Below are positions 1 to 54,532 of a stretch of DNA of 54,532 nucleotides, one piece after another; positions within the stretch are counted from its first letter, which is position 1; each line of letters starts with the position of its first letter. Location of the stretch: positions 1-54,532 of the forward strand of contig JAGGAD010000022.1 in assembly GCA_017889625.1 (NCBI GenBank), given 5' to 3'. The notes below the pieces were generated by a model, which was not told the origin of the DNA, did no database searches, and saw only the letters and a list, made by a program, of their open reading frames with translations. The position numbers and the translations under genes are program-made. This DNA is from Bacillota bacterium. Lineage in GTDB: Bacteria; Bacillota; Negativicutes; Sporomusales; CTSoil-080.

Positions 1-1682
1 GACAGCGTAGTCAAAGGGAATTTTTCCACTATCCCATGGCGGTTTTTCGCGACCAGATAGCCTTGCTGTTTATCTTTTTCTGTAAAAAAATCCATAACCC
101 GTTCGTCAAACGCCTGTATAACCGTCTCGCAAAACGAAGTAACTTCAACCGTATTAACAATGGCAATAAAATCATCGCCACCAATATGCCCCAGAAAAGC
201 TCCGGGAACGTTTAAGCTGTTTAACTTAGCCTGAATGACTTGGGCGGTTGCACATAATATTTTATCGCCATTTTCAAAACCATAGATGTCATTATAGGCT
301 TTGAAATTATCCAAATCAAAGTATAGTACCGCGAACTCCGCCGCAAACTCTAGATAATGTTTAAGTTTTTCCTCAATAATCACATTTCCCGGCAAACCAG
401 TGAGTGGATTGGCATATTTAGCACGATTAATCTCTAGTTGTGAGGTTTTCACCAAAAGATGCTTTACCGTTGTCATCCCGTAGTATTGACCGTTTTTTAC
501 AACGATGATGTAGTCATAAATATCGTCAGCTCCACGCGTCACCGCTGATTTCGAAACTTGTTCTAACGGGGTATCATATTCTACGATAAGCGGTTTGCGC
601 TCCATCAACAGACTAATCGTCCGCTTCATATACACAGCTACACCATATTGGGTGGCAAGATTGGCCAAAAACTTGTTTTTCATCAGCAATCCCACCGGTC
701 TTCCATCCTTCACCACCGGAATCCCATGAACATTTGGATTAGCTGCAAAATACTCAATAACCTGATTCCCACAGGTTTCTGGCGGAAACCAAGGATCGTG
801 TCTGGCTATTTCACCAATTGGCATCGTCAGCGACGTATGAAAAGCTTCTCGCTTTTTTTGCTCATTTTTCCTATGAATAAACTGACGCACTTCAGGGGTA
901 ATATCAAGAAACGCCGGGGCCGGTCTCTGCAAAAAATACCCTTGCCCATAAGGAATCCCTAGTTCAATGATGGTTGCCAGTTCATCAATGGTTTCTATTC
1001 CCTCGGCAATGATCTTACTGTTGGTAATAAGTGCAAACTCATTTAGCGCTTTGAGCATGGCTTGCTTTAACCCATCTTTATCAATATTCCGGACTAACGC
1101 CATATCAATTTTAATATAATGCGGATAAGTCTGAGCTAAAAGACTTAACCCTGAATAGCCTGCCCCAGTGTCATCGATCGCAATTTTATAGCCTTGGCTG
1201 ATATAAATATCAAGTACTTTACGGAAATTTTTATAATCCTCAATCGCCGTCTTTTCCGTAATTTCAAAGATCACTTTGCCTTCATCCAAGTCATGTTCAG
1301 CAAGAAATTCTTTAGTCAACCCCTTCTGGAACCGCTTATCATTGATCACCCGCGGATCAATATTGATAAATACCATACCAGGCAATTGCATTTTTTGAGC
1401 CCGCGCCAACGCGGTACACCGACATAAGTATTCCAATTCCCAGACCAATTCATATTGGTCTGCGGTTTTAAACAAAACGTCCGGCATTTCTAAAGGTGAT
1501 CCTTCCGGACCACGACTCAAGGCTTCATAACCAATGATTGTAGCTTCGACAAGCGATACAATAGGCTGAAATACAGTTCTAATGCTTTTATTGTCTAAAA
1601 TACCCTTTAATTCTTGCTGCAGATTGTCGTCAATATCGCCCATTCTCTCAATATTAACGACAGGTCCAATGGTATGCTTCAT
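1..1682 (-). CDS. EAL-CBS-GGDEF cyclic-di-GMP signalling protein (3' end outside window)
   Basis: Translating the minus strand from the ATG at 1682 gives an open frame to the window edge. The start is preceded by an AGAAGGGT ribosome site. An EAL phosphodiesterase domain comes first (about residues 20-260) and keeps the family motifs: YEALSRGP in place of EALLR, FINIDP, EITE, IDDTGAGYSGL, YIKID and AEGIET. A CBS-pair region follows (MPIGEIA, HGIPVVKDGRPVGLL, TPLEQVSK). A GGDEF domain ends the visible part, with YFDLDNFKAYND and the signature GGDDF. Both c-di-GMP synthesis and breakdown are therefore possible, with CBS domains as a likely nucleotide sensor. It is the last gene of a minus-strand run after the phospholipase C and glycosyltransferase genes, 27 bp downstream of the former. 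The extreme C-terminus lies outside the window. Confidence 0.9.
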   Translation of the reverse strand, partial: MKHTIGPVVNIERMGDIDDNLQQELKGILDNKSIRTVFQPIVSLVEATIIGYEALSRGPEGSPLEMPDVLFKTADQYELVWELEYLCRCTALARAQKMQLPGMVFINIDPRVINDKRFQKGLTKEFLAEHDLDEGKVIFEITEKTAIEDYKNFRKVLDIYISQGYKIAIDDTGAGYSGLSLLAQTYPHYIKIDMALVRNIDKDGLKQAMLKALNEFALITNSKIIAEGIETIDELATIIELGIPYGQGYFLQRPAPAFLDITPEVRQFIHRKNEQKKREAFHTSLTMPIGEIARHDPWFPPETCGNQVIEYFAANPNVHGIPVVKDGRPVGLLMKNKFLANLATQYGVAVYMKRTISLLMERKPLIVEYDTPLEQVSKSAVTRGADDIYDYIIVVKNGQYYGMTTVKHLLVKTSQLEINRAKYANPLTGLPGNVIIEEKLKHYLEFAAEFAVLYFDLDNFKAYNDIYGFENGDKILCATAQVIQAKLNSLNVPGAFLGHIGGDDFIAIVNTVEVTSFCETVIQAFDERVMDFFTEKDKQQGYLVAKNRHGIVEKFPLTTL

Positions 1683-1709
1683 AATAATTCCGACCCTTCT
1701 ATCTCTGAG

Positions 1710-2426
1710 TTACGCCACCATTAGACGCGCTCCAACTACAGTATAAAACTGTAGCAGCAGGCCAGCAGTAGTCCGTTGCGCCCGCTCTAACAATACTTTT
1801 GTGGCTTTAGTGTACTCTTGTTGGGAGGCACTGCCCTCAACCCAATTTAAAAAATCAGCAGCAACTTCAGCGTTTTTTAACAGCAACGCATAAGCCTTTG
1901 GCTCACTGATATATGCACCTTCCAAATCAACCGCAAATTTATGATACTGTCGCCCTACCCAAGCCTCATATTTCTGATGGCCCGATAAAAGTTTACCGCG
2001 CGCATGCTGGGGAACACATAAATCCTGCACCAAATGGGCGGCAGCCCCAAGGAAAAACAAGCCTTTGTGCCAATCCCCCTGACTAACCAGCCCCAGAGCC
2101 CGGCCAAAGTATTCCCCAAATTCGTCCAGCGCGGTTGGAAAGCGCCATAATCCTTTTTTTGTTCCTAAATCTAAGTAATGGCCAACATTTTTCCAGCCTT
2201 CGTCGGCCCAGTATGCTCCGGCATTAAGTTCCGGCAAGTAGCGTTGAAAAAAATCAGCAGGTTTAATAAAGCCATCGTTTCTCAAAATCACCAGTGCCTG
2301 GTGATTACAAAATTGATGTACGACTCCAGGATGGTCTATCAGTCCCTGAAACACCCCGGCCGGAGCTAATAATAGTTTTACGCTCCCGCCTAGCAACAGG
2401 TTTGCTCTTCCAGCATGTAAATTCAT
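1710..2426 (-). CDS. Zinc-dependent phospholipase C family protein
   Basis: 238 residues. The sequence lines up with the catalytic domain of clostridial alpha-toxin-type phospholipase C. An early NHQALVILRND corresponds to the first His ligand region, and ADEGWKNVGHYLD to the middle Asp/His ligands. HLVQDLCVPQHA followed by HQKYE gives the H-x3-D-x5-H ... H-x3-E zinc ligand set. The family binds three zinc ions and hydrolyses phospholipids to diacylglycerol plus a phosphorylated head group. I see no secretion signal, so a cytoplasmic, membrane-facing enzyme is possible. The start has an AAGGGGCGG ribosome site. It sits 32 bp after a diacylglycerol glycosyltransferase gene, whose substrate would be its product. 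S1/P1 nucleases share this fold, but the motif spacing favours phospholipase C. Confidence 0.82.
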   Translation of the reverse strand: MNLHAGRANLLLGGSVKLLLAPAGVFQGLIDHPGVVHQFCNHQALVILRNDGFIKPADFFQRYLPELNAGAYWADEGWKNVGHYLDLGTKKGLWRFPTALDEFGEYFGRALGLVSQGDWHKGLFFLGAAAHLVQDLCVPQHARGKLLSGHQKYEAWVGRQYHKFAVDLEGAYISEPKAYALLLKNAEVAADFLNWVEGSASQQEYTKATKVLLERAQRTTAGLLLQFYTVVGARLMVA

Positions 2427-2458
2427 CAGCCACCGCCCCTTACTGAAGAATATACTTT

Positions 2459-3622
2459 TCAGCCCCCAGCACTAATCCCACAACACGAGACAATAACGTC
2501 ACCGATAATTCCCGCAATACTGTCAGCGGCCGCCGGTCGGCTAAACCGCTCAGCTTTACGTTTCATGGCTTCCAGTCTAGCCGGCTGGTTGATTAGCTCA
2601 CCAATCAAGCTAGTTAGGTCTGCCGCCCCCTCAGCCTGCACCGCAACCCCAAGACCGACTGCATATAGAGCATTGTCTTCTTCCTGCCCCGGAATAGGCT
2701 TATACAAAACCATTGGCAGTTTAGCGGCCATCGCTTCGCTTAAAGTCAACGCCCCAGGTTTAGTTATTAATAAATCAGAGGCCGCCATCAGCGCCCTAAT
2801 ACGATTGGTATAACCAACTACCATCATCGGCTGCCCGGATAGTTTTTCCGTTAGTTCTAGTTGACGCCGCAAAATAGCATTTTTACCAGCAACGACAATA
2901 AGCTGAATCGGCATTTTGCTGGCATTAATGGTTATTACTGCTTTTTCTACTGGACCTAACCCCAGACCCCCACCCATAAATAACACCGTTGATTTACCTG
3001 GATCAAGGCCTAAGTCACTTAGCATTCTATCACGATCAAGCCCGACACTAAACCGTTGGTCAATAGGTATCCCTGTTGAATGTATTTTCTGGGGTTGTAT
3101 ACCCTGCTTAACTAATTCCTTTGCCATTTCTTCCGTAGCCGTAAAGTAATAATTGACATCACTATAAACCCACAGCGGATGGACGGAAAAATCGGTCATC
3201 ACCGCAACCAATGGTGCATCCAATTTTCTTATTTTGCGTAAATACGCCGCCGCCCCCAATGGAAAAGGGTGAGTGCAAACAACTATATCCGGTTGGTGTT
3301 CTTTACACAGCTGATACATGGCACGTTTCATTGCTCTAGCCACCATATTTTGCACTTTAAAATAGCGTTGATGATTCTGGGACCATCGGTATAGTAGATC
3401 ATAGAGATTAGGCGAAATATCAATGACTTTTAAGTAAGCATCTTTAAGTAGCGTATTAAAATATGAATTCTCTATTCCCATAAAGTCAACTATTTCGACT
3501 TTCGCACGATAGCACTGTCGCCCGATTCCGGCCGCAACTGCTTTAGCCGCCTGATCATGTCCGGAACCGACGGAAGCTGATACAATCAAAACCTTAGTAC
3601 ATTCTATAGACAAGATATTCAC
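2459..3622 (-). CDS. MGDG synthase/UgtP-type diacylglycerol glycosyltransferase
   Basis: 387 residues with a GTG start behind AGGAG. The N-terminal half matches the MGDG-synthase domain: SVGSGHDQAAKAV near residue 17, then HPFPLGA and TDFSVHPLWVY. The C-terminal half is a GT-B nucleotide-sugar binding domain with GGGLGLGPV and the typical KPGALTLSEAMA / IPGQEEDNA stretch. Family members transfer glucose or galactose from a UDP-sugar to diacylglycerol on the inner membrane leaflet, making glycolipids or lipoteichoic acid anchors. MurG-like enzymes share the C-terminal fold, but the N-terminal motifs favour a lipid acceptor. It is the first gene of the minus-strand operon and is divergent from phoR, with a Pho-box-like array in the shared intergenic region. 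Confidence 0.85.
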   Translation of the reverse strand: MNILSIECTKVLIVSASVGSGHDQAAKAVAAGIGRQCYRAKVEIVDFMGIENSYFNTLLKDAYLKVIDISPNLYDLLYRWSQNHQRYFKVQNMVARAMKRAMYQLCKEHQPDIVVCTHPFPLGAAAYLRKIRKLDAPLVAVMTDFSVHPLWVYSDVNYYFTATEEMAKELVKQGIQPQKIHSTGIPIDQRFSVGLDRDRMLSDLGLDPGKSTVLFMGGGLGLGPVEKAVITINASKMPIQLIVVAGKNAILRRQLELTEKLSGQPMMVVGYTNRIRALMAASDLLITKPGALTLSEAMAAKLPMVLYKPIPGQEEDNALYAVGLGVAVQAEGAADLTSLIGELINQPARLEAMKRKAERFSRPAAADSIAGIIGDVIVSCCGISAGG

Positions 3623-3673
3623 CCCATCTCTTTCTCCTGGTTTTATAGTATCACAATCAATTACTCACACCTG

Positions 3674-3709
3674 TTAAATATCGGTTAAGTATCGTTAATG
3701 TCAAGTTAA
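3674..3709 (+). promoter_or_regulatory. Candidate Pho box between the glycosyltransferase operon and phoR
   Basis: Four GTTAA direct repeats have their TTAA starting at 3674, 3685, 3695 and 3706, a spacing of 11, 10 and 11 bp. Gram-positive PhoP binds TTAACA-like direct repeats one helical turn apart. The array could serve phoR, the divergent glycolipid operon, or both. A TATACT at 3774-3779 could be the phoR -10. The half-sites match only the TTAA core, so this is a candidate. Confidence 0.6.
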
Positions 3710-3819
3710 AATTACCAATTTTATCGACTTAGTTCTAGAATTATCAGCAATATTCGATTATTATTAATGTATATATACTATCCATATTTATCCACATTTA
3801 TCAAGAGGAGGCTTCCTAC

Positions 3820-5619
3820 ATGGCCAAATTTGGTCTGCGTAATCGACTGATGGTTTCTTATTTAGGATTAGTAGTTTTGACTCTGCTAGTTTTAGGGGCA
3901 TATATACTGCATTTTTTTTATCAACATACCCTTACCAGTTTAACAGCCAATCTATTAACCCAAGCCGACATAACCCAAAAGCTGCTGGCTGAAAACTATT
4001 ATCCGGCCACACCGCAAGCCAATATTGATGACACAATTAAGAATATCACCACCAATACCGACATTCGAATTACAGTCATCGCCCCAGACGGCAGCGTTGT
4101 TGCTGACTCTTGGGAAAATCCAGTGTTTATGGAAAACCACGCCGAACGCGCAGAAATTATCCAAGCTTTGTCAGGAGGCCAGGGCACGTCAATCCGCTTT
4201 AGCACCACGCTTAACGAAGATTTACTGTATGTCGCCGTGCCTATCCAGAAAGGTACCGAAATAGTAGGTGTATTGCGGCTGTCCACTACACTGGCTCATA
4301 TTAATAGAGGCTTTGACAACATCCGTACCGTCTTGATTGCTGCCTTCTTCCTGGCCTCCTTATTAGCGGTACTGATTAGTAATCGATTGACTAAAAAGTA
4401 TACAGCACCGTTGGAAAAAATCACTGCTGCAGCCCATGAAATATCCGAAGGAGACCTAAGCAAACGGGTTCATGTCCAAACCAGAGACGAAATTGAAGTT
4501 CTGGCCCGCACGCTTAACAATCTGGCAGCTAATCTTGATGAGAAAATGAATGAAATTACTGCTGAAAAAATGAAGTTGGAGCTGATTCTTCGAAATACGA
4601 ACAGTGCAATAATTCTTTTGGATCGTTACGGTCATGTAATTGACTATAATCCGGCCGCAATGAGTGCTTTTAACATAACCCAAAATATGCTTGGCCGCCA
4701 TAACATCCAGGTCATCGGCAACGGCTTGTTCGATACCGCTGTCCACGAAACGGTTATTACGCAGGACAAACAGACCCTTGATCTCAAAATTGAGTTTAAC
4801 GGTAATAAGCGTGCGTTTTTAGTATCATTAGCACCAATCGTTGGCAGTGAGACTGATGCCAGTTCGGTATTAGCGGTGTTTCACGATATAACGACTTTAC
4901 GAGAACTGCAAGAAAAACAAGCCAACTTTATTGCTAATGCCTCGCATGAATTAGGCACACCGCTAACGGCGATTATTGGTTTTGCTGAAACTTTGCTGGA
5001 CGGAGCTATTAGTGATCCCGACCTCGGACTTAAATTTACTAAAATTATTCATGCCGAGGCTCAACGCATGCACCGCTTGGTAAAAGATCTGCTACAAATC
5101 GCCAAACTTGAAGCGCATGACTATCGCGCAAGCGTAGAAACTCATCCCACAGCCATTGAACCGCTTGTTAACCAGGTGATCAATGACCTTACCCTACAAT
5201 GGCAGCAAAAAAAAATCACCCTTACGACAAGTGTTCCGCTTGAACCAGTAGCGGTCATGGCTAACACCGACTGGCTTAAACAAGTTTTGCTCAATCTAGT
5301 GGATAATGCAATCAAGTACACTCCTTTGGATGGAAACATCTTACTTAAGTGGTGGCAAGAGGATGACGAGGCCGTGTTTATAATTCAAGACTCGGGAGTC
5401 GGGATACCAGCACAAGATTTACCTCACATTTTCGATCGATTTTACCGGGTTGAACGCTCACGCACCCGCAGTGCCGGAGGTACCGGTCTTGGTTTGGCAA
5501 TTGTCAAATTCATTGTCGAAATGTTTGGCGGCTCGATCGAAGCCAAGAGCGACTTTGGTTTAGGTACTAGTTTTATTTTTCGTCTTCCGACAGCTCCATA
5601 TGATAATAAGCTTGGCTGA
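3820..5619 (+). CDS. phoR: Phosphate-regulon sensor histidine kinase PhoR
   Basis: 599 residues, ATG behind AGAGGAGG. Order: transmembrane helix at about 10-32, extracytoplasmic sensor at about 35-165, second helix near 170-190, HAMP at about 190-245 (EISEGDLSKRV), PAS at about 255-345 and then the kinase core. The H-box is ASHELGTPLT with the phosphorylated His at 376; the usual Arg or Lys after HEL is Gly here. The ATP-binding domain shows NLVDNAIKYTP (N), DSGVGIP (G1), FDRFYRVE (F) and GGTGLGLAIVK (G2). It should autophosphorylate under phosphate limitation and pass phosphate to PhoB. Convergent phoU and pstB, and phoB beyond the island, support the Pho assignment over a generic PAS kinase. 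Confidence 0.88.
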   Translation: MAKFGLRNRLMVSYLGLVVLTLLVLGAYILHFFYQHTLTSLTANLLTQADITQKLLAENYYPATPQANIDDTIKNITTNTDIRITVIAPDGSVVADSWENPVFMENHAERAEIIQALSGGQGTSIRFSTTLNEDLLYVAVPIQKGTEIVGVLRLSTTLAHINRGFDNIRTVLIAAFFLASLLAVLISNRLTKKYTAPLEKITAAAHEISEGDLSKRVHVQTRDEIEVLARTLNNLAANLDEKMNEITAEKMKLELILRNTNSAIILLDRYGHVIDYNPAAMSAFNITQNMLGRHNIQVIGNGLFDTAVHETVITQDKQTLDLKIEFNGNKRAFLVSLAPIVGSETDASSVLAVFHDITTLRELQEKQANFIANASHELGTPLTAIIGFAETLLDGAISDPDLGLKFTKIIHAEAQRMHRLVKDLLQIAKLEAHDYRASVETHPTAIEPLVNQVINDLTLQWQQKKITLTTSVPLEPVAVMANTDWLKQVLLNLVDNAIKYTPLDGNILLKWWQEDDEAVFIIQDSGVGIPAQDLPHIFDRFYRVERSRTRSAGGTGLGLAIVKFIVEMFGGSIEAKSDFGLGTSFIFRLPTAPYDNKLG

Positions 5620-5620
5620 C

Positions 5621-5665
5621 AAAAAACCGTTTAGCTCTTCAAATATAAGAACTAAACGGTTTTTT
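5621..5665. terminator. Bidirectional terminator between phoR and phoU
   Basis: Perfect arms AAAAAACCGTTTAG (5621-5634) and CTAAACGGTTTTTT (5652-5665), with T-runs on both strands. It ends phoR from the left and phoU from the right. Confidence 0.9.
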
Positions 5666-5674
5666 ATCAGCGGT

Positions 5675-6331
5675 TTACTTTTTTCGCCGGCGCTGGCCAG
5701 TAACTAAATAAATTATCCATTCGGCAATATTAGTAGCATGGTCAGCAATTCTCTCCAGATAACGCGCCACAAAAATCAGTTGCGTACCCTGCGTAATGGT
5801 ATGAGGATCTTCCATCATAAAAGTTAAAAGTTCACGGAAAACTTGCTGATAAAGATTGTCGACCTCATCATCCGCCTGACATATTTGTTCGGCTACTGCA
5901 ATGTCTAATGCTACATAGGCTTCTAACGCCTGATTAAGCATTTTTCGGCTCATAATTGCCATCCGGGGTATATCTATCAATGGTTTAATCAGTGGTTGCT
6001 GATCCAATTTTAACGTTACATTGGCAATATCGTAAGCATGGTCCCCCATACGTTCCAGATCTGTTGTAATTTTTAGTCCAGTACTAATAATTCTTAAGTC
6101 CCGCGCTATCGGTTGCTGCCTCGCAATTAGCACCATACATTTATCTTCAATATCAGCTTCCATTTTGTCAATAATGTCATCCTCAAGCATTACCTTCTTA
6201 GCCATTTTTTTATCCTGATTCGCCAGTGATTCAACCGCTTCCTGGATAGCATTATTGACCATTTCACCCATAGCTATAAGGTCTTGACGCAGACTCTCTA
6301 ATTCTTGATCATAACTCTGTCGCGTAACCAT
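5675..6331 (-). CDS. phoU: Phosphate signalling regulator PhoU
   Basis: 218 residues, the usual PhoU length. Two tandem three-helix PhoU repeats are visible. The first holds MGEMVNNAIQEAVESL and DLRIISTGLKITTDLERMGDHA; the second holds FVARYLERIADHATNIAEW. The E/D-rich turns are the metal-binding motifs of the family. PhoU damps PhoR signalling by linking it to the Pst transporter. It lies 25 bp after pstB on the same strand, so the two are probably co-transcribed. A short basic tail (GQRRRKK) ends the protein. Confidence 0.95.
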   Translation of the reverse strand: MVTRQSYDQELESLRQDLIAMGEMVNNAIQEAVESLANQDKKMAKKVMLEDDIIDKMEADIEDKCMVLIARQQPIARDLRIISTGLKITTDLERMGDHAYDIANVTLKLDQQPLIKPLIDIPRMAIMSRKMLNQALEAYVALDIAVAEQICQADDEVDNLYQQVFRELLTFMMEDPHTITQGTQLIFVARYLERIADHATNIAEWIIYLVTGQRRRKK

Positions 6332-6356
6332 CTTTCATCCCCCTCATGCTCTATCC

Positions 6357-7112
6357 CTAGCCAAAGCGTCCAGTAATATAGTCTTCAGTTCGTTTATCAC
6401 TAGGTCCAGTAAATATAGCATCTGTTTTGTCACATTCGACTAATTCACCATTTAGAAAAAAACCCGTATAATCGGACACTCTTGCCGCCTGTTGCATATT
6501 ATGGGTTACCATAATAATTGTATACCGGGATTTAAGTTCAGTTACCAATTCTTCAATTTTCATTGTCGATATGGGATCAAGCGCTGAACATGGTTCATCC
6601 ATCAATAACACTTCCGGTTCTACCGCCAATAGCCGGGCAATACAAAGGCGTTGCTGTTGACCGCCAGACAGCCCCATTGCCGAATCATTCAAACGATCCT
6701 TGACTTCGCCCCACAAAGCCGCTCCGGTCAGGCTTTTTTCCACAATCTCAGCCAATGCCGCCTTATTATTCAAGCCATGGATACGCGGACCATATGCCAC
6801 ATTTTCAAAAATTGACATAGGAAATGGATTAGGACGCTGAAAGACCATCCCTACCCGCTTTCTCAGCATAACAACATCGGTATCCGGCTGATAAATATCT
6901 ACCCCATCAATAAGAATCTGACCTTCAATTTTGACATTAGGGATTAAATCATTCATGCGGTTAATAGTCCGTAAAAAGGTTGATTTCCCGCACCCAGACG
7001 GGCCAATTAGGGCCAATACATTATTATTTTTAATATCAATACTAATTTTTTTTAAGGCCAGCGATTCGCCATAGTATAAGTTTAGCTTACTTACTTTAAT
7101 TTTATAATCCAT
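6357..7112 (-). CDS. pstB: Phosphate ABC transporter ATP-binding protein PstB
   Basis: The start is taken at the ATG at 7112 (MDYKIKV), behind AGGGGAGGG, giving 251 residues, typical for PstB. Motifs: Walker [11 protein letters not shown]-loop [11 protein letters not shown], signature LSGGQQQRL, Walker [14 protein letters not shown] and the switch His in VTHNM. It powers phosphate uptake with PstA and PstC, which are absent from this window along with PstS. The open frame continues upstream of 7112 through the island attachment repeat, but that stretch has no family similarity. The gene lost its neighbour phoB to the 8.9-kb insertion. Confidence 0.95.
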
Positions 7113-7142
7113 AACTTTTGCCCTCCCCTGGGTTCTTACTGC

Positions 7143-7186
7143 ACTATACCACAATTTAGTTACTAGCGTTGTTAAGCCAATGTTAC
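7143..7186 (-). promoter_or_regulatory. Remaining Pho box and promoter of pstB
   Basis: TGTTAA at 7170 and TGTTAC at 7181 (TTAACA and GTAACA on the coding strand) are 11 bp apart. A third weaker site, AGTTAC, starts at 7158. TATAGT (7148-7143 on the minus strand) is a good -10. No good -35 is present, as expected for a PhoP-activated promoter. The next outer half-site seen on the phoB side is replaced here by island sequence. Confidence 0.6.
7167..7185. repeat. Attachment-site direct repeat, pstB side
   Basis: cgttgttaagccaatgtta, identical to 16038-16056. The flanking bases differ on both sides, so the match is exactly 19 bp. It lies 55 bp upstream of the pstB start. Confidence 0.85.
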
Positions 7187-7238
7187 TGCATTTTTGCTTA
7201 TTTATGAACATTAAAAATTAGCATTGTTTAATAAGATT

Positions 7239-7260
7239 GTCCTACAAAGTGTCCTACAAA
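7239..7260 (+). repeat. Arm-type integrase site pair, integrase end
   Basis: Two copies of GTCCTACAAA start at 7239 and 7251, 12 bp apart. A near-identical pair in the same orientation sits at 15954-15975, at the other end of the island. Placed 54 bp inside the attachment core, they look like arm sites for the integrase N-terminal domain. Confidence 0.6.
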
Positions 7261-7304
7261 ATGGGCGAGGAAACATTCAACTTTCCCACCCATCTCTAGA
7301 GAAT

Positions 7305-7340
7305 AAAAAAAGGAGTACCGGCTCTATGTCGATACCCCTT
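7305..7340 (-). terminator. Terminator after the integrase gene
   Basis: On the minus strand AAGGGGTA pairs with TACTCCTT (one G-U), followed by a T-run read from the A-run at 7305-7310. It lies directly after the integrase stop at 7344. Confidence 0.75.
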
Positions 7341-7343
7341 AAA

Positions 7344-8462
7344 TCACATGCCCGTAAGATAATTACCTATTGTTTCCGCTATACTTTCACTGTCGCCTGG
7401 CATCAAATGCCCATATGTATCTAACGTTATACTAATATCGCTATGCCCGAGATATACGCTAAGGGCCTTAATATTCACCTTCTGCGATATACCAATACTT
7501 GCAAAAGTATGTCTTAAGTCATGGAATGTTCGCCGCTCTACTCCAGCATCCTTAATAATGCGGTTGAATTGGTGAGTTATTACGCTGTGAGTATATATCT
7601 TTCCCCCAAAACCAGGAAAAACTAAATTATTCTTCTCATATGCCGAACCAAGCTCTAAGATTTCAGCAGCTTGCCGGGATTTGTGTTTTTTGAGTTCTTC
7701 TAATGCAGCCTTAGGTATAGGTATAGTCCTTATACCGCTTTCCGATTTCGGGCTACCTATAATATATTTTTTCTGTTCCCGATCATACTTTGCACCCTGG
7801 CGAACATTCACAACGCCCTTATCCATGTCTACATTTTCCCACGTTAAGCCTGTAAGCTCTCCCTTTCTTAAACCAGTATGAATGTCAAGGTAAATAAGAG
7901 AATATATCCTATGGCCCTTAGCCGCGGCCAGGACAGCCTTTATTTCATCCTTAGTTAGTGGCTTTACATCCTTATCCTTGACTTGTGGCAGCTTTAAACC
8001 TATAGCCGGGGTCTTGATTAAATATCCATCTGCCACAGCTTCTTTAAGGGCATTAACCAGTATAGCTTTGATAAGGTCTAATGTACTGGGGGACAATTCC
8101 GCAGCCTTACGGTTAAAAAAATCCTGCAATATCAGCCTATTAAGCTGTTTAAGTTTAAGTCCTCCAAGCTCAGGTATTATATGTGCATCACTCTGGTGTT
8201 GATAGGCTGCATAGCTTGTTACCTCAAGGCTTTGCTTCTTATACACTGTCAGCCATGTAGTAAGCCACTCCTTTAAGGTCATTTTATCAGCTTCTAATAC
8301 AAGACCAGCCTCTTGGTTGCGTTGAAACTCCTTTATTTTTGTCTTTAGCTCCTTTTCACTTTTTGCGTATAGCGACTTTCGGCGGCTGACACCAGTTGCA
8401 TTCTGATAAGTTAGCTTCGTATAATATAAATCTTTACTTTCATCAAATAGAATTTTAGCCAT
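7344..8462 (-). CDS. int: Tyrosine recombinase (island integrase)
   Basis: 372 residues from the ATG at 8462, which has GGGAG eight bases upstream; a TTG 15 bases earlier is the alternative start. The N-terminal arm-binding domain (about 1-60, YYTKLTYQNATGVSRRKS) is followed by a SAM-like core-binding domain (about 60-165, TLKEWLTTWL) and the catalytic domain. Catalytic residues visible are Arg in TGLRKGEL, His and Arg in HDLRHTFAS, His in LGHSDIS and Tyr in TLDTYGH. It resembles integrases of Gram-positive temperate phages and Tn916-like elements. It should join the island to the 19-bp core and, with an excisionase, remove it. Confidence 0.95.
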   Translation of the reverse strand: MAKILFDESKDLYYTKLTYQNATGVSRRKSLYAKSEKELKTKIKEFQRNQEAGLVLEADKMTLKEWLTTWLTVYKKQSLEVTSYAAYQHQSDAHIIPELGGLKLKQLNRLILQDFFNRKAAELSPSTLDLIKAILVNALKEAVADGYLIKTPAIGLKLPQVKDKDVKPLTKDEIKAVLAAAKGHRIYSLIYLDIHTGLRKGELTGLTWENVDMDKGVVNVRQGAKYDREQKKYIIGSPKSESGIRTIPIPKAALEELKKHKSRQAAEILELGSAYEKNNLVFPGFGGKIYTHSVITHQFNRIIKDAGVERRTFHDLRHTFASIGISQKVNIKALSVYLGHSDISITLDTYGHLMPGDSESIAETIGNYLTGM

Positions 8463-8490
8463 CTTCTCAACTCCCAAAAATTAATTAGCT

Positions 8491-8796
8491 CTACTTATAA
8501 GGATAAAAGTCTTGCTTCTTGATCTTTTCCTCAATCGTTAACGCATCAGTCCATCCGTCTGTATAGGCTTCATATTTTATAGGCCCTAAATATGCAACAG
8601 CACCATAAAACTTGTTTTCTATGTCATTCCGTTCTTTTTTAGATAAACCAGCAGTGTCAACCAATGCAAAAACAATATCATAAATTTCATTAATTAAAGC
8701 CTCTTCTTTTTTATTCTGTTCCACCCTATTCGATAATTGATGATAAAACAGCCCAGCGATGATTTGTTTTTCGTAGAAAGTGAGGTTTTGTAACAT
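8491..8796 (-). CDS. Small protein of unknown function upstream of integrase
   Basis: 101 residues, ATG behind AAGGAG. Mostly helical and charged, with no transmembrane segment and no motif I recognise; the C-terminus is Lys- and Tyr-rich (KIKKQDFYPYK). It is 28 bp upstream of the integrase on the same strand and probably co-transcribed. It could be a directionality or regulatory factor, but nothing in the sequence shows this. Confidence 0.6.
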   Translation of the reverse strand: MLQNLTFYEKQIIAGLFYHQLSNRVEQNKKEEALINEIYDIVFALVDTAGLSKKERNDIENKFYGAVAYLGPIKYEAYTDGWTDALTIEEKIKKQDFYPYK

Positions 8797-8945
8797 TGTA
8801 TCAGCTCCTTGCTATATGTACTGCTTTTAGTACAATTTTAACTTCTTTGAGTACTATTGTCAATACAAATAGTCCTTTATCATGTACATTTTGGTTATGT
8901 CATGATACACTACTCCTAAGTTATTTATTTTAGGAGGTCTTATCT
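8797..8945. promoter_or_regulatory. Divergent control region between integrase operon and xre
   Basis: 149 bp between divergent genes. AGTAC occurs at 8829 and 8850, and an imperfect palindrome with arms ACTATT/AATAGT spans 8853-8873. This is where an Xre repressor controlling integrase would be expected to bind. No clear consensus promoter stands out. Confidence 0.4.
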
Positions 8946-9146
8946 TTGATAAAAATACATTTATCTAAAATACTTGGAGCTAAGCGAATTAATATGTCGG
9001 AGTTGGCAGAACTAACCGGCTTATCTCGTAATACTATTTTTTTGCTTTATCATGAGAAATCAGAACGAATTGACTTTAAAACATTGGACAAGCTCTGCGC
9101 CGCGCTAAACTGTCAGCCAATGGATTTGCTAGAGTATATACCATAA
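8946..9146 (+). CDS. Xre/Cro-type HTH regulator
   Basis: 66 residues. The start is TTG at 8946, placed by AGGAGG nine bases upstream; there is no good ATG. The whole protein is one helix-turn-helix: NMSELAELTGLSRNTIFLLYH is the HTH and TLDKLCAALNCQPMDLLEYIP the closing helices of the Cro/C1 fold. It is divergent from the integrase operon, the usual place for the repressor that keeps an integrated element quiet. It is much shorter than typical C1 repressors and has no oligomerisation or sensor domain. Confidence 0.85.
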   Translation: MIKIHLSKILGAKRINMSELAELTGLSRNTIFLLYHEKSERIDFKTLDKLCAALNCQPMDLLEYIP

Positions 9147-9314
9147 AAACTAAAAGGTAAAACGCCGCATTGTTTCATATTTTCGACCTTCACTCCAGCC
9201 TTTTTAGAATAAGCGGATAGATAATATCCGACAGTATTATCACACTTGATGCAAAATTAAAACTTTTTACCGAACTATGTATAAGGCAGAAAGATATAGA
9301 GAGAGTGGTATTTT

Positions 9315-10496
9315 ATGTTATTTTATTTTCAACCTGATTTGTTATCTGCAGGATTAGGCTTATCCGGTAGTTTTTTACTAATGGCAGATGTAATAACCTT
9401 AACTAAAGATAAGATAATTAAAACAGCAGGAACTAATAAGCTTATGTTATCCAATTATGAGAATGAAACAAAACCACTATTAAAGCGAAGAATTGATACG
9501 ATTTTTGGAGGTTTTTTTATTACTGCATCTTACCTTATACAAATGTTAAACACCATTAAAGGTATCCTTTTGTTTGAAACACCATATGACTGGTTCGGAA
9601 CATGGATTACTTTAATAACTATATTTAGTGTTACATATTTTATAAAACATAATTTAACCGAATTTTACATAGGGGCTGAAAATCAAGTATTTTTTAAAAA
9701 CATAAAAAAGCATAAAATAAACGCTTTGTATTTTAGTTGCCTAGCTATATTTATAATTTCTATTGGCCTAATATATTATTCAAGTCTCATAAAAGATTGG
9801 GAACAAAGTTTATATCTGAATATAGGGACAAGTCTCTTATGCTCTTTACTATTTCTGTGTTCTGTTGATTTCATATTAAAGAGAAATGCTAAAAATGATC
9901 AAAAACAGCGGGCAGCATTAGCTTTTAAACGATTAAAGTGGCCATTAATAAGGCATTTAGAAATGTTTCGTGATATGTATAAAGCAAGCTCTAAAGATGA
10001 TGAGTTTATCCAATACGACACATTTGAGGAAATGTTTTGCGAAAAATACTTTAATACAATCGTACACCTAAATATTGGAAGTAAAGCACCAGTATTTCCA
10101 TATATCTCGTGGGAGAATTTTTTTTATAGCAGTGTTTCAACTTTTTCTTCTGAGTTGAATAGTATTATTGATAAATTTGGAATGGTACTAACAAAAGATG
10201 AACTTACCCTATTAGAAGATATAATAAATTCACCGCTTTCTATTTTTACTAAACAATTGCCAATAGCTTCTTTCGGTAACAAATTTCCGTTTTATCCGAT
10301 TTATAAGATGGGAGTAAAAAACTATATAATTTTATTAATTAAACTTCTAAATATTATTAATCAATATTTAGATAAAGCAGAAACGATATATAAAGTAACA
10401 TTTGAAGCCAATACTGCTCCTACTATTGGGGAAAGTAGAATAGATTTCGAGATAAAACTAGATCCATCGGGAGCAGAACAAATAATCTCGAAATAA
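9315..10496 (+). CDS. Multi-pass membrane protein of unknown function (island cargo)
   Basis: 393 residues. Hydrophobic segments lie at about 8-25, 64-85, 92-112, 137-158 and 168-188. A hydrophilic C-terminal domain of about 200 residues follows, with no motif I recognise. The coding sequence is clearly AT-richer than the flanking chromosome. No strong ribosome site is present (AGAGAG about ten bases upstream). It stands alone on the plus strand after xre and is not part of the replication operon. In islands of this kind such a position often holds accessory or defence genes, but that is only positional inference. Confidence 0.65.
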   Translation: MLFYFQPDLLSAGLGLSGSFLLMADVITLTKDKIIKTAGTNKLMLSNYENETKPLLKRRIDTIFGGFFITASYLIQMLNTIKGILLFETPYDWFGTWITLITIFSVTYFIKHNLTEFYIGAENQVFFKNIKKHKINALYFSCLAIFIISIGLIYYSSLIKDWEQSLYLNIGTSLLCSLLFLCSVDFILKRNAKNDQKQRAALAFKRLKWPLIRHLEMFRDMYKASSKDDEFIQYDTFEEMFCEKYFNTIVHLNIGSKAPVFPYISWENFFYSSVSTFSSELNSIIDKFGMVLTKDELTLLEDIINSPLSIFTKQLPIASFGNKFPFYPIYKMGVKNYIILLIKLLNIINQYLDKAETIYKVTFEANTAPTIGESRIDFEIKLDPSGAEQIISK

Positions 10497-10683
10497 TGCT
10501 TCCGACAAAACACACATAAATTATGATATATACCGTAACCAAAGGGAGCGCAGGACGTTTATTTCTAAAAGTATTCCCTACCCCTTAACCCATTCCACTG
10601 CCCAAGCGCAAAATTGCCTCGACCTCATAACTGAATACGCCTTCATTAGCCCTCACCCTCAAGGCGAACCCCACAACCCTATT

Positions 10684-10723
10684 AAATAGGCTGGCCGGTA
10701 CAAACTACCACGCCAGCCTATTT
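10684..10723. terminator. Long hairpin, probable bidirectional terminator
   Basis: Twelve-base perfect arms AAATAGGCTGGC and GCCAGCCTATTT around a 16-base loop, with A/T-rich flanks. It is placed to stop transcription converging from both sides. Confidence 0.65.
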
Positions 10724-10776
10724 ATTTATTCTGAGACAATCTATTTTGCATGTGCAGAGACATTGTCTTTTATCAT

Positions 10777-10858
10777 CCTATATACGCAAGGAACCTTACG
10801 ATTTATCTGGAATTTATAATGCAATTTCCCTATATACGCGAGAAAACTTATGCTTTAT
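10777..10858. repeat. Degenerate 30-bp direct repeat
   Basis: Copies at 10777-10806 and 10829-10858 match at 25 of 30 positions and share CCTATATACGC. Function unknown. Confidence 0.6.
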
Positions 10859-10935
10859 TAACATCACGCGTATGCAGAATTGACTTCTATTTACCGATTT
10901 TTGCCCTAAATCAGCCCTATTTTTCTGCAAAATGC

Positions 10936-11070
10936 ATACTATTTGCATACTCATTAAAAGCTTTTCAAGCCTTGATTTATAAGCTGTCTCAGCCATATCA
11001 TGTCTATTATTCTTTCATTCTGTATATTGTCCGTACATTATGTGCACACTTTTATATACTATTTGCATAC
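10936..11070. repeat. Exact 15-bp direct repeat pair
   Basis: atactatttgcatac occurs at 10936-10950 and again at 11056-11070, exactly 120 bp apart, in AT-rich non-coding DNA. Confidence 0.65.
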
Positions 11071-11329
11071 CATAATGCACATTGTTCGTCACCTAAAAAA
11101 ACTTCATGCGTATAATTTTTATAATATTTTGGACACATAAACACGCGTCTTACTCCAGCCGATTTGGATTTAATATTAGGGGGGAGGGTATAGTCAATCC
11201 TTTACCATCCACCCTTTTATTAATGTCCTTTTGCACCATTTTCTAACTCACTGCATGACTGAAACAATCATCTTAACAGCTAAGATAACCATAAACATAA
11301 CGAGTTTTTATAGTCCACAAAAAGCAAAC

Positions 11330-11755
11330 CTAATTATCCTGCCAAGTAACTATTGACGGCTTGCCGCTAATAACTGTGTTATAAGCATCAACTAAACAAG
11401 CAATCCGATCATCACAAGCAAAATCTTGTAAATAATCACTATCCTTTGCAACCATAAAGCAATTATTCTTTTTGTCAGTACGAAGTTCATACTGGCTTAA
11501 ATCTCCTTCCAAATCCTCCGTTAAATCTTCACTATATATTTCAAAGTAAATACTCTTAATTTTGCCAATCAGACCTTGTTCAAGTGTTTTTCGACTATCA
11601 AAATCATACCGTTCTTTCTTTTCATAGTTCGGGCATTGTGCAATTCCATCATAAACCGCAATGATTACAGTATCCAAATCATTTTGACAACTACCTTGAT
11701 TGTTATATTGACACTCATTTGCATGGCATACATATATTTTTTCAGTTTTGTCCAT
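11330..11755 (-). CDS. Unknown protein with N-terminal cysteine motif
   Basis: 141 residues from the ATG at 11755, which has AAAGGATG at good spacing; a GTG 12 bases upstream is possible. The first 40 residues hold four cysteines in a C-x5-C-x6-C-x15-C pattern (CHANEC, GSC, QCPNYE), suggesting a small metal-binding or disulfide fold. The rest is acidic (EDLTEDLEGDLSQYE). No family recognised. It is the last gene of the island's minus-strand operon, after the candidate origin. Confidence 0.6.
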   Translation of the reverse strand: MDKTEKIYVCHANECQYNNQGSCQNDLDTVIIAVYDGIAQCPNYEKKERYDFDSRKTLEQGLIGKIKSIYFEIYSEDLTEDLEGDLSQYELRTDKKNNCFMVAKDSDYLQDFACDDRIACLVDAYNTVISGKPSIVTWQDN

Positions 11756-11908
11756 AAGAGAACACATCCTTTTATATAATTTTAAAATTATGAATTAGTA
11801 ATATACGTCCAAACATTTTGTAATGATGGGGTATTAATCGCATTGCAAGCTGGAACTCCTAACATTTTAGATTTGGGGGGTGGTGGGTGCGCCAGTAAGT
11901 TCCTCCCT

Positions 11909-12256
11909 TTAAGCCACAATAAAAACGCCATTAAATGCTTGCTTTGCTTGAATAATAGTTCTAAGTTCAGTTTTCCCCCTCATAGCCTCATTGACTACCA
12001 TTTTTAATTCATCAACGGTTAACACTATTTCTTTTTCGGTCTCTCGTTTACGGCCTGCTTGGCGTTCGCTGCTGCATACCCAAACGGCCTTTCCTAATAT
12101 ATCCTGATACTCCGATAATACCGGGAGTAAGCAACTTCCTTTGTATGTACCAGCATAAATGGCCTTAATAACGTTCTCTGCTGTCCCATATTCGTTTGTA
12201 GTGTTATTAGCCGGTTCTTTCATCCGCTTTACTAAATCAAGGTATTTCCCGCCCAT
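11909..12256 (-). CDS. Unknown small island protein
   Basis: 115 residues from the ATG at 12256, which has a G-run ribosome site (GGGGGGTGAAATG); an ATG 15 bases upstream lacks one. The sequence is helical and charged with an RQAGRKRETEKE basic patch and no known domain. It lies directly downstream of the iteron-like region, so a role in replication or copy control is possible but unproven. A G-rich run (about 11874-11887) follows its stop. Confidence 0.55.
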   Translation of the reverse strand: MGGKYLDLVKRMKEPANNTTNEYGTAENVIKAIYAGTYKGSCLLPVLSEYQDILGKAVWVCSSERQAGRKRETEKEIVLTVDELKMVVNEAMRGKTELRTIIQAKQAFNGVFIVA

Positions 12257-12286
12257 CATTTCACCCCCCATTTTTTAAAATTGCCC

Positions 12287-12475
12287 GGCGAAATTTACGA
12301 AATTTGCGAAATACATTGTTTTTACTAGCTTCGTGCCTGCCGAACTTCCGGCGAACTTTGGCGAATTTACTAGATAAGTTAGTTTTCATTCTAAAATTCG
12401 CTTAAATTCGCTTTTAATTCGGCCTTGATAAAGCCAATCGAATCAATAAACTTCGCGTAATTCGTAAAATTCGCC
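12287..12475. repeat. Iteron-like cluster, candidate replication origin
   Basis: About thirteen copies of a GCGAA-type pentamer lie in 190 bp. The left part reads mainly as GCGAA, ACGAA or CCGAA (12288, 12297, 12306, 12339, 12350, 12360, with one reversed copy near 12330). The right part reads mainly as TTCGC, TTCGT or TTCGG (about 12396, 12406, 12416, 12451, 12461, 12470). An AT-rich centre near 12366-12395 separates the two arms. The position just after a replication ATPase gene and the two facing repeat sets resemble origins of staphylococcal pathogenicity islands. Confidence 0.6.
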
Positions 12476-12492
12476 GCCTATATTTATTTAAA

Positions 12493-13860
12493 TTATGCTA
12501 ATTTCCAATATGTAACCGGCTTAATTACACCTTTTTTCTCTTCCTGGCGATAAAGAACTTTTCCCTTAGCTGATAATGATTCCAACGCTTTATTTATTAC
12601 TTTTGCTGACTTCTTTCTATGAAAGTAATTACTTATTTCTGTCCGACTCTTTTCACCACTTTTTAGGCAATCAAGTATACTAACTTCCATTTTGGCCTGT
12701 GCCGCATCAATTTGCTTTTCACCAAATATATATCGGGCTGACTGTTCTACCCGTTGCCATACCGCAAGTGCTGCTGTTAAATGAGGCTCTCTTACTATGT
12801 CACTTTTGTCGAGTAACGCATAAATTACAGCCAACCTCCGAACTATTGGCACACCTCGCGCTAAGGATACCCCTACGATTCCCTGTTTGGGCTTCTCAAG
12901 CTCTTCATAGATAACGGGCCACAGGTTTCTTACTCTATCGTCCATCCCTATGTTAGAAGTACTCTTAGCGAACTCCACACTATCTGATATTTCTCCAGCT
13001 AACCAATTTACTTTTTCTTCTGGTATTTGTTCAGGAAAAGGCAATGATTTGCTCTTTCGGCAGCATACCCATATAAACCGATTACCTAAGCCATTTAAAA
13101 TTTCAACTTCCTGCATCAAAGACAATAATTCTTCTTTCGTTATATGACCAATTATTGATATATGCGGATTTGTTGCTTTTCCTTTAGCTGTTTTTGTTAA
13201 TGATTGTAGTACGGTATCAGCATCCCACGCCTGGCGAAGTGTTGCGCTGGTTGTATTTCCTTCCCGCTGCATAATCTTTAAGGCTCGCCCAAATTCGCTC
13301 TCAATCAATAATATTCGTTTATCCTCTACTCCGGCATCTTCAATAGTTTCTTCCAATTCATTAGTGCTTTTATTTACAGCCGTCCTTACAATCTGATCAC
13401 GAATAGCCCATATAAGCCCTTCCCCACTAGATAAACCTGTTGGCGTTTTTTCCGCTGTCCAATTCTCATCAACTTGACCAAAGATTTTTTTAACATGGCT
13501 CCAACTTGTCCCCTTCTTTCCCGTAGAAGAGGCTCCTACCAGCATAGCGAATAAATTAGTGTAATGTTCCCTATCTGCTGTAAAATAAGCTGTTTTACCA
13601 ATAAGATTTCCATACCCAACAAGAAAATTAATTAGTACCGCCGCCGGGTCTGCTTCTGAATATGGCATGATGTTTTTAACAACATCACCAGCCACCCCAT
13701 AGAAAGCGGCTTCTTCTAAATTATCCGGCCACGGAATGGCGTCTAATTCATCCTCTTGGTTATCGTCTTGTCGTTGCTTTTCTTCACCAGGTAATAAGTA
13801 TTCGCCATTAGATAATAATTCAAATGCTACCTTTTTTTGCTCGGCTGTAACTAAGCTCAT
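12493..13860 (-). CDS. DUF3987-type replication ATPase/helicase-like protein
   Basis: 455 residues. A P-loop ATPase core has Walker A-like VGASSTGKKGTSW near residue 107 and an acidic strand RILLIESEFGRALK as Walker B. The STGKKGTS form is typical of the DUF3987 (YfjI-like) proteins found beside phage and satellite primases. The C-terminal 70 residues form a winged-helix-like unit (SRTEISNYFHRKKSAKVINKAL). The ATG overlaps the stop of the CHC2 gene (ATGA), so the two are translationally coupled. Likely role: unwinding or loading at the island origin, which would lie just downstream at 12287-12475. Confidence 0.78.
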   Translation of the reverse strand: MSLVTAEQKKVAFELLSNGEYLLPGEEKQRQDDNQEDELDAIPWPDNLEEAAFYGVAGDVVKNIMPYSEADPAAVLINFLVGYGNLIGKTAYFTADREHYTNLFAMLVGASSTGKKGTSWSHVKKIFGQVDENWTAEKTPTGLSSGEGLIWAIRDQIVRTAVNKSTNELEETIEDAGVEDKRILLIESEFGRALKIMQREGNTTSATLRQAWDADTVLQSLTKTAKGKATNPHISIIGHITKEELLSLMQEVEILNGLGNRFIWVCCRKSKSLPFPEQIPEEKVNWLAGEISDSVEFAKSTSNIGMDDRVRNLWPVIYEELEKPKQGIVGVSLARGVPIVRRLAVIYALLDKSDIVREPHLTAALAVWQRVEQSARYIFGEKQIDAAQAKMEVSILDCLKSGEKSRTEISNYFHRKKSAKVINKALESLSAKGKVLYRQEEKKGVIKPVTYWKLA

Positions 13861-14402
13861 TTATTCACCATCCTTTCATATTGTTTTATCGCCCACAATT
13901 GTTTTTTTACATTGTCATCCAATAGCATATCAAAAACGATCTCCACATTACCCTTAAGCTCAATTAAAGCTGCTATTTCCGGCTTATTTAAATCACTTGT
14001 TTTTATTCGCTGTAACCTTTCCTTACAACGAGCTTCGATCTCTCTTAATCCGTTATAGGCCGTTTGTACGGCGGCTTCATATTGTCTAATCACCTTCCTT
14101 TGTCGAGCTTCTTCTTTCTGCCTACGCAGTCTTTCTCGGCGTTTTACGCTATCCTCTACACCAATTAAACCTAAATCTTCGGCGATTAGTTTATTTGCTT
14201 CTGCAATGGTTACCCCTAGAACCTTGCCAACTAAATCTATGCTGTCGCCAAAATCTCCACAGCCAAAACATTTCCACCTATCTTTTATCGGATCTATCAT
14301 AAAGGACGGTGTATGCTCACTATGTAGCGGACAGCAGGCCCAATATTTACGGCCCTTAAAAACTAAATTTAAGCTTGGAATATATCGCTTAGCTGCTTCC
14401 AA
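13857..14402 (-). CDS. CHC2 zinc-finger primase-type protein
   Basis: 181 residues as called, from TTG at 14402. The N-terminus carries the DnaG-type CHC2 finger: CCPLHSEHTPSF, then WKCFGCGDFGDSIDLV, giving the C-x2-H ... C-x2-C ligands. The rest is a long basic helical region (KRRERLRRQKEEARQRK). No TOPRIM catalytic domain is present, so it may bind primer-start sites for another enzyme or act with the downstream ATPase. In-frame coding-like sequence (FADVKKELTT) runs about 20 codons further upstream with no usual start codon, so the true start is uncertain. Confidence 0.8.
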   Translation of the reverse strand: MEAAKRYIPSLNLVFKGRKYWACCPLHSEHTPSFMIDPIKDRWKCFGCGDFGDSIDLVGKVLGVTIAEANKLIAEDLGLIGVEDSVKRRERLRRQKEEARQRKVIRQYEAAVQTAYNGLREIEARCKERLQRIKTSDLNKPEIAALIELKGNVEIVFDMLLDDNVKKQLWAIKQYERMVNK

Positions 14403-14486
14403 TGTAGTTAGTTCCTTTTTTACATCAGCAAATGCAACGCTATTGTACTCTTTTAACGTAAAGCATCAACCTTTCTACCCGGCCTT

Positions 14487-14774
14487 TTAAGCCCCTTGCT
14501 TTGGCTGCTGTAAAAACTGTTCAATTGCCCAGCCAGGAACAATCCACCTTTTACCTGCCTTAATCGCCTTTAATTGCCCTAATGCAATTAATTTCATAAC
14601 CGTGCCACGACTTAGCCCTAAGAATTTGCATGTATTATTTACATTGTTTGATGCACCCCAGGGTGTTTTATGCTCCGACTCCGGTTTTATATAAGGAATT
14701 AATTGCCCTTTCTCATCAGCAATAAATTTCCTTTCTTGACCATTTGCATCTTTCATAGTAAAAATTTGTTTCAT
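14487..14774 (-). CDS. Excisionase-like MerR-fold DNA-binding protein
   Basis: 95 residues, ATG behind GAGGGGG. The C-terminal half is the helix_turn_helix-17/excisionase fold: NNTCKFLGLSRGTVMKLIALGQLKAIKAGKRWIVPGWAIEQFL, here read in pieces as the HTH (CKFLGLSRGTVMKLI) and wing (LKAIKAGKRWIVPG). The N-terminal 40 residues are a polar extension. Such proteins direct integrases toward excision or act as small activators. It heads the primase/ATPase genes and is preceded by a terminator hairpin and short ORF. Confidence 0.75.
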   Translation of the reverse strand: MKQIFTMKDANGQERKFIADEKGQLIPYIKPESEHKTPWGASNNVNNTCKFLGLSRGTVMKLIALGQLKAIKAGKRWIVPGWAIEQFLQQPKQGA

Positions 14775-14795
14775 ATTTTATTCCCCCTCGTATTT

Positions 14796-14860
14796 AAAAA
14801 ATAAAAGCCTGCAAGAATAGCGACAAGGATTTTTACCCTGTGTCGATACTCCGGCAGGCT
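14796..14860 (-). terminator. Intrinsic terminator upstream of the excisionase-like gene
   Basis: On the minus strand AGCCTGC (14860-14854) pairs with GCAGGCT (14812-14806), followed by TTTATTTTTT. Inside, CGACA and AGG pair with CCT and TGTCG. It overlaps the stop of the 47-codon ORF and lies about 30 bp before the excisionase-like start, a layout seen in attenuators. Confidence 0.75.
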
Positions 14861-14976
14861 ATTCCGCTCACTTCCGGTATTATATTATATTTTGTTTTAT
14901 TGCGCTGTCGTTTACCTTTGGTATTAAAAGTAGTTTTTCGTTTCTGCTCTCTCGGTGCATCTGGCTTTACCTTCAA
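14833..14976 (-). CDS. Short basic ORF, possible leader peptide
   Basis: 47 codons from TTG at 14976, which has AGAGGGGT about eight bases upstream. An in-frame ATG at 15006 is less likely because it falls inside the operator at 14994-15020. The peptide is strongly basic (REQKRKTTFNTKGKRQRNKTKY). Its stop at 14833 lies inside a terminator hairpin. It could be a small DNA-binding protein or a leader whose translation affects the terminator. Too short for a family match. Confidence 0.45.
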   Translation of the reverse strand: MKVKPDAPREQKRKTTFNTKGKRQRNKTKYNIIPEVSGIACRSIDTG

Positions 14977-14993
14977 TTTACCAACCCCTCTGT

Positions 14994-15020
14994 TTAAACT
15001 AATCATTTTGACGAGTTTAA
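14994..15020. promoter_or_regulatory. Island operator, copy 2
   Basis: TTAAACTA, an 11-bp spacer, then GAGTTTAA: an inverted repeat with one mismatch. It is 25 of 27 identical to the copy at 15820-15846, spacer included (TCATTTTGAC shared). It lies upstream of the short ORF and the replication genes. Confidence 0.65.
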
Positions 15021-15038
15021 GGTTAAATATATGCCGGT

Positions 15039-15800
15039 CTACTCCGGCTTTATATTATGCTTTGCAATTATACCCTCTAGCTCTTTCACCTCATTCTTTA
15101 ACTTTATATTTTCTGCGGTTAAGTACTCAGTTATTTTCCTCTCAGCTTCCAATTCATGCAATAATTCACTAGCATGAGAACCCGCTAATCTATAATAACT
15201 TTCCCATTTCGAAAATAGCCTACCGGCTCTTACTTCTCTGTCGTCAAGTTCCTTATTCCCGCTCATTAACAAAACATCAACGGCAGTATAAGTATCAGCA
15301 GTATAAGTATCAGCATTATCAAATGCATCATCCTTATTATCGCTACCTAGATATAATTCAATTTTTTCCTTTGCCCTCATTAAATCATCAGGCTTAAAAT
15401 TACTACCTCTCTCAAGGTATTCCATAAGAGAACAAAATGCCTTAACATCATCCCCAAAAATGGATTGGCAAACTTCTTCAAACTCGTTATCGCTTAAATC
15501 ACCACGCTCTTCGGCATACCTTTTAAACTCTTGTCCTGCTTTGTGCCACAATTGTTTCCCTAAGGGTAATAAATCCGATAATTCATTCAGAGAAATTCCT
15601 TCTGACTTTATTGTCCACCAAGAAGCAAAAAAATGCTTTGGAGTATCCTCTGGGTAGTCTGAAAATCTTCCTGCCCCGCGCCCATTTGCCCCTCTTTTAG
15701 GCTCAGGTATAACTTTTGCCTTTTCAAACCGTAATAACGTACTCCTACTTATATTAATCCCCATATTCTTTATTTGTCGTAAAACTTCATCAGGAGACAT
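15039..15800 (-). CDS. MerR-like regulator with coiled-coil C-terminus
   Basis: 253 residues, ATG behind GGGGAG. The N-terminus resembles the MerR DNA-binding fold: SPDEVLRQIKNMGINISRSTLLRFEKAKVIPEPKRG followed by a wing-like GRGAGRFSDYPE; these are read in short pieces. The middle is acidic and contains a duplicated pentapeptide-like ADTYT caused by a 15-bp tandem repeat (15286-15315). The end is a predicted coiled coil (LLHELEAERKITEYLTAEN, LKNEVKELEGI). It is first in the minus-strand island operon. Two copies of a 27-bp operator, one before this gene and one after it, suggest autoregulation and control of the replication module. Confidence 0.7.
   Translation of the reverse strand: MSPDEVLRQIKNMGINISRSTLLRFEKAKVIPEPKRGANGRGAGRFSDYPEDTPKHFFASWWTIKSEGISLNELSDLLPLGKQLWHKAGQEFKRYAEERGDLSDNEFEEVCQSIFGDDVKAFCSLMEYLERGSNFKPDDLMRAKEKIELYLGSDNKDDAFDNADTYTADTYTAVDVLLMSGNKELDDREVRAGRLFSKWESYYRLAGSHASELLHELEAERKITEYLTAENIKLKNEVKELEGIIAKHNIKPE
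15286..15315. repeat. 15-bp tandem duplication inside the MerR-like gene
   Basis: gtataagtatcagca occurs twice back to back. It is in frame and adds five residues, so it does not break the gene. Confidence 0.8.
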
Positions 15801-15819
15801 AAGCTCACTCCCCTGGATT

Positions 15820-15846
15820 TTAAACTATTCATTTTGACTAGTTTAA
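15820..15846. promoter_or_regulatory. Island operator, copy 1
   Basis: Perfect 8-bp inverted repeat TTAAACTA/TAGTTTAA with an 11-bp spacer, 20 bp upstream of the MerR-like start. Same architecture and spacer as the copy at 14994-15020. MerR-family proteins bind such palindromes within promoters. Confidence 0.7.
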
Positions 15847-15953
15847 TAATAACATCACCTACATATATAGTCAATTACCTATTTGCAAGATTGTATAATT
15901 ATGTTTTTACTACCGCGAAAACTTGCCCAAAAACACCTAAATATAATCTAATC

Positions 15954-15975
15954 GTCCTAAAAAGTGTCCTAAATA
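15954..15975 (+). repeat. Arm-type integrase site pair, phoB end
   Basis: GTCCTAAAAA at 15954 and GTCCTAAATA at 15966, 12 bp apart, match the pair at 7239-7260 in spacing and orientation. They lie 62 bp inside the attachment core. Confidence 0.6.
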
Positions 15976-16001
15976 CAAATAATGCGGCATTACAGCATGC
16001 T

Positions 16002-16781
16002 TCAAGCCCCTATAATTACAGTATTCTTAAAAAATACCGTTGTTAAGCCAATGTTAAGAAATTGTAAATATAAACGCCGAAAATCAACAAAATGATTTTC
16101 GGCGTTTATGCAACTGCTTAACTTCCACTGGGTTATAGCTTCCGCTACTGCTGGTTCTTGTTCAAATTTAGCCCGCAGGTGCCTAATATGAACATCAACA
16201 GTCCGCGTATCACCGAAGTATTCGTAGCCCCAGACCTTTTCTAAAAGTTGTTCCCTCGTAAAAACTTTACCGATATTTGTAATCAAAAGTTTCAGCAATT
16301 CATATTCTTTGGGAGTTAATTCCATTTTCTCTTTTCTTAAATATACATCATATCGACTAAAGTTCAACCGCAAATTACCAATAACAAGTTCACCTTCAGG
16401 CAACGGGTTCTTTTGCCCTCGCCGAAGCACCGCCTTGACTCTCGCTACCAATTCACGGGGACTAAATGGTTTTGTCATATAGTCATCCGCCCCTAATTCC
16501 AGGCCAACGACTTTATCAAATTCGTCATCCCGGGCGGTTAGCATGATAATAGGAATTCCCGCAGTATTTCGGTCGCTTTTTAGCGTTCGGCACACTTCTA
16601 AGCCATCCATTCCCGGTAGCATGAGATCAAGAATAATTAGTTCTGGCCGATTTTGGGCCATACTTATCACCGCTAAACCATCAGCAGCTTCACTAACAGT
16701 ATAACCGGCTTTTGCTAAATTGAATTTGACCAGTTCCCGAATCGAAACCTCATCATCAACAACTAATATTGTTCCAGCCAT
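16002..16781 (-). CDS. phoB: Phosphate response regulator PhoB/PhoP with altered C-terminus
   Basis: 259 residues from the ATG at 16781 behind GGAGG. The receiver domain has the acidic pocket D9-D10, phosphoacceptor D52 (LIILDLMLPGMDG) and the conserved Lys in YMTKPFSPREL. The OmpR-type winged helix follows (ELTPKEYELLKLL, VFTREQLLEKVWGYEY, TRTVDVHIRHLRAKFEQEP). The expected closing hairpin, of the type TVRGVGYKF, is absent. After AVAEAIT the frame runs on as QWKLSSCINAENHF through a terminator hairpin, the attachment repeat and into the island. The last 40 or so residues are therefore not family sequence. DNA binding may be weakened, or the end may reflect a deletion or sequence error. Confidence 0.85.
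   Translation of the reverse strand: MAGTILVVDDEVSIRELVKFNLAKAGYTVSEAADGLAVISMAQNRPELIILDLMLPGMDGLEVCRTLKSDRNTAGIPIIMLTARDDEFDKVVGLELGADDYMTKPFSPRELVARVKAVLRRGQKNPLPEGELVIGNLRLNFSRYDVYLRKEKMELTPKEYELLKLLITNIGKVFTREQLLEKVWGYEYFGDTRTVDVHIRHLRAKFEQEPAVAEAITQWKLSSCINAENHFVDFRRLYLQFLNIGLTTVFFKNTVIIGA
16038..16056. repeat. Attachment-site direct repeat, phoB side
   Basis: Identical to 7167-7185. It contains two TGTTAA half-sites and lies downstream of the phoB hairpin. Confidence 0.85.
16041..16068 (-). promoter_or_regulatory. Pho box half left on the phoB side of the island
   Basis: TGTTAA at 16041, TGTTAA at 16052 and TGTAAA at 16063 are exactly 11 bp apart; on the minus strand they read TTTACA, TTAACA, TTAACA. 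This is the Gram-positive PhoP direct-repeat pattern. It now faces the island and not pstB, which is 8.9 kb away. Confidence 0.7.
16071..16108. terminator. Hairpin at the 3' end of phoB
   Basis: Sixteen-base perfect arms TAAACGCCGAAAATCA and TGATTTTCGGCGTTTA around a 6-base loop. It has the shape of a terminator, yet the phoB frame runs through it with no stop. Confidence 0.75.
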
Positions 16782-16824
16782 ATACAAACCTCCGCTGGAT
16801 TTATATTTATAAATTTTAGGTAAA

Positions 16825-16851
16825 CAAAAACCGGGAGCTAACCCGGCTTTT
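16825..16851 (-). terminator. Terminator after hup
   Basis: GCCGGGTTAGCTCCCGGT on the minus strand followed by TTTTGTTT. It lies just past the hup stop. Confidence 0.75.
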
Positions 16852-16862
16852 AGTTTGTAATA

Positions 16863-17138
16863 TTATTTATTAACACTATCTTTCAGACCTTTACCAGCTT
16901 TGAACACGGGAGTTTTAGACGCTTCAATAGTGATTTCTTCTCCAGTTTGTGGATTGCGTCCTTTACGTTCCTGGCGCTCTTTTACTTCAAAAGTGCCAAA
17001 ACCAATAATTTGAACTTTATCGTTCTGGGCAAGAGCTTCTTCTACAGTGGTAAATAAAGCGTTGATGGCCTTCTCTGCATCTTTTTTGGTTATGCCAGCC
17101 TTATCGGCAACGCTAGCCACCAATTCAGTTTTATTCAC
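16863..17138 (-). CDS. hup: HU family DNA-binding protein
   Basis: 91 residues, full HU length, GTG start behind AAGGGGG. It carries the family signature around [18 protein letters not shown] and the beta-arm proline region (RNPQTGEEI), with a basic C-terminal helix. HU bends and packs DNA as a dimer. The single-gene unit ends at its own terminator; 98 bp upstream is yabN. Confidence 0.97.
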
Positions 17139-17236
17139 AAATACTTCCCCCTTGTCATTTTGGATACTTTTAGCATTATTCGCTATTCTTCGATTTATTC
17201 CTTCTAATCCATTAAAAGATTGTACTAATTTACCGT

Positions 17237-18706
17237 TTATATCTCCTTTTTAAGCTTTTCACGGTCTTTAGCTTCATTCCAATAACCATCTAATTGCTTT
17301 AAAGTAAGTTTTTCCCATTGAAGTTTTTGTAGCTTAACTTGATTTTCAATATAATTAAACCGGCGAATAAATTTATTGTTGGTGACCGTAAGCGCCGTTT
17401 CTGGTTCTAATCCTAAAAACCTCGCTAGGTTAACGACACTAAACAACACATCACCAAGTTCTTCTTCTGCGGCAGCCCCGTTCTTAAAAGCCACCTCCTT
17501 TAGTTCCTGCAGTTCTTCCTGTATTTTTTCCCATACCGGGCCTATACTATTCCAATCAAAGCCTACTTTAGCTGCTTTACCTTGAAGTTTGTATGCTCGC
17601 ATTAAGCTTGGCATACCTTTGGGTACCCCATCCAATATCCCCGGACGCTCAGCTTGCTTTTCCTGCTTTTTAATCTTATCCCAGTTCAAAACTACTTCAG
17701 CGGCATCGCTAACACTAATGTTCCCAAATACATGAGGATGGCGCCGAACCAGTTTTTGGGTAACTTCATCAATAACGTCCTGCATGCTAAAGGCACCGCA
17801 TTCCTCAGCTACCCGGCAATGAAACACTATCTGAAGCAATAAATCCCCGAGTTCTTCGCATAACTTGTCCTCTTCAGCTAGCTCAATAGCTTCTAAGACT
17901 TCATAAACTTCTTCGACAATGTATCGCCGCAGACTGAGATGGGTTTGCTCAATGTCCCATACACAACCGCCCGGAGACCGTAATTTAGCCATAACATCAG
18001 TCAACGGTGCCAGACTAAAGGTCTGCTGTTTTAACTTATGTTCCGGAACATAAACGCTGGTAAGATGATCAATTACCGCTACCCGGTCAAGTTCAAACAG
18101 CGGCACATTTAGGACAGTTTCATCAGGCAGCCCTAAATTACGGACAACGGTAATATTATAATCGTCCGGATAATTATCCATTAGACTTAGTTTGACATCT
18201 GAAGCTACTTGGCGGTTGTACACTTGCGTAACAACCAGCGCTGTTTCTAATTGGACTGGCAATTTTATAATATCAGCGGCATCAACTACCGTCAACCCAC
18301 CGATTGGATCTATACCTAACCTTACATATAGAAGATCGAGAAAGCTCATTCCAGGGATAACTTTGACATTTACTCCAGCTTCTTTTCCCGCTTTCCGGAT
18401 AAGTGCTACTGACTGTTCAGCAACAGCCGGACTGCCGGGAACAGCATAAATTACTCTCCCCAGCTGTTTGGCCTGATCAATACAATTATCTGCAATAGCC
18501 TGATAGACTTCTTCAAAGGACGCATAGCGCTCATACATTTCATCATAGCTTGTAAATTTTATTTTTCTAGTTTTTAGTCCTTCAACCGCCGGATGTTTAG
18601 CGGTACGCAACAGTAACTTAGATGCTGATTCTAAAAGTTCAAAGGCCTCCACGGTTATTAGGTTAAACCCGCCTGGCCCCAAACCAACTATAATAATTTC
18701 AGCCAT
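17237..18706 (-). CDS. yabN: YabN-type fusion: tetrapyrrole methylase-like domain + MazG pyrophosphohydrolase
   Basis: 489 residues. Residues 1-220 form the SAM-dependent tetrapyrrole methylase fold ([32 protein letters not shown]). Residues 240-489 hold two MazG units, with [21 protein letters not shown] and [13 protein letters not shown], then [16 protein letters not shown]. MazG hydrolyses nucleoside triphosphates to monophosphates and pyrophosphate, cleaning the nucleotide pool. The substrate of the methylase half is not known. The ATG follows AAGGAGG, which overlaps the end of spoVB, so the two are co-transcribed. The same yabM-yabN-like order occurs in Bacillus near mfd and spoVT. Confidence 0.93.
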
Positions 18707-18708
18707 AA

Positions 18709-20310
18709 TTACCTCCTTAGTATACCCACAGAATGCAGCAAACGAACCAGCCTGGCCCCCACTTTCGGAACGCGCTCAATATCCCTAGCATTAACGCCAC
18801 CTACTAAAAGCAGGATTACACCATAGATGACCCCACCAACGGCTATTGCAACCAAGGTGGCTATGCTATTATGGAGTAGTCTGGTCATAACGGTATCGTA
18901 AGTTATTAGTACTGCGCCCCCCATTACCGCAGCTGCCACTACCGCCCTCAGGGTATCTTTTATGTCAAGTGAAAAGCCTACATAACGGTAGACAAAAATC
19001 ATGTTTAGCAGTGCTGCTACCCCAAAGTCGGCGTTGGTTGCCCAGGCCGCCCCTTTTATCCCAAACTCCGGCATAGCTGTCAGAACCCAGCTCATGATTA
19101 TTTTTACTCCTGCTGAAATTGCCATATTTACGACCGGTATGGCGGTATGGCCTAACCCTTGCAGCACGCCGGTCGTAACTTGATGAATCCCTAAAAGAAA
19201 AACGCCTATCGACATAACCGCAATAGATGTACCCGCATTCGGCGTACTATACAGCATAAGCGAGATAGGTTCTGCTAAAAGCCACATACCGATAAATGCC
19301 GGTATTGTTATAAGATTAGATATGCGCATAGCAGTTTTAGTTCGCTGCAATACTTGCTGCCGATTATTTAGAGTAAACGCTTCCGATACTGCCGGAACAA
19401 GACTAGCTGCTAATGATGCAGTCAAAATAGTCGGCAAGTTAACCAATGGTACCGCCATTCCCGTAAGGTACCCGAATAATTCGGTAGCATGTTCTACGCT
19501 AAAGCCCGCAGCTTCTAATCTGGCTGGAACTATAAACAAGTCAATGCTTGATACTACAGGCAGCATAATATTAGCTAGCGACACCGGCAACGCCAGTTTG
19601 ACAATACGGGAAATAATACTTATCCCGGACTCCCGATTCAATACCGTCTGATTATCAATATGACGCTGAAAGTCTCGCTTTCCCCGCCAGTAAAAATAAA
19701 TGAGTACGATAAGTCCGGCAGCAGCACCAGGTGCAGCCCCAAAACTAGCCCCAGCGGCTGCAAACTCAATGCCTTGAGGCAATAAAAGGTAAGCAAACAG
19801 AATCATAGTAACAACCCGGAAAAACTGTTCAATAATCTGCGACACCGCAGTAGGAGTCATCATTTGCAGCCCTTGGAAGTAGCCGCGATAGCTAGACAAT
19901 ACCGTTACAAAGAAAATAGCTGGCGCTAATACGGCAATTGCATAATACGCTCTTGGATCGCGAACAAAATGGGCATCAATAAGCCACCCCGCACCAAAAT
20001 ACAATAAAAATGTAAAGGCAAGACCTGTGATCGCCAAAACTGCCAACGAAATACGAAAAACCCGGCTTGCGCCGCGATAGTCCCCCAGCGCTATTTTTTC
20101 TGCAACAATAATCGATATTGCAACAGGAATGCCGGCTGAAGATACACTTAACGCTAAAAGATAAATCGGGTAGGCCATCTGATATAGGCCAATTCCCTCT
20201 CCGCCTAACAGTCGCGACAGTAATATACGGTTAACCGAACCAATTAATTTTACTACAATACCAGCTACCGTTAATATTAAGGCGCCTTTTAAAAATGTAT
20301 CTTTACTCAA
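18709..20310 (-). CDS. spoVB: SpoVB/MurJ-like polysaccharide flippase
   Basis: About 533 residues with 12-14 hydrophobic segments and the MATE/MOP fold of lipid-linked oligosaccharide flippases (FLKGALILTVAGIVVKLIG, GGEGIGLYQMAYPIYLL, SSAGIPVAISIIVAEK). I place the start at TTG 20310 because it follows AGAGG and gives the family-like MSKDTFLKG beginning; an in-frame ATG at 20334 has no ribosome site. SpoVB is needed for spore cortex formation, and the close paralogue YabM also lies near yabN. Which of the two this is cannot be settled from sequence. It shares an operon with yabN. Confidence 0.85.
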   Translation of the reverse strand: MSKDTFLKGALILTVAGIVVKLIGSVNRILLSRLLGGEGIGLYQMAYPIYLLALSVSSAGIPVAISIIVAEKIALGDYRGASRVFRISLAVLAITGLAFTFLLYFGAGWLIDAHFVRDPRAYYAIAVLAPAIFFVTVLSSYRGYFQGLQMMTPTAVSQIIEQFFRVVTMILFAYLLLPQGIEFAAAGASFGAAPGAAAGLIVLIYFYWRGKRDFQRHIDNQTVLNRESGISIISRIVKLALPVSLANIMLPVVSSIDLFIVPARLEAAGFSVEHATELFGYLTGMAVPLVNLPTILTASLAASLVPAVSEAFTLNNRQQVLQRTKTAMRISNLITIPAFIGMWLLAEPISLMLYSTPNAGTSIAVMSIGVFLLGIHQVTTGVLQGLGHTAIPVVNMAISAGVKIIMSWVLTAMPEFGIKGAAWATNADFGVAALLNMIFVYRYVGFSLDIKDTLRAVVAAAVMGGAVLITYDTVMTRLLHNSIATLVAIAVGGVIYGVILLLVGGVNARDIERVPKVGARLVRLLHSVGILRR

Positions 20311-20344
20311 TATATAGTCATTCCTCTCACCCATGTTAGCTTGA

Positions 20345-20390
20345 ACTTTCGTTAAAACACTTAAGTCCGCATAATTGTTTTAACGAAAGT
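20345..20390. promoter_or_regulatory. Large hairpin in the spoVB-like leader
   Basis: Perfect 15-bp inverted repeat, actttcgttaaaaca at 20345-20359 and its complement at 20376-20390, with a 16-base loop. It lies between the likely promoter and the start codon, so it would form near the 5' end of the mRNA, or act as an operator. No T-run follows, so it is not a simple terminator. Confidence 0.7.
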
Positions 20391-20394
20391 GCAC

Positions 20395-20416
20395 ATTATA
20401 TTATAACAAAATATGC
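20395..20416 (-). promoter_or_regulatory. Possible promoter of the spoVB-yabN operon
   Basis: Two overlapping TATAAT hexamers (20405-20400 and 20400-20395) could be sigma-A -10 boxes, with poor -35 matches. GCATATTT at 20416-20409 is a perfect sigma-E type -35, but its -10 is weak (TGTGCACT). Either or both may be used. Confidence 0.4.
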
Positions 20417-20509
20417 TAATACTTAAAACACTTTCCATAAATGTTACACAATTTTAGTCTGCCTAACCCCGCATCAGCCGCTATTCTTTTTATCTAAATT
20501 TCACCTAAC

Positions 20510-20545
20510 AGAAAAGTAGCGGACTAAAGTCTCCGCTACTTTTCT
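20510..20545. terminator. Terminator after spoVT
   Basis: Fourteen-base perfect arms AGAAAAGTAGCGGA and TCCGCTACTTTTCT around an 8-base loop, just past the spoVT stop. Confidence 0.8.
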
Positions 20546-20552
20546 ATAACTA

Positions 20553-21119
20553 TTATTGAGACATTTGTTTTGCCAGAAAGCCTGCGGCAGTTTCAGCTAA
20601 TTTGATTTCCATATCGCCCATCTGAATCCCCGCTTCTTTCGAGCAAATTATAACTGCCCCTATCGCATCTCCTTCAACGATAATCGGTGAGATTACTTCC
20701 GCAGTGAATTTGCAGACTTCGTCTTCTTCACAGTCTGCCGCACAGCCTTGACAATGTTTATATTCACCCGGGTTATTAATTAAGGCCGTTTTACGTTCTT
20801 CCATTACCTTTTCGACGGCTGGCCCTAACGGTTTACTTAAAAACTCTTTTTTGGAAGCACCAGCGACTGCTACCACATTATCCCGGTCCGCAATCAATAT
20901 AACATGGCCTATTGCCTCATATAAAGAATCAGCATATTCTTTTGCAAAATCCCCCAGTTCTCCGACCGGAGAGTATTTCTTCAGAATCACCTCGCCTTCG
21001 CGATCTACATATATCTCTAACGGGTCACCTTCGCGAATCCGCAAAGTACGTCGAATCTCTTTCGGTATGACTACTCTGCCTAAATCATCAATCCTTCTGA
21101 CTATACCAGTCGCTTTCAC
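20553..21119 (-). CDS. spoVT: Stage V sporulation protein T, AbrB-type regulator
   Basis: 188 residues, GTG start behind GGGGGG. The N-terminal 50 residues form the AbrB swapped-hairpin domain (GIVRRIDDLGRVVIPKEIRR, LRIREGDPLEIYV). The C-terminal part is the SpoVT GAF-like domain (EAIGHVILIADRDNVVAVAG, ISPIIVEGDAIGAVIICS). SpoVT tunes late forespore genes with sigma-G. Inside the GAF-like domain is a cysteine cluster, HCQGCAADCEEDEVC (C-x2-C-x3-C-x5-C), that looks able to bind metal. A sigma-G-like promoter lies upstream. The gene is next to mfd, as in Bacillus. Confidence 0.95.
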   Translation of the reverse strand: MKATGIVRRIDDLGRVVIPKEIRRTLRIREGDPLEIYVDREGEVILKKYSPVGELGDFAKEYADSLYEAIGHVILIADRDNVVAVAGASKKEFLSKPLGPAVEKVMEERKTALINNPGEYKHCQGCAADCEEDEVCKFTAEVISPIIVEGDAIGAVIICSKEAGIQMGDMEIKLAETAAGFLAKQMSQ

Positions 21120-21162
21120 CAGTATCCCCCCTTTTCTACAGTTTCTGACATTTCTTCAGTGA

Positions 21163-21193
21163 TAGTATATATCCAGTTGTGCTCTTTTATTCA
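21163..21193 (-). promoter_or_regulatory. Sigma-G-type promoter of spoVT
   Basis: On the minus strand TGAATA (21193-21188), an 18-bp spacer, then TATACTA (21169-21163). The sigma-G consensus is close to TGAATA-N17-18-CATACTA. The site is about 45 bp upstream of the start codon. Confidence 0.65.
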
Positions 21194-21231
21194 TCTAGAC
21201 TATCGCACTAAAATGAGATTGTCTTCCAAAA

Positions 21232-24200
21232 TTATTGACCCGCTAACCCCTTTAAAATATCCATTATCCATTGGAAAAGCGTTGCCCCAGCGTTAGTTGT
21301 ACGCAACCGAATAAGCTGCGGCGGACCAGGCACAATACTTATTCTGGTCGGATATCGTTCTTTGAGGTTAAACAAATTATTCAAATTAACGTTAGGTTGT
21401 TCGCTAAAGGAAAGTTCAATATAGTCTTTTTGCTGAATAAGCGAACGTCCCCCAAATTGTCGCATTAAGTTCTTATAACGAGCTACAGTTAAAAGGTTTA
21501 GTACCGGTTTAGTCGGCTCGCCAAAACGGTCAATCAATTCATCCAGGATTTCTTGAACATGTTCTTCGCTACGAATTGCGGCTATTCGCTGATATATTTC
21601 AATTTTATGCATGGCGTCGCCAATATAGTCACTATCAAGATACGCATCAAGGTTTAATTCTAGCATAGGTTCAATCGGTGGAGGAGTTACTGCGGAACCA
21701 CTAAGTTCTTCAACCGCTTCATCCAGCAATCGACAATACATTTCAAAACCAACATTTATAATATGCCCATGTTGCTGCGGTCCTAGCAAATTACCCGTTC
21801 CTCTAATTTCCAAATCGCGCATAGCAATCTTAAAGCCAGCACCCAGTTCAGCAAATTCTTTGATCGCCTGTAATCTTTTTTCCGCTACCTCCGACAGCAC
21901 CTTATCCGGACGATAGGTAAAATACGCATAGGCCAATCGGCTTGACCTCCCAACTCGGCCACGCATTTGATATAGCTGTGACAACCCGAAGCGGTCGGCA
22001 TCATAAATAATGATAGTGTTAGCATTAGGCACATCCAAGCCATTTTCAATGATGCTAGTACAAACTAACACATCATAGTGACCCTCATAAAAATCTACCA
22101 TTGCCTGTTCAAGCAGTTCCTCCGGCATCTGCCCATGTGCTACTCGCAATCTGAGTTCGGGCATAAGCTCACCAAGCCTCTCCGCCATTCGGTCAATAGT
22201 TTGTACCCGATTATAGACAAAGTAAACTTGGCCGCCCCGCTTTATCTCTCTCCGGATAGCATCAACCATGATTTCCTCGCGGTGCTCTACCACATAGGTC
22301 TGTACCGGCAGCCGGTCCTCCGGCGGCGTCTCGATTATGCTCATATCTCTCAGACCTACTAAGGACATGTGCAGCGTACGAGGAATAGGCGTTGCACTCA
22401 AAGTCAGCACATCAACATTGGACCGCCAGGTTTTTAGTTTTTCTTTCTGGGCTACGCCAAACCGCTGTTCCTCATCAACAATCAGCAGCCCTAAATCTTT
22501 AAATACAATATCGCTGTTTAGTATTCGATGGGTACCGATCAAAATATCAGTCTGACCACTGGCCACTCGGACCGCCGTCTCCCGCTGTTCTTTGGGGCTG
22601 CGAAATCGACTGATTACCTCGACTGCCGAAGAAAAGTGTTCCAATCGGCTAGTAAAAGTCTGGTAATGCTGTTGAGCCAGCACCGTAGTCGGCACTAACA
22701 CTGCCACTTGTTTGCCACTCATTATGGCTTTAAAGGCCGCTCTAATCGCCACCTCAGTTTTTCCAAACCCTACATCGCCGCATAATAGCCGATCCATTGG
22801 CAGTTCACGTTCCATATCGGCTTTAATTTCCTTAACTGCCCTGAGCTGATCAGCAGTTTCTTCAAAGACAAAAGAGTCTTCAAATTCCCGTTGCCAAGGA
22901 GTGTCCGGCTGAAAGGCAAACCCTTTGGCAATTTGCCGCTGGGCATAAAGCTCGATAAGTTCCTTGGCTAAATCCGTGGCTGCAGCTTTAGCTTTGGTTT
23001 TGACTTTAAGCCAATCACTGCCTCCCATCCGATGCAACCTGGGAACTTCCCCCTCAGCGCCAATATACTTTTGCAATAACTGCACCTGGTCAGTAGGAAC
23101 ATATAATTTGTCTTCACCGGAATAACGGATAAGTAGATAGTCTTTATGCACCCCAGCTACATCTAAGGTTTCTACGCCAACATATTTACCAATACCATGG
23201 GTAACATGTACCACATAGTCACCAATATTTATATCTCTAAAATAAGTAATTTGCCGTTCACGGTCGCCTCTGGACGAACGCTGTTTTTTCTGTCGGCCAA
23301 AGATGTCCCGTTCGGTTAAAACTACCAAGCGCGCATTGGTAAATTCAAAGCCCGTACCAAGAACGCCGACTGTCACTAATACGCTTTTACTTTTTATTAT
23401 AAGCTGCTCTGAAAAGACCGCCGAGACACCTTCTTGTTTTAAGCTATCTTTCAGCGCAATTGCTTTTTCCTGATTGGACATGAAAATTATGACATTGTAT
23501 GCATGGCTTTGCCAGCTATTTAATTCATCTAACAGTAATTCCATCTGACGATGAAAGGTCGCCACACCTTTAGCTGATAAACTAACTATTTTAACCGGTT
23601 CTGTAGCTGCAACCTTTTGCAATAATAGCGACATATAGATAATCTTATACGGATAAGCTACTTTTACTAATTCCGGCCAATTAATAACATGACTTTTTAA
23701 TTCAGGGTTTTCTTTTACCAGTTTTCCAAGTTGTTCTCTGATTCGGGCTGGCTCATCAAAAACCACTGCCGCGTCTTCAGGAAAATACGATACTATCGAT
23801 TGCCGTGTTCCCACTGCTTCAGGCTCGGCTAACGGCATAATATCTACATGCTCCAAGGTCTCCCTAGATCTTTGGGTGGCAGTTTCGAATTCCCGCAATG
23901 AATCAACTTCATCACCGAAAAGCTCCATCCGAATTGGATTGGTTCGGTTAACCGCAAAAATGTCAATTATTCCGCCCCGAACACTAAACTGACCGCGGCT
24001 TTCAACTTGATCAACCCGTTCATAGCCAAACTGTACCAAATTAGTTAATAGCTGATCCCTCGCAATTTGTTGACCATTTATTACAGTCACGCGGTTATTT
24101 ATAAAAGCTTGTTTCGGCAACACCTTTTGAGCTATCGCCTCAACGCCAGCTAGCACAATAACTTTTTCTCCCCGAACCAGCCGACTAAGTACATCCATCC

Positions 24201-24507
24201 TTTTAGCGGCCAATTCTACGCTTTTAGCGGCAGCCGAAAATGTTATGATATCTTGAGCTGGCAGTTCTAAAACAACTGTTTGAGGTAATAAAGTTGTAAG
24301 ATCAGTTTTTATTTGTTCTAATGCTTCCCGTCCGGCGGCAATGACAACAAGCGGTCTGCTTTTTTTCACTTGAGCCGCAGCTAATAAAACTGTTTTTTGT
24401 GTTCCGGTAATCCCATAAATTAAGCTTTGGCCATCTTTTTCGCATAACACATCTACAGCTTGCCCAAAATTAGCATCCCGACTACTAGCTTTAAATAATT
24501 CTTCCAT
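21232..24507 (-). CDS. mfd: Transcription-repair coupling factor Mfd
   Basis: 1091 residues from the ATG at 24507 (GGGG five bases upstream); a GTG six bases earlier is possible. The order is typical: UvrB-like N-terminal region, linker, RNA polymerase-interacting domain (INIGDYVVHVTHGIGKYVG), then a RecG-like motor with Walker A LCGDVGFGKTEVAIRAAF, Walker B IVDEEQRFGV, SATPIPRTLHMS and QMRGRVGRS, and a C-terminal TRCF domain. Mfd removes stalled RNA polymerase and recruits UvrA. Full length, no damage seen. No ribosome site conflict; the next upstream gene is fin, about 210 bp away. Confidence 0.97.
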   Translation of the reverse strand: MEELFKASSRDANFGQAVDVLCEKDGQSLIYGITGTQKTVLLAAAQVKKSRPLVVIAAGREALEQIKTDLTTLLPQTVVLELPAQDIITFSAAAKSVELAAKRMDVLSRLVRGEKVIVLAGVEAIAQKVLPKQAFINNRVTVINGQQIARDQLLTNLVQFGYERVDQVESRGQFSVRGGIIDIFAVNRTNPIRMELFGDEVDSLREFETATQRSRETLEHVDIMPLAEPEAVGTRQSIVSYFPEDAAVVFDEPARIREQLGKLVKENPELKSHVINWPELVKVAYPYKIIYMSLLLQKVAATEPVKIVSLSAKGVATFHRQMELLLDELNSWQSHAYNVIIFMSNQEKAIALKDSLKQEGVSAVFSEQLIIKSKSVLVTVGVLGTGFEFTNARLVVLTERDIFGRQKKQRSSRGDRERQITYFRDINIGDYVVHVTHGIGKYVGVETLDVAGVHKDYLLIRYSGEDKLYVPTDQVQLLQKYIGAEGEVPRLHRMGGSDWLKVKTKAKAAATDLAKELIELYAQRQIAKGFAFQPDTPWQREFEDSFVFEETADQLRAVKEIKADMERELPMDRLLCGDVGFGKTEVAIRAAFKAIMSGKQVAVLVPTTVLAQQHYQTFTSRLEHFSSAVEVISRFRSPKEQRETAVRVASGQTDILIGTHRILNSDIVFKDLGLLIVDEEQRFGVAQKEKLKTWRSNVDVLTLSATPIPRTLHMSLVGLRDMSIIETPPEDRLPVQTYVVEHREEIMVDAIRREIKRGGQVYFVYNRVQTIDRMAERLGELMPELRLRVAHGQMPEELLEQAMVDFYEGHYDVLVCTSIIENGLDVPNANTIIIYDADRFGLSQLYQMRGRVGRSSRLAYAYFTYRPDKVLSEVAEKRLQAIKEFAELGAGFKIAMRDLEIRGTGNLLGPQQHGHIINVGFEMYCRLLDEAVEELSGSAVTPPPIEPMLELNLDAYLDSDYIGDAMHKIEIYQRIAAIRSEEHVQEILDELIDRFGEPTKPVLNLLTVARYKNLMRQFGGRSLIQQKDYIELSFSEQPNVNLNNLFNLKERYPTRISIVPGPPQLIRLRTTNAGATLFQWIMDILKGLAGQ

Positions 24508-24696
24508 AAACACCCCATGCCAAATAGGGCTTTATTTTGTAAAGCCCTTTTATTCGTAACCAACATATTCTATCATTATCTGCTATCTGATTACGACTGC
24601 ACTCTAAAAATTCAAAATTCATTTTTCAACGTTCACATTGTATCATAATTTGGTCCTAACTTCTACCTTATCTCGCGTTATCGCCCGAAAATTTAG

Positions 24697-24720
24697 AAAA
24701 CCCGCCCTCACAGACGGGTT
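24697..24720 (-). terminator. Terminator after fin
   Basis: AACCCGTCTGTGAGGGCGGGTT on the minus strand, read in two arms AACCCG and CGGGTT, followed by TTC. It begins within the last codons of fin. The 205 bp between fin and mfd hold nothing else I recognise. Confidence 0.7.
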
Positions 24721-24955
24721 AGTGAATGATCTTCGTATTTAAAGGGAACACCCTATCGGCTAATCCAAGTTCTTCGATACACCGATCACAGAGTGACAAC
24801 ACATTTAGCGAATTGGTCAATTCATCATATTTCAGGAGATCTTGCCGTTCTTCTAGGTTTAGGCAATTGAACCCCAGTCTTTCTTCATCAATCTGTTCAA
24901 CTTCTATAGTATCAATCGGTTCACCGCAATAGTCGCAACTATAGTTGATCTTCAT
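24719..24955 (-). CDS. fin: Anti-sigma-F factor Fin (YabK family)
   Basis: 78 residues. Two CxxC pairs (CDYCGEP at the start, CDRCIEE near the end) flank the family core ERLGFNCLNLEERQDLLKYD, which closely follows Bacillus Fin (RLGFHHLTNEERNDM). Fin is made in the forespore under sigma-F, binds sigma-F and helps the switch to sigma-G. The ATG overlaps the upstream gene's stop (ATGA), so the two genes are coupled. A sigma-F-like promoter lies upstream of that gene. Position next to mfd and spoVT also matches Bacillus. Confidence 0.92.
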   Translation of the reverse strand: MKINYSCDYCGEPIDTIEVEQIDEERLGFNCLNLEERQDLLKYDELTNSLNVLSLCDRCIEELGLADRVFPLNTKIIH

Positions 24956-25344
24956 ACGTCATCCTTTCTATGCGAAAGCATAATTACAGTAATATTCCCA
25001 GCCACGTGTAATATAGCTGCCGATATAAGCGCAACAACAATATTGGCAACTACAGATAGCACCATAATTGTAACCAGGCCAAACAAACTATGTCCACCAA
25101 TGCTAATAAGCGCCGCAACTAGCCGATGCTTGCTGGTAACCAAGTCATAGCCTGCTTCAATCGCGCCAAATAAAACATGAGTATAAAAAATATCCGCCCC
25201 GAGATAATAAGCCAGGAGCGTTTTAGCACATTCCTCCAACACTGGACCACAAGTTATGACCGCGTTGATTCCGATATATCTTAGCGCAACACGATTTAAC
25301 AAAAAGCTTAAAGTTGCCATCAATCCGGCTAAGACATATGTCAT
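24952..25344 (-). CDS. Small PrsW-like membrane protein
   Basis: 130 residues from the ATG at 25344 behind GAGGTGG; nearly all hydrophobic, with about four helices. It shows three motifs of the PrsW intramembrane proteases in order: PVLEECAKT (EExxK), VLFGAIEAGYD (FxxxE) and GGHSLFG (H-containing). PrsW enzymes cut anti-sigma factors in the membrane. This protein is shorter than Bacillus PrsW (about 218 residues). It overlaps fin by 4 bp and shares a sigma-F-like promoter. Protease activity is inferred from motifs only; CAAX-type proteases are an alternative fold. Confidence 0.6.
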   Translation of the reverse strand: MTYVLAGLMATLSFLLNRVALRYIGINAVITCGPVLEECAKTLLAYYLGADIFYTHVLFGAIEAGYDLVTSKHRLVAALISIGGHSLFGLVTIMVLSVVANIVVALISAAILHVAGNITVIMLSHRKDDV

Positions 25345-25376
25345 GACCACCTCAACTACCTTGTTCTAACGTTGAT

Positions 25377-25406
25377 TATTATTACCGCACACACCTCGCA
25401 GTATAC
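25377..25406 (-). promoter_or_regulatory. Sigma-F-type promoter of the PrsW-like/fin operon
   Basis: On the minus strand GTATA (25406-25402), a 15-bp spacer, then GGTAATAATA (25386-25377). This fits GYATA-N15-16-GGNNANAHTR at every fixed position. It lies about 33 bp upstream of the start codon. Confidence 0.75.
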
Positions 25407-25422
25407 CTCGTACTTATTACAA

Positions 25423-25457
25423 AAAAACAGCCATTCTCAAACGAGATGGCTGTTTTT
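25423..25457. terminator. Terminator after glpX
   Basis: AAAAACAGCCATTCTC and GAGATGGCTGTTTTT arms with a short loop, T-runs on both strands. Confidence 0.85.
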
Positions 25458-25476
25458 AAACTTGCTATGACTATAG

Positions 25477-26433
25477 TTATTTTAATATAGGTTTGCGTTC
25501 AAAGGTGTGAATCGCATCAACAAAGCGCACCGTGCCAGTTTTATACCGCATTACGATAGAATTTGTCCTTGCCCCGCCACCAAAATAGTTGACACCGCGC
25601 AGCAAATCACTTTGCGTTATCGCAGTGGCCGCAAACATAACGTCATCACCCTGTACAAGGTCATCAATTGTCAGTACCTTATTGATATCTGCAATCCCCA
25701 TGGTCTTGCACCGTGCTATTTCAGCATCATTTTCCGGACATAGTTTGGCCTGCATGTCGCCACCAAGGCATTTGATCGCAGCCGCAGTAAGAACCCCTTC
25801 CGGTGCACCGCCAATCCCCAATAACATGTGAATACCAGTTCCTTCAACAGCAGCACTGATAGCCGGTGATACATCCCCGTCAGTTATCAGTCTGATCCTA
25901 GCGCCAGCATCGCGCACTTCATTTATAATCTTAGCATGACGTTCCCGATCCAAAATAACAACTACCATATCTTCAATTTTGAGCTCAAGGGCTGATGCCA
26001 CCGCTTTAAGGTTTTCTTTAACCGGAGCATTTATATCAATTTTTCCAGCCGCTTTTGGGCCAACTGCAATCTTGTCCATATACATATCTGGAGCATGTAA
26101 CAGCTTACCTCCAGGAGCAATAGCAATTACCGCAATTGATCCTGGCAGACCTTTTGCTACAAGATTAGTACCTTCCAACGGGTCAACAGCAATATCTACT
26201 GCAAGACCGCCCGCGCCAACCTTTTCACCAATATAAAGCATCGGAGCTTCATCCAGTTCTCCCTCACCAATAACTACCGTACCGCTGATACTTACAGTAT
26301 CAAAGGCGCTCCGCATAGCATCTACTGCCGCCTGATCTGCAGCAATTTTATTTCCTCTCCCCATCCAACGACCACTTGCAATTGCCGCTGCTTCAGTTAC
26401 TCTGACAAATTCTAGTGCTAACTCTCGATCCAT
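25477..26433 (-). CDS. glpX: Class II fructose-1,6-bisphosphatase GlpX
   Basis: 318 residues, normal for GlpX. Motifs: [16 protein letters not shown] (metal and substrate site), [17 protein letters not shown] and [14 protein letters not shown]. It removes the 1-phosphate from fructose 1,6-bisphosphate in gluconeogenesis. It is 80 bp downstream of the transaldolase-like gene and ends at its own terminator. The same tal-glpX closeness is found in Bacillus downstream of spo0F. Confidence 0.96.
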
Positions 26434-26513
26434 TTGCTCAACTCCCTAAAAGTAATAAAAAAGAAAATCTTTGAGTCGACTCTAAGGTCTATCTCAAAGC
26501 ATCAATTACTTGC

Positions 26514-27158
26514 CTATTTATTTGCATTTTTCCAGTCTTCCAAAAAACGGTTAATCCCTGCATCAGTGAGCGGATGAACCATTAAAGACTGTAAAATTTT
26601 AAACGGTATGGTCGCAATATGCGCCCCAGCCAAAGCTGACTGAGTTACATGCATCGGGTGGCGGATACTTGCCGCAATCACCTCAGTATCAATGCCGTGA
26701 ATTGCAAAAATATCAGTAATTTCTTTAACTAATTGTATTCCATCATGGCTAATATCGTCAAGTCGTCCTACAAAAGGACTTACATATGTAGCACCTGCCC
26801 GCGCCGCCAATAATGCTTGATTGGAAGAAAAAATAAGCGTTACATTAGTTTTTATACCATCAATACTCAGACGCTTAACTGTTTTCAAACCTTCAGCATT
26901 CAATGGTACTTTTACCACAATATTAGGTGCAAGGCCAGCTAATTCTCTGCCTTCTGCCAACATCGTTTCATGTTCAGTGCTGATAACTTCGGCACTTATC
27001 GGCCCATCTACCAAGGCCGCTATTTTTTTAATTACCTCAGTAATATTCTGTTTTTCCTTCGCAATCAATGATGGGTTAGTAGTTACTCCGTCAATGACCC
27101 CAAGCTCATATGCTGATTTTATCTCTTCAATGTTAGCACTGTCCAGAAAAAATTTCAT
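26514..27158 (-). CDS. fsa: Fructose-6-phosphate aldolase / small transaldolase
   Basis: 214 residues, the short (non-TalB) transaldolase class. The TIM-barrel motifs are [26 protein letters not shown], the Schiff-base Lys in [12 protein letters not shown], and [14 protein letters not shown]. It either transfers dihydroxyacetone units in the pentose phosphate pathway or splits fructose 6-phosphate; sequence alone does not separate the two (tal is an equally used name). The start has GGAGGG. The gene lies between a zinc-ribbon protein and glpX. Confidence 0.93.
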
Positions 27159-27181
27159 AGAAACTTCCCTCCATAAACTTG

Positions 27182-27814
27182 CTAGCGCTGATGGCTGAAC
27201 AAATGACCTGGACTAATTTCAATGCTTACCAACGATTTCACCGTCAAAACATCCGCTTCAGTTTTTGCAGATATCAACCGTCGTCCATCACACTGCATGC
27301 AGATTAACTCAACATGATCCGGTTTTACATCAGCTTCAATAAAATGCCCCCCACAAGAGCAGCATACCCCGCCAGTTTCGGCAATATCACTAATTTTATT
27401 GAGTACTTCAATCATTACCTGCGGCTTTTCAATATAGTCATCGTTGTCAATTTCGCGAGTAATACTGTCAAACTCTAGTTCTTGTTTAGCAACAGCTTCT
27501 TCAATGGCTTGTCGATTTCCACTAACACCAAGTTCCAGTTTAGATACTGAACAATAGATTTTCTCGACTTTACCCTTCCAAATATCCTGTAAATCAACAC
27601 AGACAATATGATTTGTCTCACAAGTAAGGCAGGCTACATCCAGCAAACACTGGTCATGGCGGATCCCATTAATTGTCGCCATATATTGTCCACAATCACA
27701 TAAAAGTTTCCGCCCTACGGAGTTTTTTAAACTAAACCGGGAAATATCATGCAGTTTTATCTTTCCGCAACATGAGCAATAAAGCGCTAATGAAGCCTCT
27801 GTGTTGATAAGCAT
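27182..27814 (-). CDS. Multi-zinc-ribbon protein of unknown function
   Basis: 210 residues from the ATG at 27814, six bases after GAGGGGG; an ATG at 27820 sits too close to that site. Paired cysteines recur along the protein: CSCCGK, CDCGQ, CLTCET, CCSCGG and CMQCDG, suggesting two or three zinc ribbons. The middle is acidic ([14 protein letters not shown]). No catalytic motif recognised. It occupies the position of fbaA in the Bacillus spo0F-fba-tal order and is 24 bp upstream of the aldolase gene, so it may be co-transcribed. Confidence 0.7.
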
Positions 27815-27938
27815 TTCCATCCCCCTCTTGCTTTCTTATTTCGCCGGATAGATAAATAATCCTGCCAAAAGATATATTTTCAATAGTAAGCATACCGACT
27901 TTCCCCTTGAAATTTCTACCATCAGGGTTATTGAAAAT

Positions 27939-27963
27939 AACACCCGGCCAGTAGCCGGGTGTT
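27939..27963 (-). terminator. Terminator after spo0F
   Basis: AACACCCGGC and GCCGGGTGTT arms with a five-base loop, followed by ATTTT on the minus strand. Confidence 0.85.
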
Positions 27964-27966
27964 AAT

Positions 27967-28365
27967 TTAGCTTATCAATAAGTCTTGCAAGTTTGTACCT
28001 GTAATATGTCGTTCCACCAATTGACATAGCGATATGATATCAAAAGGTTTCGTAATATAATCAACTGCCCCTAGCTCCTTGGCCTCATTCACCAAGTCCA
28101 ACTCACTGTATGCCGTCATCATAATTACTCGGTTACCCATGTTAAACCGTTTAAGTTCACGTAATGTTTCGATGCCATCAATGCCAGGCATTTTCATATC
28201 CATAAGAATCAAACCGGGCTGCGTCTCTTTCGCTTTTTGTATACCATCATAACCGTTTGCTGCGTCATAAACACAATATCCCTCTTCGCTTAGCACTTCA
28301 ATCAACAACCGCCTGATACCAGGCTGATCATCAATGACTAAGACCACCTGTTGGCTCTTTCCCAT
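27967..28365 (-). CDS. spo0F: Sporulation phosphorelay response regulator Spo0F
   Basis: 132 residues from the ATG at 28365 behind AGGAGG; upstream in-frame sequence is the promoter region. A lone receiver domain with VIDDQPGIRRLL (acidic pocket), phosphoacceptor Asp in LILMDMKMPGIDGIE, VIMMTAYSELDLV and Lys in YITKPFDI. The DDQ-GIR-LL and MTAY-ELD strings are close to Bacillus Spo0F. It takes phosphate from sensor kinases and passes it on toward Spo0A. The neighbours (pyrG, tal-like, glpX) match the Bacillus spo0F locus. A sigma-H promoter lies directly upstream. Confidence 0.93.
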   Translation of the reverse strand: MGKSQQVVLVIDDQPGIRRLLIEVLSEEGYCVYDAANGYDGIQKAKETQPGLILMDMKMPGIDGIETLRELKRFNMGNRVIMMTAYSELDLVNEAKELGAVDYITKPFDIISLCQLVERHITGTNLQDLLIS

Positions 28366-28404
28366 ATATAGGAACCTCCTGCTAGCAAATCTATTATTTG
28401 TTGT

Positions 28405-28429
28405 ATTCGCACAACACGACAATAATCCT
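28405..28429 (-). promoter_or_regulatory. Sigma-H-type promoter of spo0F
   Basis: On the minus strand AGGATT (28429-28424) precedes GAAT (28408-28405), with 21 bases from the A of AGGA to the G of GAAT. This matches the sigma-H pattern AGGAWWW ... GAATW. It lies about 40 bp before the start; Bacillus spo0F also uses sigma-H. Confidence 0.65.
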
Positions 28430-28500
28430 CCTAGGTTCCGAAAGATTAATTCCATTTTTTTGTATTTTTAAAAATTTTCTTTAGTATTTTAGCATTTTTT

Positions 28501-30828
28501 CTATTTCCACTTGAGAAACATCAAAATTTTATAGATATATTGGTTATGATAAACTTTCATGGAGTATTTAGCATTAGCATCATCTACAACAAAATCAATG
28601 TCATTAAATGGGGTTGGTAAGCCTGATGTTGCATAAATAGATCGACCATTTTTTAAAATGCTTACCCGATACGCACTATCCCTAAGATAAAGTGGATATT
28701 TTATCGTTATTTTATGAGGATGTGCCGCATCAATAGGAATATCCTGGCCTAAAATAGTAATCGGATACTCAGCTATGCCCCAATTATCATCAAGCATTGC
28801 CCCATAAACCGCCACCGGCTGAGGCGTGTAATAATCAAGATATGCTCGAACTAAGTCACTGGCCGTTCCAAACTTAAGCAAACCGGTGTTGATATACTTC
28901 TCATGCAGATAATGTAAATGATTTTCCAACTCTGAAAATTGTCCCCCCTGAGTACTTTTCCAATCATCTTGACCCATGATAAACATCATGTGCGTAAAAC
29001 CAATAATGGCATGAACACCTGGAACAATTTTACCGTTTGACGCAAAAACAGCCATACCTTCATCAACTTTTTTATTCATTACCGCAGCCTTTTGATTGTT
29101 ATACTCAATAAACTGAAGCGGCGTCGGACGCATTTCTACGATACCACTATTTTTTAAATCATCAGCGGGGGCATTAATATCATCTTCGCCACTCAGGTAA
29201 ACTTCTTTCCCAAAATCACCAGCACATAAGCCACCTATATTGCCATCAGCGTCACTACCGCCCAATAGGCCTACTTTACGATAAGCCTGTGTACTCTTTA
29301 ATTCATCAGCTTGACCATCGCCAAAGTCAAACGAGCCTGCCCGGGCAGTTATCAACTGACCAAGCGGCGAAAATTTTGTTAAGTCCTCTAAAATACTTAA
29401 ATAATTATACAACATGCCAGTTCTAGTAGCATAGTCGCTAAAGCTTTCGCCTTCAGCCTCAATAATATGCGCCCACCCGTGACGCAAATGGTTAGCCCAC
29501 AAGCCATCTACGGCCATATTATACGATAAAACATTAGTGGGCAAAGCAGGATCATAATCGGAATGCATATGTATCCCATATTCATGTCCTCGTCCAGCCT
29601 CACGACGTACTGAATTCTCAATTTCAGTGATAGTATTTTTCCATTCACCAGTTGTTGATTTCTCATCCGCCCACGCTGCCGCCTTGACCACCGGCCAAGC
29701 AATATAATGAGTCCACTTGGCACCATATTTATCAGCAATAGCATCCACCGCTTCAACCTTATCCACCATTTGAACTTTTAATTCTTCAGGCTCTAACCAA
29801 CCATCGCCATTGCCCCAAGCAATAGGATATCCAGCTGAATCAATTGGTTCTAAATCTTCGGTCATAACATAATAAATTTCACCCGGCCGATTATCCACAA
29901 TATGTACTTTGACACTAGCGGAAACAGTACTACCATCAATGTTAAAGGTTAATTCCCACGGTTTTCCCAAATTAACGGCGTCAGACCGCTTAGCTTTTAG
30001 TCGCCAAGACAGCTTTCGTTTTTCCCCAGGCGCCAAGTCAATAGGCTTTGAACAGCTTTCTTCAGCCGCTAAACCATAACCATACGGCTCAACAAGTTCT
30101 AACACCGAAGCAGCGATTGGCTGAGTTCCACGATTTTCAACAGTTGTATTTACGATTACGGTATCGCCGAGATTCGCGGTCACAGTTTCTGTTTCAGGCG
30201 TTACCACCAAACCAAGGCGTGGTATATTTTCAAAATCACTGGCCGCAATGAGCACGTGCTGACCTTGTCCTACTTCTACACTCAACCGATATTTCTTTGC
30301 TAACGTTAAGACCCATGGCAGTTCTTTAGCAAAAAGTTCATCGACATTGCCGCCAAAATCAAGCCATTCTCCTTCATAATTGGTTCTAAAATGTGAATCT
30401 ATCCACTTGGCCTGGTTGTCGCTCACCAGCATCGGACCAGTAGCTACCCAGCCAACTGAGCCAATAACTTGGCCTTTTTCATCCAAAGCACTAATTTTTA
30501 CCCGGCCCTCCCCCTGAGTTGATAAAAACTGAGCCTGGCATTTAGCAACAGTTTGAGAACTAGCCGCAATTTCCCGTCGGTATTCCATTGTACCATTAGG
30601 GCCTGCCGCAAGCTCCAGGGCAGTTGCGGATGGCAACGTTTGCCCAGCTACCGTCCGCGCAAGATTCCCCTCCCCATCTTGGTGCAAATTGGAATTTATA
30701 TCCCAGCTATCAATCTGTTCAACTGATGTTAGATTAATTCCGGCAACCGGTAATTGCTCAGTGCGGCAGCCGCTTATGCTAATAACTAACAATGTGAAAA
30801 GAGTAAATACTATAAATCTTGATATCAC
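28501..30828 (-). CDS. Large lipoprotein, possible polysaccharide deacetylase-like
   Basis: 775 residues, GTG start overlapping the upstream stop (GTGA). A lipoprotein signal occupies residues 1-20 with lipobox ISGC and Cys21. Residues 200-310 look like an Ig-type beta domain (TVIVNTTVENRGTQPIAASV, LAPGEKRKLSW). The central part has IYYVMTEDLEPID and GIHMHSDYDPALP, an Asp/His pattern reminiscent of NodB-type deacetylases, but the full motif set is not there. The C-terminal 100 residues form another beta-rich region. It is likely anchored on the outer face of the cytoplasmic membrane and may act on cell-surface glycans. Function is not established. Confidence 0.6.
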   Translation of the reverse strand: MISRFIVFTLFTLLVISISGCRTEQLPVAGINLTSVEQIDSWDINSNLHQDGEGNLARTVAGQTLPSATALELAAGPNGTMEYRREIAASSQTVAKCQAQFLSTQGEGRVKISALDEKGQVIGSVGWVATGPMLVSDNQAKWIDSHFRTNYEGEWLDFGGNVDELFAKELPWVLTLAKKYRLSVEVGQGQHVLIAASDFENIPRLGLVVTPETETVTANLGDTVIVNTTVENRGTQPIAASVLELVEPYGYGLAAEESCSKPIDLAPGEKRKLSWRLKAKRSDAVNLGKPWELTFNIDGSTVSASVKVHIVDNRPGEIYYVMTEDLEPIDSAGYPIAWGNGDGWLEPEELKVQMVDKVEAVDAIADKYGAKWTHYIAWPVVKAAAWADEKSTTGEWKNTITEIENSVRREAGRGHEYGIHMHSDYDPALPTNVLSYNMAVDGLWANHLRHGWAHIIEAEGESFSDYATRTGMLYNYLSILEDLTKFSPLGQLITARAGSFDFGDGQADELKSTQAYRKVGLLGGSDADGNIGGLCAGDFGKEVYLSGEDDINAPADDLKNSGIVEMRPTPLQFIEYNNQKAAVMNKKVDEGMAVFASNGKIVPGVHAIIGFTHMMFIMGQDDWKSTQGGQFSELENHLHYLHEKYINTGLLKFGTASDLVRAYLDYYTPQPVAVYGAMLDDNWGIAEYPITILGQDIPIDAAHPHKITIKYPLYLRDSAYRVSILKNGRSIYATSGLPTPFNDIDFVVDDANAKYSMKVYHNQYIYKILMFLKWK

Positions 30829-31409
30829 AACAACCTCTCCGGCAACACCGCAGCTAGTGATAATATTACGAAAACTATTAATAGCGCAATAATCACCATT
30901 GACGGAGTAATTAACACCAGTACCGCTTTGGCCCAGCTTATTTTATATACTTCTTTTAGCGCTATTACATTTAATGTTAGTGTCCAACAAAAAATTACTA
31001 GCGACACCAGCGCAACCAAGCCATTCATTACTGACGACTGAATAAATATTGTTCCAACTAAAAACGGCACCGCTAAAAGATGCGGCAAATTAGCAAATCC
31101 AGTTGTTACTAAAAGCCCGATGACCGTACCTTTTCCCCCGTAAATTTCCGCAATGAGGTGTAGTATGGCTGCCCCTAGAAACCATAATAAAAAATAACCT
31201 ATGGTTTGAGTTATTAATATAAAGTTTCTCAGTTTTTCAAATCCCGCTGAGCTAAAAACAAAATAGGCCCCTAACGCTGGAATAATCAAACTTATAAGTA
31301 ATACCACCACAGCTTGACCAAGTGGTCTTTCCTCGGCCAATTTGCTTAGAGCTGTCATCGGTTTAAACAGTACGTCATAAATAGTTTCAATAAAACTTTC
31401 CACCACCAT
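30825..31409 (-). CDS. YIP1-family membrane protein
   Basis: 194 residues from the ATG at 31409, which directly follows the sppA stop. Five or six transmembrane helices and the YIP1-like opening FKPMTALSKLAEERPLGQA, then a Gly/Pro-containing turn (TTGFANLPHLLAVPFLVG). The role of bacterial YIP1 proteins is not known. It overlaps the lipoprotein gene by 4 bp and is adjacent to sppA, so the three form one operon; it may be a membrane partner of the lipoprotein. Confidence 0.75.
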   Translation of the reverse strand: MVVESFIETIYDVLFKPMTALSKLAEERPLGQAVVVLLISLIIPALGAYFVFSSAGFEKLRNFILITQTIGYFLLWFLGAAILHLIAEIYGGKGTVIGLLVTTGFANLPHLLAVPFLVGTIFIQSSVMNGLVALVSLVIFCWTLTLNVIALKEVYKISWAKAVLVLITPSMVIIALLIVFVILSLAAVLPERLL

Positions 31410-31412
31410 CAC

Positions 31413-32342
31413 CTACCATTCCACTGGCATTGCTAAGGGTGCAGTAATCGGCAATTTATTTTCCATATGCCGAACCATTAACTGCTCCAAATTAACTTTA
31501 TCACTAGCCCCAAATAGCATCGAAAATGGACTGGCATTTCCATACTCTTTAATAACGGGTTTCCCTTTAATCCCTGCAAGTTCCGCCGCGCCATCAATGG
31601 CATCATACATTGTTCCCAGTTCATCTACTAATCCAGCAGTTTTAGCCTGACTACCAGTATATATTCTTCCGTCAGCCAACTGTTTAACTTGTTCAACATC
31701 CATATGCCGTCCTTCGGCTACAACTGTTACAAACTGATTATACAGGTCGTCAACCATGCCCTGTAATATGGCTCTTTCTTCTGCCGTCATTGGCCGTTCC
31801 GGCGATAAAATATCTTTATGCGGACCGCTTTTTATTTTTTCTTTCTGAATACCTATTTTTTGATACAAATCCTGCCAATTAGCATATGGAATATACACCC
31901 CGATACTGCCAGTCATTGTCGCCGGACTGGCATAAATTTTATCAGTAACCGCCGCAATCCAGTAGCCGCCGGATGCGGCTACATCGCCCATTGAAGCAAC
32001 AACAATCTTTCCATCTTTACGCAGTTTTTGGATTTCAGCCCCCAATTCCTGTGATGCTGGGGCACTACCACCCGGACTGTTGATTCTGAGAATTACTGCT
32101 TTGACTGAAGAATCGTCCCTAGCTTTGTGGAGCTGACGAATTATTTCGTCGCCCCCCCCCGATTCACCCAAAAGACTATTCCCACCATTACCGCCGGCAA
32201 TAACCCCCTCCACGTGGATTACCGCAATTTTATTTTGTCCGCCGCCGTATCGGTGTTTACCCTGTACTGACCAAGAAGCAGCCACTGCCAACGTTATTAA
32301 AATGATAGCTAAAATGGCTATAATTACAACTTTTTTTCGCAT
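31413..32342 (-). CDS. sppA: Signal peptide peptidase SppA (short form)
   Basis: 309 residues from the ATG at 32342 behind GCGGGAG; the upstream in-frame ATG at 32390 lacks one. One N-terminal membrane anchor (about 5-27), then the S49 Ser/Lys protease fold: RINSPGGSAPASQELGAEI, GDVAASGGYWIAA (catalytic Ser) and ASPATMTGSIGVY, with the Lys in the KSGPHKD segment. It degrades signal peptides left in the membrane. A run of nine G (coding strand) at 32152-32160 encodes ESGGGD and could slip. First gene of the sppA-YIP1-lipoprotein unit. Confidence 0.93.
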   Translation of the reverse strand: MRKKVVIIAILAIILITLAVAASWSVQGKHRYGGGQNKIAVIHVEGVIAGGNGGNSLLGESGGGDEIIRQLHKARDDSSVKAVILRINSPGGSAPASQELGAEIQKLRKDGKIVVASMGDVAASGGYWIAAVTDKIYASPATMTGSIGVYIPYANWQDLYQKIGIQKEKIKSGPHKDILSPERPMTAEERAILQGMVDDLYNQFVTVVAEGRHMDVEQVKQLADGRIYTGSQAKTAGLVDELGTMYDAIDGAAELAGIKGKPVIKEYGNASPFSMLFGASDKVNLEQLMVRHMENKLPITAPLAMPVEW

Positions 32343-32420
32343 CAATCTCCCGCCTTTTCTGGCATTATTATAGTTTATACTATTCGCCAATTAACAGAAA
32401 AAGAAACTGTAAGATAATTC

Positions 32421-32477
32421 AAAGGCTGTTTATAATGGCCCCCGGAAAAACATCCGCTGGACATTTAAACAGCCTTT
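32421..32477 (-). terminator. Hairpin after pyrG
   Basis: Twelve-base arms AAAGGCTGTTTA and TAAACAGCCTTT enclose a 33-base loop. It follows the pyrG stop, but the loop is long and the T-run is short. Confidence 0.6.
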
Positions 32478-32493
32478 AGCTTATAACGCTTTA

Positions 32494-34122
<1,629 letters not shown>

Positions 34123-34177
34123 CTAATTACTCAGCCAGGCTTGGTTTCCCTAAGCCCGGCCGTCATCAACTACTATA

Positions 34178-34543
34178 CTAATCATCTTCTTCGTTAGCCT
34201 GCGTACCAGGGGCATAGTCATCCTGAATGTCTCTAAAGATTTTTTTTCGCCGTGAATTTACTTCATCTAAAGCTGTCGCCTCGGGTTCATCAGCATGACG
34301 TACCCCTCGCTGCGGCAGCCACTCGGCCAATCCCCACATACCTTTTCCCATATGCACAAAGCGGCTATCCATATTAATTTGAGTATGAACTTCAGCCATT
34401 GCGTAAGCAATCGAATGTATCGATCTTCCTTTGCTTTCAAGAACTTTAGTAATAAGTTCCCGAAAGTATAACGTCGACCCCTGGTTCAGCAAAACTTGAT
34501 ACGCTACTTCAACATCCGATAATTGCTGCGCACTATCAGCCAT
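34178..34543 (-). CDS. rpoE: RNA polymerase delta subunit
   Basis: 121 residues. The HARE-HTH domain fills most of the protein (VEVAYQVLLNQGSTLYFREL, AMAEVHTQINMDSRFVHMG, GMWGLAEW). The acidic tail typical of delta is short here (DDYAPGTQANEEDD), compared with about 90 residues in Bacillus. Delta displaces nucleic acids from RNA polymerase and aids recycling. The place upstream of pyrG supports the call. The short tail may mean weaker recycling activity. Confidence 0.92.
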   Translation of the reverse strand: MADSAQQLSDVEVAYQVLLNQGSTLYFRELITKVLESKGRSIHSIAYAMAEVHTQINMDSRFVHMGKGMWGLAEWLPQRGVRHADEPEATALDEVNSRRKKIFRDIQDDYAPGTQANEEDD

Positions 34544-34698
34544 CTAAATTTACCTCCATGTAAACGTTAAACGTACAAAATTATAGCTAATATTCACCAC
34601 AATAATATAAAATCCTCTTTTAAGCGACATTATTTTTTCAGCATCTTTTCGACAAAACCAGGTTAAACCCGTCTGGCAGCTGATATCATGGTTATACG

Positions 34699-36399
34699 TT
34701 ACATTCTGTCCGGGGCAGTTATCCCCAGGATTCCAAGTACGGAACGAAGTGTATTTTGCACGGCTGTTACTAGTGCCAATCTAGCGGCTTGAAGCTCAGG
34801 TTCTACGCCTATTATGCGGCATTGATTATAAAAAGAATGGAATAACCCCGCCAGTTCATGAGCATAACGTGCCATATGATGAGGCGCACGTTCTTTGGCT
34901 GCTAGCGCTATTTCCTCTGGATATTCGCCAATTTTCTTAATCAGCTCAACTTCAGCTTCGCTTGTTAATTGGTTTAACGAAATATCAGCCAGTTGCGGCA
35001 TTTTAATACCCGCTTCCTGGGTTTGGCGAAAGATACTGTTTATTCTGGCATGAGCATATTGAATATAATATACTGGATTTTCATTTGACCGTGATTTTGC
35101 CAAATCCAAATCAAAATCTAATTGACTGTCAATAGAACGCATAATAAAGAAAAACCGTGCGGCATCACACCCGACTTCTTCAATTAATTCGGCCAAAGTA
35201 ACACTCCGGCCTGTCCGCTTAGACATTTTTACTAATTCACCATTTTGATATAAGCTGACCATCTGCAAAATAAGCACTTCCAGCCGTTCTGGCTCAAAGC
35301 CCATTGCCGCTACCGCAGCTTTAACTCTGCTGATATAGCCATGATGGTCAGAACCCCAGATATTGATTAGGCGATCAAACCCACGAACAAACTTGTCCCG
35401 ATGATAGGCGATGTCAGCCGCTAGATAAGTAGGAACTCCATTATCCCGAACAACAACCCGATCTTTATCATCGCCATAGGCGGTCGATTTCAGCCATAAT
35501 GCTCCATCTTGCTCATATATATGACCACTCGCCTTTAATTTCTGACAAGTAGCCTCGATAGCCCCATTATCATGAATTGTCCGCTCACTAAACCACTTGT
35601 CAAAGCTAACACCGAACGATTCCAAATCTTCCTTCAGTAACGCTAATTTTTCGGTTAAAGCTAATTCTTTAAATATCGCCAAACGTTCATTAGTTGGTAA
35701 TTCTAAGTATTTAGCTCCGCCTTGATCAATTATCCGCTGAGCTGTAGCAATTATATCCTGACCGTGGTATCCATTCTCGGGAAATACCGTTTCAACCCCC
35801 ATAATTTCTAGATAACGGGCATTAACCGATGCTGCCAGGTTTTCCATCTGATTACCGGCGTCATTAATATAGTATTCAGCCTGCACATCATAGCCAGCTG
35901 CCCTAAGCAAATTCACCAACGCACTGCCTACCGCAGCGCCGCGTCCATGACCGACATGCAACGGCCCGGTTGGGTTGGCACTAACAAACTCGACTTGAAT
36001 TTTTTCCCCACCGCCAGTTGTTGTCCGTCCATAGTTTTCACCTTGTACCAGTACGAAATGCAACAGGTCATATAGCCAATCCGACTTTAGGTAAAAATTA
36101 ATAAAACCAGGCCCGGCAATTTTCGCCTCTCTTAACCAGCTTAGTGCATCCGGATGATTCTTATCCAAAGCCGCCCGACTGTTCAAACACGAGGTTATAG
36201 CCTCTGCCAATTGGCGAGGCTTAGTCTTTGCTACCCGAGCCAGTTGCATCGCAAAATTTGTAGCAAAATCACCAAATTCTTTTTGCGGCGGAACTTCTAA
36301 CATTACCGCCGGAAGTTCAGTTTCAGCAAAAACGCCATCCACCATCGCTTGCCTAGCGGCTGCCATAATCGCCGCTGCTATTAAGTCCTTTACATTCAT
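34699..36399 (-). CDS. argS: Arginyl-tRNA synthetase
   Basis: 566 residues from the ATG at 36399 behind AGAGGAAG. N-terminal Add-1 domain, then class I catalytic core with the HIGH-type motif NPTGPLHVGHGRGAAVGSAL and the KMSK motif VKMSKRTGRSVTL, then a DALR anticodon domain (HELAGLFHSFYNQCRIIG). It charges tRNA-Arg. The start lies 2 bp after the stop of the DUF1934 gene, so the two are coupled; ywiB-argS is also paired in Bacillus. Confidence 0.97.
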   Translation of the reverse strand: MNVKDLIAAAIMAAARQAMVDGVFAETELPAVMLEVPPQKEFGDFATNFAMQLARVAKTKPRQLAEAITSCLNSRAALDKNHPDALSWLREAKIAGPGFINFYLKSDWLYDLLHFVLVQGENYGRTTTGGGEKIQVEFVSANPTGPLHVGHGRGAAVGSALVNLLRAAGYDVQAEYYINDAGNQMENLAASVNARYLEIMGVETVFPENGYHGQDIIATAQRIIDQGGAKYLELPTNERLAIFKELALTEKLALLKEDLESFGVSFDKWFSERTIHDNGAIEATCQKLKASGHIYEQDGALWLKSTAYGDDKDRVVVRDNGVPTYLAADIAYHRDKFVRGFDRLINIWGSDHHGYISRVKAAVAAMGFEPERLEVLILQMVSLYQNGELVKMSKRTGRSVTLAELIEEVGCDAARFFFIMRSIDSQLDFDLDLAKSRSNENPVYYIQYAHARINSIFRQTQEAGIKMPQLADISLNQLTSEAEVELIKKIGEYPEEIALAAKERAPHHMARYAHELAGLFHSFYNQCRIIGVEPELQAARLALVTAVQNTLRSVLGILGITAPDRM

Positions 36400-36400
36400 C

Positions 36401-36823
36401 TTATTCTTCCTCTCGCACACTAACCGTTAACGTATTAGCGCTTTGCCACTGATCATCGATCGCCAAGTCATACGCCGCATATAACGATATGTAATCGCCG
36501 CAAACCACCATGTCCATTTTTTTTGTATCTACACTTATGTTCATAACACCATAAGGAGTAATATACTGGCCATCACATTTTTGATCAGAGGAAATTTTCA
36601 TATTCTGTTCAACAAGCCCCTGCCTGACCACAACAAAATGATCACTGAAGACTTTTAGCAATGTCTTTGCCCCGTCCATGCCTGATACTTCACTCTCATG
36701 GTAGGCGACATAGCTAACCCCGTTTTTTTCATGGCGGGTGCCTCTAGTGACCACTTCAACGCGGCTTTCCTCGCCGCCAGCGTCAGTCTGGGTACCAATT
36801 ACCTTAACTAAGACTTCGCGCAT
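36401..36823 (-). CDS. DUF1934 (YwiB-like) protein
   Basis: 140 residues from the ATG at 36823 behind AAAGGAGAG; an upstream in-frame ATG at 36847 has none. A single lipocalin-like beta-barrel of the DUF1934 family (VKVIGTQTDAGGEE, YVAYHESEVSGMDGAKTLLKV, GVMNISVDTKKMD, LYAAYDLAIDDQ). No catalytic function is known for the family. Its constant place upstream of argS is the best clue. Confidence 0.85.
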   Translation of the reverse strand: MREVLVKVIGTQTDAGGEESRVEVVTRGTRHEKNGVSYVAYHESEVSGMDGAKTLLKVFSDHFVVVRQGLVEQNMKISSDQKCDGQYITPYGVMNISVDTKKMDMVVCGDYISLYAAYDLAIDDQWQSANTLTVSVREEE

Positions 36824-36934
36824 AGACTCTCCTTTGCCAACATGCATATATTATAGCCTAACTGTCCGTCATTGCCAATAGCCCACAGCACATGATAAAG
36901 CTATTTTTTCACGCTAAGCCTTTTTTATAAATGC

Positions 36935-36967
36935 GGCGCCGCACATCCTGTCAGGACGAACGGCGCC
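36935..36967 (-). terminator. Hairpin after spoIID
   Basis: CGGCGCC pairs with GGCGCCG, with an inner TCCTG/CAGGA stem; T-rich sequence (ATTTATAAAA) follows on the minus strand. The 230 bp between DUF1934 and spoIID hold only this. Confidence 0.6.
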
Positions 36968-37053
36968 TTTTACAGATGAAGCGTGTTACCACTGCCTCTC
37001 CAAAATTATTCTATGCAAAACCTGCTAAAAACTTACCCCAATTGAAATTAAAC

Positions 37054-38070
37054 CTAGTTCCATAATTTGTGAATTTGAATTCCTATATAGTAATGTTTTA
37101 AAATGTCTTCCGCAACAACCCCCGCTAATGCATAGGTGTACGCCCCCCACTGGCAAAGCCCTAAACCATTGCCCCAGCCCTTGCCCGTAAACGTAAAGTT
37201 GCTTCCGTCATACTTCATTTCGGTAATCAAAGTTGACTTCAAGCGATCAAAGCCCATAGCCTTACGAAAATCAGCACCGTAAATTTTCTTATCACCGACA
37301 CCGATATACATGATCCTTCCCGAAGGTCCTTTTTCCAAAATCGAGATATCCCCGGGATTACCGTCATAGCCAATCGCGCTGGCAACTTCTCCCCCAGGAA
37401 TTTTCACCGTCCATTCCTGAATATCAGGCGGAGTATATTTATAGCTATCATCAGCTACCGACTGAAAATATGGTGTTGGGTAAGGTATTTCCCGAGGGAA
37501 CCCTTCTTCTTTCGTCGCTGAAATCTGACCATTACTGGCGCTATAAATAGCATTTACCAAACTTCCGGCATACAGAATAATCTGTCCCCTAGTGCTTTGC
37601 ACTGCTGCCCTGATAGTATTGTTTACTTTTTCGGGTGCATACGCCTGCAGTTCTTCTTTATCGGTACTGACATCAGTGTTATGGATCTTACGAATGGTTC
37701 CTGCCTCAATGGCGTTCAAGGTCAACGTCCTTGACACAATAGCTTGAGCCCTCAACGCTTCAAGTGGCCACGCCGGATCCATTTCTTTAGCAACAACACC
37801 TTCTAAATATTTCTCTAACAACATCCTTTTACGCTCTTGCTTATCTGCCAGCCATACTTCAATTTCTGGTTCACGAGAATACTTTGTGGTATCAAATTGA
37901 GATAGCCCCGGCACTGGTTCGACCTGGGGCTGGGGTTGACTTGGCAACGAGAATTGCTCCTCAGGCAACAGTTTAGGGGCAGGAGTACGTAGTAGGGTAA
38001 ATGCTCCTGCGACTATTACCAAAATAAATGCCGCAATTACTGTAAAGTTAACCTTGTGTTTATTACGCAC
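37054..38070 (-). CDS. spoIID: Stage II sporulation protein D (lytic transglycosylase)
   Basis: 338 residues, GTG start behind GAGGTGGG. One N-terminal membrane helix (about 9-27), then a proline-rich linker and the SpoIID domain: LEGVVAKEMDPAWPLEALRA with the catalytic Glu, AQAIVSRTLTLN, YSASNGQISATKE and the closing GKGWGNGLGLCQWGAYTYA. SpoIID cleaves glycan strands during engulfment with SpoIIP and SpoIIM. A sigma-E-like promoter is upstream. The residue after WG in the closing motif is NGLGL where GVGMS is more usual, a mild change. Confidence 0.92.
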   Translation of the reverse strand: MRNKHKVNFTVIAAFILVIVAGAFTLLRTPAPKLLPEEQFSLPSQPQPQVEPVPGLSQFDTTKYSREPEIEVWLADKQERKRMLLEKYLEGVVAKEMDPAWPLEALRAQAIVSRTLTLNAIEAGTIRKIHNTDVSTDKEELQAYAPEKVNNTIRAAVQSTRGQIILYAGSLVNAIYSASNGQISATKEEGFPREIPYPTPYFQSVADDSYKYTPPDIQEWTVKIPGGEVASAIGYDGNPGDISILEKGPSGRIMYIGVGDKKIYGADFRKAMGFDRLKSTLITEMKYDGSNFTFTGKGWGNGLGLCQWGAYTYALAGVVAEDILKHYYIGIQIHKLWN

Positions 38071-38085
38071 ATTCCCACCTCACCC

Positions 38086-38116
38086 CTAGTATGAGAAGGT
38101 CCTGACTCTTTTATGC
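38086..38116 (-). promoter_or_regulatory. Sigma-E-type promoter of spoIID
   Basis: GCATAAAA (38116-38109), a 15-bp spacer, then CATACTAG (38093-38086). It resembles sigma-E KMATATTT-N13-15-CATACAHT, with partial matches at both boxes. The start codon is about 16 bp downstream, so the leader would be very short. Confidence 0.45.
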
Positions 38117-38130
38117 GCACCACTTATTAA

Positions 38131-38155
38131 AAAACCCTGCCGCAAAGCGGCAGGG
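38131..38155 (-). terminator. Terminator after purL
   Basis: CCCTGCCGC and GCGGCAGGG arms with an AAA loop, followed by TTTTTT on the minus strand. Confidence 0.9.
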
Positions 38156-38168
38156 GGAAAATATAAAA

Positions 38169-41100
38169 TCAGCTAAAATACTTGACTCCAGCAACAAACA
38201 ATTTCTGGTCTTTTTCACCAGGAATATTTACTGATACATTGGCTCCGACCCGCTCGGAGTGACCCATTTTGCCTAACACCCGGCCATCAGGACTGGTAAT
38301 CGCTTCAACTGCCGCCATCGAGCCGTTAGGGTTAAAGCTAATATCACTAGCTGGAATTCCCGCAAAATCGACATATTGAGTCGCAATCTGCCCCTTAGCG
38401 GCCAGATTAGCAATTTCTTCGGCAGTAGCAACAAATCGACCTTCTCCATGGGATACTGCAATACTATGAATGTCTCCCACTTCAACATTAGCAAGCCATG
38501 GCGATAATACTGAAACCGTTTTCGTTTGTACCATTGTGGATACATGCCGCCCAATATTGTTAAAGGTAAGCGTTGGACAGTCGGGAGTAACCTCATCAAT
38601 AATCTTGCCATAAGGCACCAAGCCTAGTTTAATCAAGGCCTGGAAACCGTTGCAAATCCCCAACATCAAACCATCCCGCTGTTCAAGTAGTTTATTGACT
38701 GCCTCCTTTATCTTCGCATTGCGGAACATAGTCGCAATAAACTTGGCCGATCCTTCGGGCTCATCACCAGCACTAAACCCACCTGGTAACATGATCATTT
38801 GGGCCGCATCTATTCGCCGGGCCATTTCCGTAATCGAATCTTCAACCGCCGCTGCCGACAAATTGCGGATAACCAACATATCCACTATCGCACCGGCTTT
38901 AACAAACGCCCGCGCCGAATCATCTTCACAGTTAGTACCGGGAAACACCGGAATAAATACCCTCGGCTTAGCAACCTTTACCGCCGGACGACGCAAATTC
39001 CGATTAACATAATTTATAGCATCATTTTTTACTTTCAACGCCGCCGTAGCCTGAGTCGGGAAAGTACCTTCCAACGGCTTTTCCCAGGCAGCTAACGCTT
39101 GTTCAAGAGTGATTTCTATACCGTTTACCGTTATTACGGCCCGTTCTTGAGTATGGCCAAGTTCCTCATATGTCCCTTCACCAAACACTGCCGCACAGTC
39201 TACATCTGACAGCATTTCTAAAACAACCGCTCCATAGTTGGGACTAAATAATTCATTATTGGTCATCGTGCGATCAAATACCATTCCAATTTTATTCCCA
39301 AAGGCCATTTTACTGATTGCCGCCGCAATGCCACCGGTTTTTACAGTATACGTCGCCAAAACTTTACCATCAGCAATCACCTGCTGTAGCTTGGTATAGT
39401 TATTTGCCAGCACACTAAAATCAGGCAGTTCATGCTCATCACGTTTAACCGTTAACAATACTACCTTACTGCCAATAGTTTTTAACTCTTGGGAAACGAC
39501 CTGCCGTACATCCACAGGTACTGCCGCAAACGCCACTAGGGTAGGCGGAACCGTTAAATCCAAAAAAGTCCCCGACATACTGTCTTTGCCGCCAATAGCC
39601 GGAATACCAAACATTTTTTGTGCATAATACGCGCCGAGCAATGCACTAAACGGTTTACCCCACCTAGCAGCATCAGTACCCAGCTTTTCAAAATATTCCT
39701 GCAAAGACAGTCTAATCTTCCGGAAATCTCCGCCAATAGCGGCTACTTTGGCTACAGCCTCAACAACGGCATAAAGTGCACCATGAAACGGGCTCCACTT
39801 GCCGATTTGGGGATTATAGCCATAAGTCATAATCGTACCGGTAACGGTCTCGCCTGCCAACACCGGCAATTTAGCGACCATGCCTTCGGCTGGGGTAGCT
39901 TGATACTTACCACCAAAAGGCATCAATACCGTCGCCCCGCCAATGGTGCTGTCAAAACGTTCCCCCAGCCCCTTTTGGCTGGCAACGTTTAAATTCCCAA
40001 GCACTTTCAGCCACGCCGTTTTAACATCACCATTACTATCTCTTGGGACGGTGAAATAATTATTTTTCTCTGACGGACTCTTTACTTCCACCATTGTCGT
40101 CTGACAAACACCGTTAGTATCCAAAAAGGCACGGCTAAGACCAACAATTGCATTACCTCGCCACAGCATCTTCAGCCGTCGGTCGTCAGTTACTTTTGCC
40201 ACCAGCGACACTTCCAAGTTTTCCTCAGCCGCATACTTACTAAAAGTTTGAGCATCTTTAGCGGCAACGACTACCGCCATCCGTTCCTGAGACTCCGAGA
40301 TGGCAAGTTCCGTTCCATCAAGTCCTTCATACTTTTTAGGTACAGCATCTAAATCAATAACCAGACTTTCCGTTAATTCGCCAATAGCCACCGATACACC
40401 GCCAGCGCCGAAATCATTGCAGCGTTTTATCAGCTTGCTAACCTCCGACCGGCGAAACAAGCGTTGAATTTTCCGTTCAGTTGGCGGATTACCTTTCTGC
40501 ACTTCAGCCCCGCAATTCAACAGCGAATCTTCGGTATGTTCCTTTGAAGAGCCAGTAGCACCGCCACAACCATCCCTGCCTGTCCGCCCGCCGACTAAAA
40601 GAATTACATCCCCCGGAACCGGAGTTTCTCTTACTACATTGCTTTTTGGTGCAGCTCCAATTACCGCACCAACTTCCATCCTTTTTGCCACAAAACCTTC
40701 ATCATACACTTCAGCAACTTGTCCGGTAGCCAACCCAATTTGATTCCCGTATGAACTATAGCCAGCGGCAGCCGATGTTGTAATTTTTCGTTGTGACAAT
40801 TTACCCGGCAAAGTGTCTCCTATTTTAGTCCGCGGATCGCCGCTGCCAGTAACCCGCATCGCCTGATAAACATAAGAACGCCCGGACAACGGGTCGCGAA
40901 TCGCCCCTCCAAGACAAGTCGCTGCCCCGCCAAATGGTTCAATTTCCGTAGGATGATTATGCGTTTCGTTTTTAAACATTACCAGCCACTCTTGGATTTC
41001 GCCGTCAATCTCCGCTGGTACAACAATACTGCAGGCATTTATTTCTTCCGATTCATCCAAATCGGCAATCATGCCGCGCTTTTTTAGTTCTTTCATCCCA

Positions 41101-41942
41101 ATAACCGCAAGATCCATTAAACAAATATCTTTCTTCTTATCCCCATAAACATATTCTCGGGCGGCTAAATACTCGCTATACGCCGTATTTATTGGTCGAG
41201 AAAATTTTCCTTCTTCAACAGTTACCATTTCTACACGAGTAAGAAAAGTAGTATGCCGACAATGATCTGACCAATATGTATCAATCAACCTGACTTCAGT
41301 AATTGTTGGATTGCGTTTTTCAGTGTCCCTAAAATATTCCTGGCAAAACGTAAGGTCACCTTCACTCATTGCCAAGCCCATTTCAGTACTCATCGCTTTC
41401 AACTCAGTTGGCGATTTAGCAATGAAACCGTCAATAATCTTGACATCAGACGGAACCTCAGCCACCATCTCCAAGCTCGCCGGCTTAGTCAACACCGCTT
41501 CTCTCGCCTCTACTGGATTGATTATATATGACTTGATCTTAGCAAAATCCCCCTCCGAGATTACGCCTTTAAGAATATATACCTTAGCGGCAACAACCCC
41601 TGGCCGATCCTTTTGGGTTAAAATCTGAATACACTGCGCCGCCGAATCAGCCCGCTGGTCATATTGTCCGGGCAGATACTCCATGGCAAAGATACGGTCA
41701 GCAGCATCTACTGGTAAAATTTCATCATAAACATCATCCACATTCGGTTCAGCGAAAATCGTATTACGCGCTAATTTATGCTCAGCTTCATCAATACCTG
41801 CGACATCATAGCGGTTTACTACCCGTACCCCACTCAATCCGCTTATTCCAAGATTATTTTTCAATTCCAAGTATAAATTGTGAGCTTCAACGTCGAAACC
41901 GCTTTTCTTTTCCACAAAAGTCCGTTTTACCTGATTCGGCAT
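38169..41942 (-). CDS. purL: Phosphoribosylformylglycinamidine synthase, single-chain PurL
   Basis: 1257 residues from the ATG at 41942 behind AGGAGAG (MPNQVKRTFVEKK); a longer in-frame extension to 42032 lacks family similarity. It is the fused clostridial type: PurS-like N-terminus, two AIR-synthase-like halves (FKNETHNHPTEIEPFGGAAT, RDPLSGRSYVYQAMRV, ETPVPGDVILLVGG) and a C-terminal class I glutaminase (FIPVFPGTNCEDDSARAF, MLGICNGFQALIKLG with the catalytic Cys). It makes FGAM from FGAR, ATP and glutamine in purine synthesis. No other pur gene is nearby. Confidence 0.96.
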   Translation of the reverse strand: MPNQVKRTFVEKKSGFDVEAHNLYLELKNNLGISGLSGVRVVNRYDVAGIDEAEHKLARNTIFAEPNVDDVYDEILPVDAADRIFAMEYLPGQYDQRADSAAQCIQILTQKDRPGVVAAKVYILKGVISEGDFAKIKSYIINPVEAREAVLTKPASLEMVAEVPSDVKIIDGFIAKSPTELKAMSTEMGLAMSEGDLTFCQEYFRDTEKRNPTITEVRLIDTYWSDHCRHTTFLTRVEMVTVEEGKFSRPINTAYSEYLAAREYVYGDKKKDICLMDLAVIGMKELKKRGMIADLDESEEINACSIVVPAEIDGEIQEWLVMFKNETHNHPTEIEPFGGAATCLGGAIRDPLSGRSYVYQAMRVTGSGDPRTKIGDTLPGKLSQRKITTSAAAGYSSYGNQIGLATGQVAEVYDEGFVAKRMEVGAVIGAAPKSNVVRETPVPGDVILLVGGRTGRDGCGGATGSSKEHTEDSLLNCGAEVQKGNPPTERKIQRLFRRSEVSKLIKRCNDFGAGGVSVAIGELTESLVIDLDAVPKKYEGLDGTELAISESQERMAVVVAAKDAQTFSKYAAEENLEVSLVAKVTDDRRLKMLWRGNAIVGLSRAFLDTNGVCQTTMVEVKSPSEKNNYFTVPRDSNGDVKTAWLKVLGNLNVASQKGLGERFDSTIGGATVLMPFGGKYQATPAEGMVAKLPVLAGETVTGTIMTYGYNPQIGKWSPFHGALYAVVEAVAKVAAIGGDFRKIRLSLQEYFEKLGTDAARWGKPFSALLGAYYAQKMFGIPAIGGKDSMSGTFLDLTVPPTLVAFAAVPVDVRQVVSQELKTIGSKVVLLTVKRDEHELPDFSVLANNYTKLQQVIADGKVLATYTVKTGGIAAAISKMAFGNKIGMVFDRTMTNNELFSPNYGAVVLEMLSDVDCAAVFGEGTYEELGHTQERAVITVNGIEITLEQALAAWEKPLEGTFPTQATAALKVKNDAINYVNRNLRRPAVKVAKPRVFIPVFPGTNCEDDSARAFVKAGAIVDMLVIRNLSAAAVEDSITEMARRIDAAQMIMLPGGFSAGDEPEGSAKFIATMFRNAKIKEAVNKLLEQRDGLMLGICNGFQALIKLGLVPYGKIIDEVTPDCPTLTFNNIGRHVSTMVQTKTVSVLSPWLANVEVGDIHSIAVSHGEGRFVATAEEIANLAAKGQIATQYVDFAGIPASDISFNPNGSMAAVEAITSPDGRVLGKMGHSERVGANVSVNIPGEKDQKLFVAGVKYFS

Positions 41943-42031
41943 AGTACTCTCCTCTATTTTTAATATTTTATTTATTATACCATAATCCCAAGCTAGCAAG
42001 TTAATCCGCCACCACACCTTGCTACCAATCA

Positions 42032-43201
42032 TCAGCTAAGCGCAGCGCTAATCCGTTCCAGCCCTTGAATAAGAACTTCACGCGGGCAAGCAAAATTGAG
42101 CCGCATAAAACCTGCACCTTGCTCACCGAACCGACGTCCATCACTTAAACCAACCTTGGCCTTATGTATAAAAAATGTCGGCACCTTGGCCACTTCTAAC
42201 CCCAATTCCCGGCAATCCAGCCACGCAAGATAAGTGGCTTCCGGTTTTATCGTCTTTATCCCGTTATCCAGTTTTTGAAAATAACTAACTACTAAATCAG
42301 CATTTTCCTCTAAATACGCCAGCACATTTTCCAGCCATGATTCACCCTGACGATAAGCCGCTTCCAGCGCCGTAATGCCAAATATATTTCCTTCTTCCAC
42401 ATGCATAGCTCCTAGCACAGCCTGATAGCGTCTTCTTAAACCGTCATCAGGAATTATCGTTAACGCAGTATTCAACCCTGCCACATTAAACGTCTTACTA
42501 GGCGAGATACACGTAACAGAATTTGCGGCAAAATCCGGTGACAGTGCAGCAAACGGCAAATGATTATGCCCCCGAAAAACAAGATCACTATGAATTTCAT
42601 CAGCAATAACCAACACCCCATGGTTTAGGCAAATTTCCCCTAGTCTCATCAGTTCTTCCTGCGTCCATACCCTTCCAACCGGATTATGGGGACTGCACAA
42701 AATTACAACCTTAACACCCGTCGCTAATTTCGCGTCCAAATCAGTGAAATCAATGACATAACGATCCCCATTCCAGCTTAACGGATTTTCGACCAATTTC
42801 CGGCCATTATTTTGAACCGCCTTGAAAAAGCCGGGATAAACCGGCGGCTGAATCAACACTTTATCCCCGGGATTGGTAAACGCTTGCACCGCAATACTCA
42901 TCGCACTAACGACTCCCGGCGTGCTATTTATCCACCCCCGTTCAACTGTCCAGTCATGTCTATCCTTCACCCAGTCTATTGCCGCCTGATAATAACTATC
43001 CCCCTTAACAGGATAACCATATACTCCATGAGATGCCCTGGACATCAATGCGGAAACCACCTCTGGCGGCGAAGGAAAATCCATATCTGCTACCCACATC
43101 GGCAATACGTCGTCACAGCCAAAAATATTTTTACAATCATCCCATTTTTCTGCACCACTCTGACGCCGATCAATAATTTGATTAAAGTCAAACCGCTGCA
43201 T
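42032..43201 (-). CDS. MalY/PatB-type PLP C-S lyase (aminotransferase fold)
   Basis: 389 residues. The fold-type I PLP enzyme shows MWVADMDFPSPPEVVSAL near the N-terminus, LCSPHNPVGRVW, VIADEIHSDLVF and the PLP Lys in CISPSKTFNVAGLN. PatB/MalY members split cystathionine or cysteine conjugates, and some repress maltose genes. The start codon overlaps the upstream stop by one base (TAATG), with AAGGGA before it. It is followed by purL, 89 bp downstream. Confidence 0.9.
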   Translation of the reverse strand: MQRFDFNQIIDRRQSGAEKWDDCKNIFGCDDVLPMWVADMDFPSPPEVVSALMSRASHGVYGYPVKGDSYYQAAIDWVKDRHDWTVERGWINSTPGVVSAMSIAVQAFTNPGDKVLIQPPVYPGFFKAVQNNGRKLVENPLSWNGDRYVIDFTDLDAKLATGVKVVILCSPHNPVGRVWTQEELMRLGEICLNHGVLVIADEIHSDLVFRGHNHLPFAALSPDFAANSVTCISPSKTFNVAGLNTALTIIPDDGLRRRYQAVLGAMHVEEGNIFGITALEAAYRQGESWLENVLAYLEENADLVVSYFQKLDNGIKTIKPEATYLAWLDCRELGLEVAKVPTFFIHKAKVGLSDGRRFGEQGAGFMRLNFACPREVLIQGLERISAALS

Positions 43202-43977
43202 TAAATCCCTTCTTTCAAATACTCAACCTTTCGGGCTTTAAACCGGACTGGTTTTAAACTGCATTCTTTAGCCATAGCCAATGCTAGCTTGAAATGTTTG
43301 CTAATATCTTTCGGCGTATGAGCATCCGAACCAAGCGTCACATATTTGCCGCCCAATTCTCTAAACCGGCGATAAATTGGCACAAGCAGGTCTGCCGATT
43401 TTTGTTCGCCCAAGCGCCGGGTATTTATCTCTAAGGCTATTTGTTTATCCGCTACCAACCCTAACACTTGCTCCAAATATTCCTTAAATTCATCAAAATA
43501 AATTTCAGGGTCAGTAAACCTAGCGTAGCGGCAAATATAATCAATATGCCCCAAACTATCAATAAAATCATATGTTTTTAGACAATCAACCATGGCTTGA
43601 AAATATCTACCATACACTGCTTGTTTAGTCCGCCCCTGATAAAAAGATCCCTGATAAATATCGATACCATCAACAACATGGATTGACCCAATAACATAAT
43701 CAAACGCATGCCCATCAACTATTTTGCGATTTTCCGCGGTAAGTTCGCTGCGCATGCCAATTTCTATGCCCAGTAATACATCATCGCTCCGGTATGGCTG
43801 ATACGCCCGAAAATATTCGTCGATATCAAAAACAAAGGCATCCGGGTCAGGATATGCCAAATCCATATGTTCAGTAATTGTAATGCCTACATCCATTTCA
43901 CGAGCTCTATTTACGGCATCCTCAATAACCATTTTAGAATCAGTAGAAAAACGAGTATGCGTATGCGTGTCGTACAA
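43201..43977 (-). CDS. PHP-domain phosphatase, HisJ/histidinol-phosphatase family
   Basis: 258 residues from TTG at 43977, seven bases after GGAGG; a GTG at 43986 lies inside that ribosome site and is less likely. Metal ligands of the PHP fold: YDTHTHTRFSTDS, ITEHMDLA, IGIEIGMR, YVIGSIHVVDG, SLGHIDYICRY and LGSDAHTPKD. HisJ removes phosphate from histidinol phosphate, but no his gene is nearby, so the substrate may differ. Coupled to the C-S lyase gene by a one-base overlap. Confidence 0.85.
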   Translation of the reverse strand: MYDTHTHTRFSTDSKMVIEDAVNRAREMDVGITITEHMDLAYPDPDAFVFDIDEYFRAYQPYRSDDVLLGIEIGMRSELTAENRKIVDGHAFDYVIGSIHVVDGIDIYQGSFYQGRTKQAVYGRYFQAMVDCLKTYDFIDSLGHIDYICRYARFTDPEIYFDEFKEYLEQVLGLVADKQIALEINTRRLGEQKSADLLVPIYRRFRELGGKYVTLGSDAHTPKDISKHFKLALAMAKECSLKPVRFKARKVEYLKEGI

Positions 43978-44078
43978 AGCTGTCACCTCCGATTATTACT
44001 ACTTATTGTACACGATAATGGCTCCTTTTTACACCAAATAGTCTTATTTATGTCGTTAACCTCTTCGATAGCAATAAA

Positions 44079-44110
44079 TTAACCCTGGTATCTAATCATA
44101 CCAAGGTTAA
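44079..44110 (-). terminator. Hairpin after the first HD-GYP gene
   Basis: TTAACCCTGGTAT and ATACCAAGGTTAA arms (one mismatch) around a six-base loop, T-rich flank on the minus strand. Confidence 0.65.
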
Positions 44111-44142
44111 ATATTGCTATCCTATTTAATTTTTATGACTAG

Positions 44143-45231
44143 CTAACTAACTGCCATTATCACATCATTCGAATTCGCTAATCCTTCCATAGGCACTAAC
44201 CGTTCCAAAATGATCTTCCCCCCCGCTGATGTATCGACAATTTGACCATCAGCAGTCTTAACTACCGGCAAAGCCGAGCCATTCGGATGAAAATAAATTA
44301 CCTCTGCCGTACGTCCATCACTTAATAAAACCTTAGTATTCAAAAGACAATTCTTGATCTGTTGTATAAAATCCTGGCATATAGCCGGATCTAAGCGTCC
44401 AAACATCTCATGTTCCAATATATTCAACGCCGGAAAAGGATTGGCCAACTTACGTATATAGGCCTCCGATTGGAAAATATCGGCAACTGCAATCAACTTA
44501 GCATAGCGATGGATCTTATCGCCCTTAGCCTTCGTGGGAATACCACTGCCGTCAATATACTCATGATGCTGAACAACCCCTAAAACTACATCTCCGGTAA
44601 GTCCTTTAATCTTACTTAGGAGAGTAGCCGCCTCAACAATATGCTTATATGGCTTACCTGCATCGGCTTTATCCAACACAATTTTCCCCGCATCATGCAA
44701 CAATCCAGACAAAATAACCCCATGAATATCGTCATCATTCCATTTCATATGACTAGCAAAGCTACCAGCTAAATACGCTACCATAACCGAATGACGCGTT
44801 ATTGCATCTGCTAGTTGACATTCATTGACCAACAGGCGATTAATTAACGCTGATTCACATTCCTCGATAGAACTGGCAATTTGTTTAGAAGTATCTTTAA
44901 AAAGGTGTACTGGAATTAGTTTCTGACGACGAATAAAGTCAAAAGATTGTGTTATTGCTTTGACAACAACATCATATTCCTGAGCAAACCGATGATATTC
45001 TTCCGGCGCCTCAAAATTATCCTCAATTGGGTCCTGAGGAACCTCAACTTCCGCAAGCTCAGCAGCAACAACACTGACACTTTTTATATCCCAAGCAACT
45101 AGACGGGCAAGAATTTTTTCAGTAATAACACTGCCTTTATTTATTAACACTTTCCCGCTCGCAGCAATAACCGCCTCACCAAGGACACCCCCTGGCTCCA
45201 AATCATCTACTTCCACCAACTTGATTGCCAT
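44143..45231 (-). CDS. HD-GYP domain protein with degenerate GYP motif
   Basis: 362 residues, ATG behind GGAGGTGG. The N-terminal 110 residues form a regulatory region of unknown fold. The HD-GYP domain follows, with LLHDAGKIVLDKADAG, VVQHHEYIDGSGIPTKAKGD and VADIFQSEAY. The canonical GYP is GIP here. HD-GYP enzymes cleave cyclic-di-GMP; the variant third motif may alter partner binding. The C-terminal 70 residues (VLLSDGRTAEVIYFHPNG) form a further beta domain. Monocistronic, with a hairpin after it. Confidence 0.85.
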   Translation of the reverse strand: MAIKLVEVDDLEPGGVLGEAVIAASGKVLINKGSVITEKILARLVAWDIKSVSVVAAELAEVEVPQDPIEDNFEAPEEYHRFAQEYDVVVKAITQSFDFIRRQKLIPVHLFKDTSKQIASSIEECESALINRLLVNECQLADAITRHSVMVAYLAGSFASHMKWNDDDIHGVILSGLLHDAGKIVLDKADAGKPYKHIVEAATLLSKIKGLTGDVVLGVVQHHEYIDGSGIPTKAKGDKIHRYAKLIAVADIFQSEAYIRKLANPFPALNILEHEMFGRLDPAICQDFIQQIKNCLLNTKVLLSDGRTAEVIYFHPNGSALPVVKTADGQIVDTSAGGKIILERLVPMEGLANSNDVIMAVS

Positions 45232-45380
45232 AGTGCATCCACCTCCATGAATACCTGTACATTTTATAACATTTTCTACAAAACATCATAGATATAAGTT
45301 ATTGTACTTGTTAAACCTAAGCATTACAACCGGGCGAACGTCCTATTATTTTAGTTTACACCAGACTAAACGTCCTACTA

Positions 45381-45788
45381 TTACTTAAATGAATCATAAA
45401 CTTCTTTATATTCTGCGGTAGGAGCAATAGATTTATAAATATATACATGAATTCCAGTCGGATCGTTGACAACAAAGCTCCGCTCTCCCCAGGGTTTATC
45501 CTGCAGTTCCTGGAATATTTCCAAACCAGCAGCCTTTAATCGGCTATATTCGGCATCAACATCATTAACTTCAAAAGAAACAATAATACCGGTACCATTA
45601 AAAAATTCCCCTACCTCCCGCTGAGGCAATGTAAAACTAATCCCCACATCCGGCTGTTCTCTTGAAACAAGTTCAATATACCAATCACTTTCATACGCAA
45701 GTTTAAACCCAAAGTACTGACAGTAAAACTCTTTCGACTGCTGCATTTTTTCCGTACTTATTGTCAAATCGACCCGCTTAAAATTCAT
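45381..45788 (-). CDS. Glyoxalase/bleomycin resistance-fold protein
   Basis: 135 residues from the ATG at 45788 behind GGGAGGG. A two-module VOC fold: VDLTISTEKMQQSKEFYCQY with FGFKLAYESD, then VSFEVNDVDAEYSRLKAAGL and VNDPTGIHVYIY. Family members include glyoxalase I, dioxygenases and resistance proteins; the substrate is not evident. Stands alone between two HD-GYP genes. Confidence 0.85.
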   Translation of the reverse strand: MNFKRVDLTISTEKMQQSKEFYCQYFGFKLAYESDWYIELVSREQPDVGISFTLPQREVGEFFNGTGIIVSFEVNDVDAEYSRLKAAGLEIFQELQDKPWGERSFVVNDPTGIHVYIYKSIAPTAEYKEVYDSFK

Positions 45789-45836
45789 GACTAGCCCTCC
45801 CTTAATATAATACACCCAACTATGCTTCATATTAAA

Positions 45837-45862
45837 AAGAGAGAACCCTTCTGTTCTCTCTT
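45837..45862 (-). terminator. Terminator after the second HD-GYP gene
   Basis: AAGAGAGAAC and GTTCTCTCTT arms with a six-base loop, then TTTTTA on the minus strand. Confidence 0.8.
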
Positions 45863-45871
45863 AATTATGCT

Positions 45872-46531
45872 TCACAACGAAAATCCAAACCGTTCCTTAA
45901 TAAAATCAAGAAACACCTCACAAATATTCGGATCAAACTGAGTGCCGGCACAACGCTGTATTTCTCTCACACACTCATCGAGTCCAACCTCGGTACGGTA
46001 ACAACGCTTAGTTGTCATAGCATCAAACGAGTCGCATACCGCTAACATTCGACTCAGCAACGGTATTTCCGTTCCCGTCAATCCGTCAGGATATCCTGCC
46101 CCGTCGTACCGCTCATGATGATGACGCATGATTGAAATAACTGGTTTTACACCATCAACATCGGAAATCATCTCCGCCCCGGCTACAGCATGCTGCTTCA
46201 TGATCTCAAATTCCTCATCAGTAAGCCGCCCCGGCTTAGTTAAAATATTCAGCGGAATCCTAATTTTACCAACATCATGCATGATTCCAACCATGTACGA
46301 CAAATCAATTTCATTGGGTCTCAATGCCATTTGCATCGCCAGTCCGGCCATCAAATCCGCAACATGCTCTGCGTGCATCGCAGTGTACGGATCACAATAA
46401 TAGATTTCACGGCAATAACCATCAATAGCTTCCATATTAATTTGTTCAATAATTGACCGATTACGTCTGGTTTCTTCCTGAAATAAAGTGTCCTTATCAG
46501 AAGCAATCATATCAGTCACACTATTCAGCAT
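45872..46531 (-). CDS. HD-GYP cyclic-di-GMP phosphodiesterase
   Basis: 219 residues, almost only the HD-GYP domain. Canonical motifs are MHDVGKIRIP, MRHHHERYDGAGYPDGL and AVCDSFDAMTTKRCYR. It should cleave c-di-GMP to pGpG or GMP in the cytoplasm. No sensor domain, so activity may be set by partners. With the EAL-CBS-GGDEF protein and the HD-GYP at 44143 it makes three c-di-GMP proteins in this window. Confidence 0.92.
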   Translation of the reverse strand: MLNSVTDMIASDKDTLFQEETRRNRSIIEQINMEAIDGYCREIYYCDPYTAMHAEHVADLMAGLAMQMALRPNEIDLSYMVGIMHDVGKIRIPLNILTKPGRLTDEEFEIMKQHAVAGAEMISDVDGVKPVISIMRHHHERYDGAGYPDGLTGTEIPLLSRMLAVCDSFDAMTTKRCYRTEVGLDECVREIQRCAGTQFDPNICEVFLDFIKERFGFSL

Positions 46532-46624
46532 AATAATAACATCCGCCTATATTATTCTTAATAGTAAATTCTCCGTGCAACCGTCAATTCCTGCTGTTTA
46601 TTACGAACGAATTGTGTGAACTTT

Positions 46625-46663
46625 ATAAAAAAACAGAGCCGTCCTAACCAAGACCACTCTGTT
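46625..46663 (-). terminator. Terminator after the DUF134 gene
   Basis: AACAGAG and CTCTGTT arms with further GT/AC pairing, followed by a run of seven T on the minus strand. Confidence 0.75.
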
Positions 46664-46681
46664 CCACAATTCAACTAAAGC

Positions 46682-47170
46682 TTAATGACCGCCACAACCA
46701 CAGCCTCCACTATTTTTACCATGCTGATGTCCACCGCCGCAGACATGTTTTTCGCCGCTTTCTAACTTCATTTTTTTCATACTGCCGCATTTCGGGCAAG
46801 CTATCTCATAACCATGCTTTCCACCGGCGGTGCAAGGAGCTACCTCCCAAACATGCCCGCAGTCAACACATTCAAAAACTCGATTTTTAACCATATAATG
46901 TCCTCCCTCAATTATAATCGCCCGTCCCTCAACTAAAGCGGTGGCAATCTTCGCTCTGGCAGAGTGCAGTATCCGCTGAAAAGTAGCCCTCGACAAGCCC
47001 ATATACTGAGCACAATCATTTTGCTCCAGCCGCATCGCATCTTTTAACCGGATGGCCTCAATCTCCTCAAACCGTAAGTTTACCTCATTTTTATCAATTC
47101 GACCCTCCGGTATAAACTTTTTACATACCGGCACTTCATCAATCAGACCACAACACCGCCGCCTCGGCAT
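46682..47170 (-). CDS. DUF134 DNA-binding protein with metal-binding tail
   Basis: 162 residues from the ATG at 47170 (MPRRRCCGL) behind GGAAGG. The DUF134 sigma-70-like HTH is clear: LRFEEIEAIRLKDAMRLEQN and CAQYMGLSRATFQRILHSAR. A zinc-ribbon-like part follows (FECVDCGHVWEV, ACPKCGSMKKM). The tail is rich in His, Cys and Gly (CGGGHQHGKNSGGCGCGGH), suggesting metal binding. Related proteins often sit near Mrp/NifB-type genes, but none is here. Probably a metal- or redox-responsive regulator; this is inferred. Confidence 0.8.
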   Translation of the reverse strand: MPRRRCCGLIDEVPVCKKFIPEGRIDKNEVNLRFEEIEAIRLKDAMRLEQNDCAQYMGLSRATFQRILHSARAKIATALVEGRAIIIEGGHYMVKNRVFECVDCGHVWEVAPCTAGGKHGYEIACPKCGSMKKMKLESGEKHVCGGGHQHGKNSGGCGCGGH

Positions 47171-47276
47171 ATATATCCACCTTCCAATTGAGCATATGCC
47201 CAATTTAATTATAAACCCTCCTCAACCGAAACTCAATAGCCGCCCCAATATTTTTTAACGCCACCCAAAGATTAAC

Positions 47277-48221
47277 TCATTTAGCCAGCCACTGCATCAG
47301 ACTTTTCCGGTCATGACCATATTGTATTTCCAGCCGCATAATCGCGCGGCGAGTCGCAGTTAAACCCTCATCCGAGCTGGCTATTCCCTGCTGGCAAGTC
47401 ACAAATTGCTGCCACATATTCCGCATTATTGTTAACGATGCTTGGAGACCATAAATATAAACCGGCTTTTTAAACAAAAAATTTACAAAAAAGTGTTCTA
47501 TTAATATATCCGCCATCGACAAACATTTCTCTTCTGGTTGATCCATAAAATCATAATTCCGATTTATTATCTGATATAGGATTTGACCAAACCGCTCATC
47601 ATGTTGGATAGCCAAAATAGCGCCAATTGTTTTACTCATTAAATCCAAGCGTTCTAATACTTTTAAGCGGCGGCACTGCATAATATCAATAAAATGATGT
47701 TCCAGCTCAAAATAATGATATAGCGGCGTAAATCTGGCCTGCTGATCGGAATACACTGAAACAATATAACTATCGTCAGGTATTTTCAGCGGCGGTTGAT
47801 CAGCTCTTATAACCATAAGCGGCTCCCAACGCTCAGCTTTAGCTAGTACCGTCGGACAGCTAAAGCTTAAAGTCATTTCTACCCCACGTTCGGTATCCAT
47901 TGGATAACGGGGAAAAGTTTGACAAACAGCATCTAGATGCTGGTGGCCAGCCTCGCGCTGGAGCCGACATAAATTGTCTTTACCAAGAAACCAGCAACCA
48001 CCATTATCCCGCTTGCTAATATAAGCGTACTCGCCCACCGAAGTAGTAGTTTCCATTAGCCTAAAAGCCTCGTAAAACTCATCGGTTTTATTCTGGCGGC
48101 CAAAATACTCGGCATTTCTAAAATAGCTGGCCTGATCTACCGTTACCAGCCAGTCATTACGGCAACACGCTCCGCACATAGCACAGCTAAACCCCTCAGC
48201 AATATCTAAATAGATGTACAT
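47277..48221 (-). CDS. FliB-like cysteine-cluster protein (flagellin lysine N-methylase family)
   Basis: 314 residues. The N-terminus has a cysteine cluster CAMCGACCRND and, further on, CWFLGKDNLCRLQ and LDAVCQTFPRYP, the pattern of FliB/YkgJ proteins. FliB methylates lysines on flagellin, with the cysteines possibly holding iron-sulfur or zinc. No flagellar gene is in this window, so the substrate is uncertain. A generic YkgJ zinc/iron protein is the alternative. Divergent from folD. Confidence 0.7.
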   Translation of the reverse strand: MYIYLDIAEGFSCAMCGACCRNDWLVTVDQASYFRNAEYFGRQNKTDEFYEAFRLMETTTSVGEYAYISKRDNGGCWFLGKDNLCRLQREAGHQHLDAVCQTFPRYPMDTERGVEMTLSFSCPTVLAKAERWEPLMVIRADQPPLKIPDDSYIVSVYSDQQARFTPLYHYFELEHHFIDIMQCRRLKVLERLDLMSKTIGAILAIQHDERFGQILYQIINRNYDFMDQPEEKCLSMADILIEHFFVNFLFKKPVYIYGLQASLTIMRNMWQQFVTCQQGIASSDEGLTATRRAIMRLEIQYGHDRKSLMQWLAK

Positions 48222-48343
48222 TTTGCATTATCACCCTTATATATAGTAAAATGAATTAACTATTTTTAGCAACAACAAAGGTTTTTTTGTTCCAAGAGAA
48301 AAATTATTATAAACAACATATATCAACAAACCAAGGAGGATTT

Positions 48344-49192
48344 ATGGCTACACTACTTGATGGGAAAAAAGTTGCTTCTGAAATCCGCGAGGAAATAAAA
48401 ACTGAAATCACCACCCTAAAAAAACAAGGAATTTTCCCTCAGCTATCCGTCATCCTGGTCGGCGACGATCCGGCCTCAATAGTATATGCCAAAGCTAAAG
48501 AGAAGGCCTGCGCCAACGTAGGTATCGACTACAAACTTTATGTTCTGCCGGCAGTAACCGCTGAAGACGAAGTCATCTCCCTGCTGGAAAAACTCAATAC
48601 TGACCATAACGTACACGGCATTCTTGTCGAACTCCCCCTCCCCAAAAGTCTGAACAAAAAACGAATTACTGAGACCATTTCACCGCTTAAAGATGTTGAT
48701 GGCATCCACCCCATCAACCGCGGCTACATACTTAGCGGCGGCGACGGGCTTTTTCCCGCCACGCCTCAGAGTTGTATTGAAATAATGCTGTACCACAACA
48801 TTGACCTAACCGGCAAAGACGTTGTCCTCGTAGGACGAGGCGAAACCGTCGGCAAACCGCTGGTGTTCATGCTTTTAAATCGCAACGCCACCGTTACCAT
48901 TTGCCATACAAAAACTGCCGACATTGCCGCCCATACCCGCCGCGCCGATATTGTCGTGGCCGCCGCCGGACAAGCCAGAATGATTACCGCCGATATGATT
49001 AAACCCGGCGCTATCGTCGTTGATGCCGGTATTAACCGAACAGAAGACGGCCTGTGCGGCGATGTTGACTTTACCGCCGTCGAAAAAGTTGCTGGCGCGA
49101 TTTCCCCAGTTCCCGGCGGCGTCGGCAGCCTTACCACCGTCCTCATTCAACGCAATGTATTAAAAGCCATAAAACTACAAAACCAAGCATAA
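48344..49192 (+). CDS. folD: Methylenetetrahydrofolate dehydrogenase/cyclohydrolase FolD
   Basis: 282 residues from the ATG at 48344 behind AGGAGG; the upstream in-frame ATG at 48287 lacks one. Motifs: VGDDPASIVYAKAKEKAC with the catalytic Lys, GILVELPLPKSLN, VDGIHPINRG and VPGGVGSLTTVLIQRN. The usual GRSxxVGxP appears as GRGETVGKP, and PGGVGPMT as PGGVGSLT. It interconverts methylene-, methenyl- and formyl-THF. Co-transcribed with fchA, 13 bp downstream. Confidence 0.95.
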   Translation: MATLLDGKKVASEIREEIKTEITTLKKQGIFPQLSVILVGDDPASIVYAKAKEKACANVGIDYKLYVLPAVTAEDEVISLLEKLNTDHNVHGILVELPLPKSLNKKRITETISPLKDVDGIHPINRGYILSGGDGLFPATPQSCIEIMLYHNIDLTGKDVVLVGRGETVGKPLVFMLLNRNATVTICHTKTADIAAHTRRADIVVAAAGQARMITADMIKPGAIVVDAGINRTEDGLCGDVDFTAVEKVAGAISPVPGGVGSLTTVLIQRNVLKAIKLQNQA

Positions 49193-49204
49193 GGAGAACC
49201 AAAG

Positions 49205-49834
49205 ATGAGCAAGTTTTTTGATAAAAGTTTTCGTGAAATATTGGAGGCGGCCGCTTCTAGTTCGCCCACTCCCGGCGGCGGCGGCATAGCCGGGGTAGTT
49301 GCCGCTTTAGGAGCATCAATGACCGCAATGGTAGCCAATCTAACTATCGGCAAAGACAAATATAAATCGGTCGAACCCGAAGTCCAGGCGATGCTGGCTA
49401 CTACTAACCAGCTCATTGACAAGCTCGAAGCCCTGGTAGATGCCGACATGACAGCCTTCAGCCAATTAATGGACGCTTATCGCCTCCCAAAAACCACCCC
49501 TGAAGAGAAAGATTTCCGCGATGCCACCTTAGAAACTGCAGTAAAACACGCCTGTGACACCCCACTAGACATCGCCAGAGTTTGCTTATCACTCCTGGAA
49601 GTAACGGCAAAGCTAGCCCCAATCGGCAACAAAATGGCTGTCAGTGATGCCGGGGTGGCATCAGTCGTCGCCGAAGCTGCCCTTAACAGTGTCCTCCTGA
49701 GCGTCGATATTAACCTTCCGTTACTCACCGACAAAACCTATATCGAAACAGCCATTAACGAAAAAAATATGCTTAAAGCTAAAGCCAAAGCAATCAAAGA
49801 AAAAACATTATATATCGTAAATGAGAGAATGTAA
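49205..49834 (+). CDS. fchA: Methenyltetrahydrofolate cyclohydrolase / formimidoyl-THF cyclodeaminase FchA
   Basis: 209 residues, ATG behind AAGGAGA. FTCD_C family: FREILEAAASSSPTPGGGGI, ALGASMTAMVANLTIGK, DADMTAFSQLMDAYRLPK and GNKMAVSDAGVASVVAEAAL. All-helical enzyme acting on formimino- or methenyl-THF. Next to folD it supports one-carbon metabolism, as in acetogenic or amino-acid fermenting Firmicutes. It could serve histidine or purine fermentation or serine/glycine routes. Confidence 0.92.
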   Translation: MSKFFDKSFREILEAAASSSPTPGGGGIAGVVAALGASMTAMVANLTIGKDKYKSVEPEVQAMLATTNQLIDKLEALVDADMTAFSQLMDAYRLPKTTPEEKDFRDATLETAVKHACDTPLDIARVCLSLLEVTAKLAPIGNKMAVSDAGVASVVAEAALNSVLLSVDINLPLLTDKTYIETAINEKNMLKAKAKAIKEKTLYIVNERM

Positions 49835-49836
49835 TA

Positions 49837-49881
49837 GAAGCCCTCTATTTTCCAGTATTACGCCGGAAAATCGAGGGCTTC
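49837..49881. terminator. Bidirectional terminator after fchA
   Basis: GAAGCCCTC-ATTTTCC and GGAAAAT-GAGGGCTTC arms with one unpaired base on each side. It ends fchA and the convergent glycosyltransferase gene. Confidence 0.85.
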
Positions 49882-49917
49882 CTTATATCAAGAACACAGC
49901 TTTTGCGCTGTTTCTTG

Positions 49918-50898
49918 TCAGCGTCCAGCTAACCTATACGCATTTCCCAGCAAATTTCTGGCACCCTGTTCTGTAATAATCTCGCTTTGCTGCTCAACAA
50001 TTGGCTGAACTTCTTCAATCGTCACCTCATATTCATTATTTAAAAACGCCTGCATTCCCTTGAGTAAATGCAAATCACTATTATCTGGCAACATGATTAA
50101 TCCTTTTTCGAGCACATCAGTAAGCTTAGCTTGTTCATTCAATCTTAAAAGCCCGACACCCAACCGGACTACAACACTAGAGAAATAGCCTTCGCCGCCA
50201 GTAAGAAACCTCAGAGCAGTTTCAAATTGCTGAACACTTTCAGCGAGCCTTTCACTCTGCATGTATTCAATCCCCAAACTATATAAAAGATATGGGTCAT
50301 GCGGATTATCCGCCAAAGCTTTTTTTATCACTTCAACATTTCGCTTTTGCTTATTCTTAGCCGTTACCTTCGTACTTAAATACCCATAATGCTCAACTGT
50401 TATATTAGCAAAACCTACTCCATTTTCCACATTACTTTTTATACTGCCAATAACCTGTTCATGGATTGCACCGGAAAACCGATACTCCGGCTTATTCCTA
50501 AATAACCTTACAACATAGTCTTCGCTTACTTTCTCATTGCTATCAACATAACTGCGAATAGTAAAATAATAACCTTCCATATCACCAGCTTCTAACAAGC
50601 TTTGAAAATAAACCCCATCAATATCATCCAACCGTTCATCCGCATCTAATACTAAAATCCAATTGCCATTGGCCTGCTCCAAGCCAAAATTCCTTGCGTC
50701 GGCAAAATTACTATTCCAAAAATAATCATGCACCATAGCCCCTTCGCCAATTGCCGCTTCCCTGGTTTTATCCTCAGAACCAGTATCAACAATCACAATC
50801 TCATCAACCAGATTTTTTACGCTTTGAATACATGCTTTTATGTCCGTTTCTTCATTCTTGACAATCATACATAAACTTACCTTTACCCCGCTGCTCAT
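49918..50898 (-). CDS. GT2 glycosyltransferase with TPR tail
   Basis: 326 residues. GT-A domain, residues 5-200: VSLCMIVKNEETDIKACIQS, VDEIVIVDTGSEDKT, the DXD-like LDADERLDD and a family-typical RLFRNKPEYRFSGAIHEQV. The C-terminal 120 residues are TPR-like repeats (DPYLLYSLGIEYMQSERLAE). Such fusions are common near surface or spore glycoprotein genes. The next gene upstream is a longer homologue, 26 bp away. Confidence 0.88.
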   Translation of the reverse strand: MSSGVKVSLCMIVKNEETDIKACIQSVKNLVDEIVIVDTGSEDKTREAAIGEGAMVHDYFWNSNFADARNFGLEQANGNWILVLDADERLDDIDGVYFQSLLEAGDMEGYYFTIRSYVDSNEKVSEDYVVRLFRNKPEYRFSGAIHEQVIGSIKSNVENGVGFANITVEHYGYLSTKVTAKNKQKRNVEVIKKALADNPHDPYLLYSLGIEYMQSERLAESVQQFETALRFLTGGEGYFSSVVVRLGVGLLRLNEQAKLTDVLEKGLIMLPDNSDLHLLKGMQAFLNNEYEVTIEEVQPIVEQQSEIITEQGARNLLGNAYRLAGR

Positions 50899-50923
50899 GA
50901 TACCAGCACCTCGTTGCTAAGCC

Positions 50924-52921
50924 TTAATTACCTAACCCTGATGCCAGCTTTAATCCGCCGTGCACCACAGGTACATCTTGATATTTTTCTACTGTTTGCT
51001 TTACTATATCTTGATGCATTTTATCGTATAATCGCGCTAAATGAATATAATTTTTCGGATTTTTCGGTTCTAAGCTCATTGCCTGCCGATAGTAATAATG
51101 AGCATCTAAGAGCTCTCCCTGTTTCTCTTTAACCTGTGCCAAAATAAAATATGCCAACCAGCATTGGTTATTTTCAGTAATACAAGCATCCAAAAACCGT
51201 TCGGCTAATTCTAGCTTACCGTATTTAAAGCAACACTCACCCACAACCGAATTTAATTCCTTTTTGGTTTCTGGCGTAACTCCCTCAAGAAGGGTTATCG
51301 CTCGTTCCCATTCACCCAAAACAACTGACCTTTTGAAGACATCCAGCAAAATTACTATGCCTTCTTTTCCCAGAGTGACTTTCGGCAAACTGCGCTCGCC
51401 CATATTATCAACTAGAATTTTTACTACATTAGCACTATCTTCTGTCAACTTAAGTGCCGTTATATCTTCCGCTAACTTCCGTAATCCTTGCTGACGCCCC
51501 TGTAACCAAAAAGCGAGCAATCTATTAAACATAGCAGGCAAAAAGAAAGGATCTTCGGCCGTAATACTTTCAAACTTACTCATCGCTTCAGCAAATTCTC
51601 GTTTTTGCATTAAACATATTGCCTTTTTAACTTTTATATCTGATGCTTCCTCAAGCTTCATCCCAGCTTCTTCTTCAGCCGCCTGATGAGCAAGGTCAAA
51701 AAACTCATAAGCCAAATTGTATGCCGACTGATTCATCAAAAATTCAGCAATACATTTATTAGCTCCTACGCCTTTAAACTCACATATTTTCCCCAAAGCT
51801 TGTTTAGCATACGCCTCATCCACACGTGGTTCCAGTATTCGGCAGATACATTCCAACGCTGCAGTGCAGGCCGCATTATCCCTTAGCGACATTACATAAT
51901 TGCGTAAAGCTTCCTCTTCATTACAAAACATTTCCGCAATCTGACCCAAAAAATAATAAGCCCGAAAGCCATTAACTCCGTTAATCGTAGCAAAATGTGA
52001 CGGCTGTTTGGGCACAGCGACAGCCTTGCCAAACGCCATATAGGCCAACCCATACTCCCCTTGTTCATAATAAATCAGGCCCTGAAAGTAGTGCAAATCA
52101 GCATAGGTAGGAAACCAGGCCAAACCTTGCTTAATAATGTTCAGTGCCAATTCATATTTTTTTTGATTATAATAGCACTGCGTAACATAACGCATCAATT
52201 TTGGCAAATAACCAGTATTTACGTCTATTCCCTCAGCCGCTTTAATAAATTCGTTTGCCGCTTGTTCATATCGTTCCACTCGATATAACTCGACCCCATA
52301 ATGAAACCGCAGCATTTTATCGTCGGGAGTTTCTCCAATATGTTCCTCGACCATACGTAAATTCCGGTTTTTCTTATCCTTTTCAATAAGCTGCTGATCA
52401 AGAAATCCATAATGCCGGATAACCAAATCTTCCGCAACCACAAATTGTGTTTCTTTATTATGCTGTAGAATAACATCTGCAATTTGTTCATGAATAGCAC
52501 CGTGGAACCGATGTTCCGGTTTATTTCTAAACAACCGGAATACTATATCCGGCGCCATTTCAGTAACCCCATTACCACCTACATAATTTTCTATTCGCAG
52601 AAAATAACCACTTACGCCTTTTCTTTCAAGCAACGGTGGCAGTAAAACACCACTTTCTGGAGTTAATTCCTCATCAGCATCTAAAAATAAAATCCAATCG
52701 CCCTTTGCCAAATCAATCGAACGATTACGAGCATCACTAAAACTTCCATTCCACGCAAACCTTTCTACTTTTGCCCCAAACTCGTTGGCAATTTCACAGG
52801 TATTATCTGTCGACCCGGTATCAACAACAATCATCTCATCTACTACCCCAATTACACTTTGGAGACACCGCCGCAGATTTTTCCCTTCATTTTTAGCAAT
52901 CATGCACAAACTGACTTTCAT
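50924..52921 (-). CDS. Large GT2 glycosyltransferase with TPR array
   Basis: 665 residues from the ATG at 52921 behind GAGGT; in-frame sequence upstream to 53017 has no family match. GT-A domain at 1-200: MKVSLCMIAKNEGKNLRRCL, VDEMIVVDTGSTDNT, FLDADEELTPE and RLFRNKPEHRFHGAIHEQI. A long TPR region follows (for example MLRFHYGVELYRVERYEQAA, ADLHYFQGLIYYEQGEYGLA, HYYYRQAMSLEPKNPKNYIH). It probably glycosylates proteins; the adjacent Ser/Thr-rich repeat protein is a candidate target. Operon with the shorter homologue. Confidence 0.88.
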   Translation of the reverse strand: MKVSLCMIAKNEGKNLRRCLQSVIGVVDEMIVVDTGSTDNTCEIANEFGAKVERFAWNGSFSDARNRSIDLAKGDWILFLDADEELTPESGVLLPPLLERKGVSGYFLRIENYVGGNGVTEMAPDIVFRLFRNKPEHRFHGAIHEQIADVILQHNKETQFVVAEDLVIRHYGFLDQQLIEKDKKNRNLRMVEEHIGETPDDKMLRFHYGVELYRVERYEQAANEFIKAAEGIDVNTGYLPKLMRYVTQCYYNQKKYELALNIIKQGLAWFPTYADLHYFQGLIYYEQGEYGLAYMAFGKAVAVPKQPSHFATINGVNGFRAYYFLGQIAEMFCNEEEALRNYVMSLRDNAACTAALECICRILEPRVDEAYAKQALGKICEFKGVGANKCIAEFLMNQSAYNLAYEFFDLAHQAAEEEAGMKLEEASDIKVKKAICLMQKREFAEAMSKFESITAEDPFFLPAMFNRLLAFWLQGRQQGLRKLAEDITALKLTEDSANVVKILVDNMGERSLPKVTLGKEGIVILLDVFKRSVVLGEWERAITLLEGVTPETKKELNSVVGECCFKYGKLELAERFLDACITENNQCWLAYFILAQVKEKQGELLDAHYYYRQAMSLEPKNPKNYIHLARLYDKMHQDIVKQTVEKYQDVPVVHGGLKLASGLGN

Positions 52922-53086
52922 ATCTGCATACCTCACTGCAAAAATTATCAAACCTTCTACAATATATGAAAACCAGCTACACAGCGTGCTTGAAAGACAG
53001 CCTTCTCCCAGTGCCACTTACCACTATGAAAACATATTATGTTATATGAGTAATTACACTCAAATAACTAATAGGGAGAACTATGC

Positions 53087-54075
53087 ATGCCTAATTTTAA
53101 GATTTTCCAAGACGATGCCGACCAAGCACGAATTAAAATTTACGGCAGCGATAACCAGCCAATTGCCCAAGATTCTAGCGGCAATATACTGATATCTACC
53201 ACTGGTTCCAGTGCTTTAAGCGTTACCGGCACGCATCACTACCGGCACAGTTAATATTGCTACCTCCGGGGCTTTAAGTGTTACTGGCTCCGTTGATGTT
53301 CTCAATACCGTCAGCATCACTACCGGCACGGTTAATATTGCTACCTCCGGGGCTTTAAGTGTTACCGGCTCCGTTGATGTTCTCCACGGTTAATATTGCT
53401 ACCTCCGGGGCTTTAAGTGTTACCGGCTCGGTTGATGTTCTCAATACTGTCAGCATCACTACCGGCACGGTTAATATTGCTACCTCCGGGGCTTTAAGTG
53501 TTACCGGCTCGGTTGATGTTCTCAATACCGTCAGCATTACTACCGGCACGGTTAATATTGCTACTTCCGGGGCTTTAAGTGTTACCGGCTCGGTTGATGT
53601 TCTCAATACCGTCAGCATTACAACCGGCACGGTTAACATTGCTACCTCCGGGGCTTTAAGTGTTACCGGCTCGGTTGATGTTCTCAATACCGTCAGCATC
53701 ACTACCGGCACTGGTGCTCTTAGTGTTACTGGCTCGATCCAAACATCAAGCGCCACAACCGATGTAGCTACTTCTGTAGCTAGTTACGTTGGTTCAACTC
53801 TCACCCCTTCAACGGTCTGGACGGTCCTGCCGTTTAGCACTTGGACAATTGCTGTCCACAACGCTAGTACCGCCGATACTGCTCAAGCCCGCTTGCAGCT
53901 AAGCCCGGATGCTGTAAACTATATGAATGATAGTAGCGTAGTTACTACCATCGCCCCTGGCGAAGTTGACGCATTTTTCTCCCACGCGCACTTAAAATAC
54001 GCCCGAATTTATTACGCCGCACTTAGTGCATCTAATACCGTAAGCCTAAACTTCTGGTTCCAAGGTGTAAACTAA
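53087..54075 (+). pseudogene. Ser/Thr-rich repeat protein with DUF6385-like end, frameshifted
   Basis: ATG at 53087 behind AGGGAG opens MPNFKIFQDDADQARIKIYG and runs 55 codons to a stop at 53252-53254. The body is an 81-bp tandem repeat coding for 27 residues (ALSVTGSVDVLNTVSITTG, TVNIATSG). Two units are 23 bp short, so the frame shifts twice. The last four units and the C-terminal domain (TVLPFSTWTIAVHNASTADT, YARIYYAALSASNTVSLNFW) are open in another frame, to a stop at 54075. The C-terminus resembles DUF6385 proteins of spore-formers. The gene is either switched off, phase-variable or misassembled. Neighbouring glycosyltransferases point to a surface or spore-coat glycoprotein. Confidence 0.75.
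53213..53778 (+). repeat. 81-bp tandem repeat array
   Basis: Unit starts (GCTTTAAG) fall at 53213, 53271, 53352, 53410, 53491, 53572 and 53653, with a partial unit at 53716. Spacings are 58, 81, 58, 81, 81, 81 and 63 bp. The 58-bp units lack 23 bp at different places; the last loses 18 bp in frame. Confidence 0.9.
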
Positions 54076-54104
54076 TAAGCTAGCTATATCACCATATGTA
54101 AACC

Positions 54105-54146
54105 AAAAAGGGGTAGTGCTGAACTATTGTTCAGCACCCCCTTTTT
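54105..54146 (+). terminator. Terminator after the repeat protein
   Basis: AAAAAGGGG and CCCCTTTTT with an inner TGCTGAA/TTCAGCA stem, ending in a T-run. Confidence 0.9.
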
Positions 54147-54511
54147 ATTGCTGGGAAATACGATTAGACAACTTTTAAATTCCCGCTAGCCTTCCCGATT
54201 AGTCGTACTGTCTGATAAAACTTGCTTGAATGGACAGCTCATATTACTTGCCAGCTTAACCGAGATGAATACTGGGCCTGCCGGTATAATTCTTGCCAAA
54301 ATTTGCCGCTATACCCTTGGCACGGGAGCGTTTGTGTCCCCCGTGGTCATTATTGTCATCAGTAGTTTTTATGTTTGGACAAGGCGGCCAATTGCTTATA
54401 TCGCTTAACAGGTGCTCTTTGGGTGTCTACAGATTGAAGTAAAACATATTATTTTACTTTGTAACGTTAGTATATCCTGCCTGCATATCATATTTTTAGG
54501 GAGGGATTTTC
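54147..54511. other. Intergenic stretch before the next gene
   Basis: 365 bp. It holds an AAGTAAAA/TTTTACTT inverted repeat near 54439-54461 and a 60-codon open frame (54226-54408) without a ribosome site, which I do not accept as a gene. Otherwise nothing recognised. Confidence 0.5.
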
Positions 54512-54532
54512 ATGGGATTTTCAATAATCAAA
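54512..54532 (+). CDS. Start of a further gene (truncated by the window)
   Basis: ATG at 54512 follows GGGAGGG at good spacing and opens MGFSIIK before the window ends. Too short to identify. Confidence 0.4.

Follow-up and report, generated by a model that had tools for sequence, protein, structure and literature searches.

The window analysed here comprises 54,532 nucleotides, contig JAGGAD010000022.1 of the draft assembly GCA_017889625.1 (113 contigs) from a Bacillota bacterium. Towards its right end a gene for a DUF6385 repeat protein follows two GT2-TPR glycosyltransferase genes on the opposite strand, and the contig ends shortly after the start of the next gene (Table 1). The product of the repeat gene is laid out as a conserved head, MPNFKIFQDDADQARIKIYGSDNQPIAQD, then a tandem array and then a C-terminal DUF6385 domain. 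In the deposited sequence the head, the middle segment and the C-terminal domain are read in three different frames.

Table 1. Features at the right end of the window; positions refer to the whole stretch.
Feature	Position	Strand	Remark
Second GT2-TPR glycosyltransferase gene	49918..50898	-	domain search
Divergent GT2-TPR glycosyltransferase gene	50924..53017	-	domain search
Sporulation (sigma-E/K)-like promoter	53016..53040	+	AC, 15 nt, CATATTAT; pattern match
Ribosome-binding site AGGGAGA	53073..53079	+	7 nt before ATG 53087; direct reading
DUF6385 repeat-protein gene	53087..54075	+	three frames in deposited sequence
Head segment, MPNFKIFQD...	53087..53233	+	frame 0
Tandem array	53213..53715	+	unit ALSVTGSVDVLNTVSITTGTVNIATSG, 27 aa = 81 nt
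Junction 1, frame change	53233/53234	+	23 nt short of 81-nt or 5 nt short of 63-nt unit; microhomology at most 1 nt
Middle segment	53234..53384	+	frame +1; 151 nt; open in own frame
Junction 2, frame change	53384/53385	+	23 nt short of 81-nt unit; microhomology 0
Right segment: last units and C-terminal domain to stop	53385..54075	+	frame +2
DUF6385 domain (PF19912)	53830..54066	+	Pfam match; predicted all-beta jelly-roll-like fold
Terminator-like hairpin, 3' of gene	54107..54146	+	
Next gene, first codons (MGFSIIK)	54512..54532	+	cut by contig end, 21 nt in

The repeat array and its frames

Using GCTTTAAG as anchor, the units of the array start at positions 53213, 53271, 53352, 53410, 53491, 53572 and 53653 and have lengths of 58, 81, 58, 81, 81, 81 and 63 nt. 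This measurement confirmed the original prediction that units 1 and 3 are 58 bp long in place of 81. The prediction that start codon and C-terminal domain lie in different frames was also borne out, and the middle segment adds a third frame. The start frame (ATG 53087) runs into a stop at 53254, and the DUF6385 frame reaches its stop at 54075. Inside the head, middle and right segments stop codons are absent, each segment being read in its own frame. The array is far above chance (Tandem Repeats Finder score 612, 96% matches). A minus-strand open reading frame across the array (53355-53756) was rejected as being without support. Two short tandem repeats are located elsewhere in the window, at 10319-10361 and 15283-15319, with periods of 22 and 15. 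A short frame of three codons, ATG CAT GCC TAA (53083-53094), begins at an additional ATG 4 nt 5' of the gene start and overlaps that start.

Both short units had been described as lacking exactly 23 bp, with the argument that a single slippage event would hardly produce equal losses. Unit 3 is indeed 23 nt short of 81, at a different place from unit 1, and the statement holds for both if both units once had 81 bp. Unit 1, on the other hand, shows 3 mismatches to an 81-nt unit minus 23 and 2 mismatches to a 63-nt unit minus 5. A unit of 63 nt is present as the last unit of the array, and the first unit of the closest relative is also short: there the head runs SLSVTGTVSITTTGALSVTG, with Thr after Gly as in unit 1 here. 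In view of the 63-nt fit of unit 1, the two losses may be equal in appearance only; the argument on slippage is fair, but the equality hinges on the assumed unit length. The frame change is identical under either reading of unit 1.

A comparison of the units with their consensus revealed that 11 of the 12 base differences are synonymous in the protein frame, whereas random changes would give 28-35% (p about 7e-6 to 7e-5). The corresponding counts for the two alternative frames were 1/12 and 0/12. The synonymous pattern extends to the middle segment, whose frame in the deposited sequence matches neither that of the gene start nor that of the gene end. On the evidence of these differences, the repeat protein is taken to be constrained still, or to have been so until very recently.

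The sigma-E/K-like promoter suggests expression in the sporulating mother cell. The pattern AC-N15-17-CATANNNT was present upstream of 24 of the 62 starts of the gene and its relatives, compared with 1.8 expected from shuffles and a maximum of 7 in 200; the relatives are not independent samples, and this count is therefore supportive and not a strict test. TATAAT was found upstream of the gene and its relatives less often than expected. A 16-nt promoter sequence containing CATATTAT recurs at 54441-54456, ahead of the next gene (start 54512); this gene may be under the same control as the DUF6385 repeat gene.

Relatives of the gene and their assemblies

Alignment of the conserved head recovered relatives at 60 named loci (L047-L106), after a contig scan with the 238-aa ORF as query had recovered none. 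They include Sporomusa, Anaerospora, Lucifera, Desulfosporosinus, Desulforamulus, Desulfofundulus, Carboxydocella, Syntrophomonas and others. No DUF6385 matches were found in phages or plasmids, and a mobile origin of the gene is without support.

The gene order around the DUF6385 repeat gene is conserved with these relatives. A GT2-like ORF is located in the examined flank of 53 of the 60, and most carry a pair oriented divergently to the repeat gene, as in the window. The locus in the window shares the head MPNFKI.QD..DQARIKIYGS, the repeats, the DUF6385 end and the divergent GT2-TPR genes; it departs from the module in the single open frame, which is missing in the sequence as deposited. 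The two GT2-TPR genes and the DUF6385 repeat gene form a conserved and apparently undescribed module in Sporomusales, Desulfotomaculum relatives and other spore-forming Bacillota, and no mention of DUF6385 was found in the literature searched. The next gene begins like the CBM96-DUF6385 protein (MGFTIIK) that the closest relative encodes at the same place. The remainder of this gene was not found elsewhere in the genome, and the contig-end sequence was not found in any other contig. C71, the best match elsewhere in the genome to the downstream CBM96 gene, has an identity of 22% and is a different gene.

From the head to DUF6385 the frame is open in 48 of the 60 relatives, one of which (L058) has an N run in its array. 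A further 8 are truncated by a contig end in the repeat region of the gene, and 4 were called broken: two with N runs in the array, L097, where the array head occurs a second time in a shifted frame, as in a false join, and L102 with many small indels. A single clean frameshift was present in none of the 60. N runs occur in the arrays of 3 relatives, breaking the frame in 2, and none lies within 900 nt upstream. Contig ends within 500 nt of the start codon were counted 8 times downstream vs once upstream; combined with the N runs, 11 of 12 such events are downstream (one-sided p = 0.003, for draft genomes of varied quality and a 500-nt window selected post hoc).

The closest relative, G002 (MAG CTSoil_080, contig JAGGAC010000021.1), has 89% identity over the first 38 residues of the head and is itself split inside the array: its contigs C101 and C7 both end there, each half being in frame. 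All finished or near-finished assemblies examined were open, namely the complete Carboxydocella chromosome, the PacBio assembly of Acididesulfobacillus, Sporomusa sp. KB1, G015 and G017.

Origin of the two frame breaks

We consider it probable (roughly 0.7) that both frame breaks are assembly errors in the draft genome and that the gene of the cell is open. The near-identical units, the repeated failure of the relatives' assemblies in the array, the open frames of the finished or near-finished assemblies, the coding signature, intact on both sides of each break, and the preserved promoter, ribosome-binding site, terminator and gene order argue for this reading. The cell would carry an open DUF6385 repeat gene, and the joining of short reads or contigs inside the near-identical 81-bp repeats would have produced the two breaks. 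The deposited gene would then consist of pieces (head, 151-nt middle and right part) abutted at two places, and at each abutment bases would have been lost or left unresolved. That the joins are wrong, and that the assembler made them in this way, we infer. With 0-1 nt of microhomology and no whole-unit steps, the losses appear unlike slippage or unequal crossing-over. The length of the middle piece is suggestive, since 151 nt is a common Illumina read length, and may be a coincidence. Against an assembly error stands the longest exact repeat in the deposited array, which is 63 nt, so that an assembler with a k of 77 or more would see no ambiguity unless identical units had already collapsed. 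A literature search on repeat misassembly brought up nothing specific.

The array was furthermore assembled through without Ns, unlike in most of the failed relatives, a point that also speaks for real recent frameshifts, the gene of this strain having lost its function through two small deletions. Translation of such a young pseudogene would end after a head peptide of 55 residues, leaving the rest untranslated; no observation demands an artefact, and a very young pseudogene would likewise keep unit differences that are synonymous only. We regard this as unlikely, since two independent frame-breaking losses would be needed in one short gene that is otherwise undecayed and has no stops in each segment's own frame, and since no relative has a clean frameshift vs at least 11 with an assembly failure at the same place. 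An older, decayed pseudogene is disfavoured by the sequence because of the lack of own-frame stops, the 11 synonymous differences out of 12 and the intact control signals; neither loss of constraint nor loss of these signals was found in the repeat gene. Recombination between the units, which their near-identity makes plausible, could in principle act as an on/off switch: a real 58-bp unit (58 = 1 mod 3) shifts the frame, and its gain or loss would bring the head into the frame of the C-terminal domain or take it out again. The switched product would be a glycosylated spore-surface repeat protein, but we hold this reading to be very improbable. The normal unit has 27 codons, so that whole 81-bp units cannot alter the frame, the frame-breaking units are absent from the cleanly assembled relatives, and the gene is single copy in the genome, with neither a partner locus nor a second copy. 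Phase variation would involve a unit that is not a multiple of 3 together with frame variants, and what was found is a unit of 81 nt and relatives that are open (48/60) or cut, gapped or corrupted (12/60). Programmed translational frameshifting at two sites, joining the three frames, would agree with every segment being open in its own frame. It is the most remote of the readings, as two +1 shifts would be needed at two unrelated sequences, no known slippery signal was recognised at junction 1 or 2, and in the relatives a single frame encodes this protein, with no shift.

The original prediction had listed switching, a pseudogene and collapse of repeats in assembly without choosing among them; of these, assembly error is now favoured, decay is disfavoured and switching is left without positive support. 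Where a draft genome shows a frame break within near-identical coding repeats, the break should not be taken for a switch or a pseudogene. The analysis also brought out that spore-forming anaerobes share a conserved module of DUF6385 and glycosyltransferase genes with sporulation-type promoters.

Likely role and comparison with known systems

The match to PF19912 (63.9 bits vs a curated cut-off of 26.8) covers residues 158-236 of the 238-aa ORF and places the protein in DUF6385. A model of the C-terminal domain is all-beta with a pLDDT of 94; single-sequence prediction for the entire right segment gave a poor model (pLDDT 49.5), which was discarded. The best Foldseek match of the domain model is Ena3A (E 4.6e-5, TM 0.57). 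Ena3A, Ena2A and Ena1 are among the best structural matches of this predicted model, tied with unrelated jelly rolls; the Ena structures reach a VIA Z of 8-10, tied with PirA, YomS and GOLD domains. Our best guess is that the product would be a glycosylated spore-surface protein made late in sporulation.

The ENA subunits Ena1, Ena2 and Ena3 (PDB 7a02, 9i0y, 8pdz) resemble the case described here in belonging to spore-formers and in having a sporulation-type promoter. In contrast, their sequence identity to the DUF6385 domain is 8-20%. A 27-residue repeat array is not known from ENA subunits. BclA-like exosporium proteins share the Ser/Thr-rich repeats beside glycosyltransferase genes and a beta-rich C-terminal domain. 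However, their repeat is collagen-like (GXY), which the repeat here is not, and their C-terminal domain is Pfam BclA-C instead of DUF6385. A glycosyltransferase gene is located near F-BclA, too (PMC11952670). The DUF6385 (PF19912) proteins of spore-forming Bacillota have the same C-terminal domain, head, intervening repeats and divergent GT2-TPR neighbours; their genes are open, or else show cuts, gaps or corruption in the assembly, whereas the gene in the window combines a gap-free array with three frames.
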